From Ruminococcus flavefaciens MA2007 (GTDB taxonomy: Bacteria; Bacillota; Clostridia; Oscillospirales; Ruminococcaceae), in assembly GCF_000621845.1 (NCBI RefSeq), contig NZ_JHXF01000008.1, positions 62,001 to 126,000 of the forward strand: DNA of 64,000 bases, in the 5' to 3' direction. Position numbers and translations under genes: made by a program. How positions within the stretch are numbered: position 1 is the stretch's first letter; every line of letters begins with the position of its first letter. The notes under the pieces were generated by a model, which saw nothing but the letters and a program-made list of their open reading frames with translations, ran no database searches and had not been told where the DNA came from. This document shows positions 1 to 64,000 of this stretch, piece after piece.

Positions 1-848
1 ATATGAGCTCCCTCAACATAGCGGAGGTCGAAAGCGTGCATAGGCTGACCGTATTCAAGCATTACGTAGTTTGTGATATCAACGAAGTTATTGATAGGAC
101 GAACGCCGCTTGCACGGAGTCTTTCTCTCATCCAGCGTGGTGAAGGACCTATCTTAACGTTCTTGACGATACCTGCGCAGTATCTCTGACACTTCTCCTT
201 GTTGATGATATCTACCTTCAGCATTGAGTTGATATCGCCGTCAACGCCCTTGAACTCGGGAGCCTTTACCTTCAGCTCTGTGCCGTAGGTAGCGGCAGTT
301 TCTCTTGCGAGACCGATAACGCTGAGACAGTCGGGGCGGTTTGAGGTTATCTCAAACTCAACGGAAGTATCGTCCAGACCGATAGCTGTGTGGATATCCT
401 CGCCAAGCTTGCAGTCCTCCTCGATGACGAAAACGCCCTCGGGATCTGCATACGGGAAGTCATGAGCTGTGAGACCGAGAGTATCAAGTCCGCAGAACAT
501 ACCGAAGCTCTCAACGCCGCGCATCTTGCACTTCTTTATCTTGCCCTCGGGGAGAACAGCTCCGTCAAGAGCAACGGGGACGAGGTCGCCCTCCTTGACG
601 TTCTTAGCGTTTGTAACTATCTGTATAGGAGCCTCTGCGCCGATGTCCACCTGACAAACGAAGAGCGCGTCAGCATTTTCGTGAGGTCCCTTTGAGAGTA
701 TCTTGCCAACTACAACGTTGGAGATATTGCTTCCCTCTTTTTCGTAGCATTCTACCTTGGAGCCGCTCATTGTGAGGGCATGGCAGAAATCCTTTATAGG
801 CATATCGGCTTTAACATAATCGCCGAGCCATTTCATAGATAAATTCAT
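1..848 (-). CDS. pheT: Phenylalanyl-tRNA synthetase beta subunit, C-terminus off the window
   Basis: Partial gene: the first 282 codons are present and the rest runs off the left edge. The product charges tRNA-Phe as an alpha2beta2 enzyme with PheS. The start reads MNLSMKWLGDY, and an OB-fold tRNA-binding region follows, including GKILSKGPHENADALFVCQVD at about residues 45-65. Downstream come the AEFEITSNRPDCL-like stretch and VRPINNFVDITNYVMLEYGQ, both typical of bacterial PheT. A GGAAAAAAG ribosome site precedes the ATG at 848; an in-frame ATG four codons on is the alternative. It lies 208 bases after pheS on the same strand and should share the T-box-controlled transcript. Confidence 0.95.
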   Translation of the reverse strand, partial: MNLSMKWLGDYVKADMPIKDFCHALTMSGSKVECYEKEGSNISNVVVGKILSKGPHENADALFVCQVDIGAEAPIQIVTNAKNVKEGDLVPVALDGAVLPEGKIKKCKMRGVESFGMFCGLDTLGLTAHDFPYADPEGVFVIEEDCKLGEDIHTAIGLDDTSVEFEITSNRPDCLSVIGLARETAATYGTELKVKAPEFKGVDGDINSMLKVDIINKEKCQRYCAGIVKNVKIGPSPRWMRERLRASGVRPINNFVDITNYVMLEYGQPMHAFDLRYVEGAH

Positions 849-1056
849 ATCTTTTTTCCTTTCGATTTATTCAGAAAAACATTATTGTTTCGTAAGCCGT
901 CATAATTTATTGGTGACGTGGCAAGGGTGCAGCGTCACGCAGTTTTTTATTTGAACCTTACTCATATTGCGCTGTAAGCGATGTATAAGCATGGGCTTTG
1001 ATATCAGTGAGCGAGTTTACGAGCGACACCGTGGCAAGGGTGCAGCGTCACGCTGC
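849..1056. repeat. pheS-pheT gap with element D copy 1
   Basis: The gap between pheS and pheT holds about 95 bases (960-1056) that recur inverted at 2582-2690 with roughly 90% identity by eye. A shorter piece of the same element (GGCAAGGGTGCAGCGTCACGC) is repeated at about 920-945. The element abuts the pheS stop codon and contains a GCAGCGTGACGCTGC palindrome, so it may fold in the pheST message. No promoter was recognised here. Confidence 0.7.
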
Positions 1057-2085
1057 TCAGAACTGCTCTAAGAATCTCACGTCGTTCTCGTAGAGGAGAC
1101 GGAGGTCGTTGATATCATAGCGTCCCATGACCATACGCTCAAGTCCGAGACCGAATGCGAAGCCCGAGTACTCATTGCTGTTGATACCGCAGTTCTCCAG
1201 TACCTTTGGGTGGACCATGCCTGCGCCGAGGAGCTCGATATAGCCCTCGTCCTTACACATTGAGCAGCCCTTGCCGCCGCAGTTGAAGCAGCTGATATCA
1301 ACCTCGCAGCTTGGCTCGGTGAACGGGAAGTGGTGAGGACGGAAACGGAGCTTGCAGTCGTTGCCGTAGAGCTTCTTCATGAGCATTTCGAGAGTGCCCT
1401 TGAGGTCGCTCATTGTGATGCCCTTGTCAACTACAAGTCCCTCTATCTGGTGGAAGAGAGGTGAGTGTGTAGCGTCAACAGCGTCTGAACGGAAAACACG
1501 TCCGGGAGAGATGATACGGATAGGCGGCTTCTGGTTCTCCATAACGTGTACCTGTACGGAAGAGGTCTGTGTACGGAGGAGAACTGTCTCGTTTGTTCCC
1601 TCGATATAAAAAGTATCCTGAGTATCTCTTGCAGGGTGGTCGGGAGGGAGGTTAAGAGCCTCGAAAACATGGTAATCGTCGTCGATCTCGGGACCGTCAG
1701 CGATATTGAAGCCCATGCCGATGAATATTTCTCTTATCTCGTTCTCCACCTTAGTGAGCGGGTGGAGCTTTCCGAAAGGAGCGTGCTTGCCGGGGAGAGT
1801 GATGTCGATCTTCTCCTCTGCCAGCTTAGCAGCCTGTGCGTTTGCTTTCAGTGAAGCGAGCTTGCTGCCGAGAGCTTCTTCGATGTCTGCTCTTACCTTG
1901 TTAGCGAGCTGACCGATAACAGGTCTTTCTTCTGCGGAGAGCTTGCCCATTTGCTTTAAGATAGCGGTGAGCTCGCCCTTTTTGCCGAGGAATTTTATCC
2001 TCAGGTCGTCCAGCGCCTTTATCTCTGTGCAGGAATCAAGCTCCTGCTTAGCCAGCGCTTCGATTTTTTCAAGCTGTTCTTTCAT
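1057..2085 (-). CDS. pheS: Phenylalanyl-tRNA synthetase alpha subunit
   Basis: Catalytic alpha subunit of PheRS, 342 residues, which is the normal bacterial length. The N-terminal coiled coil covers about residues 1-90. The class II catalytic core follows, with motif 2 near ISPGRVFRSDAVDATHSPLF and the end motif FAFGLGLERMVMGRYDINDLR. A CFNCGGKGCSMC zinc-like insertion lies near residues 267-278. The start ATG sits behind a short leader (TGAGGTGAAACA), and the gene follows a T-box with a UUC specifier, so expression should rise when tRNA-Phe is uncharged. pheT is downstream on the same strand. Confidence 0.97.
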   Translation of the reverse strand: MKEQLEKIEALAKQELDSCTEIKALDDLRIKFLGKKGELTAILKQMGKLSAEERPVIGQLANKVRADIEEALGSKLASLKANAQAAKLAEEKIDITLPGKHAPFGKLHPLTKVENEIREIFIGMGFNIADGPEIDDDYHVFEALNLPPDHPARDTQDTFYIEGTNETVLLRTQTSSVQVHVMENQKPPIRIISPGRVFRSDAVDATHSPLFHQIEGLVVDKGITMSDLKGTLEMLMKKLYGNDCKLRFRPHHFPFTEPSCEVDISCFNCGGKGCSMCKDEGYIELLGAGMVHPKVLENCGINSNEYSGFAFGLGLERMVMGRYDINDLRLLYENDVRFLEQF

Positions 2086-2110
2086 TGTTTCACCTCAGAA
2101 TGATTTTGTG

Positions 2111-2187
2111 TGTAGGGGGCGATGCCCACATCGCTCCGTTGTTGTTGATCTCATAAGGACAGGCTGATGTGGGCATCAGCCCCTACA
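2111..2187. repeat. Family B palindromic unit pair between T-box terminator and pheS
   Basis: Two GTAGGGG-armed units face each other: one with a GATGCCCACATCG core, the other its inverted partner ending in CAGCCCCTACA. The pair lies in the transcribed leader between the T-box terminator and the pheS start, so readthrough RNA would carry a strong hairpin. Confidence 0.75.
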
Positions 2188-2204
2188 AATTATTTTGTGT
2201 CGTG

Positions 2205-2458
2205 ACTAAATAAAAAAGTCCTGTCCAACAGGACAAGACTTAAAACCTTGCTTTTATACCACCCATTGTCAGGAGAGCCGACACTCTCTTGTCTTTAACG
2301 CAGACCTACGTCGCAGCCTACTACGCCGCATACAGCAGCGCTTCCGCCTTGCCCCTCGCAAGTGAACTTCGGTATGGACTGTAACAGAGCGCTCTCACCT
2401 TTGCGCTCCTCTCTGAGGAAACAGGTATATACTTACTCTCTCGGTCACTGGGTTATAC
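2205..2458 (-). promoter_or_regulatory. T-box riboswitch (tRNA-Phe) upstream of pheST
   Basis: The minus-strand leader starts with the AGTGA motif just after the promoter. It carries a specifier stretch GAAG-UUC-ACU, with UUC (Phe) at 2366-2364, and a T-box sequence TGGGTGGTATAAAAGC at 2266-2251. It ends in a terminator (about 2242-2211) with AAGTCTTGTCC pairing GGACAGGACTT before a T-run. The specifier agrees with the downstream pheS/pheT genes. The T-box is slightly off the usual ACCGCG wording, but order and spacing are canonical. Confidence 0.92.
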
Positions 2459-2462
2459 ATCA

Positions 2463-2491
2463 ATTATATAGCTGAAATCCAAAAAAATCAA
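2463..2491 (-). promoter_or_regulatory. SigA-type promoter of the pheST leader
   Basis: On the minus strand TTGATT (2491-2486) is separated by 17 bases from TATAAT (2468-2463). Transcription should start just before the T-box AGTGA motif. Confidence 0.8.
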
Positions 2492-2581
2492 GTCTTTTTC
2501 AAAAAAAATCTCAGTTTACTGCAAACTTGTGAAAAAAAGATGAAGCCTTTTGATTTTTTGGAGCGATTTGTTGCAATCTGA

Positions 2582-2690
2582 CGGAAGCAGCGTGACGCTG
2601 CACCCTTGCCACGGTGCCGCTCGTAAACTCGCTCACTGATATCAAAGTCCATGCTTGTACATCGCTTACAGTGCAAAATGAGTGAAGTCC
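2582..2690. repeat. Element D copy 2 (inverted relative to 960-1056)
   Basis: Roughly 95-base element matching the copy beside pheS in inverted orientation, so pheS and its T-box lie between inverted repeats. It includes a GCAGCGTGACGCTGC palindrome. A short extra piece recurs at about 2698-2714. Confidence 0.7.
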
Positions 2691-2718
2691 GAACTGACGG
2701 AAGCAGCGTGACGCCGAT

Positions 2719-2927
2719 GCAGGGGCGGATATTATCCGCCCGTTGAAAAATGTAGGGGACGGCGTCCTCGACGTCCCGCAAGCGCCGAATTTGTTATAAA
2801 TGACCTATTTGTAGGGGACGATGCCCACATCGCCCCGTGGCACACGATTTAAAATAAGCAGGCTGATGTGTGCATCAGCCCCTACATATTATTCTGGCGA
2901 CGGGCGAGCGTAACTCGTCCCTACAAA
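2719..2927. repeat. Run of family B palindromic units
   Basis: The gene-free stretch 2492-2956 ends in several constant-arm units: a GGATATTATCC core, a GACGGCGTCCTCGACGTCC core, a GATGCCCACATC core with its inverted partner, and one with GGGCGAGCGTAACTCGTCCC. Long open frames crossing this stretch on the minus strand have no ribosome site and no protein-like composition. Confidence 0.75.
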
Positions 2928-2956
2928 CATAAATCATGATTTTTTCGCATTGGCAG

Positions 2957-2985
2957 TTGAATTTTTCATAAAAATATGTTATGAT
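2957..2985 (+). promoter_or_regulatory. SigA-type promoter
   Basis: TTGAAT (2957-2962), 17-base spacer, TATGAT (2980-2985), 45 bases before the start codon at 3031. Confidence 0.7.
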
Positions 2986-3030
2986 ATAAAGTACAGCTTC
3001 AATAAAAAATATATGAATGGAGATAAAATA

Positions 3031-3555
3031 ATGGATAATTTTGCAGAACAGCTTGTAAAAAAGAACGAGACAGCTTCTGATAAAACAAGGCGTATCATGG
3101 TAATAATCGTGGGTATCCTGTTCACACTGGCGCTTATAGGTCTTTCTGTGCTCCAGTTGGGCAATCCTATCATGTCCCTGCTCGGCTTGGTGCTTGCGGC
3201 TGTTGCAGGCTACGGCACCTATCATTTCGTACAGAACACCTACGTCGAGTACGAGTACACTTTCACCAACGGCGAGCTTGACGTGGACAAGATAATCGCC
3301 AAGAAGAAGCGCCGCGAGATGCTTTCCACAAATATCCGTCAGTTCACCGACTTCGGCAAATACAGCGACGGCATGGAGGAATCCGCAGACATGACTGTTA
3401 TACTTGCTACTGACAACATTGCTTCTCATGAGTATTATGCGGATTTTACCGACGAAAATGTGGGCTCTGCGAGGCTTATCTTCGCACCCGATGAGAGAAT
3501 GCTCGAAAATATAAAGAAAGCTCTTCCTGCAAAGCTGAGAACTAAGCAGCAGTAA
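3031..3555 (+). CDS. Conserved small membrane protein, unknown function (possibly DUF6106)
   Basis: 174 residues. Two membrane segments span about residues 22-42 and 46-65 (MVIIVGILFTLALIGLSVLQ, then SLLGLVLAAVAGYGTYHFV). A soluble tail follows, rich in charge: EYEYTFTNGELDVDKIIAKKKR and a beta-rich end. The start at 3031 is chosen because GGAG lies 9 bases upstream; longer in-frame starts lack a ribosome site. It resembles a family I remember as DUF6106 from related clostridia, but I could not check this. It is probably cotranscribed with the NAD(P)H-hydrate repair gene 52 bases downstream. No function is known to me. Confidence 0.85.
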   Translation: MDNFAEQLVKKNETASDKTRRIMVIIVGILFTLALIGLSVLQLGNPIMSLLGLVLAAVAGYGTYHFVQNTYVEYEYTFTNGELDVDKIIAKKKRREMLSTNIRQFTDFGKYSDGMEESADMTVILATDNIASHEYYADFTDENVGSARLIFAPDERMLENIKKALPAKLRTKQQ

Positions 3556-3607
3556 CAGGAATTGTATAAAAAATTCGGCGTAAAACGCTAAAGGGGAGGT
3601 CATTTAT

Positions 3608-5314
3608 ATGCAGATAGTTACACCAAAGCAAATGAGCAGACTCGAAGAGCGCTCCGAGAAGCTGGGCGTGTCCAAAAGACAGCTCATGGAGAACGCAGGC
3701 GGAAAGCTTGCAGAGCTCATCGAGAATTACTGCACCGCAGAGGCAAAGCTGAAGCCCGAGTACTGCTCGGTAGTATTTCTTGCAGGTACGGGAAATAACG
3801 GCGGAGACTGCTTCGCAGCGGCGGATATCCTTGTCTACAAGGGCTACAGGATAACTATTATCCATATAGGCGGACTTCCCAAAACTCCGCTGGCGCAGGA
3901 AATGCTCAGCAGACTGCCCCGTGACCGCATAACCTTTATCGAGGGCTTCCGCAGCGGCAATGTTGAGGCGGCTATCGAAGCGGCGGAGCTTGACTACATG
4001 ACCATACAGCCCAAGAGCTCGGACAGCTCCGACGGCAAAAAGGAGCACAATCCCCTCGATGACATACTCCTTGCCGAGAAGAACCGCATGGGACTTATCA
4101 AAGGCGCTGTCGTAGGCGCACAGGTCCTTGTGGACGGCGTTTTCGGAACAGGCTTCCACGGACAGCTTGACAAGGACACAATGGGCATTTTCGGCATAGG
4201 CTCGGGAGCTTACCGTATTGCGGTGGACGTTCCCAGCGGCGGAAACAGCTCCTCGGGTACGGCAGCCGTGGGCATATTCAAGGCTGACGAGACTATCACC
4301 TTCGGATTTATAAAGTCGGGAATGTCACAGTTCCCCATGAAGAAATACTGCGGCAAGGTAACAGTTGCGGACATCGGTATCCCCGAAGAAGCGCTGAGAA
4401 TACTTGACGGCGAGAGAAAATACTACCGTATCGAGAGAAACTTCCTTGCCTCATATCCGCCCAAGCGCAGCAGAGACGCTCACAAGGGCGATTTCGGAAC
4501 TGTCCTTGTTATCGCAGGCAGCTCCTCAATGCGCGGTGCTGCGGCATTTGCCACGCTGGGAGCTCTCCGCAGCGGCGTGGGACTGGTTCGTCTGGCTTCT
4601 GTTGAGAAGTGTATAGACACCGTATCCGTACTTGCTCCCGAAGCTACATTTCTGGAGCTTGACAGCGATGATTACGGCTATATGCTCTATGATTCCAGCC
4701 GCGAGCCCCTTGAAGAAGCCATGAAAAAGGCTGACGCGATAGTTATCGGCTGCGGCATGGGAGTAACTCCCGACACTATCGAGCTCACCAAATTCATCAC
4801 TCAGAATGCTCCCTGTCCCGTAATTATCGACGCAGATGGAATAAACTGCATAGCTAAGGACATAGATATTTTAATGAAGAAGCGCACGGACATCATCATT
4901 ACTCCCCATATGGGCGAAATGGCAAGGCTTCTCAGCTGCGACACGGAGATGATAGCTGAAAACAGGCTCATTGCCGCTGAGAAGTACGCTGAGCAGTTCG
5001 GCATAACCGTTGTCCTCAAGGGAGCAGGCACTGTGGTGGCAGACAGCCACTCCACAGCCGCTAACCACACAGGCAACGCAGGTATGAGCGTGGGCGGCAG
5101 CGGCGATGTGCTGGCAGGCATGATAGGCGCTGCTGTAGCACAGGGCTGCGGCATATTCGACGGAGCCTGCGCAGGCGTTTATATGCACGGACTTGCAGGC
5201 GATAAGGCAGCTCAGAAGCTGGGCATGGAGGCTATGCTGCCGAGGGATATCATCAGCAATATCTCCGACGCTTTCGGCATTTTAAAGGAAAAGAAGAAAA
5301 ATATGACCGTATAA
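3608..5314 (+). CDS. nnr: Bifunctional NAD(P)H-hydrate epimerase / ADP-dependent NAD(P)H-hydrate dehydratase
   Basis: 568 residues, a fusion of two metabolite-repair enzymes. The N-terminal YjeF domain (about 1-235) epimerises damaged NAD(P)HX, with GTGNNGGDCFAAA near residue 60. The C-terminal ribokinase-like domain (about 275-560) dehydrates the S form using ADP, with HKGDFGTVLVIAGS, PHMGEMARL and GGSGDVLAG signatures. A low-complexity insertion (PKSSDSSDGKKEHNP, about 135-150) interrupts the first domain. AAAGGGGAGG lies 9-15 bases before the ATG. The soluble cytoplasmic enzyme probably shares the promoter at 2957. Confidence 0.95.
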   Translation: MQIVTPKQMSRLEERSEKLGVSKRQLMENAGGKLAELIENYCTAEAKLKPEYCSVVFLAGTGNNGGDCFAAADILVYKGYRITIIHIGGLPKTPLAQEMLSRLPRDRITFIEGFRSGNVEAAIEAAELDYMTIQPKSSDSSDGKKEHNPLDDILLAEKNRMGLIKGAVVGAQVLVDGVFGTGFHGQLDKDTMGIFGIGSGAYRIAVDVPSGGNSSSGTAAVGIFKADETITFGFIKSGMSQFPMKKYCGKVTVADIGIPEEALRILDGERKYYRIERNFLASYPPKRSRDAHKGDFGTVLVIAGSSSMRGAAAFATLGALRSGVGLVRLASVEKCIDTVSVLAPEATFLELDSDDYGYMLYDSSREPLEEAMKKADAIVIGCGMGVTPDTIELTKFITQNAPCPVIIDADGINCIAKDIDILMKKRTDIIITPHMGEMARLLSCDTEMIAENRLIAAEKYAEQFGITVVLKGAGTVVADSHSTAANHTGNAGMSVGGSGDVLAGMIGAAVAQGCGIFDGACAGVYMHGLAGDKAAQKLGMEAMLPRDIISNISDAFGILKEKKKNMTV

Positions 5315-5371
5315 AAGGCGGTTGGATGTGAAAATCGTTATCATAACTATAACTCGATTGGAGCTGGTAAC

Positions 5372-5983
5372 ATGAAAAGGATATTCACATTCGTACTGAC
5401 TATGGCTATGGCGCTGTGCCTTGCAGCCTGCGCTGTGCCGAAAGGGGGCGGGAGCTCCCGAAAGAACGGTCTCGGCAATGCTTTTTCGGCAGTTGTGGGC
5501 ATAACTCTTGACCGACTTGAAGCCGAGGGCGAGATAAAGCGCTACGGCGAGGGCGTGTGGGAGATAGAGTTTTCCCAGCCCAATACTCTCAGCGGCGTAA
5601 AGCTGGAATTCAGCGAGGGCAGCGTGCTTGCCTCCTACAAGGGGCTCAGCTTTTCCGTGCCCCAGTCAGCAGTGCCAGTAAAGGCAATGATGCTCAATCT
5701 CATAAAGGCTGTGGAGGACAACGCAAAGCTTGCAGAGCTCAGCGGCGAGGAGAGCGACGGTATGCTGAAAATAAGCGGCAGTCTTGACGGCGGAGACTAC
5801 ACTCTTACCGTTGACAAGGACGGTCTGCTCAGCGGCTTTGAAATGCCCAACAACAAGCTGACCATGAAGTTTTCGGAGATGAAGACTGCGGAGATAACCA
5901 TAGAGCAGTCGGCTTCGGAGACCTCTGCTGAGACTGCAACAGAAGCAGTATCCACAACAACCACGACTGCTAACGTACAGTAA
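5372..5983 (+). CDS. Lipoprotein of unknown function
   Basis: 203 residues with a lipoprotein signal peptide: MKRIFTFVLTMAMALCLAAC, lipid-modified Cys at 20. The mature part has a Gly/Ser-rich start and a beta-rich body (residues 45-180) containing EGVWEIEFSQPNTLSGVKLEF. It ends in a Thr/Ser tail (about 180-203, TTTTT). Such tails act as linkers elsewhere in this window. GGAG lies 9 bases before the ATG. It follows nnr by 57 bases and could be cotranscribed; a strong terminator follows at once. No enzymatic motif was seen. Confidence 0.85.
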   Translation: MKRIFTFVLTMAMALCLAACAVPKGGGSSRKNGLGNAFSAVVGITLDRLEAEGEIKRYGEGVWEIEFSQPNTLSGVKLEFSEGSVLASYKGLSFSVPQSAVPVKAMMLNLIKAVEDNAKLAELSGEESDGMLKISGSLDGGDYTLTVDKDGLLSGFEMPNNKLTMKFSEMKTAEITIEQSASETSAETATEAVSTTTTTANVQ

Positions 5984-5985
5984 AA

Positions 5986-6014
5986 GCAAACCGCAGGCTA
6001 TGCCTGCGGTTTTT
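5986..6014 (+). terminator. Intrinsic terminator after the lipoprotein gene
   Basis: AAACCGCAGGC, TAT loop, GCCTGCGGTTTTT: an 11-bp stem followed by Ts. Confidence 0.9.
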
Positions 6015-6054
6015 AGTTTGTCAAAAAACATATTATTTAAGGAGACGCTGTTTT

Positions 6055-6265
6055 ACCTATGAAAGGGATTCCAAAGGGACTGTGTTCCTTTGGCGGAGTG
6101 ACTCCCCATAAAATGGGGAGATGTCGCGAAGCGACAGAGGGGCTGGGGCAGTTAGCTTGGGGCAAAGCCCCACAGTTACAAAGCGCTCCGCAAGAGGTGA
6201 ATTCAAAAACAGTCCAGTGGACTGTTTTTGAAGAGGAGACGCCCTGCAAGTGAGGGCGTCTCCTT
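6055..6265. repeat. Family A modular hairpin element, copy 1
   Basis: The element runs GGGATTCCAAAGGGAC, CTCCCC..GGGGAG, GTCGCGAAGCGAC, GGGGCAAAGCCCC, then AAAACAGTCCAGTGGACTGTTTT and GGAGACGCCC..GGGCGTCTCC, each a separate palindrome. Parts recur at 7603-7760, 34727-34855, 45396-45490 and 52953-53125. The open frames of 60-70 codons across it are by-products of this repeat. The element fills the gap between two convergent genes. Confidence 0.8.
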
Positions 6266-6294
6266 ATGAAATATAGCTTTTCTGCAATATGTTA

Positions 6295-7410
6295 TTATTT
6301 ACAGAAATCCTGCAATGAAGCTTCGCCGCCTGTTGCTGTGAATGCATAATAGGACAGGATAGCCGATGCGTCAAGGGCGTTCACAGCTCCGTCCTTGTCA
6401 ACGTCAAGGTGTTTGAGCTGTTCTGCGGTATAAGCTCCGCCATTTTCGGTCTGCACCTTTGAGTAAAGGCTCAGAGCTTCGGACGCGTCAACAGCGTCTA
6501 TCTTATAGTCACCGTTGCCGTCGCCGAGGCTTATGATGTATGGAGAAACGTCAAAGCCGACCTGCTCTGAGTATTCCTTGACGGATACGGGAAATGCCCA
6601 GCCAAGAGCTTCGTCCTCCACAAAAATGACAGGTGTTATACGGTTCCCCTGACTTTTTGCAATGTCATAGAGACTAACGCCGCTGTAAAGCTCCATTGTG
6701 GGGTTCTCCCAGAAATGCTTCCTATCCAGCTGTGATTTTACCTTGCTTATATCGTCCTTGCTCTTTAAGCCGTAGACCACAAGATAGTCGGTCCTGTTGT
6801 CCTTGCCTGCGTTTAATACAACATCAAACTTAACATAATCATCGCAGAGAGATTTGCCGTCGGTGCTGCGGGTATAGGCGTTGAGGATTTCTTCCTTTTT
6901 TTCAAGAGCGTCTGCAATGTCAGTGGCAGGCTGGAGGTCAGGCGGTGTATAGAGGTTTATCTCGGTTATTATGTCAGAATTCAGAGCCTTCTGATACTGC
7001 TCGTCTGTGAGAGAACATACTATAGACGGGGTAAACTGGCTGCACCATGCGGCGGAGGGCTCAACACCCAGCTCGCTGAGTATCTCTGCGGACTTCTTCC
7101 CGAAGGCTTCTTTCAGCATATCAAGGCGAATTCTCTTATAATAATCTGTGACCATTTTCTCGATCTCTCTCTGGTCGCTTACAGTATCATACAGCGAGTA
7201 CTGATAATCATGAGTTTTTTTAGAAACGATCGTGTCTATCTCCGAGGTGTCGATATTCTTATAAAATATCCAGTAATTCTTTGTCTGGGCGGTTCCTTCC
7301 GAAGCCGCAGTTTCGGGAGTGTTTTCTGCTGTCACAGCAGTCGGGACTGCCGTCAGAGCTGTCATTGAAAGTGCTGCTGCAAGAACAGCTGATAATAGCC
7401 TTTTTTTCAT
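6295..7410 (-). CDS. Secreted dockerin protein, unknown N-terminal region
   Basis: 371 residues. The signal peptide (about 1-28) ends near TAVTA. Residues 45-295 match no family I can name; they look like a folded region with no sugar-binding or catalytic motif I recognise. A type I dockerin occupies about 296-371: GDGNGDYKIDAVDASEAL and DVDKDGAVNALDASAIL are its two calcium loops, and a LSYYAF helix follows the second. The dockerin should bind a cohesin, placing this protein in a cellulosome. AGGAGG lies 9 bases before the ATG. It is transcribed alone. The dockerin closely resembles that of the VanY-type protein at 57413. Confidence 0.92.
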   Translation of the reverse strand: MKKRLLSAVLAAALSMTALTAVPTAVTAENTPETAASEGTAQTKNYWIFYKNIDTSEIDTIVSKKTHDYQYSLYDTVSDQREIEKMVTDYYKRIRLDMLKEAFGKKSAEILSELGVEPSAAWCSQFTPSIVCSLTDEQYQKALNSDIITEINLYTPPDLQPATDIADALEKKEEILNAYTRSTDGKSLCDDYVKFDVVLNAGKDNRTDYLVVYGLKSKDDISKVKSQLDRKHFWENPTMELYSGVSLYDIAKSQGNRITPVIFVEDEALGWAFPVSVKEYSEQVGFDVSPYIISLGDGNGDYKIDAVDASEALSLYSKVQTENGGAYTAEQLKHLDVDKDGAVNALDASAILSYYAFTATGGEASLQDFCK

Positions 7411-7529
7411 AAGATGACCTCCTTTTGAATGTATATTAACGATAGATATGGTTTCTTCTTTCTATTTATTAGACGTTTGAAAGCAGAGAAACTCTCACCT
7501 CTTTCGCAAAAAAGCCGAGATTTGTACGC

Positions 7530-7560
7530 CTGCACAAAATATTTCGATAGATTTGTGCAG
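7530..7560. repeat. Short inverted repeat upstream of the dockerin gene
   Basis: CTGCACAAA and TTTGTGCAG form a perfect 9-bp inverted repeat around 13 bases, about 120 bases upstream of the minus-strand dockerin gene. It could be an operator or a hairpin; nothing decides between them. Confidence 0.4.
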
Positions 7561-7602
7561 ATATACAGCGGAGTAGGGGCGATGTTATGTTACATTAAGG
7601 GA

Positions 7603-7760
7603 CGCCTTCGTAACTGCGGGGCTTTGCCCCAGGCTAACCGCCCCAGCCCCTCTGTCGCTTTGCGACATCTCCCCACACTGTGGGAAGTCACCCCACAAGG
7701 GCTGTCAGCCCTTGACCTGACCAAAGGGACAGAGTCCCTTTGGAATCCCATTCATATTCT
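7603..7760. repeat. Family A modular hairpin element, copy 2 (inverted)
   Basis: Reverse-strand copy of the element at 6055: GGGATTCCAAAGGGAC, TGACTTCCCAC..GTGGGGAG, GTCGCAAAGCGAC, GGGGCTGGGGCGGTTAGC and GGGGCAAAGCCCC. It carries an extra AAGGGCTGACAGCCCTT palindrome not present in copy 1. The 113-codon frame crossing it has no ribosome site of its own and is not called. It fills most of the 467-base gap 7411-7877. Confidence 0.8.
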
Positions 7761-7816
7761 CAATAAGTAAATACAGTACTGGGATTATTTTCATAAAACT
7801 GTTTTTTATTGATTTG

Positions 7817-7845
7817 TTGCCAAATATGTGATTTCGTGCTATAAT
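7817..7845 (+). promoter_or_regulatory. SigA-type promoter
   Basis: TTGCCA (7817-7822), 17 bases, TATAAT (7840-7845), 32 bases before the GTG start at 7878. Confidence 0.8.
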
Positions 7846-7877
7846 TAAAGAACAATTACACTTTCGGGAGGTCAGCC

Positions 7878-8972
7878 GTGAAAAAAAGATACAGCGTTCC
7901 GCTGATACTAATAGGACTAATGATAATCATAAACATTATCGCACGTTTCAGCCGTCCCTTTGCGGACTTCTACGTTACGAAAATATTCCCCCACATATCG
8001 GACTGCATATCCTTTGTCAGCGGAATTTTTCCATTTTCGCTGGGAGAAATGCTGACAGTTGCCGCTGTAGCTCTGGTAATATTCGGCATACCGCTGTTTC
8101 TTATACTGCTCATATTCGCAAAGGGCAGACGTAAGAAAATAGCCACATTTGCAGGCACATTTGCCCTGTGGATAATCTGCTACGTCACCGTTACCGAGAC
8201 CATGAACTGCTTCATAATGTACCAGTGTACGCCCTTTTCGGAGAAGTACTTCCCCGATTCCCACGAGCACACCGACGAGGAGATAACGGAGCTCTATGGT
8301 GCGCTGATAAAAAAGTGCAACGAGCTTGCAAAGGAAGTGCCCCGTGATGACAAGGGTTGTTTTACTCTTACCTGTGATTTCAAAAGCGAAGCCCGTACCG
8401 CCATGAAACGGGCAGGGGAGAAATACCCTCAGCTCCGCGGCTATTACCCGAATCCCAAACCCATACAGTTCTCATACTTCATGAGTCAGTCCAATCTGAC
8501 GGGAATTTACCTGCCCTACACTATCGAAGCCAACTACAACGACGATATGGTAAGGGCGAATCTTCCGTCAACGGTCTGCCATGAGCTTGCTCATCTGAAA
8601 GGCTTCATACAGGAGGACGAAGCCAACTTTATCTCATTTGCTGCGGCTACAGGCAGCGATAACGTGGAATTTCAGTATTCGGGCTACCTTGACGCTCTTG
8701 AGTACGTACATAATGCGGTCTGGGAGAACGAGATAGAAACGGCTATGCCTCTTTCGGAGTATATCTCAGATGAGGTCCTCAGCGACTGGTTCAGATTCAT
8801 GCCCGAGAATTACTGGGAGGATAACGCCGATAAGGAGGTCATCTCCACCGAGGCAGTAAGTGAAGTATCCACCGCAGCGATAGATACCAATATCCGCATG
8901 AACGGCAGAGACGACGGTATCCGTGCATATTCAATGGTAGTGAACCTGCTGCTGGACTATTATTACCCGTAA
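7878..8972 (+). CDS. DUF3810-type membrane metalloprotease-like protein
   Basis: 364 residues starting with GTG behind GGGAGG. Three hydrophobic segments lie near residues 5-22, 55-80 and 90-108. A soluble domain follows with CHELAHLKGFIQEDEANF at about 235-253, which matches the HExxH zinc-protease pattern (HELAH) with a downstream Glu. This layout is that of the DUF3810 family, whose substrates are unknown to me. The C-terminus is Ser/Thr/Glu-rich (EVISTEAVSEVSTAAI). It heads a likely two-gene unit with the lipoprotein 29 bases downstream. Confidence 0.88.
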   Translation: MKKRYSVPLILIGLMIIINIIARFSRPFADFYVTKIFPHISDCISFVSGIFPFSLGEMLTVAAVALVIFGIPLFLILLIFAKGRRKKIATFAGTFALWIICYVTVTETMNCFIMYQCTPFSEKYFPDSHEHTDEEITELYGALIKKCNELAKEVPRDDKGCFTLTCDFKSEARTAMKRAGEKYPQLRGYYPNPKPIQFSYFMSQSNLTGIYLPYTIEANYNDDMVRANLPSTVCHELAHLKGFIQEDEANFISFAAATGSDNVEFQYSGYLDALEYVHNAVWENEIETAMPLSEYISDEVLSDWFRFMPENYWEDNADKEVISTEAVSEVSTAAIDTNIRMNGRDDGIRAYSMVVNLLLDYYYP

Positions 8973-9001
8973 GAACTGAACATAATAAAGGAGAAGTAAA
9001 A

Positions 9002-10180
9002 ATGAAAAAAATAATTGCAGGAATCATCGCAGTAACAGCTGTACTATGTACATTTGCAGGTTGTGGAAAGCAAGGCATGGAAAATCAGACTTTGGACTCT
9101 TCTTCCGAAACAACGACTATACAGGAGACAACAGAAGCCGAGACTACAGAACCGCTTACCGAAATGGCAGGATACAGCTCATATGAGGAGCTGGTAAAGG
9201 ATTTCGTGGAGGCATATGCGGCAAATGACCGCAAAAAGACTCTTTATATGCAGTATCCCGACGACTGTGAGGATATTATCAGGGTAAAAATGAACGGCGA
9301 GGAAGACCTTGATACCGGTCTGGCAGACGATTGGACGGAAGATGAAGCTATTTCAGATATGCAATACGCGCTGTACGAGAACTACATTGAGGACGAAAAG
9401 GTCACCTTCAATGGTATCGTCAGCGCAGAGCCTCTTATGGCGTCCGAAGTGTACGCAATAGAGCGTAACCGTGACATTATTGCAGGCCTCAAAAGATATA
9501 TCAGAAAGAAAGGCGGTCCTGATAATATTGACCGCTATGAGCTTACCGAGGTAGAGTCTGACATTATAAGCGAAGACATTTCGGAAAGATGTGAAATTGA
9601 AGAGGGCTATTTTGTGACCTTTGAGCTGAAGGACGAAAATACAGGCGAGGTCTCACAGGGCGTGATGTGTGTGTTCCGTATTAAGGGCGAAAGCTGGAAG
9701 GTGAACGTCCTTGACGCTTCGGGCAATGTCATACGCGGCAGGAGCGATTTTGCGGATTCTGTGGCAAGCCGTGTCCATTGGGCTGCAAATGACACTCTTA
9801 TTGAAATTGACGAGAAGCAGCTTTATGCTGCGACACACGCAGAGCCTGCGACACACGCAGAAGCTGCGTATATTGCAGGCTCTGATGACAGCTTATGCTT
9901 TAATGCTCCCGAAAGCTTTGACGCGGCTTTTTTCAGGGAGAGAGCAGGCAGCTATATGAGCGATATCTCCGAGTTTAACTGGTTTGTTGTGGTATATAAG
10001 GGCGCGGCTGTTTACTGTGCTGTTGAAAATAAAGACGGAGCGGGATATACAGGTGTTTATCCGCCGAATAAGTTTTTTAACGGCATAAATGAAAAAGGTC
10101 ATGTAGATTACAGCGAAAAAACTGAGCAGAAAACGCTGAAAGAGCTGTATGATATCTGCGCTGAAGATATCGGAAAATAA
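9002..10180 (+). CDS. Lipoprotein of unknown function
   Basis: 392 residues. The lipobox is FAGC with Cys 21, followed by a Thr/Glu-rich linker (about 29-60, ETTTIQETTEAETTE). The mature body has alpha/beta character. EELVKDFVEAYAANDRKKTL recalls proteins with NTF2-like or DUF-type accumulation domains, but I cannot name it. A tandem direct repeat ATHAEPATHAEAAY lies near residue 280. GGAGAAG is 5 bases before the ATG. It sits 29 bases after the DUF3810 gene and is probably cotranscribed. Confidence 0.85.
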   Translation: MKKIIAGIIAVTAVLCTFAGCGKQGMENQTLDSSSETTTIQETTEAETTEPLTEMAGYSSYEELVKDFVEAYAANDRKKTLYMQYPDDCEDIIRVKMNGEEDLDTGLADDWTEDEAISDMQYALYENYIEDEKVTFNGIVSAEPLMASEVYAIERNRDIIAGLKRYIRKKGGPDNIDRYELTEVESDIISEDISERCEIEEGYFVTFELKDENTGEVSQGVMCVFRIKGESWKVNVLDASGNVIRGRSDFADSVASRVHWAANDTLIEIDEKQLYAATHAEPATHAEAAYIAGSDDSLCFNAPESFDAAFFRERAGSYMSDISEFNWFVVVYKGAAVYCAVENKDGAGYTGVYPPNKFFNGINEKGHVDYSEKTEQKTLKELYDICAEDIGK

Positions 10181-10187
10181 ACAGTTC

Positions 10188-10217
10188 GGCATATAACAGT
10201 CAGCCTCCGAATATAAT
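10188..10217 (+). promoter_or_regulatory. Possible SigE-type sporulation promoter for yabP
   Basis: GGCATATA (10188-10195), 14 bases, AATATAAT (10210-10217) resemble the mother-cell SigE pattern (GTCATAT-like, then CATACAAT-like). yabP and yabQ of Bacillus subtilis are SigE-controlled, so the match is plausible, but the -10 is also SigA-like. Confidence 0.4.
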
Positions 10218-10245
10218 TCAAGTATCAAATATCGGAGGTAAGACT

Positions 10246-10524
10246 ATGCAGGACAAGACCGTTAAACAAAACCACAATATGATACTGGAGAATCGCAAAA
10301 GCCTGAGTATTTCGGGAATAACCGACGTTGACAGCTTCGACGATAGGGAGATAATCCTCTATACTCAGCTCGGTGAGCTGACCATTCAGGGACGTGAGCT
10401 CCATATCGACGCCATGAGCGTCGAGACTGGGGACATGACCATAACAGGCGATATATGGGCGCTTATCTACGGCGACAAGGATAAGAAAGGTCCTATATCA
10501 GCACTGGGGAAGCTGTTCAGATGA
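10246..10524 (+). CDS. yabP: Spore coat-associated protein YabP
   Basis: 92 residues, the family's usual size. The beta-rich fold contains ILENRKSLSISGITDVDSFD and LGELTIQGRELHI, characteristic of YabP/YqfC proteins, which are needed for spore morphogenesis in the mother cell. GGAGG precedes the ATG by 8 bases. It overlaps yabQ by 4 bases, and divIC and yabR follow as in B. subtilis. Confidence 0.93.
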   Translation: MQDKTVKQNHNMILENRKSLSISGITDVDSFDDREIILYTQLGELTIQGRELHIDAMSVETGDMTITGDIWALIYGDKDKKGPISALGKLFR

Positions 10525-11108
10525 CTATCCCCGAGACCTATTTCACCGTCAGCGAGGAGCTCCGGTTATTCGGGCTTTCCTGCCTTCTTGGAGCTGTAAT
10601 TGGCGTAGCTTACGACGTGCTTCGGGTGCTCAGGCTTATGCTGCCACATAACAGCTTTCTCGTGGCAGCCGAAGACATCGGATTTTTAGGGCTCTGTGCT
10701 GTGGCTCTGACGGCTTTTTCAAACGCCGCCGCAAGGGGAGAGATGAGGCTTTATTTCGCTGTGGGCAGCGTTCTCGGCTTCACTCTGTATTTTTTTACCG
10801 TGGGGAGAGCTGTCAATGCCACTTTGCGGAAGCTTTTCTCGCTTTTAGGAGCTGCTTTGAAGCTGATTTTCAGACCGTTAGGAGCATTTTTTGCACTTCT
10901 TCGTGCAAAAGCTATTGTTAAATTTGTAGGAAATCTCCAAATTATTGTTAAACCACTTAAAAAAATAAAAATAGTATTGCTAAACAGGCGGCTTCTGTTG
11001 TATAATAAAATGGCAAATAAAAAGAGAAAGAACGTGAAAAGCGTTGCGCAAAAAAATGAAACACGAAAAACAGGAGAAAAAAGGTCTGTTCAACGGCGCT
11101 CTCGTTAA
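10521..11108 (+). CDS. yabQ: Spore cortex biosynthesis protein YabQ
   Basis: 195 residues. The membrane segments fall at about 13-32, 45-63 and 70-95, with FGLSCLLGAVIGVAYDVLR, a YabQ signature, at the N-terminus. YabQ locates in the forespore membranes and is needed for cortex formation. The tail beyond residue 160 is very basic (NKKRKNVKSVAQKNETRK). The start overlaps yabP by 4 bases, indicating translational coupling. The final 53 bases also encode the start of divIC in another frame, and a SigA-type promoter lies inside the gene at 10977. Confidence 0.9.
   Translation: MTIPETYFTVSEELRLFGLSCLLGAVIGVAYDVLRVLRLMLPHNSFLVAAEDIGFLGLCAVALTAFSNAAARGEMRLYFAVGSVLGFTLYFFTVGRAVNATLRKLFSLLGAALKLIFRPLGAFFALLRAKAIVKFVGNLQIIVKPLKKIKIVLLNRRLLLYNKMANKKRKNVKSVAQKNETRKTGEKRSVQRRSR
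10977..11006 (+). promoter_or_regulatory. SigA-type promoter inside yabQ for divIC
   Basis: TTGCTA (10977-10982), 18 bases, TATAAT (11001-11006), 50 bases before the divIC start. It would give vegetative expression of divIC-yabR independent of sporulation. Confidence 0.7.
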
Positions 11109-11358
11109 ATTAGCCGCAGTTGCCGTGTTTATCGGCTGCTTAGTTCTTTATGTTACTACCAATAAAGACTGCGAAGCAAAGGAAGAGCAAATGGCGCGGA
11201 TACAGACTAAAATAGACGCATATGAGACCGAAAATGCCGAGCTGCAGCGTGTCCTTGACAGTGACGACCTCAATGAGTATATGGAAAAGGTCGCACTTGA
11301 GGAGAGAGGCTATGCCTATCCCGACGAGCGCAGATTCTACGACACGACAAGGGATTAA
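11056..11358 (+). CDS. divIC: Septum formation initiator (DivIC/FtsB type)
   Basis: About 100 residues with the DivIC layout: a short basic cytoplasmic tail, one membrane segment (VKLAAVAVFIGCLVLYVTT, about 18-36), then a coiled coil (AKEEQMARIQTKIDAYETEN) and an EYMEKVALEERGYAYPDE end. It joins FtsL and DivIB in the divisome. The ATG at 11056 is chosen; an upstream TTG at 11044 is also in frame, and neither has a good ribosome site. The gene overlaps yabQ by 53 bases and lies between yabQ and yabR as in Bacillus. Confidence 0.9.
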   Translation: MKHEKQEKKGLFNGALVKLAAVAVFIGCLVLYVTTNKDCEAKEEQMARIQTKIDAYETENAELQRVLDSDDLNEYMEKVALEERGYAYPDERRFYDTTRD

Positions 11359-11398
11359 TAGGATCCGAGCGATCCATAAAAAGGAGTTATAAATATTT

Positions 11399-11926
11399 AT
11401 GCAGCTGGAAATAGGTAAGGTTTACAATGGAAAGGTCAAGGGTATCACTCAGTACGGAGCTTTCGTGGATATCGAGGGCGGAGGTACGGGAATGGTGCAT
11501 ATTTCCGAGATAGCCAATACATATGTAAACGATATCCGCGAACATCTTACAGAGGAGCAGGAAGTCAAGGTCAAGGTCATCGGCATCAACGAGGCAGGAA
11601 AGGTAAGCCTTTCCATCAAGAAGGCTTCCGAGAACGGCGACGCACAGCCCCGTCAGCGCAGATTTGACAAAGGTCAGGGCAAGTTTGACAAGGGCGATAA
11701 GGGCGGCGAAAGATTCGACAAGGGCGAGCGCAGCTTTGATAAGGGCGACAAGAATAATGAGCGTCCTCAGCGCAGCAAGCCTGTTATCTGGGAGCCCAAG
11801 AAGCAGATACCTCCGTCAGAGATGACATTTGAGGATATGATGTCACGCTTCAAGCAGACCAGTGAGGAGCGTATGTGCGACCTCAAGCGCAGTACCGACA
11901 GAAAGAACGGTACAAGAAGAAAGTAA
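11399..11926 (+). CDS. yabR: S1 domain RNA-binding protein, YabR type, with FDKG repeats
   Basis: 175 residues. An S1 domain covers about 1-70 (GKVYNGKVKGITQYGAFVDI, GMVHISEIA, VKVKVIGINEAGKVSLSIKK). A basic low-complexity middle (about 83-125) follows, with RFDKG, KFDKG, ERFDKG and SFDKG repeats, then a conserved tail (TFEDMMSRFKQTSEERMCDL). S1 domains bind RNA; Bacillus YabR is thought to associate with RNA or ribosomes. GGAG precedes the ATG by 12 bases. The gene ends the yabP-yabQ-divIC-yabR group at a terminator. Confidence 0.9.
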   Translation: MQLEIGKVYNGKVKGITQYGAFVDIEGGGTGMVHISEIANTYVNDIREHLTEEQEVKVKVIGINEAGKVSLSIKKASENGDAQPRQRRFDKGQGKFDKGDKGGERFDKGERSFDKGDKNNERPQRSKPVIWEPKKQIPPSEMTFEDMMSRFKQTSEERMCDLKRSTDRKNGTRRK

Positions 11927-11931
11927 TGCAG

Positions 11932-11957
11932 AGCCGTCCGATGAGGACGGCTTTTTT
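11932..11957 (+). terminator. Intrinsic terminator after yabR
   Basis: GCCGTCC, GATG loop, GGACGGC, then TTTTTT. Confidence 0.9.
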
Positions 11958-11961
11958 GCAC

Positions 11962-11990
11962 TTGCTATTTTTTTAGTTTTATGATATAAT
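11962..11990 (+). promoter_or_regulatory. SigA-type promoter
   Basis: TTGCTA (11962-11967), 17 bases, TATAAT (11985-11990); directly after the yabR terminator and before repeat element C and the gene at 12138. Confidence 0.75.
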
Positions 11991-12008
11991 ACTTATAAAA
12001 CAGCGTAA

Positions 12009-12119
12009 AGTTGAGAGATGAGAGTTGAAAGTTATGGTGTCGCCTATGGCGACATTATTTGAATAATATGAGCGAAGCGAATACATCAACTCTCAACTCT
12101 TCACTCTCAACTTTCAACT
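12009..12119. repeat. Element C copy 1
   Basis: About 110 bases framed by inverted AGTTGAGAG / CTCTCAACT arms, with a GTCGCCTATGGCGAC hairpin and a GAGCGAAGCGAA core. A copy in opposite orientation lies at 14484-14590 and a half copy at 50036-50110. Here it forms the 5' untranslated region of the next gene. Confidence 0.75.
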
Positions 12120-12137
12120 AAACCGATAGGTGATCTA

Positions 12138-12917
12138 ATGGACGAATATATGAACGAGGAACTGCGCGAAAAGCCAAATCACGCGCACTATCCTATATGC
12201 CGCGGCAGGCTCTCGGATATCGAAAAGCACAGCCGCCAGATATTCTTTTATACTCTCATTGTCTGTGTGATAATGGCTTTTTTTTCGGTCCTCTGCGTAC
12301 CTATGCACGTTATAGGCTGGCTGCCGATGATTTTCAACAGCGAGGAGATAAGCAAGGGCGCTTTCAATGTCAGCTTCGGCTTTGGCTTCACACAGGTGCT
12401 GTGCTGTGTGGCTATAGTTGTGTTTTCAGTGCTTAATCTGGGAAAACGCAAGACTTTTGGCATTGTATTGTTTGTGATATATATGGTCCTGACGATAAGC
12501 TCGATATTTTTTACGCTTACGGGCTTGGATGTTATAACTACCATTATCGGCATTATGGGAATGTACTACTGCCGCGGAGTTTTCAGAGACGGCAAGGATT
12601 ATCAGCAGCTCGCGAATACAGAGGGTTTTCCTATGTTCAGCGTCGTTCTGGCTGAATACGACGACCAGAAGGGGAAACCGAACTTCCTGCACACAAAGAG
12701 CGGCAAGGATTATTACGATTCGATGAATCAGCAGAGCGCCGCTCCTGCCGCGCCTGTTCAACAGCCGCAGAGCTATGTCAAGCCGCAGAACCCACTTGGC
12801 AATATGCCCGAGCTCAATACGTCGGGTATGTCGCGTTCAGGCGCTTCTGAGGGCTTGTTCAAGCCAAAATCAGGAAAAGAGGGGACTATTTCTTTCAGTC
12901 CGTTAAAACTCAGATAA
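12138..12917 (+). CDS. Multi-pass membrane protein, unknown function
   Basis: 259 residues. Four hydrophobic segments fall near 33-62, 75-98, 106-123 and 126-142. The N-terminal part before the first segment is charged (KPNHAHYPICRGRLSDIEKHS). The C-terminal 80 residues are hydrophilic and rich in Pro/Gln/Ala (AAPAAPVQQPQSYVKPQNP), likely a cytoplasmic disordered tail. No enzymatic motif was recognised. A TAGGTGATCTA leader precedes the ATG. It is 12 bases upstream of the YifB gene and is likely cotranscribed. Confidence 0.8.
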   Translation: MDEYMNEELREKPNHAHYPICRGRLSDIEKHSRQIFFYTLIVCVIMAFFSVLCVPMHVIGWLPMIFNSEEISKGAFNVSFGFGFTQVLCCVAIVVFSVLNLGKRKTFGIVLFVIYMVLTISSIFFTLTGLDVITTIIGIMGMYYCRGVFRDGKDYQQLANTEGFPMFSVVLAEYDDQKGKPNFLHTKSGKDYYDSMNQQSAAPAAPVQQPQSYVKPQNPLGNMPELNTSGMSRSGASEGLFKPKSGKEGTISFSPLKLR

Positions 12918-12929
12918 GGGGGACATACT

Positions 12930-14456
12930 ATGTTTGCAAAGGTTTCAAGTCTTGGACTTTTCGGGCTTAACGCCTTTCCTGTAGATGTAGAGATTGATAT
13001 CAGCCGCGGAAATCCCATGTTTGAGATAGTCGGACTTCCCGATACTGTCGTAAAAGAGAGCCGCGAGCGTATCCGCGCCGCACTGCGCTCATGCAGTATC
13101 AGCTTTCCTGTGGCTTCGGTCATGATAAATCTTGCTCCCGCAGACACGAAAAAGAGCGGCTCGGTTCACGATATGGCGATATTTATGGCTGTACTCCGCG
13201 GTATGAGAATGATAACCGAGGACACCGACGGCTGTTCGTTCATCGGAGAGATATCTCTCAACGGCGATATCCGCCGCATAAACGGAGTTCTTCCCATGGT
13301 CATGCTTGCCCGTGAAACAGGCATAAAGTCGGTATTTGTGCCTGCTGAGAACGCCAAGGAGGCTTCTGTTATCGACGGCGTGGACATTTATGCAGTCCAT
13401 AATGCAGAGGAGCTTATCCGACATTTCCGAAATGAGGAGCTTCTCACTCCCTGCGAACACTATATACCGCCCGAAGCGGCGTACAACGAGCCGCTGGACT
13501 TTGCCGACGTAAGAGGTCAGCAGTCCGCGAAAAAGGCTCTGGAAATAGCCGCGGCAGGCGGACACAATGCCCTGCTCATAGGCTCGCCCGGAAGCGGCAA
13601 GAGTATGCTTGCAAAGCGTATGCCGTCAATACTTCCGCCCCTGACCTTTGAGGAAGCTCTTGAAACTACGAAAATACATTCAATTTCGGGATTACTTACT
13701 CCCGAAATGCCCATAATAACAAAAAGACCTTTCCGCTCGCCCCACCACACCATATCCTCGGCAGGTCTTGCAGGCGGCGGAACAGTTCCTCACCCGGGAG
13801 AGGTGTCACTTGCTCATAACGGACTTCTCTTTCTGGACGAGCTTGCGGAGTTTGACCGCAAAACGCTGGAGATACTCCGTCAGCCATTGGAGGACAGAAA
13901 GGTTACTATCGCCCGTGCCTCGGGTACGGTGACTTATCCGTGTACGATAATGCTCATAGGAGCTATGAACCCATGTCCCTGCGGATATTACGGACACCCC
14001 AAGCGCAAATGCATATGTCCGAAAAACAAGGTAACGGGATATCTCTCCAAGATATCGGGACCGCTGCTTGACCGCTTTGACCTCCATATCGAGGTAGCTC
14101 CCGTGGAGTTCGGCGACCTTGCTTCAAAGGCAAAGGAGGAGAGCTCAGCAGATATCAGAAAGCGCGTTGTAGCGGCAAGAGCCATACAGGAGGAGCGCTT
14201 CAGGGATACGGGTATAACCTGCAATGCACTGATAACTCCCGATAAATTGCAGGAATTCTGTCCTATGGACGAAGCGGCTGAGAAGCTGATGAAAAACGTC
14301 TTTGACAGACTTGGTCTCAGCGCGAGAGCCTATGACAGGATACTGAAAGTAGCTCGTACTATCGCGGATATAGACGGCTCTGAGGTCATACAGAAGCAGC
14401 ACGTTGCCACAGCGGCACAGTTCCGAAGCCTTGACCGTAAATACTGGAGCGAGTGA
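12930..14456 (+). CDS. comM: YifB/ComM family Mg-chelatase-like AAA ATPase
   Basis: 508 residues, the normal length. The N-terminal ChlI-like domain (MFAKVSSLGLFGLNAFPVDVE) is followed by the AAA core: Walker A IGSPGSGKSMLAKR near 212-226 and Walker B LLFLDELAEF near 300. A CPCGYYGHPKRKCICP cysteine motif and the C-terminal lid follow. Proteobacterial ComM is a hexameric helicase that aids branch migration during natural transformation; the role in clostridia is not established. AGGGGGACATACT precedes the ATG. Confidence 0.93.
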   Translation: MFAKVSSLGLFGLNAFPVDVEIDISRGNPMFEIVGLPDTVVKESRERIRAALRSCSISFPVASVMINLAPADTKKSGSVHDMAIFMAVLRGMRMITEDTDGCSFIGEISLNGDIRRINGVLPMVMLARETGIKSVFVPAENAKEASVIDGVDIYAVHNAEELIRHFRNEELLTPCEHYIPPEAAYNEPLDFADVRGQQSAKKALEIAAAGGHNALLIGSPGSGKSMLAKRMPSILPPLTFEEALETTKIHSISGLLTPEMPIITKRPFRSPHHTISSAGLAGGGTVPHPGEVSLAHNGLLFLDELAEFDRKTLEILRQPLEDRKVTIARASGTVTYPCTIMLIGAMNPCPCGYYGHPKRKCICPKNKVTGYLSKISGPLLDRFDLHIEVAPVEFGDLASKAKEESSADIRKRVVAARAIQEERFRDTGITCNALITPDKLQEFCPMDEAAEKLMKNVFDRLGLSARAYDRILKVARTIADIDGSEVIQKQHVATAAQFRSLDRKYWSE

Positions 14457-14483
14457 ATCAAAATTTGCATATCAATTTTTGAT

Positions 14484-14590
14484 TCAGTTTAGAGTTGAGG
14501 GTGAAGAGTTGAGAGCTGATGTGTTCGCTTCGCTCAAGTTATTTAAATATTGTCGCCGCAGGCGACTCCATAACTTTCAACTCTCAACTT
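14484..14590. repeat. Element C copy 2 (inverted)
   Basis: Reverse-orientation copy of the element at 12009: AGTTGAGAG arms, TGAGCGAAGCGAACACATC core and GTCGCCGCAGGCGAC hairpin. It begins 28 bases after the comM stop. Confidence 0.75.
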
Positions 14591-14616
14591 AAATACATTT
14601 TGAAAAGTGATTATGG

Positions 14617-14692
14617 TGTAGGGGCTGATGCCCACATCAGCCCGTGATGTTAAATATCTAATGCGGGGCGATGTAGGCATCGCCCCCTACAG
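14617..14692. repeat. Family B unit pair
   Basis: GTAGGGGCTGATGCCCACATCAGCCC faces an inverted partner ending in GCCCCCTAC. A CTAATCACTAATAACTAAC tract follows at 14698-14722. No promoter was recognised in 14457-14747, so rodA may be read from upstream. Confidence 0.75.
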
Positions 14693-14747
14693 ACTGCTAA
14701 TCACTAATAACTAACAACTAAAAAAGAAAGATAAACAAGGAGAAACA

Positions 14748-15905
14748 ATGAAATCGGCATTCAAAAAATTACCCTCGGGTAAGCACAGTATCGACGGAGG
14801 TCTGCTTTTTGCGGTGACGCTGTGCGCCGCTATCAGTACCCTGCTGATATATTCTATCACATACAACAAGGTCTTGGAGACCGTAGGTTCAAGCTACTGG
14901 AAAACACAGGCGTTTTCCATGGCGGCAGGTATCGTGGCTGCGGTAGTCATATCGTTCATAGACTACCGAAAGCTTGTGAAGCTGTGGGTGGTATTTGTTC
15001 CCGTAGCACTGGCGCTGACCGCCCTGACCTTTACATCTCTCGGTTACAGGCGTGAGGGCGCAGACGACCAGGCGTGGCTCAACCTCGGATTTATCCAGTT
15101 CCAGCCTTCGGAGGTGCTGAAGCTGGCGTTCATACTGACCTTCGGCTATCATCTCTCCCGTGACGAGGAGGAGATGAACAAGCCCCTGCATATGCTTCTG
15201 ATACTGATACACGGCATGATACCCATTGGTATCGTCGGCTTGCAGGGCGACTACGGAACGGCTATCGTTTTCGCAGGAATATTCGCATTCATGATATGCT
15301 CCGCAAAGATATCTTGGAAATACCTCGTTGCTGCGCCTTTTGTTGTGGCGGCAGGAGTAACGGCTATGTGGTTCTTTGTGCTCAGCGAGTTCCACAAGAA
15401 GCGTATACTCATACTTTTCCACCCCGGAACTGATCCCGAGTATATCGAGTATCAGCAGGACTTAGGTCTTGCGGCTCTTAAATCCGGCGGAGTCTTCGGC
15501 AAGGGACTTTTCGGAAAGCCTGACGATTATATCACTGTTCCTGAGATACACAACGACTTCATTTTTACCTATGCAGGTCAGGTATTCGGCTTTATCGGCA
15601 CTGTGGGACTTGTTATCATACTCGCCTATATCTGCCTTAAAATATTCGGCGACAGCCGCGTTTGCCGCGACCATCTGGGAAAATTCATCTGTATGGGTGC
15701 ATTCGGACTTATCCTTACCCACTGTATAATGAATATCGGCATGGTGCTCAAGGTAGCTCCTGTTATCGGAGTTCCGCTGCCGTTCCTAAGTGCAGGCGGT
15801 ACGGCTATGATAAGTATGTATGCTATTATCGGACTGGTGCTCAGCACCTACAGCCACAGAGCTGTCAATTACAACGTTTTCTATGACGAGGACGAAGATG
15901 ATTAA
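14748..15905 (+). CDS. rodA: RodA/FtsW/SpoVE-family peptidoglycan glycosyltransferase
   Basis: 385 residues, about ten membrane segments throughout. SEDS signatures are present: QAWLNLGFIQFQPSEVLKLA near 112-131, GDYGTAIVF near 166-174, DFIFTYAGQVFGFIG near 265-280, and the GVPLPFLSAGGTAM end motif near 340. These proteins polymerise lipid II with a class B PBP partner. The loop before the last segments carries FGKGLFGKPDDYITVPEIHNDF as in RodA. An AAGGAG ribosome site precedes the ATG. RodA is more likely than FtsW by sequence flavour, but I could not test this. Confidence 0.88.
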   Translation: MKSAFKKLPSGKHSIDGGLLFAVTLCAAISTLLIYSITYNKVLETVGSSYWKTQAFSMAAGIVAAVVISFIDYRKLVKLWVVFVPVALALTALTFTSLGYRREGADDQAWLNLGFIQFQPSEVLKLAFILTFGYHLSRDEEEMNKPLHMLLILIHGMIPIGIVGLQGDYGTAIVFAGIFAFMICSAKISWKYLVAAPFVVAAGVTAMWFFVLSEFHKKRILILFHPGTDPEYIEYQQDLGLAALKSGGVFGKGLFGKPDDYITVPEIHNDFIFTYAGQVFGFIGTVGLVIILAYICLKIFGDSRVCRDHLGKFICMGAFGLILTHCIMNIGMVLKVAPVIGVPLPFLSAGGTAMISMYAIIGLVLSTYSHRAVNYNVFYDEDEDD

Positions 15906-15906
15906 G

Positions 15907-15931
15907 AAAGAGCGCGAAAGCGCTCTTTTTT
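15907..15931 (+). terminator. Intrinsic terminator after rodA
   Basis: AGAGCG, CGAAAG, CGCTCT followed by TTTTTT. Confidence 0.85.
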
Positions 15932-16200
15932 AGTTGAGAGTTGAGAATTGAGAGTTGAGAGTTGTAGAAGCGGCATTTGTGTGAGAAGTAAGTAGTGGCA
16001 GATAATATCAGCTCCTGCATTCTCAATTTTGATGAATGTCCCTCTATATATACGCCGCAAAGACTGGTTTTTCAACGTAAATGCATTGAATGTGAATTAA
16101 TTTAAAAATAAAATTGTAACACTGCACAAAACGGTAATACCATAGCTGTGCAGAACTGACATAAAAGCTCCTTCCTATCTCCAATATATGCTGCTTTAGG
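15932..16200. repeat. Gene-free stretch with GTTGAGAGTT tract and a diverged repeat
   Basis: This part of the gap before the YGPP locus starts with a tract of GTTGAGA-type words (15935-15970), like the arms of element C. The part 16021-16130 (TCTATATATACGCCGCAAAG..) resembles 50115-50220 (TCTATATATACTCCGTAAAA..), with A/T-rich tails ending in AATTTACAACT or AATTGTAACACT. No gene was recognised. Confidence 0.5.
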
Positions 16201-16229
16201 TTGACAAAACGTTATATATGGAGTAAAAT
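16201..16229 (+). promoter_or_regulatory. SigA-type promoter of the YGPP/radical SAM locus
   Basis: TTGACA (16201-16206), 17 bases, TAAAAT (16224-16229), 85 bases before the first gene. Confidence 0.8.
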
Positions 16230-16313
16230 AATAGTATCTATATATGTCAGATAATAGCCGCTTTTGCGGTTGATACACGGCATACAGGCAACTCACGGCA
16301 GGGAGGGCTGTTT

Positions 16314-16688
16314 ATGAAGAAGAATAAAAAGACCGCTCTTATGGCTGCTATACTTACGGGAGCTGCTATGCTTGGCGGCTGCGACCACGGCGATGATAAG
16401 GTCGTAACGGTCTACGGACCGCCTGCAACGGAAGCAACTACGACTGCTGCAGAGCCAATTCAGACGGAATACGGCGCTCCTGTGGCTGAGGAGGTCACAA
16501 CAACAGCGACCAAGCCTGTGACGGTACCTGCACTTTATGGACCGCCGCCTACGGAGAGCTTTACCACTGACGCAATTACTGAGCCTGTAACAGAAAAGAA
16601 AGATATAGAAGAGGAAACCGTGCCGTATTCTCCCGATAAGGACAAGATACAGCTGGTATATGGGCCGCCCGAAAGCTTCGGCGAGTAG
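16314..16688 (+). CDS. YGPP-repeat lipoprotein, candidate radical SAM substrate
   Basis: 124 residues. The lipobox is LGGC with Cys 23 as the lipidated residue. The mature part is low-complexity, Thr/Glu/Pro-rich and probably unfolded, with four Tyr-Gly motifs: VYGPP at 34, EYGAP at 53, LYGPP at 75 and VYGPP at 116. YSP at 105 may be a degenerate copy. GGGAGGG lies 7 bases before the ATG. It heads a run of three secreted proteins sharing this motif and ending in a radical SAM/SPASM gene, which suggests the motif Tyr or Pro is modified. That is inference; no such peptide is known to me in this genus. Confidence 0.85.
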   Translation: MKKNKKTALMAAILTGAAMLGGCDHGDDKVVTVYGPPATEATTTAAEPIQTEYGAPVAEEVTTTATKPVTVPALYGPPPTESFTTDAITEPVTEKKDIEEETVPYSPDKDKIQLVYGPPESFGE

Positions 16689-16808
16689 AAATGCATGATA
16701 AGGCGTGACCTTGTTTTGCACCTCTGTAAGTTTTGAAGCGAATGAGAGAAACTTATATGTTTCAGTGCATTTATTATATGGCACTGCATTTTTGGAGGAC
16801 GTGATTCT

Positions 16809-17627
16809 ATGAAAAAGACCTTGCGCACGGTCTTCACTGCGGCTATGTTCGCGGCAGCTAATCTGTCTGCGCTCCCCACTTCGGCAGAGGAGCTTGCTTC
16901 TGATAATCAGTGGAAACAGATAGGCACTGATGATGCAGAAATGAACTGGTCGTTCTGGGACGATTTTGATTATCTGGCAGGTCAGAATCAATATAGTATG
17001 TATGGTGCTCAATCCATCTTTGGCGAAAACCGAAATTATGATGACTGGAATAATTACATCTGGACTGTTCCCACGACTGCTGCTGATAATGAGCAGACGA
17101 CCACTACAACTGACGCACAGTTGTTATTTACGATAACGACAACTGCACAACAGCCTCTTTACGGGCCTGTAATGAGCATAAGGGATTTCGGTGACCTTAA
17201 TCTTGATGAACGGATCGATATATTTGACGAAGTTGCTCTGAAAAAGATGCTTATAAACGGTATGGAGTTTTCGTCCTATGATAATTTCCGTAAGATACAT
17301 AATGCTGACATAAATCAGGACGATAATGTGAATATCGCTGATCTTACCCTTCTTAGGAAGTTCCTTCTAGGCAAGATAGATTCATTTGATATTGACAGAA
17401 GTAAAATGATGATGTTAGGCAAGACTGTTGAGACTATAGCAGCTGATGAAAAAGAAAAACCTTTTGTGACTACAGAGACCACAACTACAACTGCTTTCCC
17501 TTACGATCCGAGAGAGGATATAGTTGTAAGTCTCTACGGCATAAAGCCTGCAAAGGATATCATTGATCAGGCTATCTGGCAGACCAAGGATAATATAGAT
17601 ATAAATATTTCATCGGAAGATGAATAA
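16809..17627 (+). CDS. Secreted dockerin protein with YG motifs
   Basis: 272 residues. The signal peptide ends near residue 26 (TSA-EE). An acidic, aromatic region (WSFWDDFDYLAGQNQ) follows, then Thr-rich linkers (about 88-113 and 221-229). Three YG motifs: MYGAQ at 65, LYGPV at 118, LYGIKP at 243. A dockerin spans about 127-193, with loops DLNLDERIDIFD and DINQDDNVNIADL. LYGPV stands immediately before the dockerin, and LYGIKPA is in the C-terminal tail. GGAGG lies 10 bases before the ATG. No catalytic domain was seen. Confidence 0.88.
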   Translation: MKKTLRTVFTAAMFAAANLSALPTSAEELASDNQWKQIGTDDAEMNWSFWDDFDYLAGQNQYSMYGAQSIFGENRNYDDWNNYIWTVPTTAADNEQTTTTTDAQLLFTITTTAQQPLYGPVMSIRDFGDLNLDERIDIFDEVALKKMLINGMEFSSYDNFRKIHNADINQDDNVNIADLTLLRKFLLGKIDSFDIDRSKMMMLGKTVETIAADEKEKPFVTTETTTTTAFPYDPREDIVVSLYGIKPAKDIIDQAIWQTKDNIDINISSEDE

Positions 17628-17666
17628 AAAATAAACTATGCAAATTATTGAGAGGAGTGTTCCAAC

Positions 17667-18503
17667 ATGAAAAAAACAATTCACACACTATTGACTGCGG
17701 CACTTTTTGCAACAGCAAATATGTCTGCTATGCCTGTTGTGGCAGAGGACGGCGGCACTGTCGTTAAGCCCGAAACAGCAGAGCCGATGTCGCTGGGCGA
17801 ACAGTCGGAAAAAGAGGGGGATACTGACAGCGTAAGCGCTGACGGCGTAAACTACAATATCCTGAAGGCTACAACAAAGTCTATGGCTCCCGTATACGGT
17901 CCGCCTCCGACGACTACCGTAAATACTTCAGCTCTCATAGATGTGACTACTACTACAACACAGCCTGTTTACGGCACTCAGCCTACCATATCTCTGACAT
18001 CGACAACTACATCTCTTCCTGAGTGGCTGATGACGACTACCACAACTACCGTAGAGATACTCTATGGTCCTGTTGTTCCCCGCAACCGTCTTGGCGACGT
18101 AAACGAGGACGGCGACGTGGATATTTTCGACCTTGTAGCTCTCAGAAAGATCCTTGTAAGCGGACAGAGCCGCTCATTCTATTCGGATAACTATGCCGAT
18201 GTCAATTTCGACCGCAAGGTAAATATGGCTGACCTTGTACGTCTCCAGCAGTTCCTCCTCGGCAAGATAGACAGCCTTTACGACGGTCAGTGGGACTTCA
18301 TGAGGGGAAAGACCATTGAGCCCGTAGGTGGAAATAATGAGCAGGATATCGAGACTACTACCACAACTACATATAAACCGGGAAGGGTGACTACTGTTAC
18401 TCTTTACGGTATCATGCCTGCAAGAAGTGTAAATGCTCAGTATATCGATCCTGATGAAACTACATATACTACTGCTGAAGAAATCACACCAGAGGAGAAG
18501 TAA
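17667..18503 (+). CDS. Secreted dockerin protein with YG motifs, paralogue
   Basis: 278 residues, clearly paralogous to the preceding gene: same signal peptide start (MKKTIHTLLTAALFATANMS), dockerin and tail. YG motifs: VYGPP at 77, VYGTQP at 102, LYGPV at 133 (just before the dockerin), LYGIMPA at 247. The dockerin spans about 142-204, loops DVNEDGDVDIFD and DVNFDRKVNMADL. Thr-rich linkers separate the motifs. GAGGAG lies 10 bases before the ATG. The stop is 3 bases before the radical SAM start, and that gene's ribosome site lies within this gene's last codons, so the two are translationally coupled. Confidence 0.9.
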   Translation: MKKTIHTLLTAALFATANMSAMPVVAEDGGTVVKPETAEPMSLGEQSEKEGDTDSVSADGVNYNILKATTKSMAPVYGPPPTTTVNTSALIDVTTTTTQPVYGTQPTISLTSTTTSLPEWLMTTTTTTVEILYGPVVPRNRLGDVNEDGDVDIFDLVALRKILVSGQSRSFYSDNYADVNFDRKVNMADLVRLQQFLLGKIDSLYDGQWDFMRGKTIEPVGGNNEQDIETTTTTTYKPGRVTTVTLYGIMPARSVNAQYIDPDETTYTTAEEITPEEK

Positions 18504-18506
18504 TAC

Positions 18507-19580
18507 ATGCTCGACGAAAAAATGAAGCTTGAACACCTCAGACAGATGAGGGATTACCGCCAGAAGCTCATGAAGGAGCCTCAGCTGAGAAACCTTTTCC
18601 TTGAGCTGACAGTGCGCTGCAACGAGAGATGTCTCCACTGCGGAAGCCACTGCGGCGATGTTACCTCAGACGAGCTGACAGTTGAGCAGTATAAAACCTT
18701 CCTCCAGCAGGTCAAGGAGGACATGACCACCAAGGGCAAAATGCTTGATATCACAGGCGGAGAGCCCCTGCTCAGAAAGGATTTCTTCGATATCATGGGA
18801 GCTGCCCATGAGCTGGGCTTCGAGTGGGGCATGACCAGCAATGCTACTCTCATCGATGACAGCGTTGCCCGTGACCTTAGAAGAACAGGCATGGCTACTA
18901 TTTCCGTAAGTATCGACGGTCTTGAAGCTACTCACGACGAGTTCAGAAGAACTCCCAAGGGCTATGAGAGAGCTATGAACGGTATCGAGAGCCTTATCCG
19001 TGTAGGCGGCTTTGAGAGCATTCAGGTCACTACCGTTGTTACTCACAAGAGCATAAGCGAGCTTGATGAGCTCTTCAAGATATTCAACGAAATGGATATA
19101 GACTCATGGCGAGTTGTAAACATGGAGCCCATGGGACGTGCAAAGCAGCACCCCGAGCTCATACTTACTCCTGATGATTACAAGTATCTCTTCGAGTTCA
19201 TCAGAAACAAGCGTATCGCAGGCGAGCCTGTCTGCTACGGCTGCAGCCATTACCTCGGCATGGAGTACGAGCGCGAGGTCCGCGACTGGTACTATCTCTG
19301 TACAGCAGGACTTTACACAGCAAGTATCACCGCAAACGGCGATATCGTTGCCTGTCTCGATATCGAGCGCCGTCCCGAGTTTACACAGGGAAATATCCTC
19401 AATGACAGATTCAGCGAGGTCTGGAAGAACAAGTTCCAGATATTCCGCCGCGACCTTGCAGACGATAACGAAGTCTGTTCAAAGTGCGAGCACAAGGAAT
19501 TCTGCCACGGCGATGCTTATCACAGCTGGGACTTTGACAACAACAAGCCGCAGGTATGCTTCAAGGATATCCTTTTCTGA
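18507..19580 (+). CDS. Radical SAM/SPASM maturase-like enzyme
   Basis: 357 residues. The 4Fe-4S cluster that cleaves SAM is held by Cys 38, 42 and 45 (VRCNERCLHCGSHC), with TGGEP at 83-87 for SAM binding. A SPASM-type C-terminus supplies Cys 243, 246, 265, 283, 324, 327, 333 and 351 (CSKCEHKEFC) for auxiliary clusters. Such enzymes usually modify ribosomal peptides or act on sugars and cofactors. No separate precursor-binding RRE domain was seen. Coupling to the YG-motif genes makes those proteins the likely substrates. GAGGAG is 8 bases before the ATG. I recall rSAM/lipoprotein pairs in Bacteroidetes as the nearest analogy, but did not verify it. Confidence 0.9.
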   Translation: MLDEKMKLEHLRQMRDYRQKLMKEPQLRNLFLELTVRCNERCLHCGSHCGDVTSDELTVEQYKTFLQQVKEDMTTKGKMLDITGGEPLLRKDFFDIMGAAHELGFEWGMTSNATLIDDSVARDLRRTGMATISVSIDGLEATHDEFRRTPKGYERAMNGIESLIRVGGFESIQVTTVVTHKSISELDELFKIFNEMDIDSWRVVNMEPMGRAKQHPELILTPDDYKYLFEFIRNKRIAGEPVCYGCSHYLGMEYEREVRDWYYLCTAGLYTASITANGDIVACLDIERRPEFTQGNILNDRFSEVWKNKFQIFRRDLADDNEVCSKCEHKEFCHGDAYHSWDFDNNKPQVCFKDILF

Positions 19581-19612
19581 CGATATCTGTCATGATATAT
19601 TAGGTATAGAAC

Positions 19613-19648
19613 AAAAAAGTACGGAAACATCGGGTTTCCGTACTTTTT
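19613..19648. terminator. Bidirectional terminator between rSAM gene and ddh
   Basis: AAAAAAGTACGGAAAC, ATCGG, GTTTCCGTACTTTTT. It serves two convergent genes. Confidence 0.9.
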
Positions 19649-19664
19649 CGTTATTGTGATGTGA

Positions 19665-20654
19665 TTAAAGCATTGAAGCTCTCAGCTCTTCGCCGCTGAG
19701 CTTTGAAAGATATGCAGGAGCGATATCGAATGCTGTCTTGCAGCCTGTAGCGCCCTCAGCCTTGAGTCTTGCAAGTGCTCTTGCATAGCAGATAAGTACG
19801 CTTGCTGTGAACTCAGGGTTGGACTCAAGCTTCAGTGAGTACTCTATCATCTGGTGAGTCTTTTCGCCGTCGCCTGTGAGACCGCTTCTCATTACGAAGC
19901 CGCCGTGAGGCATCTTGTTGTGCTTAGCGTTGAACTCCTCTTCGCTGATGAAGTTTACTGTTGTATCGTACTCGTCGAAGTAGTTCTTCATTGTCTTGAT
20001 GTCGTTCTCGATCTTAGCGAGGTCAGCGCCCTCCTCGGGAACTATCCAGCACTCTCTCTTGTGCTTCTGACGTGTTGTGAGCTCAGGCTGGCTGCCGCTG
20101 CGAACAGCGTCCATAGCTGCCTCTATCGGGATAGTGTACTGAATGCCCTTCTTAACGCCCTCAACGCGGCGAATAGCATCGGAATGTCCCTGGCTTACGC
20201 CCTTGCCCCAGAATGTGTAGCTCTTGCCGTTGGGGAGAATGCTCTCAGCGTAAAGTCTGTTCAGTGAGAAAAGGCCCGGATCCCAGCCGAGGGAGATGAA
20301 TGCGAGGTGACCGCTCTCCTTTGCAGCCTTGTCAACGTTTGCGAAGTGCTCGGGGATACGTGCGTGAGTATCGAAGCTGTCGATAACGTTGAAGAGCTTA
20401 GCCATTGCAGGAGTCTGCTTCGGAAGGTCTGTAGCGCTTCCGCCGCAGATTATCATAACGTCAATATCATTAGCCATTTTCTCAGCGTCAGCTATGCTGT
20501 AAACCTTAGCGCCTGCTGTGAGGGGCTTAACTGTTGATGGATCGCGGCGTGTGAAGATGCCTGCAAGCTCCATGTCGTCGTTCTGTCTGATCGCAAGCTC
20601 AACGCCTCTGCCGAGGTTGCCGTAGCCTGAGATGCCTATTCTTACTTTAGCCAT
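19665..20654 (-). CDS. ddh: meso-Diaminopimelate D-dehydrogenase
   Basis: 329 residues, the expected length. It aminates tetrahydrodipicolinate to meso-diaminopimelate in one NADPH-dependent step, feeding peptidoglycan and lysine. It has the Rossmann motif RIGISGYGNLGRGVEL, then CGGSATDLPKQTP, DSFDTHARIPEH and SLGWDPGLFSLNR, which are conserved in Ddh. KGVSQGHSDAIRRVEGVKK and HGGFVMRSG support the assignment. AAGGAGG precedes the ATG by 8 bases. It is monocistronic, with its own promoter and a shared terminator. Confidence 0.96.
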   Translation of the reverse strand: MAKVRIGISGYGNLGRGVELAIRQNDDMELAGIFTRRDPSTVKPLTAGAKVYSIADAEKMANDIDVMIICGGSATDLPKQTPAMAKLFNVIDSFDTHARIPEHFANVDKAAKESGHLAFISLGWDPGLFSLNRLYAESILPNGKSYTFWGKGVSQGHSDAIRRVEGVKKGIQYTIPIEAAMDAVRSGSQPELTTRQKHKRECWIVPEEGADLAKIENDIKTMKNYFDEYDTTVNFISEEEFNAKHNKMPHGGFVMRSGLTGDGEKTHQMIEYSLKLESNPEFTASVLICYARALARLKAEGATGCKTAFDIAPAYLSKLSGEELRASML

Positions 20655-20706
20655 ATTAAATTCCTCCTTATATTACCGTGCTCGCCATTGAACACAGCCT
20701 AATGAC

Positions 20707-20735
20707 ATTATAGCACCTTTTTTCAGAGTTGTAAA
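20707..20735 (-). promoter_or_regulatory. SigA-type promoter of ddh
   Basis: On the minus strand TTTACA (20735-20730), 17 bases, TATAAT (20712-20707). Confidence 0.75.
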
Positions 20736-20746
20736 GCGGTAAATCA

Positions 20747-20776
20747 AAAAAATAACAGCTTTGCTGTTATTTTTTT
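20747..20776. terminator. A/T-flanked hairpin upstream of ddh
   Basis: AAAAAAATAACAG, CTTTG, CTGTTATTTTTTT: terminator-shaped on both strands, with no obvious gene feeding it. Confidence 0.55.
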
Positions 20777-20832
20777 AGCCGTCAGCCCTTAGCCATTGGC
20801 AGAACTAAGAGCTAAGAGCTAAGGACTAAGAA

Positions 20833-21010
20833 TGTAGGGGCGGCGTTAGGCTGCTCCCCTTAACGGAAAAAGCGGGCTACCGAGCCGTAAAGTAACGGCT
20901 CATATTTGGTAACCTGCGATTCCGCCAAAGGGGGCTCCCCTTCCGCCGCCACTACAATGGTTCCATTAAGTTTTTGTGAGAATCGCGGACTGCCAAAGGC
21001 AACCCCTACA
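20833..21010. repeat. Element E copy 1 within family B arms
   Basis: A sequence of about 115 bases (20841-20955) holds CTCCCCTTAACGGAAAAAGC, a GAGCCGT..ACGGCTC hairpin, GGTAACC and GGCTCCCCTTCCGCCGCC. It is nearly identical to the inverted copy at 32787-32902. A GTAGGGGC arm stands before it, and a CAACCCCTACA arm closes the unit. It fills most of the 513-base gap between the divergent ddh and trmB genes. Confidence 0.85.
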
Positions 21011-21109
21011 AGTGCTTGAATTATCATAATTTTTATGCTATAAGCGGCGAGCCGCCGCAGCCTTTTTCGCGTTATAGATATAAAAAACGGTAGTTTTTTG
21101 CCGCGATTG

Positions 21110-21138
21110 TTGCTATTTGTGATTTTTTATGTTATAAT
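21110..21138 (+). promoter_or_regulatory. SigA-type promoter of trmB
   Basis: TTGCTA (21110-21115), 17 bases, TATAAT (21133-21138), 29 bases before the ATG. Confidence 0.8.
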
Positions 21139-21167
21139 ATGAATCAGTACGATTTCGGAGGTAAAAA

Positions 21168-21833
21168 ATGAGAATTCGACACAAACCATGGGCAAAGCCC
21201 GAGCTTGAGGCTTGTCCCTTTTACATAAAAGAGCCTGCTCAGCAGAAAGGACACTGGGCTGAGCTTTTCCCAGAGCCCGAAAAGCCTCTCTATGTGGAGC
21301 TTGGCTGCGGCAAGGGAGGCTTCATATCGCAGGCTGCTCCTGCGCACCCCGAGGCTAACTTCATAGCTATGGATATCAAGAACGAAATGCTCGTTCTTGC
21401 AAAGCGCAAGCTTGAAGCCGCTTACGAGGAAAAGGGGACAGCTCCCGACAATGTGCGCATAGCTATCCAGAATATCGAGCGTCTGGAGCTTGCGTGGGAC
21501 GAAAATGACCGCGCAGACCGTATCTATATCAATTTCTGCAATCCGTGGCCAAAGGCTAAGCACAAGAAGCGCCGTCTTACCCATACCCGTCAGCTGGTGA
21601 ACTACAAGAAGTTTCTCAGCGGCGAGCTTTGGTTCAAGACCGATGACGACGAGCTTTTCGAGGAGTCCTTTGAGTACTTCGAGGAGGCAGGCTTCAGGAT
21701 AAAGTACAAGACCTACGACCTCCACGCAGAGAGTCCCTATGAGAATTTTGTAACGGAGCATGAGAAGATGTTCTCCGATGAGGGAAAGAAGATAAAATTC
21801 CTAATCGCAGAGCCCATAAGGGAGGAAAAATAA
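21168..21833 (+). CDS. trmB: tRNA (guanine-N7-)-methyltransferase
   Basis: 221 residues. It methylates G46 of tRNA using SAM. The SAM-binding motif is LYVELGCGKGGF near 42-53, followed by FIAMDIKNEMLVLAKRKLE. The TrmB signature RIYINFCNPWPKAKHKKRRLTH is near 125-146, and the active-site Asp/Lys context is intact. GGAGG lies 8 bases before the ATG. It overlaps the next small gene by one base (TAATG). Confidence 0.95.
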   Translation: MRIRHKPWAKPELEACPFYIKEPAQQKGHWAELFPEPEKPLYVELGCGKGGFISQAAPAHPEANFIAMDIKNEMLVLAKRKLEAAYEEKGTAPDNVRIAIQNIERLELAWDENDRADRIYINFCNPWPKAKHKKRRLTHTRQLVNYKKFLSGELWFKTDDDELFEESFEYFEEAGFRIKYKTYDLHAESPYENFVTEHEKMFSDEGKKIKFLIAEPIREEK

Positions 21834-22042
21834 TGGAATTTCAGAAGGATTTCGGCATTATCCATGTTGAGGGCGGCTCCATGAAGACCGCAGGCAAGGG
21901 CGACCTGTCTGTTACCGAGGACGTTCCTCAGAATATCCGCACAAAAATCGATCCCGTGACCGTTGCCAAGACCGCTGCAAAGGCTGCTGCTCTTACGGGA
22001 CTTGTGCTGCTCAAGCATAAGATGAAAAAGAAGAAAAAATGA
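21833..22042 (+). CDS. Small protein with lysine-rich C-terminus, unknown function
   Basis: 69 residues. An N-terminal part (MEFQKDFGIIHVEGGSMKTAG) is followed by a hydrophobic helix (TVAKTAAKAAALTGLVLL, about 43-60) and a tail of lysines (KHKMKKKKK). The layout suggests a membrane-associated or tail-anchored peptide. The ATG shares a base with the trmB stop codon and has GGGAGG 11 bases upstream, inside trmB, so translation is coupled. I do not recognise a family. Confidence 0.7.
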   Translation: MEFQKDFGIIHVEGGSMKTAGKGDLSVTEDVPQNIRTKIDPVTVAKTAAKAAALTGLVLLKHKMKKKKK

Positions 22043-22062
22043 GCCATCTGGTGAATTGAGAA

Positions 22063-22180
22063 TGTAGGGGCGGCGTTTCGCCGCCCGTTGCCATTTATCC
22101 GTTATCTTAATGCGGACGCCGAAACGGCGCCCCTACAGAAAAAGCGCAGAAGGTATTATCCTTGCTGCGCTGTGTTTTTA
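22063..22180 (+). terminator. Family B inverted pair followed by a terminator
   Basis: GTAGGGGCGGCGTTTCGCCGCCC and its inverted partner (22063-22137) are followed by GCGCAG (22144-22149) pairing CTGCGC (22165-22170) and a TGTTTTTA end. The group can end the trmB transcript. Confidence 0.6.
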
Positions 22181-22224
22181 TAGTATCCATGACATTTCTA
22201 TACGATATCCTCGGGGGGCTGATT

Positions 22225-22572
22225 TTATGCCACTACCATTTTTTTCTTGCCCTTTTTGTTGCGCGGATACTCCTGTATACGGCTGATATAGTCGGTATTT
22301 ACTATCTGCTTGTTGCCGTTTTTGTCCTCAAGCTCTATCCAGTTGTCCTCGATTTTTGTAACAGTACCCGTAACGCCTGTTGAGGCGGCTGTAGATATGA
22401 TAACTTCCTTGCCGATATAGTTTTTTATAAGCTCATTCATGGTAAAAACTCCTTTTTTTCTTTTGATGCGGTTGTTTCGTGCGATCTTTGCCTGCATGAT
22501 ACGCCTTGCTCTCTGAGCAGGTATCACAAATAAGATGAAAAATATTATAAACCAGAACCACCAGTTGTTCAT
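22225..22572 (-). CDS. Membrane-anchored protein with SH3/KOW-like core, two possible starts
   Basis: 115 residues from the start at 22572. One hydrophobic segment (WWFWFIIFFILFVIP) is followed by a basic stretch (RARRIMQAKIARNNRIKRKK). A beta-barrel-like core follows (MNELIKNYIGKEVIISTAAS, VTGTVTKIEDNWIELEDKNG), similar to small domains of unknown function in clostridia. AAGGAGG lies 7 bases before the outer ATG. The inner ATG at 22440 is in frame with AAAGGAG 8 bases upstream and would give a soluble 71-residue form. Both starts look usable. The promoter at 22627 is near consensus. Confidence 0.8.
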   Translation of the reverse strand: MNNWWFWFIIFFILFVIPAQRARRIMQAKIARNNRIKRKKGVFTMNELIKNYIGKEVIISTAASTGVTGTVTKIEDNWIELEDKNGNKQIVNTDYISRIQEYPRNKKGKKKMVVA

Positions 22573-22626
22573 CAGATACCTCCTTGCGTATTGAATATAA
22601 GCAGCTGATATTACTGTTATAGTTAA

Positions 22627-22655
22627 ATTATAGCACTTATATGCGGCGTTGTCAA
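22627..22655 (-). promoter_or_regulatory. Consensus SigA promoter
   Basis: On the minus strand TTGACA (22655-22650), 17 bases, TATAAT (22632-22627). It drives the gene at 22225-22572. Confidence 0.9.
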
Positions 22656-22665
22656 GAATTGAGAA

Positions 22666-22923
22666 TGCAGGGGCGCCGTTTCCGTGCCTTTAGCCCTTAG
22701 CTGTAGGGGCGCACACTGTGCGCCCCTGCCTGATGAAACAGCCCGAAAAAACAATGCAAAGGGTCGGGCGAACGATGTTCGCCCCTACAAATGGTTCATT
22801 AAGTCTTTCCGAGATTTGCGGATTGCCAAAGGCAGCCCCTACAGGCTAATGGGTAACTGCTAAGGGCTCGGGCGGATAATATCCGCCCCTACTATGCACT
22901 AATCACTAACAACTAATCACTGA
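22666..22923. repeat. Cluster of family B units between promoters
   Basis: At least four units: GCGCCGTTTCCG, GGGGCGCACACTGTGCGCCCC, GGGCGAACGATGTTCGCCCC and GGGCGGATAATATCCGCCCC, each with a different palindromic core. A CACTAATCACTAACAACTAATCAC tract ends the cluster. It lies in the 569-base gap before pyrR, which otherwise holds only promoters and the attenuator. Confidence 0.8.
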
Positions 22924-22956
22924 ATTAGTAAATAAATAATTATAATATGAAATCAC

Positions 22957-22985
22957 TGGACAAATCTTTCACAATGTGATATAAT
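22957..22985 (+). promoter_or_regulatory. SigA-type promoter of the pyr operon
   Basis: TGGACA (22957-22962), 17 bases, TATAAT (22980-22985). Confidence 0.8.
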
Positions 22986-23009
22986 AGATGTGTTAATTGA
23001 TAAACTACC

Positions 23010-23123
23010 CTTTAATTCGATCCCGTGAGGTCGGCAAGGCGCGTTCGTAAATACTGTAACTATAACTATAACTATAGCTATAACTATATGTATGCTCCCT
23101 GCCGCGGCGGGGAGCATTTTTTG
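23010..23123 (+). promoter_or_regulatory. PyrR-controlled attenuator of the pyr operon
   Basis: GATCCCGTGAGGTC at 23019-23032 fits the PyrR RNA-binding motif (ARUCCNGNGAGGYU) with one mismatch at the first base. A terminator follows at 23092-23123: ATGCTCCC..GGGGAGCAT with TTTTTT. Between them lies a tandem TATAAC tract (23058-23090). UMP-bound PyrR should favour termination, as in Bacillus. Confidence 0.85.
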
Positions 23124-23141
23124 TTGAATGGAGTGCCGCCT

Positions 23142-23663
23142 ATGGAGCAGAAGCGCATTATAATGGACGATAAGGCAATTGCCCGTGCTATCGCCCGTAT
23201 CTCCTACGAGATAATCGAGAGGAACAAGGGCACGGAGGACCTGTGCGTGGTGGGTATCTTCTCAAGGGGAGTCCCTCTTGGCAAGCGTATCGCCGATAAG
23301 CTCTCGGAGCTTGAAAAGAACGAGGTCCCTTTCGGTGCTCTGGATATCACGCCCTACCGCGACGACAGCAAGCACGGCGGCGCTGATGAAAGAACGGATA
23401 TCCCTTTCGACATCACAGATAAGAACGTGGTCATCGTTGACGACGTTATCTTTACGGGAAGAAGCTCCCGTGCGGCTATAGACGCTCTTATAAAGCGCGG
23501 CAGACCGCGTTCCATACAGCTTGCGGTGCTGGTAGACCGCGGACACAGGGAGCTCCCCATACGTCCCGATTATGTGGGCAAAAATCTCCCCACCTCTCAC
23601 AGCGAGGTGGTCAAGGTCTCTGCCATGGAGATAGACGGCAGCGACGGAGTAGCGATATACTGA
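23142..23663 (+). CDS. pyrR: Bifunctional pyr operon regulator / uracil phosphoribosyltransferase PyrR
   Basis: 173 residues. The PRPP-binding loop is KNVVIVDDVIFTGRSSRAAIDAL near 95-117. IFSRGVPLGKRIADKL and TSHSEVVKVSAMEIDGSDGVA-like C-terminal residues match PyrR. The ATG at 23142 is chosen because GGAG lies 9 bases upstream. An in-frame start at 23025 would place the attenuator inside the coding region and is rejected. The protein binds pyr mRNA when UMP is high, so it regulates its own operon through the attenuator at 23010. Confidence 0.95.
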   Translation: MEQKRIIMDDKAIARAIARISYEIIERNKGTEDLCVVGIFSRGVPLGKRIADKLSELEKNEVPFGALDITPYRDDSKHGGADERTDIPFDITDKNVVIVDDVIFTGRSSRAAIDALIKRGRPRSIQLAVLVDRGHRELPIRPDYVGKNLPTSHSEVVKVSAMEIDGSDGVAIY

Positions 23664-23693
23664 ATATACTTACTAACAGAAAGCGAGGAATCT

Positions 23694-24962
23694 ATGTCAT
23701 CTATCCTGATAAAGAATATCCGTGCAGTTGATAATGCTGTGGACATTACAACAGACGTACTAATCAAGGACGGCGTTATCGCTGAAATTGGCGAGGGCAT
23801 AACAGCTTCCGCTGAGCAGACCATTGACGGAACGGGACTTGTGCTCATGCCGTCACTGTTCGATATGCACGTACATCTCCGCGATCCCGGCTTCACCCAT
23901 AAGGAGGACGTGCTCACAGGCTGCGGTGCGGCTCTGGCAGGCGGAGTTACAGGCGTTCTTGCAATGCCGAACACTAAGCCGCCCTGCGATAACCCCGAGA
24001 CTATACGCTACATCATCGACAAGGCAAATGGTACGGGAGTTGATGTTTATCCCGTGGGCTGCATTACAGGTGGAATGAGCGGCAACGGTCTCTGCGACTA
24101 TGAAGCTCTCAAAGCCGCAGGCTGCATATGTATCTCCGACGACGGACGTCCCGTTGAGAATGCGGAGAATATGCGAAAGGCTCTTGAGCTCTCCAACGAG
24201 AACGGTCTGCTGGTGGCTTCACACTGCGAGGACCTGAGCATTATAAACGGCGGTATCATCAACAAGGGCGAGACCTCCGCAAAGCTCGGTGTCAAGGGCA
24301 TGGACAGAGCTTCCGAGGACTACATAACCGCAAGAGAGATGATACTTGCTTCATCAGTGAATGCGAGAATACATATCTGCCACGTTTCCACAGAGGGCAG
24401 CGCGGCTATGATACGCTTTGCAAAGTCAAGAGGAGTAAAAGTCACCTGCGAGACGGCTCCACACTACTTCATGCTGACGGATAAGCTTCTGGAGAAGCGT
24501 GACGCGGACTACCGCATGAATCCGCCGCTGAGGACTCCCGAGGACGTCAAGGCTATAATCGAAGCCGTAAAAGACGGCACTATAGACTGCATAATCACAG
24601 ACCATGCGCCCCATGCCGCAGAGGAAAAGGCTGACTTTGAGAAGGCTCCCAACGGTGTTGTGGGACTGGAAACATCACTGGCGGCAACGCTTACGGCTCT
24701 CTACCACACAGGGGAGATAGACCTGCATAAGGTAGTTGAGCTCATGTGCGTGAATCCCCGTAAGATACTGGGACTTGACATACCGAGCATAAAGGTGGGC
24801 AGCACTGCCGACCTTGTAATAGCTGACATAAATAAAAAGTGGACAGTTGAGCCAGAGAAGCTCCACTCGAAATCACACAATACTGTTTTCAAGGGCATGG
24901 AGCTCACAGGAAAGCCTCTCGTCACTATATCAAAGGGCGAGATAAGATATAATGAAATGTAA
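23694..24962 (+). CDS. pyrC: Dihydroorotase
   Basis: 422 residues, class I type. It closes N-carbamoyl-aspartate to dihydroorotate. Metal ligands are visible in DMHVHLRDPGFTHKED near 58-73. SHCEDLSIINGG near 178, RIHICHVSTEGSAAMI near 230 and CIITDHAPHAAEEK near 302 complete the site. GCGAGG lies 7 bases before the ATG. It sits 30 bases after pyrR and 17 before pyrF in one operon. Confidence 0.96.
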   Translation: MSSILIKNIRAVDNAVDITTDVLIKDGVIAEIGEGITASAEQTIDGTGLVLMPSLFDMHVHLRDPGFTHKEDVLTGCGAALAGGVTGVLAMPNTKPPCDNPETIRYIIDKANGTGVDVYPVGCITGGMSGNGLCDYEALKAAGCICISDDGRPVENAENMRKALELSNENGLLVASHCEDLSIINGGIINKGETSAKLGVKGMDRASEDYITAREMILASSVNARIHICHVSTEGSAAMIRFAKSRGVKVTCETAPHYFMLTDKLLEKRDADYRMNPPLRTPEDVKAIIEAVKDGTIDCIITDHAPHAAEEKADFEKAPNGVVGLETSLAATLTALYHTGEIDLHKVVELMCVNPRKILGLDIPSIKVGSTADLVIADINKKWTVEPEKLHSKSHNTVFKGMELTGKPLVTISKGEIRYNEM

Positions 24963-24979
24963 TTACAGGAGGAGAAACT

Positions 24980-25906
24980 ATGTCATTTGACAGACTTATC
25001 GACAAGATAATCGAAATGAAAAATCCTACGGTGGTAGGTCTCGATCCGAAGCTGGAGTACGTTCCCGAGTTTATCCAGCGCCGCTACCTTGACAGCGACG
25101 GCTGGACATTAAAGGCTGCTGCAAAGGCTATATTCGACTTCAATCAGGCTATCATCGACGAGATACACGATATCGTGCCTGCTATCAAGCCTCAGGCTGC
25201 TTACTATGAGATGTACGGTCACTACGGTATCAGAACTCTTGAAAAGACTATCAGATATGCAAAGCTCAACGGTATGTTCGTTATGACAGACGGTAAGCGC
25301 AACGATATCGGCGCTACTATGGAGGCTTACACAAACGCTCACCTCGGTACAGTTACTATCGGCGGCAGCGATATCGAGCCATTCGGCGCTGACGCTCTCA
25401 CAGTGAACGGCTACCTCGGCACAGACGGCATAGCTCCTCTCCTTAAAGTCTGCAAGGAGCGCGACAAGGGCATCTACGTTCTGGTAAAAACTTCCAACCC
25501 CTCGTCAGGCGAGCTTCAGGACATGAAAATGGCTGACGGACGCACAGTATATGAGTGCATGGGCGATATGTGCGAGAAGTGGGGCGAGGATACACGCGGA
25601 AAGTACGGCTACTCCGCAGTAGGTGCAGTTGTAGGCGCTACATACCCCGAAATGCTCACAGAGCTCAGACAGCGACTTCCTCACACTATGTTCCTTGTTC
25701 CGGGCTACGGCGCACAGGGCGGCGGAGCTGAGGGCTTGAAGGGCGGCTTCGACGAGAACGGTCTTGGAGCTATCGTAAACTCCTCACGCGCAGTAATGTG
25801 CGCATACAAGAAGGAAGGCTGCGACGAGCACGAGTTCGCAAAGGCTGCAAGAAGAGAAGTTATCCGCATGAGAGAGGATATCTGCCAGTACATCAACTTG
25901 AAGTAA
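24980..25906 (+). CDS. pyrF: Orotidine 5'-phosphate decarboxylase, type 2
   Basis: 308 residues, the length of the type 2 subfamily (longer than E. coli PyrF). VVGLDPKLEYVPEF near 18-31 starts the barrel. The catalytic Lys-Asp motif is TDGKRNDIGATMEAY near 96-110. LVPGYGAQGGGAEGL near 235 is the phosphate-binding end. It makes UMP from OMP. GGAGG lies 8 bases before the ATG. It is followed by two family B units, then carA. Confidence 0.96.
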   Translation: MSFDRLIDKIIEMKNPTVVGLDPKLEYVPEFIQRRYLDSDGWTLKAAAKAIFDFNQAIIDEIHDIVPAIKPQAAYYEMYGHYGIRTLEKTIRYAKLNGMFVMTDGKRNDIGATMEAYTNAHLGTVTIGGSDIEPFGADALTVNGYLGTDGIAPLLKVCKERDKGIYVLVKTSNPSSGELQDMKMADGRTVYECMGDMCEKWGEDTRGKYGYSAVGAVVGATYPEMLTELRQRLPHTMFLVPGYGAQGGGAEGLKGGFDENGLGAIVNSSRAVMCAYKKEGCDEHEFAKAARREVIRMREDICQYINLK

Positions 25907-25910
25907 GTAG

Positions 25911-25995
25911 TGTAGGGGCGGATATTATCCGCCCGTGTGTTACACAAAAGGTATATGGGATATATTGTAGGGGACGGCGTCCTCGACGTCCCGTT
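25911..25995. repeat. Family B units between pyrF and carA
   Basis: GTAGGGGCGGATATTATCCGCCC and GTAGGGGACGGCGTCCTCGACGTCCC in direct orientation. The rest of the 197-base gap holds a weak GTTC..GGAAC hairpin at about 26024-26046, and no promoter I trust, so carAB may depend on pyr readthrough. Confidence 0.75.
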
Positions 25996-26103
25996 CTGAA
26001 AACAACATAAATAAACATTGAAACGTTCTGCCCACAATGGCGTGGAACAGAGCGCACAACATCAATAATACGACCTCTAAAAAATCGCAAGGAGGAATTT
26101 ACA

Positions 26104-27204
26104 ATGTCATTATTCAACATGGGAGAAAAAGCTTACCTTATGCTTGCCGACGGACAGGTGTTCGAGGGCAGGAGCTTCGGTGCCAAGGGCACTGTCATAG
26201 GTGAAGTCGTATTCACCACGGGAGTTACAGGCTATCAGGAAACTCTCACCGATCCCAGCTACTACGGACAGATAGTCACACAGACCTTTCCCCTTATCGG
26301 AAACTACGGTGTGAACTCAGAGGACAATGAGTCCGCTAAGTCCTATGTATCGGGATATATCGTTAGAGAGTGGTGCAACGCACCGTCAAACTTCCGCTGT
26401 GAGGGCAACATCAACGACTTCTTAAAGGAGCACAACATCGTCGGTATCAATAACATCGACACAAGACGTCTTACCCGTACTATCCGTGAGGTAGGCGTTA
26501 TGAACGGCGTTATCACTACCGAGGACGTTTACGCAAAGAAGGACGAGCTTCTCGAAAAGGTCCGCGCTTTCACGGTAAAGGACGCTGTAAAGGCTGTTAC
26601 CAATACCGAGACTCTTACTTATGAGCCCGAAGAAAAGAAGCTCCGCGTGGCGCTGTTCGATTTCGGCTACAAGCGCAATATCAGACAGGAGCTCTTAAAG
26701 CGCGGCTGTGAGGTAATCGTAGTACCTGCCTACACGACTGCCGCAGAGATAAAGGAGCTTGCTCCCGACGGCATAATGTTCTCCAACGGCCCCGGAGATC
26801 CTGCCGAAAATGTTGAGATAATCGAGAATATCAAGGAGATACAGAAGCTGGGTATTCCGATATTCGGTATCTGTCTCGGTCATCAGCTCATGGCGCTTGC
26901 CAACGGCGGAAAGACCGAGAAGCTGAAATACGGTCACAGAGGCGCAAACCAGCCTGTTATCGACCTTGAAAGCGGTCTTACCTACGTTACCAGCCAGAAC
27001 CACGGCTACGCAGTAGTAGGGGACAGCATTGATCCTTCGGTAGGTCATGTTTCTCATATAAATGCAAACGATAAGACCTGCGAGGGCATACACTATACCT
27101 CAGTCAACGCAAGAACAGTTCAGTTCCACCCCGAAGCACACGGCGGTCCGCTGGATACAGCGTACTTGTTTGACGATTTTGTTGAAACAATGAGTAAGAA
27201 ATAA
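26104..27204 (+). CDS. carA: Carbamoyl-phosphate synthase small (glutaminase) chain
   Basis: 366 residues. The N-terminal domain (about 1-150) has VVFTTGVTGYQETLTDPSYYGQ-type sequence. The class I glutaminase domain (about 180-360) has the nucleophile Cys in FGICLGHQLMALANGG, then HRGANQPV and QFHPEAHGGPLDT with the catalytic His/Glu. It supplies ammonia from glutamine to CarB for pyrimidine and arginine synthesis. AAGGAGG lies 8 bases before the ATG. CarB follows. Confidence 0.96.
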   Translation: MSLFNMGEKAYLMLADGQVFEGRSFGAKGTVIGEVVFTTGVTGYQETLTDPSYYGQIVTQTFPLIGNYGVNSEDNESAKSYVSGYIVREWCNAPSNFRCEGNINDFLKEHNIVGINNIDTRRLTRTIREVGVMNGVITTEDVYAKKDELLEKVRAFTVKDAVKAVTNTETLTYEPEEKKLRVALFDFGYKRNIRQELLKRGCEVIVVPAYTTAAEIKELAPDGIMFSNGPGDPAENVEIIENIKEIQKLGIPIFGICLGHQLMALANGGKTEKLKYGHRGANQPVIDLESGLTYVTSQNHGYAVVGDSIDPSVGHVSHINANDKTCEGIHYTSVNARTVQFHPEAHGGPLDTAYLFDDFVETMSKK

Positions 27205-27207
27205 TTC

Positions 27208-27280
27208 AGTAGGGAACGCCGCCCTCGGCGTTCCGCAAAAGTGATATATTAAAGGAACGGCGAGGACGCCGTTCCCTACA
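27208..27280. repeat. Family B inverted pair between carA and carB
   Basis: GTAGGGAACGCCGCCCTCGGCGTTCC and its inverted partner GGAACGGCGAGGACGCCGTTCCCTAC, around a short A/T spacer. It could fold into one long hairpin in the carAB message. Confidence 0.75.
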
Positions 27281-27313
27281 ATACTACTTACTACTTATTT
27301 GGAGGTAATAGAA

Positions 27314-30300
27314 ATGCCACTCAGAAGTGATATAAAAAAGGTTCTTGTTATCGGCTCGGGTCCTATCGTTATCGGACAGGCTGCCGAATTTGACTACGCA
27401 GGTACTCAGGCCTGCCGTGCACTTAAACAGGAGGGACTTGAAGTAGTCCTCGTAAACTCTAACCCTGCTACAATTATGACCGATAAGGCTATGGCAGACA
27501 AGGTCTACATCGAGCCCCTTACACTTGACGTTATCAAGCGTATCATTGAAATAGAAAAGCCCGACAGTCTCCTCTCCACCCTCGGCGGTCAGACAGGTCT
27601 TACACTGTCCATGCAGCTTGCTGAGGAGGGCTTCCTCGACAGCCACAATGTAAAGCTTCTCGGCGCTGATCCCGAGACTATCCACAAGGCTGAGGACAGA
27701 CAGGCTTTCAAGGACACCATGGAGAAAATAGGCGAGCCCTGTATCCCTTCAAAGGTCGTTGAGACCGTTGAGGACGCAGTTGACTTCGCACAGGTGATAC
27801 ACTATCCCGTTATCGTACGTCCTGCATTTACTCTCGGCGGAACAGGCGGCGGTATCGCCCAGAACGAGGAGGAGCTCCGCGACATCGCTACAAACGGACT
27901 TCGTCTTTCGCCTATCACACAGATACTTGTTGAGAAGTGCATAAGCGGCTGGAAGGAAATAGAGTTTGAAGTTATCCGTGACGCAAAGGGCAACGTTATC
28001 ACAGTATGCTCCATGGAGAACTTCGATCCTGTAGGCGTTCACACAGGCGACAGTATCGTTATCGCACCTGCCGTAACTCTCAGCGACAGAGAGTACCAGA
28101 TGCTCCGTACAGCAGCTATCAACATCATCAAGGAGCTTAAAGTCGAGGGCGGCTGCAACTGTCAGTTCGCACTCCACCCCACAAGCTTCAAGTATGCTGT
28201 TATCGAGGTAAACCCCAGAGTTTCACGTTCATCTGCGCTGGCTTCAAAGGCTACGGGCTATCCTATCGCAAAGACCGCAGCAAAGATAGCTATCGGCTAT
28301 ACTCTTGATGAGATAATCAATCAGGTAACAGGCAAGACCTATGCCTGCTTTGAGCCTGCTCTGGACTATGTAGTTATCAAGTTCCCGAAGTGGGCATTTG
28401 ATAAGTTCGTTTACGCCAAGCGTACTCTCGGCACTCAGATGAAGGCTACAGGCGAGGTAATGGCTATCGGTACAAGCTTCGAGCAGGCTATGATGAAGGC
28501 TGTCCGCTCTATCGAGCTTGGCATGGACACCATGAACCTCAAAAAGCTTGCAAAGCTCTCCACTGAGGAGATACGCGAGAAGCTCCACGTTATAGACGAC
28601 GAGCGTTCATTCTGCGTATTTGAGGCGCTCAAGCGCGGCATTACTCCGGAAGAGATACATGAGATAACCATGATAGACAACTGGTTCCTCTATAAGCTCC
28701 TTAATCTTGTAGAGCTTGAAAAATGGCTTGCTGAGGGCGAGCTCACCGAGGAAAAGTACGACATCGCTAAGCAGTACGGCTACCTTGATAGCACTATCGA
28801 GCGTATTTCGGGACAGAAGTGCCCCAAGCACAAGAGTGCCGTATACAAAATGGTTGATACCTGCGCAGGCGAGTTCAAGGCTGAGACTCCCTACTTCTAC
28901 TCCACATTTGACGAGGAGAACGAGGCGAAGCAGTTCATTGAGCGCACCGATAAGGGCAAGAAGAAGGTCATCGTTTTCGGAAGCGGTCCTATCCGTATCG
29001 GACAGGGTATCGAGTTCGACTACTGCTCGGTCCACTGCGTATGGACGCTTAAAGAGCTTGGCTATGAGGCAGTTATCTGCAACAACAACCCCGAGACCGT
29101 ATCTACCGACTTCGATACAGGCGACAGACTGTACTTCGACCCTCTCACAAAGGAGGACGTTCAGTCCATAATCGAGACCGAACAGCCTTACGGCGTTGTT
29201 GTACAGTTCGGCGGACAGACAGCTATCAAGCTGACACGCTATCTCTCAGATATGGGAGTTCGTATCCTTGGTACTTCCGCTGACATGATAGACGCCGCAG
29301 AGGACAGAGAGCGTTTCGACGAGGTGCTTGAAAAGTGCGGTATACCGAGACCTGCCGGACATACAGTTATGAACACAGAGGAAGCTCTTGCAGCGGCAAA
29401 TGACCTCGGTTATCCTGTGCTTCTCCGTCCGTCATACGTTCTCGGCGGACAGAATATGATAATCGCTCACTCCGACGCAGACGTAAAGGAGTATATGGGC
29501 ATCATCATGAGCCATAATATAGAGAACCCTGTTCTTATCGACAAGTACATGATGGGTACTGAGGTCGAGGTCGACGCTATCTGCGATGGCGAGGACTTCC
29601 TTATCCCAGGTATCATGGAGCATATCGAGCGTGCCGGCGTTCACTCGGGCGACTCTATCTCCATTTACCCTGCTCAGCACCTTTCTGAGCGTATCAAGCG
29701 CATTATCGTTGAGTACACAAGACTGCTCTCCAAGGAGCTCAATGTTATCGGTCTGGTAAATATCCAGTACGTCGTATACAATCACGAGGTATTCGTTATC
29801 GAGGTAAACCCACGTTCTTCAAGAACTGTTCCTTATATCAGCAAGGTTACGGGAATACCTATGGTGGATATCGCTACAAAGATAATGTTCGGTGCAAAGC
29901 TCAAGGATATGGGCTATGAGAGCGGACTTTACCCTGCTGGCGACTATGTTGCTGTTAAGGTCCCTGTATTCTCATTCGAGAAGCTGACTAACGTTGATAC
30001 AATGCTGGGACCTGAGATGAAGTCAACAGGTGAGTGTCTCGGTATCGGCAGAAACCTTGAGGATGCGCTCCTCAAGGGACTTATCGCCGCAGGCTTTGAC
30101 CTCAAGCGCGAGGGCGGAGTTCTTATCTCTGTCCGTGACAGCGACAAGAGGGAGATACTTCCTATCGCAGACAAGTTCGAGCGTATGGGATTCGAGCTCT
30201 ATGCAACATCGGGTACGCAGAGCGTCCTCCACAGAAACATGATAGCGGCAAACCTTGTCCGCAAGATCTCCGACGGCGAGCCAAATGTGGAAACACTCCT

Positions 30301-30505
30301 TGACAGCGGCAAGATACACTACGTAATATCCACATCTGCAAAGGGACGACTTCCCGAGCGCGACAGCGTTAAGATGAGAAGAAAGTCCATAGAGCGTTCT
30401 ATCTGTAGTTTAACTGCTGTGGATACGGCGAAATCGCTGGTAAAGGTGCTTGAATCGGGCAGAACTATCAACGACGTTGAATTAGTTGACATCACCAAGA
30501 TATAA
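27314..30505 (+). CDS. carB: Carbamoyl-phosphate synthase large chain
   Basis: 1063 residues, the family's usual length. Two homologous halves each carry an ATP-grasp domain. The first begins KKVLVIGSGPIVIGQAAEFDY, the second KKVIVFGSGPIRIGQGIEFDY near residue 555. An oligomerisation domain lies between them and a MGS-like allosteric domain at about 930-1063 (LYATSGTQSVLHRN). It makes carbamoyl phosphate from bicarbonate, ATP and ammonia. The ATG at 27314 is chosen because GGAGG lies 8 bases upstream. Confidence 0.97.
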   Translation: MPLRSDIKKVLVIGSGPIVIGQAAEFDYAGTQACRALKQEGLEVVLVNSNPATIMTDKAMADKVYIEPLTLDVIKRIIEIEKPDSLLSTLGGQTGLTLSMQLAEEGFLDSHNVKLLGADPETIHKAEDRQAFKDTMEKIGEPCIPSKVVETVEDAVDFAQVIHYPVIVRPAFTLGGTGGGIAQNEEELRDIATNGLRLSPITQILVEKCISGWKEIEFEVIRDAKGNVITVCSMENFDPVGVHTGDSIVIAPAVTLSDREYQMLRTAAINIIKELKVEGGCNCQFALHPTSFKYAVIEVNPRVSRSSALASKATGYPIAKTAAKIAIGYTLDEIINQVTGKTYACFEPALDYVVIKFPKWAFDKFVYAKRTLGTQMKATGEVMAIGTSFEQAMMKAVRSIELGMDTMNLKKLAKLSTEEIREKLHVIDDERSFCVFEALKRGITPEEIHEITMIDNWFLYKLLNLVELEKWLAEGELTEEKYDIAKQYGYLDSTIERISGQKCPKHKSAVYKMVDTCAGEFKAETPYFYSTFDEENEAKQFIERTDKGKKKVIVFGSGPIRIGQGIEFDYCSVHCVWTLKELGYEAVICNNNPETVSTDFDTGDRLYFDPLTKEDVQSIIETEQPYGVVVQFGGQTAIKLTRYLSDMGVRILGTSADMIDAAEDRERFDEVLEKCGIPRPAGHTVMNTEEALAAANDLGYPVLLRPSYVLGGQNMIIAHSDADVKEYMGIIMSHNIENPVLIDKYMMGTEVEVDAICDGEDFLIPGIMEHIERAGVHSGDSISIYPAQHLSERIKRIIVEYTRLLSKELNVIGLVNIQYVVYNHEVFVIEVNPRSSRTVPYISKVTGIPMVDIATKIMFGAKLKDMGYESGLYPAGDYVAVKVPVFSFEKLTNVDTMLGPEMKSTGECLGIGRNLEDALLKGLIAAGFDLKREGGVLISVRDSDKREILPIADKFERMGFELYATSGTQSVLHRNMIAANLVRKISDGEPNVETLLDSGKIHYVISTSAKGRLPERDSVKMRRKSIERSICSLTAVDTAKSLVKVLESGRTINDVELVDITKI

Positions 30506-30508
30506 ACC

Positions 30509-30743
30509 TGTAGGGGCTGGCGTCTTCGACAGCCCACAGCAGGGGCGGATATTATCCGCCCGAAGCTGTTAGCCGTTAGCCTGTAGGGGCGCACAGTGTG
30601 CGCCCGTGACATACACGCTTTTGTAGGGGCGACGGGACGCCGTCAATACACAAAATAACATAATACACTTACGGGGCGATGACCACATCGCCCCATACAT
30701 TTCTTTTCTCAAAAGATACGGGCGCACACTGTGCGCCCCTACA
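30509..30743. repeat. Dense cluster of family B units before uvrB
   Basis: About six units in 235 bases with different cores: CTGGCGTCTTCGACAGCC, GGATATTATCC, GCGCACAGTGTGCGC, GACGGGACGCCGTC, GATGACCACATC and GCGCACACTGTGCGC. TTCTCAACTCTCAATTTTC follows. No promoter was recognised. Confidence 0.8.
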
Positions 30744-30781
30744 TTCTCAACTCTCAATTTTCAATTCTGAAAGGCGGTATT

Positions 30782-32743
30782 ATGGATCACTTCAAGCTAT
30801 GCTCAAACTACGCTCCCGCAGGCGACCAGCCGCAGGCTATCGACAAGCTGGTAAACGGTATACAGTCAGGCAAAAAGGAACAGATACTTCTCGGCGTTAC
30901 TGGCTCGGGAAAGACCTTCACCATGGCAAATGTTATCGCCCGTGTGAACAAGCCTACCCTTGTCCTTGCTCACAACAAGATACTTGCGGCACAGCTCTGC
31001 TCGGAGTTCCGCGAGTTCTTCCCCGACAACGCCGTTGAGTACTTCGTGTCCTACTACGACTACTATCAGCCCGAAGCCTACGTCCCAAGCACTGACAGCT
31101 ACATCGAAAAGGACTCCTCCATAAACGACGAGATAGACAAGCTCCGCCATTCTGCTACAACGGCTCTTGCGGAGCGCCGCGACGTTATCATAGTTGCCAG
31201 TGTTTCATGCATTTACTCCCTCGGTAGTCCTGAGGAGTACCGCTCCATGTGCGTTTCCATACGTCAGGGCGCGGAAAAGCCCCGTGACCAGCTCATTGCG
31301 GAGCTTGTGAAGATACGCTATGAGCGCAATGACATAGCCTTTGAGCGTAACCGCTTCCGCGTCCGCGGCGATGTTGTGGAGATATTCCCTGCAATGTCAA
31401 CGGATACGGCTGTGCGCGTGGATTACTTCGGCGACGAGATCGACCGTATCTCCGAAATAAACGTGATAACAGGGGAGGTAAAGGCGGTAGTTTCCCATGC
31501 GGCTATCTTTCCTGCTTCACACTATGTTGTGGGCGATGAAAAGCTTGAATCTGCTCTCACCGAGATAGACCGCGAGCTTGCAGAGCGTATCGACTATTTT
31601 AAGCAGAACAACAAGCTCATAGAGGCTCAGCGTATTGAACAGCGTACTCATTACGACATGGAAATGCTCCGCGAAGTCGGCTATTGCAGCGGCGTCGAGA
31701 ATTACTCCCGTGTCCTTGCAGGCAGACCAGCAGGAAGTACTCCACTGACACTTATGGATCACTTCCCAGAGGACTTCCTCCTTATCGTGGACGAGAGTCA
31801 CGTTACTCTGCCGCAGGTAAGGGCTATGTACGCAGGAGACCGAGCAAGAAAGACTACTCTTGTGGATTACGGCTTCCGACTTCCAAGCGCTATGGACAAT
31901 CGTCCGCTGAATTTTGACGAGTTCAACGCTCATATTCATCAGGCTATCTACGTCAGCGCTACTCCGGGACAGATAGAGCGCGAAAAGACCGACACTATCG
32001 TGGAGCAGGTCATTCGTCCTACGGGACTTGTTGATCCTGAGATAATCGTAAAGCCTACTCACGGACAGGTTGACGACCTGCTCTCTGAGATAAACGAGCG
32101 TGTTGAGCGTCATGAGCGAGTTCTTGTTACTACTCTCACCAAGAAAATGGCAGAGGACCTGACCTCATATTATGAGAAGCTGGGCGTAAAGGTGCGCTAT
32201 CTTCACCATGATATCGACACTATCGAGCGTATGGAGATAATCAAGGACCTCCGCGAGGGAGTGTTCGATGTGCTTGTGGGAATAAATCTGCTCCGTGAGG
32301 GACTTGATATCCCTGAGGTAAGCCTTATTGCCATACTCGACGCCGACAAGGAGGGATTCCTGAGAAGCGAGACCTCGCTTATACAGACTATCGGACGTGC
32401 GGCGAGAAATGCCAAGGGACAGGTCATCATGTACGCCGACAGCGTTACGGGCTCTATGGAACGTGCTATCACCGAGACAGAGCGCCGCCGCTCCCTGCAA
32501 ATGGCGTTCAATGAGGAGCACGGTATCGTGCCGAAAACTATTATAAAGGACGTCCGCGACGTACTGGAGATAACCTCCAAGAACAAGGTTGAGGAAAAAA
32601 CGAAAAAGAAGAAGCTTTCAGCCGTAGAGAAACAGCGTTTGATAGACAAGCTCACAGTGGAAATGAAGAACGCGGCGAAGCTGCTTGAATTTGAGCACGC
32701 GGCTTATCTCCGCGATAAGATTAAGGAATTGCAGGAGAAATAA
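30782..32743 (+). CDS. uvrB: UvrABC excinuclease subunit B
   Basis: 653 residues. Walker [17 protein letters not shown] is near 38-53. The beta-hairpin used to open DNA is [20 protein letters not shown] near 88-107. [17 protein letters not shown] and [11 protein letters not shown] follow, and helicase motif VI is [13 protein letters not shown] domain ends the protein ([18 protein letters not shown]). It loads UvrC at damaged DNA. The ATG at 30782 has AAGGCGG 7 bases upstream; earlier in-frame starts lie inside the repeats. Confidence 0.97.
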
Positions 32744-32768
32744 TAATTTTGCACTGCAAAATTATTAT
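32742..32768. terminator. A/T palindrome overlapping the uvrB stop
   Basis: AATAATTTTGCA and TGCAAAATTATT form a perfect palindrome starting at the stop codon. It may stop transcription weakly. Confidence 0.5.
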
Positions 32769-32783
32769 TTGATCCATTAGCTT

Positions 32784-32908
32784 TGCAGGGGCGGCGGAAG
32801 GGGAGCCCCCTTTGGCGGAATCGCAGGTTACCAAATATGAGCCGTTACTTTACGGCTCGGTAGCCCGCTTTTTCCGTTAAGGGGAGCAGCCTAATGCTGC
32901 CCCCTGCT
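32784..32908. repeat. Element E copy 2 (inverted)
   Basis: Inverted, near-identical partner of 20841-20955: GGCGGCGGAAGGGGAGCC, GGTTACC, GAGCCGT..ACGGCTC, GCTTTTTCCGTTAAGGGGAG. GCAGGGGC and GCCCCCTGC arms close it. It lies between convergent genes. Confidence 0.85.
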
Positions 32909-32920
32909 TTTTCGATTTCG

Positions 32921-33505
32921 TTAAGAGTTGTTATTGGTGCGTTTATCTCCTATGTACAGTGCTAACGCCGCGATCAGCAGAGGTATCGTTCCTTTTCCGT
33001 ATGCCGCCGCAGCTGCGGCGGCAAGGGCGATAAAGCTTAGCTTTATCGCCGCAAGTACGGTCTCTGTTTTGCTTTCATGAATCGTGCCTGCGGTGAACTC
33101 CGCTATTATGGCTCCGCCGTCAAGACTGCGGTAGGGGAGCATATTATATGCCGCCGCCATAAGATTCAGCAGGGGAAAAGTTCCGCCGCAGCCAGTCAGC
33201 TTCATAAGAATATACATCATAATATTGGCCGCAGGTCCTGCAAGAAGCACAAAAATACTGCTTTTTGCGGATATCATGCGGCTTTTTTGCCTTTCCATGC
33301 GGATACCGAAGCCGCTGAGCTCCACAGAGCCGATACGTCCGCCCACAAGCATAAGAGCCGCAATGTGTCCTGCTTCATGGACTGCGCAGACCGTATAGAA
33401 AGCCAGTACAAGTCCGTTGTCACGGAGCAGGAATATCAGCGCATTGAATACAAAAAACGAAAAATGAACGCGGAATGCGGCTTTTCCAAGTCTAAAGCTT
33501 ATCAA
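32921..33505 (-). CDS. M50 family site-2 protease-like membrane protein
   Basis: 194 residues. The zinc motif is VHEAGHIAALMLVGG near 43-57, and the second ligand region NMLPYRSLDGGAIIAEF is near 116-132. Four or more membrane segments are present. Intramembrane proteases of this shape include SpoIVFB, which activates SigK. Translation probably starts at TTG 33505, since no ATG fits the alignment; that start overlaps the upstream gene by 14 bases and has no clear ribosome site. Substrate unknown. The neighbours (a small membrane protein and divergent pdaA) hint at sporulation, but this is inference. Confidence 0.85.
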   Translation of the reverse strand: MISFRLGKAAFRVHFSFFVFNALIFLLRDNGLVLAFYTVCAVHEAGHIAALMLVGGRIGSVELSGFGIRMERQKSRMISAKSSIFVLLAGPAANIMMYILMKLTGCGGTFPLLNLMAAAYNMLPYRSLDGGAIIAEFTAGTIHESKTETVLAAIKLSFIALAAAAAAAYGKGTIPLLIAALALYIGDKRTNNNS

Positions 33506-33767
33506 TATAGCTCAGGATATGGTCAATGGGGTTGGTTATGATGTTTTTGTCCTCAGTCACAAGTCCGCGGAGCTTGGCAAACACAGCTCCGGTAATATCG
33601 GGATAAAGCATATTTCCTGCAATAAAAAGGACTCCGAGCAGTATGCATATGACTGCTTGTGTAGCTATGATATCGTCGGCACGGTTTTTCCGCTTTCTGT
33701 CGTAGGACTCAATAAGCGCTTCAGTGCTGTCCTCGCTGTTATCTTCGAGGATATCCTCGTTTTCCAT
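33492..33767 (-). CDS. Small single-pass membrane protein, partner gene of M50 protease
   Basis: 91 residues. The N-terminus is acidic (MENEDILEDNSEDSTEALIE), then a basic patch and one membrane segment (ATQAVICILLGVLFIAGNML, about 34-53). A C-terminal part (VTEDKNIITNPIDHILSYIDKL) follows. It overlaps the M50 gene by 14 bases, so it may be the regulator or anchor of that protease. AGAGGTGATAGT precedes the ATG. I know no family for it. Confidence 0.75.
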   Translation of the reverse strand: MENEDILEDNSEDSTEALIESYDRKRKNRADDIIATQAVICILLGVLFIAGNMLYPDITGAVFAKLRGLVTEDKNIITNPIDHILSYIDKL

Positions 33768-33897
33768 ACTATCACCTCTGTAGATAAATATGCGGAAAAA
33801 ATCGAAAAATGCAGAAAAATCCATGTTTTTTTCGCTGCTTTGAGCTAATAATACTTTTGCGGAGTTATTCCGCACTTAAAATCAGAGGTAAATGCTT

Positions 33898-34632
33898 ATG
33901 AAAATAAACACTTCCGCTGCATTGCTGACTGCGGCTGTCATGCCATGTACGGCAGTTTATGCTGCCGATAACACTAAGATAGGCTACGGTCAGGGTACGA
34001 ATGTTGACGAGAACAACCGTCCCGTAGACGCAGTGCAGTTCAACAGCCGATTCGGCGACCTTGATGCCTTCGCCCTGTCGGAGGACGATAAAAGAATAAT
34101 CATCACCTTTGATCAGGGCTATGAAAACGGCTATACCGCTAAGATACTTGACACACTGAAAGAAAAGGACGTTCAGGCGATATTCTTTCTGACAGGTCCT
34201 TATGCACAGACGGAGCACGACCTTGTTCAGCGTATGATAGACGAGGGGCATATCCTCGGGAATCACGGCATGACTCACGCAAGTCTGCCAACGCTCTCCG
34301 ATGAGGACGCAAAGAAAGAGATAATGTCGCTTCACGACTATGTCATGGAAAACTACGGCTATGAGATGCAGTATTTCCGCTGTCCCTGCGGCGAGTACTC
34401 GGAAAGGGCTCTTGAGACCGCAAAGAACTGCGGCTATAAGACCTTGTTCTGGAGCAGTGCCTATGTGGACTGGAATACAAACTCACAGCCGTCGCCTGCG
34501 GAGGGGCTTAAAAAGCTCGGTGACGCGGCACACGGCGGAGAGATACTCCTGCTCCACTCAGTCTCGGCAACAAATGCGGAGATACTGGGACAGCTTATTG
34601 ACGATTTCCGTGCTAAGGGATTCGAGGTATAA
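33898..34632 (+). CDS. pdaA: PdaA-like delta-lactam polysaccharide deacetylase
   Basis: 244 residues with a signal peptide ending near TAVYAAD. The NodB domain contains ITFDQGYENGYTAKILDTL near 68-86 (metal Asp in the FDQG motif), FFLTGPYAQTEHD, LGNHGMTHASLP with the metal-binding His pair, and YFRCPCGEYSERAL. VDWNTNSQ and LLLHSVSATNAEIL match Bacillus PdaA, which removes N-acetyl from muramic acid to make muramic delta-lactam in spore cortex. The start at 33898 is favoured over 33892 by ribosome-site spacing (AGAGGT, 8 bases). Confidence 0.92.
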   Translation: MKINTSAALLTAAVMPCTAVYAADNTKIGYGQGTNVDENNRPVDAVQFNSRFGDLDAFALSEDDKRIIITFDQGYENGYTAKILDTLKEKDVQAIFFLTGPYAQTEHDLVQRMIDEGHILGNHGMTHASLPTLSDEDAKKEIMSLHDYVMENYGYEMQYFRCPCGEYSERALETAKNCGYKTLFWSSAYVDWNTNSQPSPAEGLKKLGDAAHGGEILLLHSVSATNAEILGQLIDDFRAKGFEV

Positions 34633-34633
34633 A

Positions 34634-34662
34634 AAACGGGGACACTATGTGTCCCCGTTTTT
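34634..34662 (+). terminator. Intrinsic terminator after pdaA
   Basis: AACGGGGACAC, TATG, TGTCCCCGTTTTT. Confidence 0.9.
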
Positions 34663-34726
34663 GCTGGCGAATATTATCCGCATATGAGCAAGTAGATTTT
34701 TTATACCGCAGTTACTTCCTGAAAAC

Positions 34727-34884
34727 ATGAACGGGATTCCAAAGGGACTGTGTTCCTTTGGCAGAGTGACTCCCCATAAGATGGGGAGATGTCCGAAGGA
34801 CAGAGGGTGCCGGACACGATTAGTGTCGCCTTGCAAGAGAAGGCGTTCCCTTGAGTGGGACGTCGAGGACGCCGTCCCCTACAT
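34727..34884. repeat. Family A element copy 3 plus a family B unit
   Basis: GGGATTCCAAAGGGACTGTG and CTCCCCATAAGATGGGGAG as in copy 1, then GTCCGAAGGAC, GACACGATTAGTGTCGCC and a GGGACGTCGAGGACGCCGTCCC unit. The 87-codon frame over it is not called a gene. It lies between convergent pdaA and the DUF11-type gene. Confidence 0.8.
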
Positions 34885-35742
34885 TTATGCCAGTCTGCCC
34901 TTGATGATGATAGTGCTTACGCCAGCCTGTGCCGACCATTCGCCTGTATCCTCGTTCTGGATAAACTGTGCCGCAGGAACGGTTATCTGACCGTCAAGGC
35001 TTGTGAATATTCCCGTATCGGGATCGTAGGCATAATTTGTACCCGAAGCCCATGCTTCGCCGTTGAACTCAGCAGTAAGCTCGCTGAGCGCAGGATCAAA
35101 GGTATCGCTGAAAACAACATCAGCTGAAGCTTCAACAGGGACTGCGCCGAAATTCTGGATAACAAAGGTGTAAGTCACCTCGCCGTTTTCCTCTACAGCC
35201 GCAGGACTGAGGGACTTGCTGATAGCAAGGTCAACGCCCTCGGCATAGGTGATAGTCTCGGAAGCTGTGATATCGCTGATACCGTCGCCGCTGACTGTTG
35301 CTGTATTCACTATCTCAGCATTCTCGCCGAGAGGTGCGAAGCTGTTTGTCTCAGCTGAATATACCAGCATAGCATTGCCGCCTGCGGGCACGTTGATGCC
35401 CGTAACGGTAAGGGGCGAAACTGATGTCACAGTGGGCGCTGCCTGTTGTACTCCGTTTACATAATAGGTCAGGGAGCCCTCATTGTAGGTCAGCGGTACG
35501 GCTGTGCCGCTCTCTCCGAAGCTGTATTCGCCGAGGTTATCTGTGACGGTAAGGTCTCTGAAACAGGAAGAACCTGTATTTACAAGGCTGATGATATAAA
35601 CGACCTCGCTGTCTGCGGTGTAGGTGTCGGAAACTGCGCTCTTTGAAGCTGAAAGAACGTCGATTATCTCGCCTGCGGTTATATTAGAGCTTGTAACTGT
35701 GCCGTTATAGGACAGTGTAGCCTGATTGAAAAAAGTTGCCAT
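34885..35742 (-). CDS. DUF11/conserved-repeat protein, surface or coat-like, unknown function
   Basis: 285 residues, starting MATFFNQATLSYNGTVTSSN. No signal peptide is present. Beta-sandwich repeats occupy about 35-110, 112-175 and 175-285. VVYIISLVNTGSSCFRDLTVTDNL and VTYTFVIQNFGAVPVEASADVVFSD are typical of the DUF11 family. Proteins with this start are common in clostridia, and I have seen no experimental function. The absence of a signal peptide suggests an unusual export route or a spore-coat role. GGAGG lies 9 bases before the ATG. Confidence 0.88.
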   Translation of the reverse strand: MATFFNQATLSYNGTVTSSNITAGEIIDVLSASKSAVSDTYTADSEVVYIISLVNTGSSCFRDLTVTDNLGEYSFGESGTAVPLTYNEGSLTYYVNGVQQAAPTVTSVSPLTVTGINVPAGGNAMLVYSAETNSFAPLGENAEIVNTATVSGDGISDITASETITYAEGVDLAISKSLSPAAVEENGEVTYTFVIQNFGAVPVEASADVVFSDTFDPALSELTAEFNGEAWASGTNYAYDPDTGIFTSLDGQITVPAAQFIQNEDTGEWSAQAGVSTIIIKGRLA

Positions 35743-35881
35743 ATAATTATCCTCCATATGGCGGAAGCTCCGCCGTACTAAGGGAGGGAAGTTTCCCTCC
35801 CTCATTGATATTATATGCCTGTCGGAGTTTTTAGTGATTAGTGGTTAGTGAGCAGATATTACAGTGAAAAGGAATTTATGT

Positions 35882-35910
35882 TTGCAAAAAAAATAAAAAA
35901 ATGCTAAAAT
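35882..35910 (+). promoter_or_regulatory. SigA-type promoter of the ECF sigma operon
   Basis: TTGCAA (35882-35887), 17 bases, TAAAAT (35905-35910). No separate ECF-type (AAC..CGT) box was noticed. Confidence 0.65.
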
Positions 35911-35990
35911 AGTGTTACACTTTCCTACAGGGCTGCGTTACTATAGGTGAAGACGGATCCAGTCTGAAAAAACAGCAAAGGAGAATGCAT

Positions 35991-36551
35991 ATGACCGATA
36001 ACGAGATATTAACGCTTATGCGGGATACTCCGCCTCAGGGACAAAAAGCACTTTTCGATAAATACTACAGATATGTCTACACTATTGTACAGAGAATACT
36101 AAGAGGCTTCGGAAGTCCCGACGACTGCGACGAATGTACCATAGATGTGTTTGCTTCGGTGATGATGAAGCTGAAAGGCTCCGATATAGGAGCTCTGAAC
36201 TCCTATATCGGAGCTGCGGCGCGTAATGCTGCTATAAGTATGCGGAGAAAGCTTGCCGCAAAAACAGGGCTCAACGATCCCATTGATGATGAGAATATGG
36301 CTGAGATAGCCGAGGATACCGATGTAGCGGCTGAGGCGGAAAAGAACGAGCTCTCGGAGCAGCTCCTCAAATGCGTATCCGAGCTGGGCTATCCCGATTC
36401 GGTCATTATCATTCAGAAGTACTACTACAGCAGGAGCTCAAAGGAGATAGCAGAAATGACAGGCTTGAACGCAGCAGGCGTGAGAGTGCGCTGCGGACGG
36501 GCTATGAAGCGTTTGAAGAAGCTCCTTGAAGAAAACGGCATCACCCTGTAA
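35991..36551 (+). CDS. ECF-type RNA polymerase sigma factor
   Basis: 186 residues. Region 2 covers about 15-85 (LFDKYYRYVYTIVQRILRGF, then DDCDECTIDVFASVMMKL). Region 4 covers about 120-180 (DSVIIIQKYYYSRSSKEIAEMTGLNAAGVRVRCGRAMKRLKKLL), a helix-turn-helix for -35 recognition. Its partner is the membrane protein 12 bases downstream, the usual arrangement for sigma and anti-sigma factors. The ATG at 35991 is preferred; ATG 35985 is too close to the AAGGAG site. Confidence 0.93.
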   Translation: MTDNEILTLMRDTPPQGQKALFDKYYRYVYTIVQRILRGFGSPDDCDECTIDVFASVMMKLKGSDIGALNSYIGAAARNAAISMRRKLAAKTGLNDPIDDENMAEIAEDTDVAAEAEKNELSEQLLKCVSELGYPDSVIIIQKYYYSRSSKEIAEMTGLNAAGVRVRCGRAMKRLKKLLEENGITL

Positions 36552-36563
36552 AGGAGGATAAAT

Positions 36564-38462
36564 ATGAACAGCAAAAAGAAGATAATAGATACCTTGCAGA
36601 ATGCAGACAAAGCTTCTGTTGAGAAGCTCATGGCTGAGGAATCAAAGAAGAATGAGATATATGCAAAGGTAATGGAGCGCGTTTCGGGCAGCTCTGACAG
36701 CGATTTTGCAGACGAGGTAAGCGGAGTTGAGCATTACGACAGAAAGATAAGCATGACTCGCATAGCTTCAATAGCGGCTGCGGCAGTTCTTGTTACAGGC
36801 GGAGTCCTTGCAGGCTTTAAGCTTATGAAGAACGACAGGTTCAATAATAACAATAGCAGAAATACAGAAAGCACTACTGAAACAGAGAACACTACAAGAA
36901 ACGGAGTCCCTTATGAAATAAACAAAAATTCTATACAGCATATTGTAGGTCGTGACTGGAGCTACCATAAATTCTCATGCGATTATGAAATAAGAAGCAA
37001 TGAGTATGACACCTCCACTAAATCTGAGCCTTATACTATAAAGGGCTCCTGTAAGCTGGATAATGATTCAAAAACAGGCTGGAACAGAAACGAGATAATT
37101 TATGATGAGCCCGACCACGAGGAGAAAATAAACAATCTCATCTATGAGTACTCATTCAACGGATACAGAATATACACAAATGAGACCTATGAGGGCGATA
37201 TAAAAAATAAAAGGTACGATGTAAGCTTTGGCGCAGGCAGCGAAGAAATCAATCTTGATAAGCTTCCGCGTATTTACGGCTGGCTTTGGTCTTTTCTCGA
37301 TGATACAAGCAAATGGGACATAAAAGATGACAAGACGGAAAACGGCAGAAGAATAGTTACTGTTGAGGGCGAGTGCGGTCATGACATTGTGACAAACGGT
37401 GCAAGTATGAAGTTTACTGCTGATATTGATGCAGAATCAGGCATAGTTCTTTACGAGGTATATAAAAACTTAAGCGGAGAGGTCGTATATGAGGTAAAGT
37501 ATACTAATTACAAATTCGATGATGAAGCTGAAGCGCCTATGGCTCCTGCTGAGTTCAAGCAGTTTGTCCTTGACGGAGGATATGTTAAGTACGCTCATTC
37601 TGCGTATGATCTTGAAGTCCTTGACGGCGTATCGCCTGCCACAACAACTGTAGCATATACGCCTGTGACCGGGACTATAACCACCGAGGCACACTCTGTT
37701 CCCGATGAGCTAACAGGTGATTTCCTCCGCGAGAGAAGCCTTAACGCCACACATTATTATGATAAATTCTCGGCAGATATTCATACTTTCCATGCAATGT
37801 ACGGTCAGAATCTTGGCGACTGGGAAACAAACGGAACTGTAAAGATAGATAATACCGTTATGAACGGAGAGATGTATGAGGAGATGTATTCGGACGAAAG
37901 AGAGCCGTGGGACAGAACTTACAAAATATTCCTTAACAATATCTATGTTTATGTAAACCAGAATGATATTGCGGCACAAAATCAGCATGATGAAGGAAAG
38001 TATTGCAATATCGAAAGCGTTGATACACACTATAAGTGGTACAAATCCAAGCCTGACAGACCTGTATTGAGCGGCTGTCTGAACTTCGTTGACTTTGAGA
38101 TCAGTAAAGTAAGTAAAGATGGAATAGAGTATATCATCAATGAAACTCCGTGGACAGTAACAGGCGAAAGATATGAAAACGGCAGACGTATAGCAAGCGT
38201 AAGCTTCAGTTACGAACAGCTACGTGAAGGAAAATATGAGCCAAGATATATCACAGCGGATATTGACGCTGAAACAGGTTTATGGCTTGCTTATGAGATA
38301 CGTACCGACCATGATTACTTTGGAGAGGGCTATCTGCTGGAGAGCTTCAAGGCGACAAATTACAAATTCAATGACGAAGCAGAAGCTCCAATGGCCGCAG
38401 ATGAGGTATATAAGTATCTTGACGAAAACGGATACGAAATAACACAAAGCTCGAGTTACTGA
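36564..38462 (+). CDS. Membrane anti-sigma factor-like protein with duplicated extracellular domain
   Basis: 632 residues. A cytoplasmic N-terminus (about 1-65) probably holds the sigma factor. One membrane helix (about 66-86) follows, then a T/N-rich linker. Two related extracellular domains (about 115-345 and 395-630) each end in TNYKFDDEAEAPMA or TNYKFNDEAEAPMA. The domains resemble lipoprotein-like beta sheets (RIVTVEGECGHDIVTNGASMKF, YITADIDAETGLW), possibly a signal sensor. It sits 12 bases after the sigma factor. A Thr-rich spacer (about 370-390) divides the copies. Confidence 0.85.
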   Translation: MNSKKKIIDTLQNADKASVEKLMAEESKKNEIYAKVMERVSGSSDSDFADEVSGVEHYDRKISMTRIASIAAAAVLVTGGVLAGFKLMKNDRFNNNNSRNTESTTETENTTRNGVPYEINKNSIQHIVGRDWSYHKFSCDYEIRSNEYDTSTKSEPYTIKGSCKLDNDSKTGWNRNEIIYDEPDHEEKINNLIYEYSFNGYRIYTNETYEGDIKNKRYDVSFGAGSEEINLDKLPRIYGWLWSFLDDTSKWDIKDDKTENGRRIVTVEGECGHDIVTNGASMKFTADIDAESGIVLYEVYKNLSGEVVYEVKYTNYKFDDEAEAPMAPAEFKQFVLDGGYVKYAHSAYDLEVLDGVSPATTTVAYTPVTGTITTEAHSVPDELTGDFLRERSLNATHYYDKFSADIHTFHAMYGQNLGDWETNGTVKIDNTVMNGEMYEEMYSDEREPWDRTYKIFLNNIYVYVNQNDIAAQNQHDEGKYCNIESVDTHYKWYKSKPDRPVLSGCLNFVDFEISKVSKDGIEYIINETPWTVTGERYENGRRIASVSFSYEQLREGKYEPRYITADIDAETGLWLAYEIRTDHDYFGEGYLLESFKATNYKFNDEAEAPMAADEVYKYLDENGYEITQSSSY

Positions 38463-38472
38463 GCATAAAGCG

Positions 38473-38500
38473 AAAGGCTTCCCTAAGGGGAAGCCTTTTT
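38473..38500. terminator. Terminator between anti-sigma and Sel1 genes
   Basis: AAAGGCTTCCC, TAAG, GGGAAGCCTTTTT, between convergent genes. Confidence 0.9.
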
Positions 38501-40068
38501 CATATATTATCATAGTCCAGACCGTACTGGTCGGCGTAATGACGCGCCTTAGCCTCGTTTACCGCAAGGTACTCGCCGCCGTATTTGTAGCAGGCGACCT
38601 GAACCTCTGCCGCCTCCTTGTCGCCGTTTGCAGCGGCTTTTCCGAAGTATTCGGCAGCTATGGCGAAGTTCTTAGCCGTGCCCCAGCCGTTGGTGAAGCA
38701 GTAGCCTAAAGCCTTCTGCGCCGCGGTATTTCGCTGAGCTGCGGCAAGTTCGAACATATCCTTTGCCGAGACCATGTCCTGTGCAACACCCACGCCGTTG
38801 CAAAGACACCAGCCGTAGGAGTACTGTCCGTTGGCGTCTTTCTGATGAGCGGCTTCTTTGTACCACTTTACAGCTTCGGCGGTATCCTTGCTAACGCCCC
38901 AGCCGTTGAATAAGCACTCGCCGTAGTTGTACTGGGCTCTGGGCAGACCGCCCTCCGCAGCCTTTCTGTAGCATTCAGCCGCCTTGAACTGGTCCTTTTC
39001 AGTGCCGCTGCCGTACATATAGCAGCCGCCCAGGTTGTTCATTGCGTCAAGGTCGCCCTTTTCCGCAGCCGCTCTGAACATATTTGCGGCGGTTATCTTG
39101 TCCTCGGGAACTCCCGTACCCGACTGATAGCAGCAGGCAACATTGTAGGCAGCAGCGGCATGACCTTTCTGCGCAGCCATTTTCAGCCAGTATATAGCCT
39201 TTTCGTAGTCCTGCTCGATGCCTGTGCCGCGGAGGTACATATTTCCAAGGGTGAACTGCGCCTCTGGATCGCCGTTCTGAGCGCGTTTCATAAGTCCATT
39301 GGAGGTGCCGTCCTCTATCTGGATACCGTAGCGCTTGGAGTAGTATTCCGCACGTCTGCGGTCAGCATTGAGACCGTTTCCGCCTATGGTATAGCAGCGG
39401 ATAAGTGCTTTCTGTGAGTCGTAATCGCCCTGCTCGGCAGCCTGTTCGTAGCGGTAAGCGGCTTTTGCAAGGTTTCTGTCAGTGCCCTGTCCGAGATAGT
39501 AGCAGTCCGCTAATTTCTTCTGGGAGCTGCAATCGCCGCGGTCAGAAGACTGTATATACCAGTGTATAGCCTTGGCGTAGTCCTGACTGACTCCGCGTCC
39601 GTAGAAGAAGCACTCGCCAAGATTGAAGCAGGCGTCGTTGTCGCCGCTCTGAGCTCTGCGGAATAGGTCCTCGATAAGAGTAGAACCGCTGACGAAGCTG
39701 CTGCTCTGAATGTCCGAGCTGTCGGGGAGTACCTCGCCAGCCTGCCAGCCTAAAGCCGCAGCGATGCTCCGCGCGATGAGCTCTGCCTTTTCCTCGTTGA
39801 GGTATTCGCAGATATCGGTCATGGCACGCTGGATAACTTCCTCGGCGCTTTTGCTGCCGTTTATAACAGCGGCGTTCTCGCTTATGAATATCTCGCCTAT
39901 GTCCTCGCTGAGAGCCACAAAGAAAGCCTTGTTCTCCTTGGATAGCTTAGGCGCAAAGTCTGAGAAAGCCGAGCAGAAACGCTTGTGGTCAGTGAGGATA
40001 TTAACGCCGAAGCGCTCTGTGACTTGTCTGACAGCGTCAGTGGTCTCTGCGAAAAGTTTGCCGTCCAT
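38500..40068 (-). CDS. Sel1-repeat protein
   Basis: 522 residues. The first 130 are alpha-helical with no family I recognise (LFAETTDAVRQVTERFGVNI). About ten Sel1-like repeats of 36 residues follow (consensus A..LG.CY..G.GV..D..KA..WY..AA.QG), for example CFNLGECFFYGRGVSQDYAK and AQYNYGECLFNGWGVSKDTA. Such solenoids bind other proteins. It has no signal peptide, so it is probably cytoplasmic. GGAGG lies 10 bases before the ATG. Partner unknown. Confidence 0.9.
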   Translation of the reverse strand: MDGKLFAETTDAVRQVTERFGVNILTDHKRFCSAFSDFAPKLSKENKAFFVALSEDIGEIFISENAAVINGSKSAEEVIQRAMTDICEYLNEEKAELIARSIAAALGWQAGEVLPDSSDIQSSSFVSGSTLIEDLFRRAQSGDNDACFNLGECFFYGRGVSQDYAKAIHWYIQSSDRGDCSSQKKLADCYYLGQGTDRNLAKAAYRYEQAAEQGDYDSQKALIRCYTIGGNGLNADRRRAEYYSKRYGIQIEDGTSNGLMKRAQNGDPEAQFTLGNMYLRGTGIEQDYEKAIYWLKMAAQKGHAAAAYNVACCYQSGTGVPEDKITAANMFRAAAEKGDLDAMNNLGGCYMYGSGTEKDQFKAAECYRKAAEGGLPRAQYNYGECLFNGWGVSKDTAEAVKWYKEAAHQKDANGQYSYGWCLCNGVGVAQDMVSAKDMFELAAAQRNTAAQKALGYCFTNGWGTAKNFAIAAEYFGKAAANGDKEAAEVQVACYKYGGEYLAVNEAKARHYADQYGLDYDNI

Positions 40069-40168
40069 TAAAGATGTTCCTCCATTATGATCTGGTATCG
40101 GTGTTGAATTTAGCCTTGATGATACGGGTGTTCAGCTGTGTGAGCAGAGAGCGCTCCGGTATCCTTTC

Positions 40169-40978
40169 TTACTGAAAAAGCTTATCCATATAGGTTATGA
40201 GCTCGGATCTCATGACTGAGCTGTAGGAAAGATACCAGCGTCCGTCCAGTTCTACGAATGCGCAGCCGTTTCCTACGAAATTATGCTCATCGTTGCCGTC
40301 CTTGTAGTACACCAGACCGCAGTCCGAGCCTGCCGTAAATTCGGTGCTCAGAGTCTTGTTGAAGTCCTTTAGCTCATTCTCACCGTTAGGTCTGAGATTG
40401 TCCTCGGCAAGTGAGGTAGTCCACTTTTCGGGGGGGACATCGGACTTTTCTGCCATTATCCTGCGGATATTTCCCATGGACTGCTTTATGGCGTCAATGA
40501 CAGCCGAGCGCTTGAAAACTACCTGCGGATTCTTGCCGTCAAGGAGGTCTGTAGTGCCGATGTAGGCGTGATAAGCCTCTATTTCTTCCTGACAGAACAT
40601 ATCATAGACCGCGTCGGCGTTGTTGGTGAGATAGGCGTTATAGTAAGCCTTTGCGGCTTCAAAGCTGCTGCTGAAGCCCTTTTTAGATTCAGCCTTTGTG
40701 GGTTCTGTGGCTTTTTCAGTGGGCTTTTCAGCGGAGGTTGTAGTAGTTGTGGCAGTTCCGTCAGCCTTTCCAGATGTAGTAGTTACAGCAGTTGTAGTGG
40801 AAGAGCTGTCCGTTGAGGTCTTTATATCTGTAGTTGTAACAGCTTCGTCAGAGGAAGAAGCTGTGGTTGTTTCAGAGGACGAGGGTGCAGATGAGCTTGC
40901 CTTGCCTGAGCAGCCGTAAGCTGCGGCAGACAGTATGACAGCCGCTGCAGCCGCCATGATACGTGAACTGATATTCAT
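40169..40978 (-). CDS. Lipoprotein with Ser/Thr-rich linker, unknown function
   Basis: 269 residues. The lipobox is AAYGC with Cys 23. A low-complexity linker (about 26-100) is rich in Ser, Thr, Ala and Glu (ETTTASSSDEAVTTTD, TTAVTTTSGKADG). A C-terminal domain (about 105-265) starts FEAAKAYYNAYLTNNADAVYDMF, reminiscent of NTF2/DUF4878-like fold proteins, then RWYLSYSSVMRSELITYMD. It has its own promoter. AAGGAG precedes the ATG by 7 bases. Confidence 0.85.
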   Translation of the reverse strand: MNISSRIMAAAAAVILSAAAYGCSGKASSSAPSSSETTTASSSDEAVTTTDIKTSTDSSSTTTAVTTTSGKADGTATTTTTSAEKPTEKATEPTKAESKKGFSSSFEAAKAYYNAYLTNNADAVYDMFCQEEIEAYHAYIGTTDLLDGKNPQVVFKRSAVIDAIKQSMGNIRRIMAEKSDVPPEKWTTSLAEDNLRPNGENELKDFNKTLSTEFTAGSDCGLVYYKDGNDEHNFVGNGCAFVELDGRWYLSYSSVMRSELITYMDKLFQ

Positions 40979-41007
40979 ATTTATCTCCTTAGAATTTATA
41001 TATGACT

Positions 41008-41036
41008 ATTATAGCTCTAAATCGCAAAAACGTCAA
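41008..41036 (-). promoter_or_regulatory. SigA-type promoter of the lipoprotein gene
   Basis: On the minus strand TTGACG (41036-41031), 17 bases, TATAAT (41013-41008). Confidence 0.85.
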
Positions 41037-41091
41037 TAGGGCAGAGAAGCAGGGCGGATATTGTCCGCCGATAACTGACGTTGTCACCTGC

Positions 41092-41120
41092 AAAAAAGGC
41101 GCGGCTCTGCCGCGCCTTTT
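41092..41120. terminator. Terminator after the M16C protease gene
   Basis: AAAAGGCGCGGC, AGA, GCCGCGCCTTTTTT on the minus strand. A family B fragment (GGCGGATATTGTCCGCC) lies beside it at about 41053-41069. Confidence 0.85.
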
Positions 41121-41122
41121 CC

Positions 41123-43972
41123 TTATGCTAAGCTGTCCTTTTTAAGGTCAAGCCCTTCCATTGCCGCTTCTGTGCCCATTACGCACAGATTTCCGAAGCT
41201 TCTGAGAGTTTCGGCTGCCGTGCGGAGCTGCTCTGCCGTAACGCTGAGCATACGCTTTTTCTCGTCGGCTCGTTCCTCATCGGTAATGCCTCTGAACCAC
41301 AAGCCGTCAGCCTTGGCGCTCCTGTTGCCGTCTGACATAAGAGGCTCCTCCTTGGCGATAGTGCTGATGATATACTGAGTGATATCAGGAGCTCCGCCGC
41401 AGTAATCAGCGATGAAGTCCGCAGACTTTTTGTAAATATCCAAACTTGCCGCAGGGGACGGATCGCGGTATGAGAAGAACGCCTGCTCACCCGAGGGGGC
41501 TATGAATGCGCCCGTGCCGTAGGCTCCGCCCTTTACGCGGACCTCGTTCCAGAGATATTCAAGGGACAGTGCACGGTAGAGCACCTTTCTTACCGCTGTA
41601 TCTGCGTTTGTATCAGGGAAAGCCATTGCGGAGTATGATACGCCCGATGGTATGATAACTCCCTGTTTTTCGGGGATATTCAGCTTGAAGCTCATATCGC
41701 TCTGCTCATCCGCAATACCTGTCGGGAGAGCTTCAAGGAGCGGCTTTATATCCGCATTTCCCGTAACACTGGCAGTCAGCCTTGCTGTGCATATCATTCT
41801 GCCGCTGAGAGCCTTTATTTCCGCAGTCAGCTTCTCGGGAGCCTTTATTGCTTCGTGAAGTCTCTTGTAGCCCTCATAGCCCGATACAAGCTCGTTTACT
41901 GCGGACTCCGCAGACAGCGCCGCACGGACGCGTCCCATGGAGTAGGTGTGACCGTTGGCTATAATGCTCTGCTTGTAGTTCTCGTCGGTCTGCTTGAGAA
42001 GCTCGGTAACTGCCGATATATCGCTGAAATCAGTCTCGGTGAGTATCTCCGCGATAAGGGCGAGTGCCTCCTCGGTGTTCTTTTCGAGAAAACGCGCCTT
42101 TACTGCGAAATAAGGGCTGCATTTGTCGGAAACTCCGTTTTTAGAGAACACATCGACGCCGTAGTTGATACTTCCGAGAAGTCCTGTTATCCTGCGCTGC
42201 AAGTCAGCCGCGGAGCTCCTTGCTGTTGGCAGCTCGCCGAAAAGCTCGGCAGCCGCAGCTGCCGCGGAGAGCTGTGTCTCATTGCAGTCAGCCAGCGAGA
42301 AATAGAGATTAAGAGCCGCGATGCCCTTGTCCTGAGCGGTATGCTTCAGAACAGTTACGCCGTTCACATTTGTTTCCTCGGTGTCGAAGCGCAGCGGCTC
42401 GGGACTTACCTCGGAAAGCGCAAGGTGCGGCATTGTTGCAAGCTGCTCGGGAGTATCCACGGACTGCTGCCATTCATCAAGCTGTCTGTTCTGCTCGACG
42501 ATAACGGAGCGCTCCTCGCAGGAAAGTCCGTCGACTACAGCCGCAAGGCGCTTCTTTTCGGCAGCCTTCTGCTCCTCGCCGTAGGTTCGGGACGGCAGCA
42601 GATAGAGCTCCGCTCTGCCGTTGTCATCAAGGAGCCATTCTCTCAGAAGCTCCTCAAAATAGCCGCTGTCGACCTTGCTGCGGAGCGAATCGTAGACCTC
42701 GCCAAGCTCAAGATAGTGCAGCGGATCGCCGCCGTAGAGCCATGCGGAGAGTGCGGAAATATTGCGTGTAAGACCTCTCGGCTCGCCGCCTGCACGGAAT
42801 CGGAATTCAAGGCGGTTCAGAGCCGCTGTCAGCAGCTCACGGTCAATGCCCTTGCCGCAGAGTTCGCTAACTGCGCTGCGGACTGTTTCTTTCAGCTTTT
42901 CGCAGCTTTCCTCGTCGGTATTGTTTATGCACAGGCAGCCGAAGGGCTGTAAAATGCCGTCGCTCACTTCAAGAGATACGTCAAGGCAAAGTCCCGTATC
43001 AAGGAGAGCGCGTTTCAGCGGAGCGTCGTTGCTGCCGGTGAGAGCCTCCGCAAGCACAGAAGCCGCAGTTATCTTCTCGCGTTCCTGCCAGCTGCCCAGC
43101 ACCTTGCCTATAACAAGATAGGTGTGATTTGCCTCCTCCTCGTCAGGAGTTATCTCGTAAAAGCACTTCTTAACAGTGGGCGCAACGGCTTTCTGCGCAG
43201 GTATCTCGCTGCGGACCTCGCGTTTATCAAAGCGGCTGAGGTACTCGCTGTCGATGAGCTTCAGAACAGCTTCGATATCCACAGGTCCGTCAAGGTATAT
43301 GTAGGCGTTTGAGGGGTGGTAGTAGGTGCGGTGTCCCTCGATGAACTGCTCGTTTGTCAGATTCGGGATAGCCTCGGGAAGTCCGCCCGACTCAAATCGG
43401 TAGCAGGTATCGGGGAAGAGAGCTCCCATTATCTCGGTCTCCATTCGGCTGTATACCGAGGAAAGAGCGCCTTTCATCTCGTTGAACACAACGCCCTTGT
43501 AAACAGGCTCGTCGGACTCGCTGCGCATTTCGATGTGCCAGCCCTCCTGCCTGAAAATATTGGGGTTGTAGTATATGGCAGGATCGAAGACTGCGTCCAG
43601 ATATACCCTTGTCAGGTTCATGAAATCCGCGTCGTTTCGGCTTGAAACTGGAAATAAGGTCTTGTCTGGATAGGTCATGGCGTTGAGAAAGGTATTCATG
43701 GTTCCTTTCATCAGCTCCAGAAAGGGCTCCTTTACGGGGTATTTCTTTGAGCCGCCAAGGACGGAGTGCTCAAGGATATGGAATATTCCCGTATCATCGC
43801 TTGGGGGAGTCCTGAAAGCTATGGAAAAGAGCTTGTTTTCGCCGTCGTTTTTCAGCCAGATAAGCTGTGCGCCTGTCTTTTCGTGGCGCATTTCTATGAG
43901 CTCCGAGCCGCTGCATGGGGCAGGAGCTGTCCTTGTAACGGCAAAGCCGTGTATCCTGTCGTTTATTTTCAT
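41123..43972 (-). CDS. Insulinase-like M16C metalloprotease (PreP-type)
   Basis: 949 residues. The zinc site is in FHILEHSVLGGSKKYPVKEP (HxxEH motif) near 54-73, with a distal Glu in the following helices. A C-terminal half with an M16C-associated domain (about 460-700) forms the second shell. The lack of a signal peptide argues for a cytoplasmic oligopeptidase that degrades free peptides, as in organelle PreP. TTAGGAGG lies 8 bases before the ATG at 43972. It has a near-consensus promoter. Confidence 0.93.
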   Translation of the reverse strand: MKINDRIHGFAVTRTAPAPCSGSELIEMRHEKTGAQLIWLKNDGENKLFSIAFRTPPSDDTGIFHILEHSVLGGSKKYPVKEPFLELMKGTMNTFLNAMTYPDKTLFPVSSRNDADFMNLTRVYLDAVFDPAIYYNPNIFRQEGWHIEMRSESDEPVYKGVVFNEMKGALSSVYSRMETEIMGALFPDTCYRFESGGLPEAIPNLTNEQFIEGHRTYYHPSNAYIYLDGPVDIEAVLKLIDSEYLSRFDKREVRSEIPAQKAVAPTVKKCFYEITPDEEEANHTYLVIGKVLGSWQEREKITAASVLAEALTGSNDAPLKRALLDTGLCLDVSLEVSDGILQPFGCLCINNTDEESCEKLKETVRSAVSELCGKGIDRELLTAALNRLEFRFRAGGEPRGLTRNISALSAWLYGGDPLHYLELGEVYDSLRSKVDSGYFEELLREWLLDDNGRAELYLLPSRTYGEEQKAAEKKRLAAVVDGLSCEERSVIVEQNRQLDEWQQSVDTPEQLATMPHLALSEVSPEPLRFDTEETNVNGVTVLKHTAQDKGIAALNLYFSLADCNETQLSAAAAAAELFGELPTARSSAADLQRRITGLLGSINYGVDVFSKNGVSDKCSPYFAVKARFLEKNTEEALALIAEILTETDFSDISAVTELLKQTDENYKQSIIANGHTYSMGRVRAALSAESAVNELVSGYEGYKRLHEAIKAPEKLTAEIKALSGRMICTARLTASVTGNADIKPLLEALPTGIADEQSDMSFKLNIPEKQGVIIPSGVSYSAMAFPDTNADTAVRKVLYRALSLEYLWNEVRVKGGAYGTGAFIAPSGEQAFFSYRDPSPAASLDIYKKSADFIADYCGGAPDITQYIISTIAKEEPLMSDGNRSAKADGLWFRGITDEERADEKKRMLSVTAEQLRTAAETLRSFGNLCVMGTEAAMEGLDLKKDSLA

Positions 43973-44002
43973 TATGTGCCTCCTAATATGCATTATGTAA
44001 TA

Positions 44003-44031
44003 ATTATATCATTTCGTCAACCTTTATGCAA
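44003..44031 (-). promoter_or_regulatory. SigA-type promoter of the M16C protease
   Basis: On the minus strand TTGCAT (44031-44026), 17 bases, TATAAT (44008-44003). Confidence 0.8.
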
Positions 44032-44134
44032 GTGAAGTTTACAAAGGGCAACAAATCGTTCATTTTTTGGTCGGCATTTCCAACAAATAAACGTGCTCCG
44101 TTATGTATAATCTGTGAGTTTTGCGCTGTATTTA

Positions 44135-44163
44135 TTGACTTTCACAGCTTTAAATGCTACAAT
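44135..44163 (+). promoter_or_regulatory. SigA-type promoter of the LRR gene
   Basis: TTGACT (44135-44140), 17 bases, TACAAT (44158-44163). Confidence 0.8.
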
Positions 44164-44191
44164 AATAATATAAAATGACGAAACAGGGGGT

Positions 44192-45340
44192 ATGGATGTG
44201 GCAACTGTAAATGCTATCTGCACGAGCTGCGGAAAGACCGTAGAGGTCGATAATCAGAAGGACGCTTGGGTTTGTCCTTACTGCAGCACGCCTTTCGTAG
44301 TAATAAAGGCTATAAACAGGTATAAAGCACAGCACAAGGACGTAGCGAGAAAGGTAAAGGCTGTCAAGAAGCACAGCGCCGACTTTGAAATAAAGGACGG
44401 AGTTCTCGTTGCCTACAAGGGCAGCGCCGAGGAAGTGGCTGCACCTGCTGAGGTACATAAAATAGGCGAAAACGCCTTTGAAAACAACACGACTCTCAAG
44501 CGCGTGATACTTCACGATAAGGTGGAGATCATAGGCGGATATGCGTTCCGCGGCTGTACTGCCCTTGAAGAGATAAAGTTCCCCGACGACCTCAAGGATA
44601 TAGAGGGTTGGGCGTTCCGCGGCTGTACAAGCCTTAAAAACGTCGTGATACCGCCGCATATGCAGCGTATCGCGGACTGCGTTTTTGCTGACTGCACAAA
44701 TCTTGTATCTATCGAGTTCCCCGAGTGTATCGGCGAGATAGGCGCATTTGCGTTCTCGGGCTGTAAGAATCTCGAGGTCATAGAGATACCGAAATATGTC
44801 TCGATTATTGGAAAATATGCTTTTTCTGGCTGCGAAAAGCTTGAAAAGGTCGTTATTCCCGAGGGAGTATCCGTTATCGAGGAATGTTCCTTTGCAAACT
44901 GCACAGCTCTTTCGGCTCTGGGCTTGTCAAGGGGCATCAAGAGCATAGGTGCTTCTGCTTTCCAGAACTGCGTATCTCTGCGAAATGTCGAGATACCGGC
45001 AGGAGTCCTTAGCGTAGACGGTTTCCGCGGCTGTACAGGTCTCAGAGCCTTTACAGTGCCTCCCGGAACTACAGCTATCGGCGATTTCAGCGGCTGTACC
45101 AACCTTGAACAGATAAGCATTCCTGCTTCTGTCAAGAAGATAAGCGGCGGCTTTACGGAATGTCCTAAGCTTCTGAACATCGCATGGAGCAATCTTGCCG
45201 AAAATGCAGTGAATTTCCCGGCATATTACGAGACCGTAGTTGCAAGCCGCAAAACAGCAGGAAAATGCGTATACTGCGGCGGAGACTTCAAGCTCATCTC
45301 AAAGACCTGCAAGGTCTGCGGAAAGAAAAAGGATTATTGA
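44192..45340 (+). CDS. Leucine-rich repeat protein flanked by zinc ribbons
   Basis: 382 residues. An N-terminal ribbon (CTSCGK..CPYCS, about 10-31) is followed by 9-10 BspA/TpLRR-type repeats of about 23 residues (FRGCTALEEIKFPDDLKDI, FSGCKNLEVIEIPKYVSII). A second ribbon closes the protein (CVYCGG..CKVCGKKKDY, about 360-382). There is no signal peptide. Comparable LRR proteins with zinc ribbons occur in rumen clostridia, and their role is unknown to me. The ATG at 44192 is given, but GTG at 44198 has the better ribosome-site spacing (GGGGG, 7 bases). Confidence 0.88.
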   Translation: MDVATVNAICTSCGKTVEVDNQKDAWVCPYCSTPFVVIKAINRYKAQHKDVARKVKAVKKHSADFEIKDGVLVAYKGSAEEVAAPAEVHKIGENAFENNTTLKRVILHDKVEIIGGYAFRGCTALEEIKFPDDLKDIEGWAFRGCTSLKNVVIPPHMQRIADCVFADCTNLVSIEFPECIGEIGAFAFSGCKNLEVIEIPKYVSIIGKYAFSGCEKLEKVVIPEGVSVIEECSFANCTALSALGLSRGIKSIGASAFQNCVSLRNVEIPAGVLSVDGFRGCTGLRAFTVPPGTTAIGDFSGCTNLEQISIPASVKKISGGFTECPKLLNIAWSNLAENAVNFPAYYETVVASRKTAGKCVYCGGDFKLISKTCKVCGKKKDY

Positions 45341-45395
45341 AAAAGGCAGACATAAATCTGGTACTCATATAGAAGGTTTATGCTTATTATTGAGA

Positions 45396-45490
45396 GAGCC
45401 CCTTTTGAAAAAGGGGCTCCTCTGACGGAGGACGTCCCCTCTGCCACTGCGTGACATCTCCCCGCACTGCGGGGAGTCACTCTCAAACTC
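45396..45490. repeat. Family A element copy 4 (inverted, short)
   Basis: GAGCCCCTTTTGAAAAAGGGGCTC hairpin (45396-45419), then the reverse of the CTCCCC..GGGGAG module and CTCTGCCACTGCGTGACATC. It follows the LRR gene and may end its transcript. Confidence 0.7.
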
Positions 45491-45512
45491 TCTCCCTAAA
45501 ACTTTCAGTTTT

Positions 45513-45656
45513 ATTTTTTCTCATATAGGGCTCGCTCTGTATTATTACAGGGCTTTTTTTATTTTAGGCGAGCCCTATATGAGAAAAAATCAGCTAAAAA
45601 AGTCTTTGGAAAGGGGTTCGGGGGAAAGCCTTTCTTCAGAAAGGTTTCCCCCGATA
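45513..45656. repeat. 23-bp perfect inverted repeat with nested terminator, and a second hairpin
   Basis: ATTTTTTCTCATATAGGGCT(CGC) at 45513-45535 is exactly reversed at 45568-45590. Between them GCTCTGTA, TTAT, TACAGGGC forms a wobble-paired hairpin followed by TTTTTTT (terminator). At about 45622-45656 GGGGGAAA..CCTTTC pairs GAAAGG..TTTCCCCC. This fills the gap 45341-45712 with no gene. Confidence 0.85.
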
Positions 45657-45712
45657 AAAAGTATGACCTGCTATATAAGTATCACGGTTATGTCCGCCTT
45701 TTTTAATGATTT

Positions 45713-46126
45713 TTATATAATGATACCGCTGAAATGGTCTATTTCATGCTGTATTATCTCCGCCTCGAAATCACGGAAGATATCGCGGCGGCGCTTGAAC
45801 TTCTTGTCCATGTACTCCACGGTGATTATGCGGTGACGGGTAACGGGACGGACTCCGCTGAGAGACAGACAGCCCTCCTCGGTGTCGTAGGTCTCTTTGG
45901 ACTTGTCCACTATCTTCGGATTTATCATAGCGATGTACTCGTCGCCTATAAGTGCCACAAGTATGGTCTTGTGAACGCCTATCATATTTGCAGCCATGCC
46001 CACGCAGCGCTCCTCGTTTGCCTTTACTGTGTCCAGCAGGTCGCGGACTACCTGTATATCGGCTTTTGTGGCAGGTTCTGATTTTATGCTGAGGACTGCT
46101 TTGTCTTTGACTATGTCTTTTACCAT
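45713..46126 (-). CDS. def: Peptide deformylase-like protein
   Basis: 137 residues, short for a deformylase. The metal site is QHEIDH near 123-128 and the Cys ligand is in EEGCLSLSG near 83-91. The first motif reads CVGMAANMIGVHK near 40-52; classical enzymes have Gln in this loop to stabilise the intermediate, and Met/Ile occupies it here. The protein ends soon after HEIDH. It could still deformylate Met, or be a specialised paralogue. AAGGAG precedes the ATG. It is 51 bases downstream of the amidohydrolase, with a terminator hairpin between. Confidence 0.85.
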   Translation of the reverse strand: MVKDIVKDKAVLSIKSEPATKADIQVVRDLLDTVKANEERCVGMAANMIGVHKTILVALIGDEYIAMINPKIVDKSKETYDTEEGCLSLSGVRPVTRHRIITVEYMDKKFKRRRDIFRDFEAEIIQHEIDHFSGIII

Positions 46127-46145
46127 GAGAATCTCCTTTCCAATG

Positions 46146-46177
46146 AAAAACGGGACAGTTACGTCCCGTTATTTTTA
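46146..46177. terminator. Hairpin between amidohydrolase and deformylase-like genes
   Basis: AACGGGAC, six-base loop, GTCCCGTT with A/T-rich flanks; terminator-shaped on the minus strand. It abuts the amidohydrolase stop codon. Confidence 0.75.
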
Positions 46178-46987
46178 TTAAAGTCCAAGATATTCCTTGA
46201 AATTGCCTGCAAGCATTTTCTGGTTCTCTTCCTCGGTAAAGCCCAGCTTCAAAAAGCGCATGAACTCGTCCTCGTGGCTCCACATAGGGAAATCCGAGCC
46301 GAAGAAGCAGTTCTCAACGCCGTATTTTCTGATGATATGTACGGCTCTTTCGGGAGAAAGGAACGCAAGAGAGCTGCTGAAATCGAATCTTACGTTTTCG
46401 AGTCCGGGCAGTATCTCTTCGGCTTCGCTCCACTGCTGATAGCCGCCCAGATGTGCCGCCATGAGCTGGAGCTTGGGGAAGTTATCGTGTATCCTCTTGA
46501 TACGGTGAGGAGCCGAATAATCGTATCTTGCGTCTCCGCAGTGGATAAGCAGTGGGAGCTGTCCCTCTATCTGCTCATAGATCTTGAAAGCTTCGGGAGA
46601 GTCCGCATTGAACTTCTGGAAATCGGGGTGGAGCTTTACTCCGTGGAGCCCGAATTTCTTTATCTGCTCGATGTCGGCTTCGATATTGGCGGAATCCGCA
46701 TGGGTAGTGCCGAAGCCGTAGAAGCACTCGTGCTGGTCGCACTTTTTGGCGATAAATGTATTTATAGCGTCTGTCTGTCGGGGCGAAGTAGCAGTGGAGC
46801 AAACAAGATACTTTGATACTCCTATTTTGCTGCCTGCCTCAAGAAGCTTGTCTGTCAGACCGCAGTTGTTCATCGGTATGTCGTAGAAATGGCCGATACT
46901 TTCAGTAGCCGTTTCGGCTATCTTGTGAGGGAAGATATGGGCATGAGCGTCGATTATCTCATATTTTCCATAGACCTCGGGATTCAT
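46178..46987 (-). CDS. Amidohydrolase-family metal-dependent hydrolase (TIM barrel)
   Basis: 269 residues. The metal motif is YEIIDAHAHIFPHKI near 8-22. FGLHGVKLHPDFQKF near 112-126, PLLIHCGDARYDYSAPHR near 145-162, MAAHLGGYQQW near 175-185 and NCFFGSDFPMWS near 227-238 are typical of the COG2159 branch. Members decarboxylate or hydrolyse small cyclic and carboxylic compounds, so the substrate cannot be named. GGAG precedes the ATG. It has its own promoter. Confidence 0.88.
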   Translation of the reverse strand: MNPEVYGKYEIIDAHAHIFPHKIAETATESIGHFYDIPMNNCGLTDKLLEAGSKIGVSKYLVCSTATSPRQTDAINTFIAKKCDQHECFYGFGTTHADSANIEADIEQIKKFGLHGVKLHPDFQKFNADSPEAFKIYEQIEGQLPLLIHCGDARYDYSAPHRIKRIHDNFPKLQLMAAHLGGYQQWSEAEEILPGLENVRFDFSSSLAFLSPERAVHIIRKYGVENCFFGSDFPMWSHEDEFMRFLKLGFTEEENQKMLAGNFKEYLGL

Positions 46988-47019
46988 AGATACATCTCCT
47001 AATTACAAATTCAATGAAC

Positions 47020-47048
47020 ATTATACTCTATCTGCGGATAAAAGTCAA
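47020..47048 (-). promoter_or_regulatory. SigA-type promoter of the amidohydrolase
   Basis: On the minus strand TTGACT (47048-47043), 17 bases, TATAAT (47025-47020). Confidence 0.85.
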
Positions 47049-47137
47049 GGCGCTGTTTACTGAGTGTAACAGCGCTATGAAGCGGAAAATCGCCTTTTAA
47101 CCTGTAATAAGAAATTTATATAATTGAGAATTCTCAA

Positions 47138-47935
47138 TTACTTTTCTTCAAGGCGTCCCTTAGCGGCGCTGTCCTTCTTGACGTCGATACGTTCAAGGAC
47201 TATCTCGCGTCCTGCAATACGGAAGCCTATCTCCTGATAGAAGCTGACACGGACGTCCAGAGCAAGGAGATACGCGCGTTTTCCAAGTCCGTTGAAGAAC
47301 TTGGCGAGCCATTTGAGGAACTCCCTTGCGTAGCCCCGTCCACGGGCAGCCTTATTTGTAGCTACCTGTCCGATGAGAACAGTGCTGCCGATATCGAAAA
47401 CTGCCGAAGCCGTTGTGGAATCACGGTAAGTGAAAACTCGGCTTATGCCGTGGCGGCAGCGGTGCGAGGTATCGGTGTACCACAGTGAGAAATCCGCGAT
47501 ATTCGGGAATCCCTCGCTGAGTATCTTGTATACGTCGGGGAGGTTGGGGTTGAACTCAACGTGTTCCTCGATAGCTTCAAGGGGCGTATCATCGGGGATA
47601 AGCTCGAATATAGTACGGTTCAGCACCTGATAGCGGTCAGGTATCTTTATGCCCTCCAGTATCTTCTGGTCGCCCTCGATACGGAACGGCACGTTCATGC
47701 TGACAAAGAGGTCTATCTCCTCATTTGGCTCTAAATCGCCGTCTCCGCAGATGATAAGGGTGGAGTTGATGATGAACATGAAGCCCACGCCTGTTTCGTC
47801 GGTTATCTTGTAGAAGCGGCAGAATTCATAATTGGGACCGTATGCCCGCATATATGCCAGCATTTTCTTGCCCGACAGGGTTTTATTGAGCAGTACGCGG
47901 TCAAGCTCGTGCTCGTGTTCGATAAGTGTTATCAT
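47138..47935 (-). CDS. GNAT-family N-acetyltransferase
   Basis: 265 residues. The C-terminal GNAT domain (about 150-255) has the acetyl-CoA motif VATNKAARGRGYAREFLKWLAKFF, then LLALDVRVSFYQEIGF. The N-terminal half (about 1-140) is conserved-looking but has no family I recognise. The ATG overlaps the preceding M42 gene stop as ATGA, so the two are co-translated. Substrate unknown; peptide or amino-sugar acetylation is possible given the peptidase neighbours. Confidence 0.85.
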   Translation of the reverse strand: MITLIEHEHELDRVLLNKTLSGKKMLAYMRAYGPNYEFCRFYKITDETGVGFMFIINSTLIICGDGDLEPNEEIDLFVSMNVPFRIEGDQKILEGIKIPDRYQVLNRTIFELIPDDTPLEAIEEHVEFNPNLPDVYKILSEGFPNIADFSLWYTDTSHRCRHGISRVFTYRDSTTASAVFDIGSTVLIGQVATNKAARGRGYAREFLKWLAKFFNGLGKRAYLLALDVRVSFYQEIGFRIAGREIVLERIDVKKDSAAKGRLEEK

Positions 47936-48951
47936 ATCTCATGTATCCTTCCGATGAGTGCTTTTACCAGCTTATAGGAGTTCTCCATGTCGGCGTATTC
48001 AATGACCGACGAGGGGGAGTGAAGGTATCTGCAAGGCAGGGAAACTGCTATAGTGCGGACTCCCTTGCCGCTTATGTGGATAGCTCCTGCGTCGTTGCCG
48101 CCTGCTATCATGGTCTTGGTCTGGCAGGGGAAGCCCTGCTCCTTGGCGATTTCAAAGGCAAGGCTGTAGAGCTCCTTGTCGTAGATAGTGTGCCTGTCCA
48201 TGAATGAAACTACAGGACCGCCGCCCAGTGCGCAGACGCGCTTAGCGCCGCTTGCTCCGTCGATATCGGCAGCAGTGGTGGATTCGAGGACTATGGCATA
48301 GTCGGGAGCAACTGCAAATGCTGATGCAGTCGAGCCGCGGAGACCTATCTCCTCCTGAACGTTGAAAACAAAGTATGTATCGTATTCAAGCTCCTCATGG
48401 AGAAGCTCTATCATCATTGCGCAGCCTGCGCGGTCGTCGATAGCCTTTGCCTTTATGCGGCGTTCACCCAGTTCAGTGAACTCGGAATCGAAGTAAGCGC
48501 AGTCTCCGAGAGACACGTATTTCTCGGCTTCTGCCTTGTCGGCCGCTCCGATGTCGATGTAGAGACTGTCGGTCTTGGGAGCCTTTTCGCGCTGCTCCTT
48601 GCTGAGATTATGAACGGCTGTAGCGCCTACAACGCCGCTGATACGGCTTTTGCCGACGCGAACCTGTCTGCCGATGACAACTGAGGGATCAATGCCGCCA
48701 ACATTGCCGAAGCTGAGAGTTCCGTCGCTGCGGATATATGTCACCATGAAGCCCACCTCGTCCATGTGGGCACATATCATAAGCTTTTTTTCAGGAGCCT
48801 TTCTGCCCTTTTTGAAGCAGATGATACTTCCCAGATTGTCCACCCTGTACTCGCAGACGTTCTTTATCCTGCTGATTATAAGCTCGCGGACAGCGTTTTC
48901 GTCGCCCGAAACACTGTCGGTGAGACACAGCTCTTTAAGCAGTTCTTTCAT
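47932..48951 (-). CDS. M42-family aminopeptidase (glutamyl aminopeptidase type), second copy
   Basis: 339 residues. The metal-binding motifs are KLMICAHMDEVGFMVTYI near 54-71, IDDRAGCAMMIELLHEEL near 167 and VFNVQEEIGLRGSTASAF near 195-212 (catalytic Glu pair). MIAGGNDAGAIHISGKG supplies further ligands. The family forms large dodecameric aminopeptidases that trim peptides. The start at 48951 shares a base with the stop of the first copy (TAATG). The two copies belong to the same family but look well diverged. Confidence 0.93.
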   Translation of the reverse strand: MKELLKELCLTDSVSGDENAVRELIISRIKNVCEYRVDNLGSIICFKKGRKAPEKKLMICAHMDEVGFMVTYIRSDGTLSFGNVGGIDPSVVIGRQVRVGKSRISGVVGATAVHNLSKEQREKAPKTDSLYIDIGAADKAEAEKYVSLGDCAYFDSEFTELGERRIKAKAIDDRAGCAMMIELLHEELEYDTYFVFNVQEEIGLRGSTASAFAVAPDYAIVLESTTAADIDGASGAKRVCALGGGPVVSFMDRHTIYDKELYSLAFEIAKEQGFPCQTKTMIAGGNDAGAIHISGKGVRTIAVSLPCRYLHSPSSVIEYADMENSYKLVKALIGRIHEI

Positions 48952-49964
48952 TACTTGTCCCCCCTTATGTATGCAGCTAAAAGCTTTGCGGTCTGCTCCG
49001 CGTCTGTAATGTCTATGACCTCGACGGGAGTGTGCATATTGCGGAGAGGTATGGAAACTGTGCAGGCTTTTGCGCCGCAGCGGTTCACGGAGAATCTGTC
49101 TGCATTTGTGCCTGTAAGTCCGCTCATAACCTCGATCTGATAGGGGATATCGGCAGATTTTGCAGTATTTATGAGTTCGTCGCTTATTTCTCTTGAAAGT
49201 GAGGGCGAAATGCCTATCATAGGACCTTTGCCCAGATAGCCGCATTTGCTTTCCTCCTCGCCAATTGCGTATGCGAAGCTTACGTCCACAGCAAGAGCAA
49301 TATCAGGATCTATCTCAAAAGCGCCGATCTTTGCGCCGCGCTCGCCTACTTCCTCCTGAGTGGAGAAGAGGACTGTCACATTATACGCAAGGTCGCTGCC
49401 TTTGAGAAGCTCCAGCGCATAGAGGATAGAAGCAACTCCGCAGCGGTCGTCAAGAGCGCCGCCTGTGATACGGCTGCCGATGAGGTCGCGGCAGGTCACG
49501 TCAAAGGTGACGGAGTCCCCGAGAGAGACCAGCTTTTCAAGCTCTTCCTTTGTAAGTCCCGTGTCGATAGCAACGTCGTCCATTTCAAGGACTTCGCTGC
49601 TGCCGCTGGTAAGGTGAGGGGGTACAGAGCATATAACGCCCTTGATATCGCGGCTGCCGTGTACAACTACGGGCTGAGCAGGGAGCAGTCTGCGGTCAAT
49701 GCCGCCGATATTGCCTACCTTGATGAAGCCGTCGTCGGTGATGTAGGTCACAGCGAAGCCTATCTGGTCTATATGTGCGTCAAGCAGCAGAGAGGGGAGC
49801 CCCTCCCTGTGAGTGCCGAATTTGCCTGTAACATTGCCGTTTATTATCTCTGCGTCGGGACAGTATTCGCGGAGCATTCCGAGAGCAAGCTGTGCAGCCT
49901 TGCTTTCGCTGCCCGAAGTTCCTGATATTTCAGAGAGAGAAACGACAGTCGATCTGATATCCAT
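48951..49964 (-). CDS. M42-family aminopeptidase, first copy
   Basis: 337 residues. PSLLLDAHIDQIGFAVTYI near 57-75, LDDRCGVASILYALELL near 170 and VLFSTQEEVGERGAKIGAF near 196-214 hold the metal and catalytic residues. GLTGTNADRFSVNRCGAKA is the C-terminal metal region. It heads an M42-M42-GNAT operon. AAGGAAATTCCAC precedes the ATG. The promoter is at 49998. Likely cytoplasmic peptide recycling. Confidence 0.93.
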   Translation of the reverse strand: MDIRSTVVSLSEISGTSGSESKAAQLALGMLREYCPDAEIINGNVTGKFGTHREGLPSLLLDAHIDQIGFAVTYITDDGFIKVGNIGGIDRRLLPAQPVVVHGSRDIKGVICSVPPHLTSGSSEVLEMDDVAIDTGLTKEELEKLVSLGDSVTFDVTCRDLIGSRITGGALDDRCGVASILYALELLKGSDLAYNVTVLFSTQEEVGERGAKIGAFEIDPDIALAVDVSFAYAIGEEESKCGYLGKGPMIGISPSLSREISDELINTAKSADIPYQIEVMSGLTGTNADRFSVNRCGAKACTVSIPLRNMHTPVEVIDITDAEQTAKLLAAYIRGDK

Positions 49965-49997
49965 GTGGAATTTCCTTTCATAAAAGCTTTACTATTA

Positions 49998-50026
49998 ATT
50001 ATATCAGAGTTTGGGAGTTTTTTCAA
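49998..50026 (-). promoter_or_regulatory. SigA-type promoter of the M42-M42-GNAT operon
   Basis: On the minus strand TTGAAA (50026-50021), 17 bases, TATAAT (50003-49998). Confidence 0.85.
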
Positions 50027-50035
50027 TACTTTTTT

Positions 50036-50220
50036 GAGTTGAGAACTTAGAACCAAGAGTTGAAAGTTGAAAGTTGAGAGTTATGGTGTTGCCTGCGGCG
50101 ACGGATTTAAAATATAGGAGTGTGTTTCTGTGCATCTGCAAAATGTGCTTCTATATATACTCCGTAAAAGCCGTTTTTTAAACACAAAACGGTTGAATTT
50201 CAAAAAAATAATTTACAACT
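50036..50220. repeat. Element C half copy and diverged A/T repeat
   Basis: 50036-50110 carries the left arm of element C (GAGTTGAAAGTTGAAAGTTG, GAGAGTTATGGTGTTGCC). 50115-50220 resembles 16021-16130 (TCTATATATAC..CG..AAAG). No gene was seen in 49965-50274. Confidence 0.6.
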
Positions 50221-50232
50221 TTGTATATATGC

Positions 50233-50264
50233 AAAAAGAGCAGCCGCACCAGCGGCTGCTCTTT
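50233..50264. terminator. Terminator after the metal ATPase gene
   Basis: AAAGAGCAGCCGC, TGGT, GCGGCTGCTCTTTTT on the minus strand. Confidence 0.9.
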
Positions 50265-50274
50265 AACGATGAAA

Positions 50275-52134
50275 CTAATTCTTTTCCTTTATCCTCATAG
50301 CTCGCATGGCATTGAGTATGGCTATTACCGAAACTCCCACGTCTGCGAAAACTGCCAGCCACATATTTGCTATGCCGAGAGCTCCAAGCAGGAGCACGAT
50401 GAACTTTACTCCGAGAGCAAAAATGATATTCTGGTATACTATTTTCAGCGTCCGCTTGGAGATATCCATAGCGAGGGCTATTTTTTCGGGATCGTCGTCC
50501 ATGAGGACGATGTCTGCGGCTTCTATTGCCGCGTCAGAGCCCAGAGAGCCCATTGCAATGCCTACATCTGCCCTTGAGAGCACAGGTGCGTCGTTTATGC
50601 CGTCGCCTACGAATACAAGGCTTCCCTTGGGGGATTTTTCTTCAAGGAGCTGTTCGACCTTTTCGACCTTGTCCGCAGGCAGGAGCTCGCTGTAAGCCTT
50701 GTCGAGACCGAGTTCCTTCATAGCCGCGTCTGCTGCCGATGAGGAATCGCCCGTAAGCATTACAGTCTGCTTTACGCCTCTTGCTTTCAGGCGTTTTATG
50801 GCGCTTTGCGCTGACTTCTTTACCTTGTCGGCTATAACGATGTGACCTGAGTACTGTCCGTTGTCGGAGATGTGCACCATAGTGCCTGCCTTATCGCAGG
50901 GGACTATCTCTACGCCCATTTTGTCCATGAGCTTGGAGTTTCCTGCGCATATCTCATGGTCGTCGATGACTGCCTTTATGCCGTGACCTGATATCTCCTC
51001 GTTGGAGCTTATCCTGTTTTTGTCGGTCTCTCTGCCGTATTTCGAGGATATTGAGTGAGCGATAGGGTGGTCGGAGTAGCTTTCAGCATATGCTGCAAGC
51101 TCTAAAAGCTTATCCTCGTCTATACCGTGTGGGTGTATCTCGTCTACCTCGAAAACGCCCTTTGTGAGAGTTCCCGTCTTGTCAAAGACTATTATTTCCG
51201 CATTTGCAAGGACTTCAAGGAAGTTGCCGCCCTTTATGAGTATGCCCTTTTTGCTTGCTCCGCCTATGCCGCCGAAGAAGCTGAGGGGAACGGATATCAC
51301 CAGCGCACATGGGCAGGAGATAACAAGGAATATGAGCGCCCTGTGTATCCACATCGCCCAGTTGCCGCCTGTGACAAGGGGCGGAAGGAGTGCAAGAAGA
51401 AGTGCGGATATAACTACAGCAGGAGTGTAATACTTGGCGAATTTCGTGATGAAATTCTCTGCTTTTGCCTTTTTTGAAGCCGAATTTTCAACGAGGTCAA
51501 GTATTTTTGCAACGGTGGAGTCCTCGTATTCCTTGGTGACTTCGACTTTGAGCACACCGCTCTGATTTATACAGCCGCTTATTACGCTGTCGCCGACTCT
51601 GACGGTGCGAGGAACGCTCTCGCCTGTAAGTGCGGAGGTATCCACTGAGGAAGTACCGTCGGTCACTATGCCGTCAAGAGGTATCCTCTCGCCTGGCTTT
51701 ACGATGATGAGCTGTCCCTGCTCTATCTCCTCGGGATCAGCCTCGACTAATTTGCCGTCTACCTCGATATTTGCGTGGTCGGGACGTATATCCATGAGAG
51801 AAGCGATGTTTTTTCGGGACTTTCCAACTGCAACGCTCTGGAAAAGCTCGCCTATCTGATAGAAAAGCATTACCGCAGTAGCCTCGGGGTATTCCTTTAC
51901 CGCAAGAGCTCCGACAGTTGCCACAGCCATAAGGAAATTCTCGTCGAATACCTGACCGTTTTTGATATTGCGTATGGCTTTCCATAGAACGTCCCAGCCT
52001 ATGATACCGTAGGGAACAAGAAATGCCGCAAGCCTTAAAAGGCTTTTTTCTTCAAGGGGCAGCAATGCGGCGATTATCAGGAGAATACCTGCCGCAATTA
52101 TCCTTATCAGTATTTTTTTCTGCTTCTTGTTCAT
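50275..52134 (-). CDS. Heavy-metal P1B-type ATPase, likely Zn2+/Cd2+ exporter
   Basis: 619 residues. Membrane segments surround an actuator domain (ALTGESVPRTV), the metal channel CPC in ISCPCALVISVPLS near 275, phosphorylation motif DKTGTLTKG near 317, SDHPIA, and ATP-hinge GDGINDAPVL near 511. The last helices hold Lys (LGVKFIVLL) and Asp (FADVGVSV), the pattern of the Zn/Cd/Pb subgroup. No N-terminal HMA domain is fused; it is encoded by the separate gene upstream. The ATG at 52134 has GGGAG 8 bases upstream; GTG at 52143 is the alternative. Confidence 0.93.
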   Translation of the reverse strand: MNKKQKKILIRIIAAGILLIIAALLPLEEKSLLRLAAFLVPYGIIGWDVLWKAIRNIKNGQVFDENFLMAVATVGALAVKEYPEATAVMLFYQIGELFQSVAVGKSRKNIASLMDIRPDHANIEVDGKLVEADPEEIEQGQLIIVKPGERIPLDGIVTDGTSSVDTSALTGESVPRTVRVGDSVISGCINQSGVLKVEVTKEYEDSTVAKILDLVENSASKKAKAENFITKFAKYYTPAVVISALLLALLPPLVTGGNWAMWIHRALIFLVISCPCALVISVPLSFFGGIGGASKKGILIKGGNFLEVLANAEIIVFDKTGTLTKGVFEVDEIHPHGIDEDKLLELAAYAESYSDHPIAHSISSKYGRETDKNRISSNEEISGHGIKAVIDDHEICAGNSKLMDKMGVEIVPCDKAGTMVHISDNGQYSGHIVIADKVKKSAQSAIKRLKARGVKQTVMLTGDSSSAADAAMKELGLDKAYSELLPADKVEKVEQLLEEKSPKGSLVFVGDGINDAPVLSRADVGIAMGSLGSDAAIEAADIVLMDDDPEKIALAMDISKRTLKIVYQNIIFALGVKFIVLLLGALGIANMWLAVFADVGVSVIAILNAMRAMRIKEKN

Positions 52135-52168
52135 GCTCAGCACTCCCTGCTATTTGTTCTCATATGTT

Positions 52169-52393
52169 TTATTTCAGAACTATCTCGCAGTCGGGCTCTA
52201 CCTTTTTGCAGAGCTTGACTACTTTTTTCATGAGCTCGTCAAAATCAGTGCCGTCGGGAGCCTTGATAGTCATTTTCTGTGTCATGAAGCTGACAACTGC
52301 GTCCTCTACCTCGGGGAGCTCCTTGATCGCATTTTCCATTTTTGCTGCACAGTTAGCGCAGTCCAGATCAATAAGCTTAAATACCTTTTTCAT
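52169..52393 (-). CDS. Stand-alone HMA metal-binding protein
   Basis: 74 residues of the ferredoxin-like HMA fold. The metal site is LDCANCAAKMENAIKEL near 9-25, with Asp before the first Cys as in Zn/Cd ATPase N-terminal domains. VVSFMTQKMTIKAPDGT is the second strand pair. The C-terminus adds two Cys (LCKKVEPDCEIVLK). It probably hands metal to the ATPase encoded 34 bases downstream. AAAGGATAATTATT precedes the ATG. Confidence 0.92.
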   Translation of the reverse strand: MKKVFKLIDLDCANCAAKMENAIKELPEVEDAVVSFMTQKMTIKAPDGTDFDELMKKVVKLCKKVEPDCEIVLK

Positions 52394-52420
52394 AATAATT
52401 ATCCTTTCGTTATATAAATT

Positions 52421-52777
52421 TTATTCCATTATATGCTCCATGCCCGTGCCGATTATATGCCTTACGTGTTCATCTGCAAGGGAATAGAATATGGTCTTGC
52501 CGTCCCTGCGTGCTCTGACCAGCTTGTTGTTTTTGAGCACTCTCAGCTGGTGCGAACAGGCTGTAGGGGTGAGGGTGAGAAACTGGGCAAGGTCGCTTAC
52601 ACAGAGCTCCTCGGATTCAAGCAGGGCATACAGTATCCGTATCCTTGTGCTGTCGCCGAAGACCTTGAAAAGCTCAGCAAGGTCGTAAAGCTTTTCATCG
52701 GCAGGCATTTCCTCGCTCAGCTTTTTGGCTTTTTCATCTGTAATAGCATAATAGTTCATATCCGTTTTTTCTGTCAC
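52421..52777 (-). CDS. ArsR/SmtB-family metal-sensing repressor
   Basis: 118 residues. The winged helix core is LAELFKVFGDSTRIRILYAL and SDLAQFLTLTPTACSHQLRVLK. The C-terminal helix has DEHVRHIIGTGMEHIME, exactly the DxHx10Hx2E spacing of the alpha-5 zinc site. Cys 58-like ELCV is present, but the N-terminal Cys pair of CadC is absent, so zinc sensing is more likely than lead/cadmium sensing. It heads the repressor-HMA-ATPase operon, and its operator overlaps the promoter. Confidence 0.94.
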   Translation of the reverse strand: MTEKTDMNYYAITDEKAKKLSEEMPADEKLYDLAELFKVFGDSTRIRILYALLESEELCVSDLAQFLTLTPTACSHQLRVLKNNKLVRARRDGKTIFYSLADEHVRHIIGTGMEHIME

Positions 52778-52822
52778 ATTTGCACTTCCTTTCTGATATC
52801 ATATTGCAAACGATTGAACACT

Positions 52823-52866
52823 TGAATATCTATTCATATATTAGCATATATTTTCCTGCTTGTCAA
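52823..52866 (-). promoter_or_regulatory. Promoter and ArsR/SmtB operator of the metal export operon
   Basis: On the minus strand TTGACA (52866-52861), 17 bases, TAATAT (52843-52838). A perfect 6-2-6 palindrome TGAATA-GA-TATTCA (52836-52823) sits at the start point, as in smt/czr operators. Repressor bound without metal would block RNA polymerase. Confidence 0.88.
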
Positions 52867-52917
52867 GGGGTATTTTATTTTTTTATGATATATTTGAAAT
52901 TTAGAACTGAGAGTTAA

Positions 52918-53215
52918 GAATGTAGGGACTGGCGTCCTCGACAGCCCTTTAGGAGACGCCCTCTCTTGCAGGGCGTCTCCTCTAAAAAAACAGTCCACTG
53001 GACTGTTTTTTTATTCACTTCTTGCGGAGCGCCTTCGATTCTTGGGCGCTGCCCAAACCTGCCAGAGGCTCTGCCTCTGGACACCGCCTAAGGAACACGT
53101 CCCTTAGGAATTCCGTTCAGGTTGTCATGAAGTAGTTTGGGTACCGATTTTTCTACTCACTACTCACTAATAACTAATCACTAATAACCAAGCACTGACC
53201 ACTAAGCACTAAAAA
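52918..53215. repeat. Family B unit, family A element copy 5, and ACTAATCACTAA tract
   Basis: The gap 52867-53288 starts with a GTAGGGACTGGCGTCCTCGACAGCCC unit. An inverted family A element follows (52953-53125): GGAGACGCCC..GGGCGTCTCC, AAAACAGTCCACTGGACTGTTTT, CCAGAGGCTCTGCCTCTGG, CCTAAGGAACACGTCCCTTAGG. A tract of ACTAATCACTAA-type words at 53155-53205 closes it. No gene was seen. Confidence 0.8.
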
Positions 53216-53288
53216 CTCCGCAGCGCATATAATAAAATGTACCGCAATATTGCTGGCTGCGCAGTCTGAGCAGTCAGGGGTGATACTT

Positions 53289-53525
53289 TTGACGAAATGT
53301 ATACTGGATATGCCGTCCTACACATACGCTGTCAAGGGACAGCGCCTGCTGAGACAGCGCGGTTATCCCTGTGCCATAAAGCGGCGGAGCAAGGACAGCG
53401 AAAACGGCTGCGGCTACTCGCTGTACGTGGGAGACCGCTGCGGCAGGGCAGCCGAGATACTCGACAGCTATTCCGTACCCTATACCATAAGAAGGGACGG
53501 TGCTGCCGATGATGATAAACTTTGA
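53289..53525 (+). CDS. DUF3343-like small protein
   Basis: 78 residues from a TTG start with GGGGTGAT upstream. DMPSYTYAVKGQRLLRQRGYPCAIKRRS and GCGYSLYV near 45-52 resemble the DUF3343 family, proposed as sulfur or selenium carriers. Four cysteines are present. An in-frame GTG at 53280 is the alternative start. The stop lies inside the start of the class V aminotransferase gene, so the two overlap, in line with a sulfur-transfer pair. That role is inferred. Confidence 0.75.
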   Translation: MTKCILDMPSYTYAVKGQRLLRQRGYPCAIKRRSKDSENGCGYSLYVGDRCGRAAEILDSYSVPYTIRRDGAADDDKL

Positions 53526-53558
53526 CAACGCCGCCACCACCTACCCAAGCCGCTGAGC
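53512..53558 (+). other. Detached N-terminus of the class V aminotransferase (frameshift)
   Basis: ATG at 53512 (or 53509) reads MINFDNAATTYPSR then stops. The expected continuation is YPKPLSVRKAAAE, and restoring one A in the CCCAAGCCG run near 53546 joins the two frames exactly. Either a real frameshift mutation or a one-base assembly error. Confidence 0.8.
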
Positions 53559-54647
53559 GTGAGAAAGGCGGCTGCCGAAGCCATAATGAGCTTCGGCGGA
53601 AACGCAGGCAGAGGCGGTCATCAGCTCGCTATGCGTACCTCCGAGGCGTACTACAATGCCCGTGAAGCGGCAGCGGAATTCTTCGGGGCAGAGCCCGAGA
53701 ACACCGTTTTTACTCTGAATTGCACCCATGCGCTGAATATGGCTATACAGGGCGTTATGTCACAGGGCGGACATCTTATAATCAGCAGTATGGAGCATAA
53801 TTCCACGGCTCGTCCTGCTGTGTCTCTTGCCCTTAAAAAGCAGATAACCCTGTCCATAGCCGAGGTCTATCCCGACAAGGAGCAAACTATCGAGAGCTTC
53901 CGCAGGCTTATCCGAAGCGATACCAAGGCTGTGGTCTGTACTCTTGCAAGCAACGTCACGGGACTGCTCCTGCCATACCGTGAGATAGGGGAGCTCTGCC
54001 GTCAGCGCGGAGTCTGCTTTATTGCTGACGGAGCGCAGGCTTGCGGCATTTACGATATAAAGCTCTCTGACGGCATAAATATACTCTGTACCGCAGGGCA
54101 CAAGGGACTCTACGGCATAACGGGCACGGGACTCCTCATCACTGACGGGGAATACCCTATAGCTCCCATTATACAGGGCGGCACGGGCAGTGAGTCTCTC
54201 AGCCTTTTTCAGCCGACTATTCTTCCCGACAGCCTTGAAAGCGGAACTCCCAATATCATAGGAGCGGTCACGGTGGGCGAGGGGATACGCTTTATAAAGA
54301 GGCGCGGCGCGGAGGCTATCCGCGCCCATGAGGAGCGGCTATGCCGCAGGTTCATCTCGGAGCTGAGCCCTGTAGAGGGTATCACGATCTATCGTGACGA
54401 GAGAGCGGAGTACGCTCCTATAGTTTCATTCAATGCCTTTGGCATAAGCTCCGAGGACGCCGCGGCGATACTGGGGGAAAAGGGCTTTTGTCTCCGTGCA
54501 GGCTACCACTGTGCGGCTCTTGCACACGCCGCACTGGGCACAAAGGGCGGAACTGTCCGCTTTGCTCCCTCGGTATTCAATACCGAAGCAGAGGTGCTAA
54601 AACTTGTATATTATGTTAAGATATTGAAAAATTTACAAAATTCTTAA
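53559..54647 (+). CDS. Class V aminotransferase (cysteine desulfurase-like), 5' end out of frame
   Basis: 362 residues from GTG 53559, missing the first 14-15 codons because of the shift at about 53546. It has GHLIISSMEHNSTARP near 71-86, FIADGAQACGIYDIKL near 153-168 and CTAGHKGLYGITGTGLL with the PLP Lys. AGYHCAALAHAALGTKGGTVRF near 318-339 carries the catalytic Cys loop of cysteine desulfurases. With the DUF3343-like protein just upstream it would mobilise sulfur. Without the N-terminus (conserved DNAATT) the PLP pocket is likely incomplete. Confidence 0.85.
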   Translation: MRKAAAEAIMSFGGNAGRGGHQLAMRTSEAYYNAREAAAEFFGAEPENTVFTLNCTHALNMAIQGVMSQGGHLIISSMEHNSTARPAVSLALKKQITLSIAEVYPDKEQTIESFRRLIRSDTKAVVCTLASNVTGLLLPYREIGELCRQRGVCFIADGAQACGIYDIKLSDGINILCTAGHKGLYGITGTGLLITDGEYPIAPIIQGGTGSESLSLFQPTILPDSLESGTPNIIGAVTVGEGIRFIKRRGAEAIRAHEERLCRRFISELSPVEGITIYRDERAEYAPIVSFNAFGISSEDAAAILGEKGFCLRAGYHCAALAHAALGTKGGTVRFAPSVFNTEAEVLKLVYYVKILKNLQNS

Positions 54648-54654
54648 AAAACTA

Positions 54655-54682
54655 TTGAAATTATCTGAATTTGTGGTACAAT
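54655..54682 (+). promoter_or_regulatory. Possible SigA promoter of cdaA
   Basis: TTGAAA (54655-54660), 16 bases, TACAAT (54677-54682). A GAGGAC..GTCCTC hairpin follows at 54712-54727. Confidence 0.6.
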
Positions 54683-54795
54683 ATTAATATGCAGTATTGT
54701 GCAGTCAGCTATGAGGACGCAAGTCCTCATACCTACATAGATAAACTTAAAATAAATATGTGTAATCAATCGCAAATCCCCAGGGGGGTGTATAG

Positions 54796-55707
54796 ATGTT
54801 CATCTTTTTTCAGCATAAGTTCTTCAAGTCCTCTCCGCAGGAGATACTGGACGCTTTTCTCAGCGTTATCAGTACATTCAAGTTTACTGACGTAATCGAC
54901 GTTGTTATACTTACATACGTAATTTATCTGCTGCTCAAGCTTATCCGCGAGACTCGCGCAGGACAGCTCGTAAAGGGTATCATGCTTCTCGTTGCAGGCT
55001 ATTTCATAAGCATTGCCCTTGAACTCAAGGTAGTCAGCTACCTGCTGGAGAAAACTCTCAGCATGGGCGTCCTGGCAATGATAGTCCTCTTCCAGCCTGA
55101 GCTGAGAAGAGCTCTCGAAAAGGCAGGACGAACCAAGTTCGGAATAAGGCTTTTCGGTCTCGGACAGGACAACGACGAGATGAAGCAGCGCTGGAATCCT
55201 GCTATCGAGGCTATCTGTGATTCCTGCGTTGAGCTGTCGGCGACCTGCACAGGCGCTCTCATAGTAGTTGAGCGTCAGGTAAGGCTTGGCGAACAGATAG
55301 AAACAGGCACTATCCTCAACGCCACACCCAGCAAAGAGGTGTTCGGCAATATATTCTATCCGAAAACACCGCTCCACGACGGAGCTGTCATAATGCGCGA
55401 CGGTATTATCCTTGCGGCAGCCTGCTTCCTCCCGAAGCCTGCCAAAGACGCTCTCATCAACAAGAAGCTGGGCTCCCGTCACAGAGCCGCTATCGGCATG
55501 AGTGAAAACTCCGACGCTATTGTTATCGTTGTTTCGGAGGAAACAGGACAGATATCCGTAGCCCTTAACGGCAACCTCACCAGAGATTATACCCGTGATA
55601 AGCTGAAGGCTCTCCTTGAGGAGCAGCTTTTCAAGGATAAAACAGAGATATCTATCGGCAAAAAGAAGCTTTTTTCTTCGCGCTCCGAAAGGAGAAAGAA
55701 AAAATGA
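54796..55707 (+). CDS. cdaA: Diadenylate cyclase CdaA
   Basis: 303 residues. Three membrane helices (about 28-100) precede the DAC domain (about 115-265). The catalytic motifs are TPLHDGAVIMRDG (DGA) and GSRHRAAIGMSE (RHR). It makes c-di-AMP from two ATP, which controls potassium and envelope balance. GGGGGG lies 9 bases before the ATG. cdaR overlaps by 4 bases. In Bacillus the third gene glmM follows; it is absent here. Confidence 0.95.
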   Translation: MFIFFQHKFFKSSPQEILDAFLSVISTFKFTDVIDVVILTYVIYLLLKLIRETRAGQLVKGIMLLVAGYFISIALELKVVSYLLEKTLSMGVLAMIVLFQPELRRALEKAGRTKFGIRLFGLGQDNDEMKQRWNPAIEAICDSCVELSATCTGALIVVERQVRLGEQIETGTILNATPSKEVFGNIFYPKTPLHDGAVIMRDGIILAAACFLPKPAKDALINKKLGSRHRAAIGMSENSDAIVIVVSEETGQISVALNGNLTRDYTRDKLKALLEEQLFKDKTEISIGKKKLFSSRSERRKKK

Positions 55708-57053
55708 ATGAAAACAGAAAACGCGGCATAAACGAGAACACAAACAACGCCACACTGCTGCTTATCGCTATAATCTGTGCTGTTGCGGCGTGGTTCATCG
55801 TAGCTATGACCATATACCCGTCGGAATCCAAGACTATCACCGATATCCCGCTGATAATGGATATAACAGGCACCTCTGCCGCAGAAAACGGTCTTTCCGT
55901 TACCAACAGGAACGTTGAAAAGGTCACGGTCAGCTTTGACTGCAGCCGTACCAACTACAACCGTATAAACGCTGACGACATCAGAGCATACGTGAATTTC
56001 GACAATATCACGACCGAGGGTAAAAAGACTCTCACTATTCAGGTAGATTCCGACAACGGCTTGGAGCTCACAAATCTCAAGGTCTATCCCGAGACTGTTG
56101 AAGTCGAGCTGTACAAATTCGAGATAAAGACCATAAACGTAAAGCCTAAGCTTACCAATGTTACCCTTGCAGAGGGCAAGGTATTCGGCGATATAAAGTG
56201 TCAGCCGGAGGAGATAACCCTTACAGGTCCGTCCTCAAAGCTTGCTCAGATAGCCGAGTGCTATGCGGTATCCGAGAAAACTCTCACTGACCTTGACACC
56301 AGCTACAGCGGTCTTAACAGCGACAGGCTGGAGTTTATTGACGCTGAGGGCAATCCGCTTATTGATACCCAGTTCATCACTACCGATCCTGCTACTGTGA
56401 ACATAAGTATGCAGGTACTGACTCAGAAGACGGTGCCTTTCAAGGTAAATCTGAAGCTGCCGTCCAACTCGGACTTCGATAAGGACAGCATCAAATTCAA
56501 TATAACTCCTGCCGAGCTCACCATTGCTTCGGGTTCATCAGACGTTACTCTCACAGATGATCCTCTGGAGATACCGATATCCCTGAGCGCTGTTGATATA
56601 GGCTTCTCTAAGGAGTTCAGCATAGAGAATATGCTGTCGGGCAAGAACGTTAAGAACGTTTCGGGTATTGAGAATGTAAAGGTAACTCTTGACGATGAGG
56701 GACTTGCGTCCAAGGAGATTTCACTGGCAGGCGAAAAGGTAAGTCTGCTCCATGTGCCGAGCGACGGATATTCATATTCTATCGAAAGCGCGAAACTTAA
56801 AGTCAAGCTCATAGGACCTGCTGATGTGATAAATGACATCACAGCGGCTGATCTGGACGCTACAGTGAACTTCCTCGGTGAGGATACCTCGAAGAATCCT
56901 GACCTGTTCGCATATGACGTTCAGGTATCATGCAGTACTCATAATAATGTATGGTGCTACAATGCTCCGCAGGTCAATATAAGGAAAACCGCCAAGGAGG
57001 GCTCTGCAAAGCAGTCGTCTGCGTCGGGAAATGCGTCCTCAAAGACAAATTAA
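55704..57053 (+). CDS. cdaR: CdaR, YbbR-domain regulator of CdaA
   Basis: 449 residues. One N-terminal membrane helix (about 18-36) is followed by about four YbbR domains (KTINVKPKLTNVTLAEGKVF, KTVPFKVNLKLPSNSDF). A Ser/Ala/Lys-rich tail closes it (GSAKQSSASGNASSKTN). It binds CdaA outside the membrane and modulates cyclase activity. Its ATG overlaps the cdaA stop, so translation is coupled. A strong terminator follows. Confidence 0.94.
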   Translation: MNENRKRGINENTNNATLLLIAIICAVAAWFIVAMTIYPSESKTITDIPLIMDITGTSAAENGLSVTNRNVEKVTVSFDCSRTNYNRINADDIRAYVNFDNITTEGKKTLTIQVDSDNGLELTNLKVYPETVEVELYKFEIKTINVKPKLTNVTLAEGKVFGDIKCQPEEITLTGPSSKLAQIAECYAVSEKTLTDLDTSYSGLNSDRLEFIDAEGNPLIDTQFITTDPATVNISMQVLTQKTVPFKVNLKLPSNSDFDKDSIKFNITPAELTIASGSSDVTLTDDPLEIPISLSAVDIGFSKEFSIENMLSGKNVKNVSGIENVKVTLDDEGLASKEISLAGEKVSLLHVPSDGYSYSIESAKLKVKLIGPADVINDITAADLDATVNFLGEDTSKNPDLFAYDVQVSCSTHNNVWCYNAPQVNIRKTAKEGSAKQSSASGNASSKTN

Positions 57054-57056
57054 TGC

Positions 57057-57092
57057 ATATCCGCTGTACGGAAGTACAGCGGATATTTTTTT
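57057..57092 (+). terminator. Intrinsic terminator after cdaR
   Basis: ATATCCGCTGTAC, GGAA, GTACAGCGGATATTTTTTT. Confidence 0.93.
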
Positions 57093-57239
57093 ATGTAAGG
57101 TAGCCTTAGCAAACAACTAAATCTACGTATATCGGGAAAAAGCTTGCACAATGTCTAAGAGGCAGCCCTTACTTACCGAAAGAATTTTATATAAAACTAC
57201 GAAAATACGACAAAAATCTGTATTTTTGTGCTTAACATC

Positions 57240-57268
57240 TTCCAATTTTAAACAATATATGATATAAT
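57240..57268 (+). promoter_or_regulatory. Possible promoter of the VanY-dockerin gene
   Basis: TTCCAA (57240-57245), 17 bases, TATAAT (57263-57268). The -35 is poor; the -10 is good. Confidence 0.55.
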
Positions 57269-57412
57269 TATATCTATGATTTTATGGCTGTATTGTTAAT
57301 AATTTATGCGAATAAACTACATAAACGCAGAAATACAGCCGATTATGCTTTCCGAGTCGGCTAAAAAAAGAGGAATGTGAGGCGCGGAAAGTAAATTTTG
57401 AAGGAGAAAAAA
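57269..57412 (+). promoter_or_regulatory. Structured 5' leader of the VanY-dockerin gene
   Basis: About 140 bases of untranslated leader. GGCTGTATT (from about 57286) pairs AATACAGCC (to about 57339), and AGCCGA..TCGGCT follows at about 57337-57362. Two overlapping stems that could be exclusive suggest a switch, but I matched no known riboswitch. The gap 57093-57239 shows nothing else. Confidence 0.4.
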
Positions 57413-59842
57413 ATGAGAGCAAAGAGAATTATTGCGTCTGTGCTGTCATTTGCCATGTGCGTCGGTGCTATGACCTCGGTCAGCGTCAATGCGGAGGGCA
57501 ATTTGTCAGCAGGCGGCATTGCTGTCGGTGCAAATTCGGCAGTCAAAGCCGATGAAACAGGCGCGGCAGCCACTACATCAAGCAACAACAATACTGCAAC
57601 AACTCCTGCTGAAACTCCGTCTGCATCCGTTATAACCATAAAGCTGGGAGATGTAAACGGCGACGGAAATATCGACGCTGCGGACGCGTCAACTGTGCTC
57701 ACTGCCTATGCAAATACCTCGTCAGGCAGAGCTATCGGACTTACGGCAGCTCAGGTAGTCGCAGCCGATGTGGACAACAACGGAAGTGTCAATGCCGTTG
57801 ACGCTTCAAATATCCTGTCTTACTACGCTTATCGTGCAGTAAAGGGCAAGCGCTCGCTGGAGGAATACCTCAGTGCTCCCGATAAGGCTATGGAGGAGCT
57901 CAGGGCTCAGACAGGCAGCACAACAACTACTACCTCAACAGCTGCTTCAACAACGACTACAACTTCTGTTACTGCTGCAGCATCGACGGCTAAAACAACA
58001 GTCACAACGACTGTCATCACAACAAAGCCCGTACCGCTGACAAATCCCTCTGTTTCATCAACAACTACAGCGGTAACTACCACAAAGCCTATCCCGATAA
58101 CCAATCCTATAACGACTGTTTCAACTACCACAGCTCCAAAGCCGACAACTACCACTGTTAAGACTACTGTAACTACCACTTCAACAACAGTTCTTACGAC
58201 CACAACCACAGTGGCTCCTACAACTACTGCAACAGCTGCTCCGACAACGACCTCGACAGCAGCTCCTACAACAACGACAACAACTGCTGCAACTACGACT
58301 TCAACTGCCACATCGACAACAACTTCTGCGACAACACTGCCTGTGTCAACTACAACGACTAAGGCTCCCGATCCGAATAAGGTGTCGGAGATAAAGCTGA
58401 GCAAGACCGAGATAAAGCTCACTGTGGGCGGCGACGGCGATATATCAATGGTTACTATGCTGCCGAGAACAGCTCCCGACAAGAGGGAGATATGGACAAG
58501 CTCCGATGAGAATGTTGCTACCGTAAACTTTGAGGGCTGGATAAGCCCTGTAGGCGAGGGAACCTGTACAGTAAAGGTACAGAGCGTAAATAATCCGCTG
58601 GTTTACGGAGAAATAAATGTTACTGTAGTCGATCCCAACAAGGTAAGGGAAATAAAGCTGGACAAGAGCGAGATATCTATCCCTGTTGGCGGCAAGGACA
58701 TCTCAATGGTCACTATGTATCCTGTCAGTGCTGTGAATAAGGAGGAGATATGGGTAAGCTCCGACGAGAAGATAGCTACAGTTGACAGCGAGGGCCTGAT
58801 AAGGGGCGTGACTGTAGGAAACTGTATCGTAACGGTCTACAGCAGGTCAAATCCCGACGTTCATGCTTCCATAAAGGTATCTGTTACCGATCCGAATCAG
58901 GTATCCGAGATAAAGCTGAGCAAGTACGAAATGGATATTCTTGTGGGTACACTTGATATTTCCTATGTAACTATGCTCCCGAAGACTGCTGTTGATAAGA
59001 CTGAGCTGTGGATAAGCTCCGACAACACCATTGCAAAGGTGGACAAATGGGGAAATGTTTATGGAGTTTCCGCAGGCGTCTGCACCATAACGGTATACAG
59101 CCAGTCCAATACCAATGTAAAGGCTGATATAAAGGTAACTGTTCACAATAAGCCTGTTATTCTGACAACAACAACTACAACAACTACCACCACTACTACA
59201 ACAACAACTGCTGCAAGCACGACAACAACTTCAACATCAACAACGTCTGCTACAACAACAAAGCCGCAGCCCACATCAGGCTCGACTACCTCTGCTCCTG
59301 CGCACCTTATCATGACGCACAACGGTGCTACATATGTGGACGGTATCCTTATCGTAAACAAGACATACAGCGTCGCAAAGGACTTCAATGCAGGGGGCGG
59401 ACTCAATGCGAACGCCCTTGCGATGTTCAATAAACTCTCCGAAGATGCGGCTCTCCACGGACTGAAGATAATCTGTACATCGGGCTATCGTTCATACGCG
59501 AATCAGGAACTCATCTACAACAACTACGTTGCTGCGGACGGTATCTTAAAGGCTGATACCTATTCCGCAAGACCGGGACATTCCGAGCACCAGACGGGAC
59601 TTGCTATCGACGTGAATTCAATAAGCTCAGAGTTTGCAGATACTCCCGAGTGCAAATGGCTTGAAAAGAACGCCCATAAGTACGGCTTCATTATCCGCTA
59701 CCCAAAGGGCAAGGAGGCTTTTACGGGCTTCCAGTACGAGCCGTGGCATATAAGATTCCTGGGAATAGATACTGCCACAGCTGTTTACAACAGTGGTCTC
59801 TGCCTTGAGGAATACCTTGGAGTAACTTCCTACTACAATTAA
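57413..59842 (+). CDS. Secreted dockerin/Ig-like protein with VanY D-Ala-D-Ala carboxypeptidase domain
   Basis: 809 residues. Signal peptide at about 1-27; dockerin at about 77-150 (GDVNGDGNIDAADASTVL, DVDNNGSVNAVDASNIL). A Thr-rich linker of about 150 residues (170-318) follows, then three Big2-like Ig domains (about 322-400, 405-485, 490-570), a second Thr linker, and a VanY domain (about 640-800). The VanY zinc motifs are ARPGHSEHQTGLAID and FQYEPWHIRFLG. It probably trims D-Ala from stem peptides of the wall while carrying a cellulosome dock. GGAG precedes the ATG at 57413. Confidence 0.93.
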   Translation: MRAKRIIASVLSFAMCVGAMTSVSVNAEGNLSAGGIAVGANSAVKADETGAAATTSSNNNTATTPAETPSASVITIKLGDVNGDGNIDAADASTVLTAYANTSSGRAIGLTAAQVVAADVDNNGSVNAVDASNILSYYAYRAVKGKRSLEEYLSAPDKAMEELRAQTGSTTTTTSTAASTTTTTSVTAAASTAKTTVTTTVITTKPVPLTNPSVSSTTTAVTTTKPIPITNPITTVSTTTAPKPTTTTVKTTVTTTSTTVLTTTTTVAPTTTATAAPTTTSTAAPTTTTTTAATTTSTATSTTTSATTLPVSTTTTKAPDPNKVSEIKLSKTEIKLTVGGDGDISMVTMLPRTAPDKREIWTSSDENVATVNFEGWISPVGEGTCTVKVQSVNNPLVYGEINVTVVDPNKVREIKLDKSEISIPVGGKDISMVTMYPVSAVNKEEIWVSSDEKIATVDSEGLIRGVTVGNCIVTVYSRSNPDVHASIKVSVTDPNQVSEIKLSKYEMDILVGTLDISYVTMLPKTAVDKTELWISSDNTIAKVDKWGNVYGVSAGVCTITVYSQSNTNVKADIKVTVHNKPVILTTTTTTTTTTTTTTTAASTTTTSTSTTSATTTKPQPTSGSTTSAPAHLIMTHNGATYVDGILIVNKTYSVAKDFNAGGGLNANALAMFNKLSEDAALHGLKIICTSGYRSYANQELIYNNYVAADGILKADTYSARPGHSEHQTGLAIDVNSISSEFADTPECKWLEKNAHKYGFIIRYPKGKEAFTGFQYEPWHIRFLGIDTATAVYNSGLCLEEYLGVTSYYN

Positions 59843-59848
59843 CAGTTA

Positions 59849-59882
59849 AGCTGCCGAAGCGAATCTGCTTCGGCAGCTTTTT
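59849..59882 (+). terminator. Intrinsic terminator after VanY-dockerin gene
   Basis: AGCTGCCGAAGC, GAATCT, GCTTCGGCAGCTTTTT. Confidence 0.92.
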
Positions 59883-60123
59883 ATATCAAAGCAGCCGTCA
59901 GCAGCTCCGTCATGTGTCTGGAAGCTGCTCACGGGAAAAAACTCCACCTCCTGACGACGCAGCGCATATTGCCGCTTACATTATATTATGCAGAAAAGGC
60001 AAAAAGGTACAAAGAAAAATCTTACAATCCTATTGTAATTATTGTCAGAATTGTGTAACCGCTGTGATACGGTCCGTAAGCATTTCATATCCGAACTGTA
60101 TTCAAACCGAAATCGCTCTGTTA

Positions 60124-60152
60124 TTGCAAATCACGCCGCAGTGGGGTATAAT
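60124..60152 (+). promoter_or_regulatory. SigA-type promoter of a candidate small RNA
   Basis: TTGCAA (60124-60129), 17 bases, TATAAT (60147-60152). No ribosome site follows. Confidence 0.75.
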
Positions 60153-60158
60153 ATAATC

Positions 60159-60328
60159 AAGGAAAAGGAAATAAACAAGAAAAAACTTCATTGTTTCTTA
60201 TTTTACTTCCGCGTCGACCTTATACCTCCCGACGCGAAAAGCGGTGCCCGCACACCACCGCTTCATGAACACACCTTTCGGAAAGAAAGACCGCCGGCGC
60301 AATAGTGTTGGCGGTCCTCTTCTTTTTA
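60159..60328 (+). ncRNA. Candidate non-coding RNA with C-rich hairpin loops
   Basis: About 170 bases from the promoter at 60124 to a terminator. Hairpins: an A/U-rich one near 60170-60205; CGCGTCG, ACCTTATACCTCC, CGACGCG; AAGCGGTG, CCCGCACAC, CACCGCTT; and the terminator GACCGCC..GGCGGTC followed by CTCTTCTTTTT. The second loop contains ACCUCC, complementary to the GGAGGU ribosome sites of this genome. That resembles Gram-positive regulatory RNAs. I matched no named class. The small open frames here lack ribosome sites. The rest of the gap 59883-60123 shows nothing. Confidence 0.6.
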
Positions 60329-60331
60329 TAG

Positions 60332-61699
60332 TCAGCTTCGCTCACTGAGGTATATCCCTATCCTGTTGTTAAGGATATCTGCACATTCACTGCCTGTTTT
60401 CTCACCGTTGATAACAGCGGCACATTCCTTTGATATGATACTGTTTATCTCAAAGTTGAAATAGGGGGAGAATTTTGTTCTGAAAATGTAATCCCTTATC
60501 TGCTCAGCCTGCTCCTTTGTGATAGGAGTATCCTCCTGCCAGTCGGGGACGAATAATATTGAGTTTTCATTGTCGGCAGACAGTGACATATAATCGTCGT
60601 AGAAGCTCTTTATAACGGGAAGTCCTCTGTTTTCCTCATTCGCCTTGTGCTGATAATTTTTATCCTTGAGCATATAGGTGATGAATCTCCAAGCGCCTTC
60701 TTTATTGGGGGAATCCTTGCTTATGCCGTACAGCCATCTGCAATCGGATACAGAGCCGTTACCGTCCTCTGAGGGATATCCAACAAAGGTGACGGGTTCG
60801 CAGCCAAAGTCGTAGCATACGTTCCAAGCAACGCTCTGATTAAATGAGCCAATGTCTATTTCAGATATAAGAGCGCCGTTATTCTTTAATTCGTTCTGAA
60901 ACTCATCGCTGGTATATGTAGTCGTATCGGTGCTGTATTTCATGTCAGCGTTTTCCCTGCCGAATCTGCCTGCAAAATCGAGAGTCTTTGCAAGCTCGGG
61001 AGTGTTGAAATTACAGGTATAACTATCGAAATCTACGCATTTTGAGGAGAGTTTGTTTGTAACAAAATCGCAGACTGCCTGTGTATTGCAGGGCTCGCAG
61101 TGCAGGAGCTTCATATTCTCTGGGAGTTTCTCATAAGTCTTCACCAGATCATCAATTGTCCAGTTTTCCTTGTTTTCTCCAACAAATTCTGTCTTTGCAA
61201 CAGCTGTGTGCAGGTCAAAATTCGCAGCTATTGCAGGCAGCTTGCCGTTTGCCTCAAATCCGCTGAGGGCGTTTGGTATAAACTCATCTCGTGAAACTCC
61301 GCCGAAGCTGTCCATAAGCTCGTACATATCCGCAAAGACTTCCTTATGCACAAGCGGCTGCGTATATGACGGGTTAAGAACGATTATATCGGGAGCAGTT
61401 CCCAATATAAGGTCCATTTGCAGCTGCCGCAGGGCGTTTGAGTGAAAATTGTCATCCTCGCTGACGAGCTTTGAATAGTCGACGATTTTGAGTTGGTATG
61501 CTTTCTGACTGTTGTTGAACGAGATTATAGCAGGCTCTACAAGCCTGTTTATCTCAGGCATACCGATAGTTATCTCATTGGTAGTCAGCATGTCCTGCTG
61601 AGTATCCCCGTCGGGCTCAGAGCTGCTGTCCTTGTCCTTACCGCAGGAAAAGGCAGCCATAAGGCTGAAAGCAAGTGTAAAAGCGATGATTTTTTTCAT
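60332..61699 (-). CDS. Solute-binding lipoprotein of an ABC importer (family 1)
   Basis: 455 residues. The lipobox is AAFSC with Cys 19. The mature protein has the bacterial extracellular solute-binding pattern: QMDLILGTAPDIIVLNPSYTQ near 90-110, FIPNALSGFEANGKLPAIAANF near 140-161, and KDSPNKEGAWRFITYMLKDK near 355. Such proteins feed sugar ABC transporters; the permease genes are not here. An ATG with AAGGAG 8 bases upstream at 61699 is chosen. Expression may involve the hairpin at 61774. Confidence 0.9.
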   Translation of the reverse strand: MKKIIAFTLAFSLMAAFSCGKDKDSSSEPDGDTQQDMLTTNEITIGMPEINRLVEPAIISFNNSQKAYQLKIVDYSKLVSEDDNFHSNALRQLQMDLILGTAPDIIVLNPSYTQPLVHKEVFADMYELMDSFGGVSRDEFIPNALSGFEANGKLPAIAANFDLHTAVAKTEFVGENKENWTIDDLVKTYEKLPENMKLLHCEPCNTQAVCDFVTNKLSSKCVDFDSYTCNFNTPELAKTLDFAGRFGRENADMKYSTDTTTYTSDEFQNELKNNGALISEIDIGSFNQSVAWNVCYDFGCEPVTFVGYPSEDGNGSVSDCRWLYGISKDSPNKEGAWRFITYMLKDKNYQHKANEENRGLPVIKSFYDDYMSLSADNENSILFVPDWQEDTPITKEQAEQIRDYIFRTKFSPYFNFEINSIISKECAAVINGEKTGSECADILNNRIGIYLSERS

Positions 61700-61773
61700 A
61701 AAAATACTCCTTTCGTATATAAAAGTCCAACTGCTTTTATAAATAAGTGATTTCATAAGGCAAAAAAGACGAA

Positions 61774-61815
61774 AAAGCATACAGATTTGTAGAGTCCCAC
61801 AAATTTGTATGCTTT
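61774..61815. repeat. Long hairpin between GH5 and solute-binding protein genes
   Basis: AAAGCATACAGATTTGT pairs ACAAATTTGTATGCTTT with one mismatch around AGAGTCCC. On the minus strand a T-rich run follows. It could be a terminator or a leader structure of the solute-binding gene. Confidence 0.7.
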
Positions 61816-61824
61816 ATTTTGTGT

Positions 61825-61862
61825 AAAAAAATCGGCACGGTAGATCCGTGCCGATAGTTTTT
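61825..61862 (-). terminator. Terminator after GH5 gene
   Basis: ATCGGCACGG, ATCTA, CCGTGCCGAT followed by TTTTTTT on the minus strand. Confidence 0.92.
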
Positions 61863-64000
61863 TTATTTGGATTTTGCTGTAGGTGGAGTGAGGCTGGTAC
61901 GCTTTCCGAGGAGGAAGAGCTGTATCTCAAGAGCGTCGTTGGTCGTTACACTCTTGTTTCCTGTTGTTACAGCACCTCTTTCCAGTCCCTTTTCTGTGAT
62001 GTGGTTCTTGTCGGAACCGTTGAGACCGTACTTATTCGGGTTAGCAAGGCTCTGCATTATGAGAACAACGTCTGACATATCAACGCTGCCGTCGTTGTTA
62101 GCGTCGCCCCATTTAAAGTCCTCGTCAGTCTGATTTGAATTTGAAGACTTCTCCTTGATAGTTACCGTGTAGGAGATATCCACGCCATAGCAGTAAGTAT
62201 ATCTGTAATAATCGCCTGCACCGCCCTTGATATTTACAGTATATTTACCAGCGGGGAGGGTATTGAACTTATCAAAATCAACGCTCTTTCCTGTACCGTC
62301 AGAAATAGTTACGATAGAAGTATTGATATCAGCATCAGTATATCTGCCGCCTGAACCTGCTCCCTGCATGGGAGTACCGCCGAAGAGAAGTCCGCTCAGG
62401 TCGAGTGACTCGCCCTGCTCGTAAACTGTCTTTGTAGGGTAGGAATCAACACCCTTGAAGTTATAGCCGGGGTGTGTTGAGGGTGTAGGCTCTGTAGTAG
62501 TTGTTGCCGTAGTTGTTACTATCTTCTCGGGCACTGTTGTAGTTGTTACGTCATCTGGGATTACAGATACCCGAAATCTGTCCTTTACCTCGGGGTGATC
62601 CTTGAGAGATACGCCTATCATGTATGAGCCTGTCTTTGAGCTGTCAAATTCAGAAGCGTCGATAACAAATAAGCTTGAATTGAGAGGCTCGTTTACTATA
62701 CTGATCTTAGTGCCGTCAGCAGCTATACCCGAAACATAAGCATATCCGCCTGCAAGGTCGAGCTGTTCGCCGAGTCTGTAGAAATCCTTTTTAGGCTTTT
62801 GGATCCTGTCGAACTTAGCAGCGTCCTTAGAGGTTGTAGTTGTTATAGGTGCGGTAGTTGTAGTAGTGGTCGGATATGTTACAGTAGTTGTAGTAACCTT
62901 TTTAGTAGTAGTTACAGTCTTTGTGGTAGTTGTGGTCGTCTTGTCAACAACTACGGGAGTACCGCTGCCTGCCTTGCCGCCGTCGAGGTTGCTCTTGGCG
63001 CCTGATGTATAGAAGCCGTTCAGTGAAAGACCGTTTGCACCGAGAGCTGTCTGGTGGTCCAGACCGATGTACTTGCCGTCAGATGTCTGCCAGAGAGACT
63101 CCTCAAAGAGCTTGTACTTGTTGTTGTCCCAGTTCATAAAGGTGGAGTCAAGAAGTCCGCCTGTATCGCCTGAGTTAGGATTGAGGCACCAGAATGTGTG
63201 GTTGATGTGGTTGTCTATCATGTAGTCACGGAGGAGCTCCATCCACTTCTGGTTAGCGCCCTTGTCCATGTGACCGCCCCACTCGCCGATAAGCAGGGGA
63301 GCGATGTTTTCCCTGTTGATGTAAGCCCATGTATCGTACCAGTAGTCGTCAAGGAGAGTCTGTGTTGTGAAGTCCTTGTCGAACCATGACTGAGCATATA
63401 CAGACGGACCGTAATCGTGAGGTGAGTATACTATCTGACCTGAATCGGGAAGAACAGGGAGGTCCTTGACTCCTCTGAGGTTTCCGCCCCACCATGCGCC
63501 GTACCATTTCTCTTCGCCGGGCTGTGGCTGGAACTTGTCAGCGTCGCTCCATTTTACGCCCTTGTCGAGCATAGGAGACTGCTCGATGCCCTCGATGAGG
63601 ATAAGAGCGTGAGGATTTACAGCAAGAATAGACTTTGCGCATTCCTCTGAGGAGTACTTCCAGTTGTTCTTGTCTGTTGAATCGTCCCACTTAGCCATAT
63701 TTGACGGGCAGGTAGTTCCGTTGTAGCCGCGCTTGCCGTGTGGCTCGTTCTTGAGGTCGTATGCAAGGATAGTATCGTCGTTGGCGTACTTCTTAGCCAG
63801 CCATGTGATAGAATCCTTCCAGTCGTCCCATGTTATCTTTGCCTTTGAGAAGTGACCTGTAGCCATACCGTCGCAGTCCTCGGCAGTTTCGTCGTAGTAC
63901 CAGAGGTTGTAGTTATGGCCGGAGTTGTGTGAAGCAGGGCTGTGAACGTCGATAAGTGCCTTTACGCCGTACTTCTTGCACTTCTGCATGATGATATCGA
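61863..64000 (-). CDS. GH5 cellulase/endoglucanase with dockerin, N-terminus off the window
   Basis: The gene enters from the right edge; about 710 codons are present. The GH5 barrel has KNEPHGKRGYNGTTCPSNM (acid/base Glu in NEP) and LIGEWGGHMDKG (nucleophile Glu). A Thr-rich linker (VTTTKKVTTTTVTYPTTTTTT) follows, then two beta-rich domains separated by another Thr linker, and a C-terminal dockerin (GDANNDGSVDMSDVVLIMQS, VTTNDALEIQLFLLGKR). It probably cuts cellulose or related glucans as part of a cellulosome. Signal peptide and barrel start are missing. Confidence 0.95.
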   Translation of the reverse strand, partial: DIIMQKCKKYGVKALIDVHSPASHNSGHNYNLWYYDETAEDCDGMATGHFSKAKITWDDWKDSITWLAKKYANDDTILAYDLKNEPHGKRGYNGTTCPSNMAKWDDSTDKNNWKYSSEECAKSILAVNPHALILIEGIEQSPMLDKGVKWSDADKFQPQPGEEKWYGAWWGGNLRGVKDLPVLPDSGQIVYSPHDYGPSVYAQSWFDKDFTTQTLLDDYWYDTWAYINRENIAPLLIGEWGGHMDKGANQKWMELLRDYMIDNHINHTFWCLNPNSGDTGGLLDSTFMNWDNNKYKLFEESLWQTSDGKYIGLDHQTALGANGLSLNGFYTSGAKSNLDGGKAGSGTPVVVDKTTTTTTKTVTTTKKVTTTTVTYPTTTTTTAPITTTTSKDAAKFDRIQKPKKDFYRLGEQLDLAGGYAYVSGIAADGTKISIVNEPLNSSLFVIDASEFDSSKTGSYMIGVSLKDHPEVKDRFRVSVIPDDVTTTTVPEKIVTTTATTTTEPTPSTHPGYNFKGVDSYPTKTVYEQGESLDLSGLLFGGTPMQGAGSGGRYTDADINTSIVTISDGTGKSVDFDKFNTLPAGKYTVNIKGGAGDYYRYTYCYGVDISYTVTIKEKSSNSNQTDEDFKWGDANNDGSVDMSDVVLIMQSLANPNKYGLNGSDKNHITEKGLERGAVTTGNKSVTTNDALEIQLFLLGKRTSLTPPTAKSK

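Follow-up and report, generated by a model that had tools for sequence, protein, structure and literature searches.

Does a radical SAM/SPASM enzyme encoded directly downstream of three secreted proteins with repeated Tyr-Gly motifs act on these motifs and, if so, by which chemistry? The question is raised by a locus in a 64,000-nucleotide stretch of the Ruminococcus flavefaciens MA2007 genome (hereafter, the window), in which a lipoprotein gene (P1) and two dockerin protein genes (P2 and P3) precede the enzyme gene:

16201..16229, + strand: promoter-like site (TTGACA, 17 nt, TAAAAT) upstream of P1; consensus match 11/12
16314..16688, + strand: P1, lipoprotein, 124 aa, signal peptide MKKNKKTALMAAILTGAAMLGGC, four XYG motifs
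16809..17627, + strand: P2, secreted dockerin protein, 272 aa, three XYG motifs, no cysteine
17190..17369, + strand: Dockerin_1 domain of P2 (PF00404, 30.2 bits, cut-off 22.9)
17667..18503, + strand: P3, secreted dockerin protein, 278 aa, four XYG motifs, no cysteine
18090..18260, + strand: Dockerin_1 domain of P3 (PF00404, 44.8 bits)
18507..19580, + strand: radical SAM/SPASM enzyme, 357 aa, TIGR04133-like, proposed XYG splicease (PF04055 and PF13186 above cut-off)
19614..19648, + strand: terminator-like hairpin 3' of the enzyme gene, 15 pairs and a T tail; consensus match only

Motifs, substrates and cellulosomal context

The 11 Tyr-Gly pairs of the locus, the number that a sequence-only reading had given for the lipoprotein and the two dockerin proteins, are distributed as four in P1 (Tyr codons starting at 16413, 16470, 16536 and 16659), three in P2 (17001, 17160 and 17535) and four in P3 (17895, 17970, 18063 and 18405); MYGAQ, at 17001 in P2, is the single motif without a proline after YG. 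The same reading had placed a YGPV copy before each dockerin and an LYGI.PA form near each C-terminus, and both were located: in P2 and P3 alike, a single LYGPV directly precedes the dockerin and a single LYGI-x-PA lies close to the C-terminus. The tight spacing that it described holds as well, the enzyme ATG at 18507 lying 3 bases past the P3 stop codon, with the ribosome site GAGGAG within P3. The P1 lipobox, as read from the sequence, is LGGC. The promoter-like site upstream of P1 is weak evidence because 10 such consensus sites were found in the region vs. 6.3 expected.

Across 21 aligned dockerin substrates of the genus, with a mean identity of 25%, one site has Y and G throughout, and at others their conservation is 90% or higher; these otherwise divergent proteins keep the Y-G pairs, the dockerin calcium sites and the signal peptide. 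The X of XYG varies (18 residue types), as do positions +2 and +3, and the site is defined by Y and G. An XYG is located directly before the dockerin in 58/63 cases and near the C-terminus in 60/63. Apart from the lipobox cysteine of P1, the three proteins of the locus contain no cysteine, and 45 of 94 genus substrates likewise lack this residue. P2 and P3 thus offer no donor cysteine, and thioether chemistry of the sacti- or ranthipeptide type is rejected for them.

Profile searches of the same genome yielded 9 cohesin and 139 dockerin matches, and a cohesin is present in 124/125 genomes of the genus. With a dockerin (PF00404) in a genome with cohesins, P2 and P3 are candidate cellulosome components. 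For R. flavefaciens FD-1, 118 dockerin proteins are described as being of unknown function (PMC2930009).

Coupling of the enzyme with YG-motif neighbors

The enzyme was identified in 62 of the 125 genus genomes searched, and in all 62 an X-Y-G-P open reading frame is located upstream on the same strand; XYG lipoproteins precede the enzyme at other genus loci as well. Beyond the genus, a small X-Y-G-P neighbor is present at 54 of 59 related loci, compared to 0 of 21 heme-type enzyme loci, the latter count being dependent on the 300-aa size limit for neighbors. Without this limit, a protein of 325-376 aa that contains a single conserved FYGPFR site, and that we take to be HemB, is encoded within 700 bp at six outgroup loci (L091, L094, L098, L099, L108 and L109). 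Seven control motifs were found as neighbors at 1-7 of the 59 related loci, and a YG-P open reading frame on the opposite strand, a chance-like occurrence, at 6. Five of the 59 loci have no small XYG neighbor under the criterion used, and three members of the tree clade discussed below (L021, L081 and L124) have no convincing one. Thus, the genome check proposed with the sequence-only reading, namely, whether the neighbors of this enzyme clade carry YG motifs, gave a positive answer both within the genus and outside it.

The number of YGPP sites at the DNA level also differs between genomes, with a median of 11 where the enzyme is encoded (62 genomes) vs. a median of 2 where it is absent (63 genomes), and a control DNA pattern shows no difference between the two groups. 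In the 3.39-Mb genome that contains the window, 10 sites match the YGPP pattern, 4 of these in this locus; the other six comprise three AAA/Walker-A 'YGPPG' sites, one zinc-ribbon-like protein and two implausibly short frames, so that no convincing unlinked substrate is present among the 10 sites examined. Chance clustering of YG is ruled out by the rarity of the motif, the neighbor counts, the genomic YGPP counts and the site conservation. The enzyme and the YG-motif proteins are coupled, a conclusion that we regard as nearly certain. As far as the genomic coupling is concerned, the proposal that YG motifs in dockerin and envelope proteins are the target of this enzyme accordingly stands; the chemistry had not been named.

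Placement of the enzyme and comparison with known systems

The radical SAM motif CX3CX2C of the enzyme consists of C38, C42 and C45, and nine further cysteines are present (49, 243, 246, 265, 283, 324, 327, 333 and 351), of which all but C243 are invariant among 17 genus orthologs. Against the TIGR04133 profile, the enzyme scores 274 bits (curated cut-off, 425), and in none of the 125 genus genomes is the cut-off exceeded; the enzyme is therefore assigned to a sister subfamily rather than to TIGR04133 itself. The AhbD, NirJ2 and MftC profiles score as near to the enzyme as TIGR04103, and the tree alone separates them. In this tree, TIGR04133-like and TIGR04103-like enzymes group in a single 49-row clade that excludes MftC and the heme-type enzymes (support 100/99) and within which the window enzyme falls in a separate Bacillota branch of 13 rows. 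The trees sample 64 and 62 of 113 proteins, with PlpX itself outside the set; the frameshifted L086 entered neither the trees nor the signature count, and the careful tree and this count were also made without the long-branched L125 and L097. Because the 'XYG neighbor' label was assigned by clade, the count of label changes on the tree is partly circular, and its content is that the 49 rows make up one side of a branch. The HCGS signature is present in 87/87 clade enzymes vs. 0/23 others. In a scan of 22 outgroup rows at E ≤ 1e-60, every row matched NirJ2, and 21 matched AhbD as well. A heme-type enzyme, by score alone as close as TIGR04103, is rejected by the tree and the neighbors.

TIGR04103 is, presumably, the PlpX family (IPR026482), so that the window enzyme would share its clade with a splicease. 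PlpXY of Pleurocapsa sp. PCC 7319 is described as a radical SAM/SPASM system (PMC10533398, PMC11002830) that acts on XYG with variable X (PMC10533398), as in the window substrates, and sites in unfolded stretches are common to its substrates and P1-P3. The window substrates differ in being secreted lipoprotein or dockerin proteins with several sites each, in which the signal peptide stands where RiPPs have the leader. Whereas the PlpXY prototype needs the partner PlpY (RRE), no small non-substrate gene of the RRE/PlpY type is visible next to the enzyme at this locus; the predicted enzyme structure (pLDDT 92) has no extra N-terminal domain. Splicing is known for PlpXY, whereas for the window system it is proposed from sequence. 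A curated Nostoc TIGR04103 enzyme adjoins a Nif11 peptide ending in ALYGLPPELF, which closely resembles the tag PIRPGYGLPI used with PlpXY (PMC10533398). According to the same source, only 2 of 16 listed FtsZ tag insertions were spliced, indicating that a bare XYG is insufficient. Published splicease work includes proteins, and lipoprotein partners of the TIGR04133 family are catalogued, so that the earlier statement that known substrates are small peptides does not hold.

In the TIGR04133/TIGR04134 pair of Bacteroidota and Treponema, a secreted partner with a YG-x-P motif adjoins the enzyme, as it does here, but the window enzyme is below the TIGR04133 cut-off in its own branch, and P1, P2 and P3 have no TIGR04134 match at E ≤ 1 in profile searches (cut-off, 39.8 bits). 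TIGR03913 GDL-motif peptide maturases (Azospirillum, Aureibacter) belong to the same 49-row clade; at each of their loci, one DUF1843 neighbor contains PYG, but the DUF1843 proteins are small and of cytosolic type, and other copies there lack that YG. In the mostly open-access literature searched, neither the chemistry of a TIGR04133-like enzyme nor mention of TIGR04133, TIGR04134 or the lipoprotein name was found among the matches listed, and nothing links dockerin, radical SAM and Ruminococcus, which is weak evidence of novelty.

Proposed reaction, alternatives and implications

Judging by enzyme family and motif, the four genes probably encode a protein-splicing modification system in which the enzyme splices XYG sites. 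The enzyme would act in the cytoplasm, ahead of secretion, recognizing a conserved N-terminal segment, MKK...T..TAA.FAAA, that is also the signal peptide; that the signal peptide perhaps doubles as the enzyme leader is speculative. At X-Tyr-Gly sites in unfolded Thr-rich linkers, tyramine splicing would cut most of each Tyr (C8H9NO, ~135 Da) from the backbone, leaving an alpha-ketoamide. The spliced products would then be exported, P1 to be lipid-anchored, and P2 and P3 to dock, via putative dockerin binding, to cohesins of the cellulosome or the cell surface.

The ketoamides would most likely be protease-inhibiting groups that shield the extracellular machinery, a role that we put forward tentatively, as speculation that falls short of probable. 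Conceivably, but with a lower likelihood, splicing could produce ketoamides for covalent attachment to amines of the cell wall, the matrix or partner proteins, or for another non-inhibitor use. Attachment fits the general reactivity of ketones toward amines and similar nucleophiles, as well as the location of sites directly before the dockerin and near the C-terminus. Conversely, splicease products are reported to inhibit proteases, spliceotides being described as protease inhibitors (PMC11117315). Moreover, dockerin-serpins are reported in Ruminococcus and discussed as cellulosome protection (PMC5301203); by open reading frame and position, they are encoded in this genome as well. The proposed roles are alike, i.e. 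protease inhibitors brought to the cellulosome via a dockerin, but serpins are folded inhibitors, whereas the reactive groups proposed here are ketoamides of the backbone, placed in disordered linkers.

A different radical reaction at XYG, such as a C-C or C-O cross-link of Tyr, epimerization of X or Gly, or Tyr oxidation without splicing, appears rather unlikely. The nearest solved folds among the matches listed are SuiB, ChlB, anSME, CteB, PqqE and SkfB, the first five of which perform other chemistry, and the literature result for TIGR04133-like enzymes is compatible with such a reaction; no solved splicease structure is among these matches, an absence that proves nothing. Against this alternative, the clade unites the enzyme with TIGR04103-type enzymes whose small neighbors end in XYG cores, and a regular cross-link partner near the sites is unlikely because X, +2 and +3 all vary, leaving no residue constant enough. 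Finally, that the enzyme leaves YG alone, the motif being a binding or structural one and the genes being linked for another reason, is highly improbable: Tyr/Pro-rich motifs can serve as plain binding motifs and no modification at the YG motifs of this locus is reported in the literature searched, but the coupling spans several phyla and unrelated substrates (lipoproteins, dockerin proteins and Nif11/NHLP peptides), and higher YGPP counts are found only in genomes with the enzyme.

Extending the splicing proposal, the whole TIGR04133-like clade (Bacillota, Bacteroidota, Spirochaetota and others) might consist of RRE-free spliceases of secreted proteins that use the signal peptide as leader, arm cellulosomal Ruminococcus-type dockerin proteins with several alpha-ketoamides, a chemical counterpart of dockerin-serpins, and alter the lipobox Cys (QA-C-YGTP) in many Bacteroidota; we consider this joint reading a real possibility, at somewhat less than even chances.

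The splicing reading offers testable chemistry for a widespread enzyme-lipoprotein pair that is still labeled 'hypothetical equivalog' in NCBIfam and, possibly, for some function-unknown Ruminococcus dockerin proteins. Ordinary proteomics would miss the spliced peptides because ~135 Da is lost per site. If the reading is true, gut fiber degraders would bear backbone-edited, electrophilic residues on their cellulosome and envelope, a radical SAM enzyme would be shown to work before export and to recognize its substrates by the signal peptide, and protein engineering would gain new splice tags.

The locus and its XYG motifs

The locus (in G000:C6:62001-126000, MA2007 genome, 3.39 Mb) comprises four genes on the same strand, flanked by a promoter-like site upstream and a terminator-like hairpin downstream; the enzyme, with Radical_SAM and SPASM domains that both score above cut-off, starts 3 bases after the P3 stop, and its ribosome site lies within P3:

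16201-16229, promoter-like site (consensus match only)
16314-16688 (+), P1, lipoprotein of 124 aa, lipobox LGGC, four XYG motifs
16809-17627 (+), P2, secreted dockerin protein, three XYG motifs (PF00404 30.2 bits, cut-off 22.9)
17667-18503 (+), P3, secreted dockerin protein, four XYG motifs (PF00404 44.8 bits, cut-off 22.9)
18507-19580 (+), radical SAM/SPASM enzyme, 357 aa
19614-19648, terminator-like hairpin (consensus match only)

The linkers are Thr-rich (23% Thr in P3 residues 28-139). The YGPP DNA pattern occurs at 10 sites genome-wide, 4 of these at the P1-P3 locus; the other six fall in Walker-A motifs (3), a zinc-ribbon-like protein (1) and very short frames (2). In 94 substrates from the genus, YG was counted 399 times, whereas 200 composition shuffles gave 55 on average and never more than 77. 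The X residue was V at 211 and L at 72 of these sites, with 16 other residue types besides, and Pro was found at +2 in 309 and at +3 in 278 of the 399. An alignment of 21 dockerin substrates from the genus, every one with Dockerin_1, had a mean column identity of 25%; the invariant columns were the N-terminal K, T, A and F, four dockerin Asp and Y247-G248, and conservation was at least 90% at Y77-G78, Y102 and Y133-G134-P135. Among 63 dockerin-size proteins, YG lies at most 30 aa ahead of the dockerin in 58 and inside the last 60 aa in 60.

Enzyme family and proposed reaction

The best NCBIfam match of the enzyme is TIGR04133 (rSAM_w_lipo; 274 bits, below the 425 cut-off), followed by AhbD (146), NirJ2 (135), MftC (134) and TIGR04103 (121), the last of which we take to be IPR026482. 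In a quick tree of 64 rows, a clade of 49 (41 TIGR04133-like and 8 TIGR04103/TIGR03913-like) was separate from heme-type enzymes and MftC; in a careful tree (62 rows, 330 columns) the 49 rows form one side of a branch with support 100/99. HCGS follows CX3CX2C in 87/87 members vs 0/23 outgroup rows, and members likewise differ from the outgroup at R259 (97% vs 4%), G251 (94% vs 0), E255 (98% vs 35%) and W201 (100% vs 30%), such that, by sequence conservation, these are candidate active-site residues.

Motifs of the same kind accompany other enzymes: the Nostoc reference (TIGR04103, 853 bits, cut-off 725) has a Nif11 peptide neighbour with the C-terminal end ALYGLPPELF, the Azospirillum GDL maturase a DUF1843 protein with RPYGPAM (a second DUF1843 copy is without it), and the Agathobacter reference a nearby short ORF ending MYGTGVRM. 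TIGR04134 lipoproteins beside the enzyme in Bacteroidota carry CEYGSP and CEYGTP, and a Treponema neighbour carries CYGMP. An unannotated short ORF on the Agathobacter rectalis plasmid NZ_CP143948.1 (L027:3734-3940), with the end LFGPVMYGTGVRM, lies directly before a TIGR04103-like radical SAM gene and is likely an overlooked splicease precursor.

XYG splicing itself is an already known kind of reaction and, judging by the title of Scott et al. 2022, reportedly takes place on proteins too. In the literature searched, TIGR04133-like enzymes were not connected with XYG, dockerin or cellulosome substrates, nor was a leader-like signal peptide described for them, although a 2022 survey may list part of either. 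According to PMC10533398, the Pleurocapsa splicease PlpXY splices MYG and LYG, tolerates engineered GYG and can dispense with the RiPP leader; tags bearing PIRPGYGLPI are functional, only 2/16 listed FtsZ insertions were spliced, and 27 further systems are characterised and 939 predicted. PlpX belongs to IPR026482 (PMC11002830). The motif, X tolerance, proline spacing and clade are all consistent with splicing in the present case. Thioether chemistry is ruled out for P2 and P3 because both have zero Cys. The AlphaFold model of the enzyme (mean pLDDT 92) has a SPASM fold, nearest to SuiB (Z 26.7), then ChlB and anSME; only a single helix precedes the barrel in this model, and thus no built-in RRE domain is apparent.

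Coupling of enzyme and motif

With the TIGR04133 model at E<=1e-55, the enzyme was found in 62 of the 125 genus genomes searched. The sequence-only reading had proposed to ask whether neighbours of this clade always carry YGPP-like repeats. Within the genus, the enzyme's neighbourhood was inspected in each of the 62 genomes, and all 62 (59 loci together with L165, L166 and L167) have at least one same-strand upstream ORF with YGP or YG-x-P. YGPP DNA sites numbered 11 per genome (median) in the 62 with vs 2 in the 63 without the enzyme (per Mb, Mann-Whitney p ~4e-16, which overstates independence, these genomes being related); a backwards control pattern did not differ across the same related 125 (p = 0.24).

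Outside the genus, a scan of genome contigs confirmed 549 relatives, of which the best 80 (59 TIGR04133-like and 21 heme-type outgroup loci) were checked for a same-strand ORF of 40-300 aa, at most 700 bp away, with YGP or YG-x-P. Such a neighbour was present at 54/59 TIGR04133-like vs 0/21 heme-type loci, and seven control motifs at 1-7 of the 59. When the size limit was lifted, six outgroup loci showed a protein of 325-376 aa in which FYGPFR is conserved; the motif occurs just once there, and the protein is of a housekeeping type, which we take to be HemB. Among the remaining TIGR04133-like loci, a lipoprotein-like ORF at L074 contains LMYGVRPP, the YG proteins of L038 are longer or farther away, the sole candidate at L081 is a large protein with YGRP, and inspection of the neighbourhood ORFs of L071 and L082 found no YG-motif neighbour. 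In a phylum sample, 5/398 genomes had matches at E<=1e-45: MA2007 itself, a TIGR04133-like locus (L020) whose neighbour has two VYGPPE motifs, and three enzymes of greater length. Beside two of these three (L022, L023) lie NHLP-leader peptides whose core contains AYG; none was seen at the third locus (L021).

In a Bacteroidota subgroup (L038, L040, L042, L051), secreted YG-P proteins lie downstream of the enzyme, not upstream, and share a different N-terminal motif (e.g. KGKK.LTAVGAVVAAG in L038 and L042). The Clostridia enzyme of L035 is the single basal member of the TIGR04133-like branch. Its partner, encoded at L035:2990-3247, is a small protein that has AYGVP close to the N-terminus and, in contrast to the secreted substrates of other loci, is apparently membrane-spanning. 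At 12/59 related non-genus loci (L044, L049, L050, L052, L055, L061, L069, L070, L072, L077, L087, L089; 11 Bacteroidota-titled records and one Spirochaetaceae), the motif ORF is directly upstream of the enzyme and the lipobox Cys is apparently the X of XYG, e.g. FIMQA-C-YGTP, as it also appears to be at the Treponema plasmid locus L026:3128-3517. Splicing at such sites would change the lipidated residue.

Signal peptide and possible role

The N-terminal motif MKK...T..[TM]AA is found in 94/110 genus motif ORFs, lipoproteins and dockerin proteins both (the 16 that lack it are ORFs truncated at a contig or fetch boundary, out-of-frame or unrelated ORFs, and two ambiguous cases, L128 and L138), and in at least one ORF at 57/59 genus loci, the other two (L134, L154) being cut by contig ends. 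It occurs in 0/20 other dockerin ORFs of MA2007 (20 of 139 dockerin matches), and 3/167 open frames in the window carry it:

16314-16380 (+), motif-bearing N-terminal region of P1
16809-16880 (+), the same of P2
17667-17740 (+), the same of P3

Because the motif is common to the substrates and missing from the 20 other dockerin ORFs examined, we propose that the signal peptide may serve also as the recognition leader of the enzyme.

Protease inhibition is a described activity of spliceotides (PMC11117315, PMC11002830), and PMC5301203 discusses serpin-dockerins as a means of protecting the R. flavefaciens cellulosome. Two of the three MA2007 serpins (C12, 665 aa; C15, 708 aa) lie in open frames that agree in length and position with those of dockerin matches:

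G000:C12:96368-97777 (L190), serpin domain and dockerin match
G000:C15:53112-54512 (L191), serpin domain and dockerin match

These are apparently cellulosomal serpins, in the same genome as P1-P3; cohesins are found in 124/125 genus genomes. Speculatively, a ketoamide-bearing dockerin protein could be the chemical counterpart of a dockerin-serpin; in a rival reading, the ketoamide would be used for covalent attachment.
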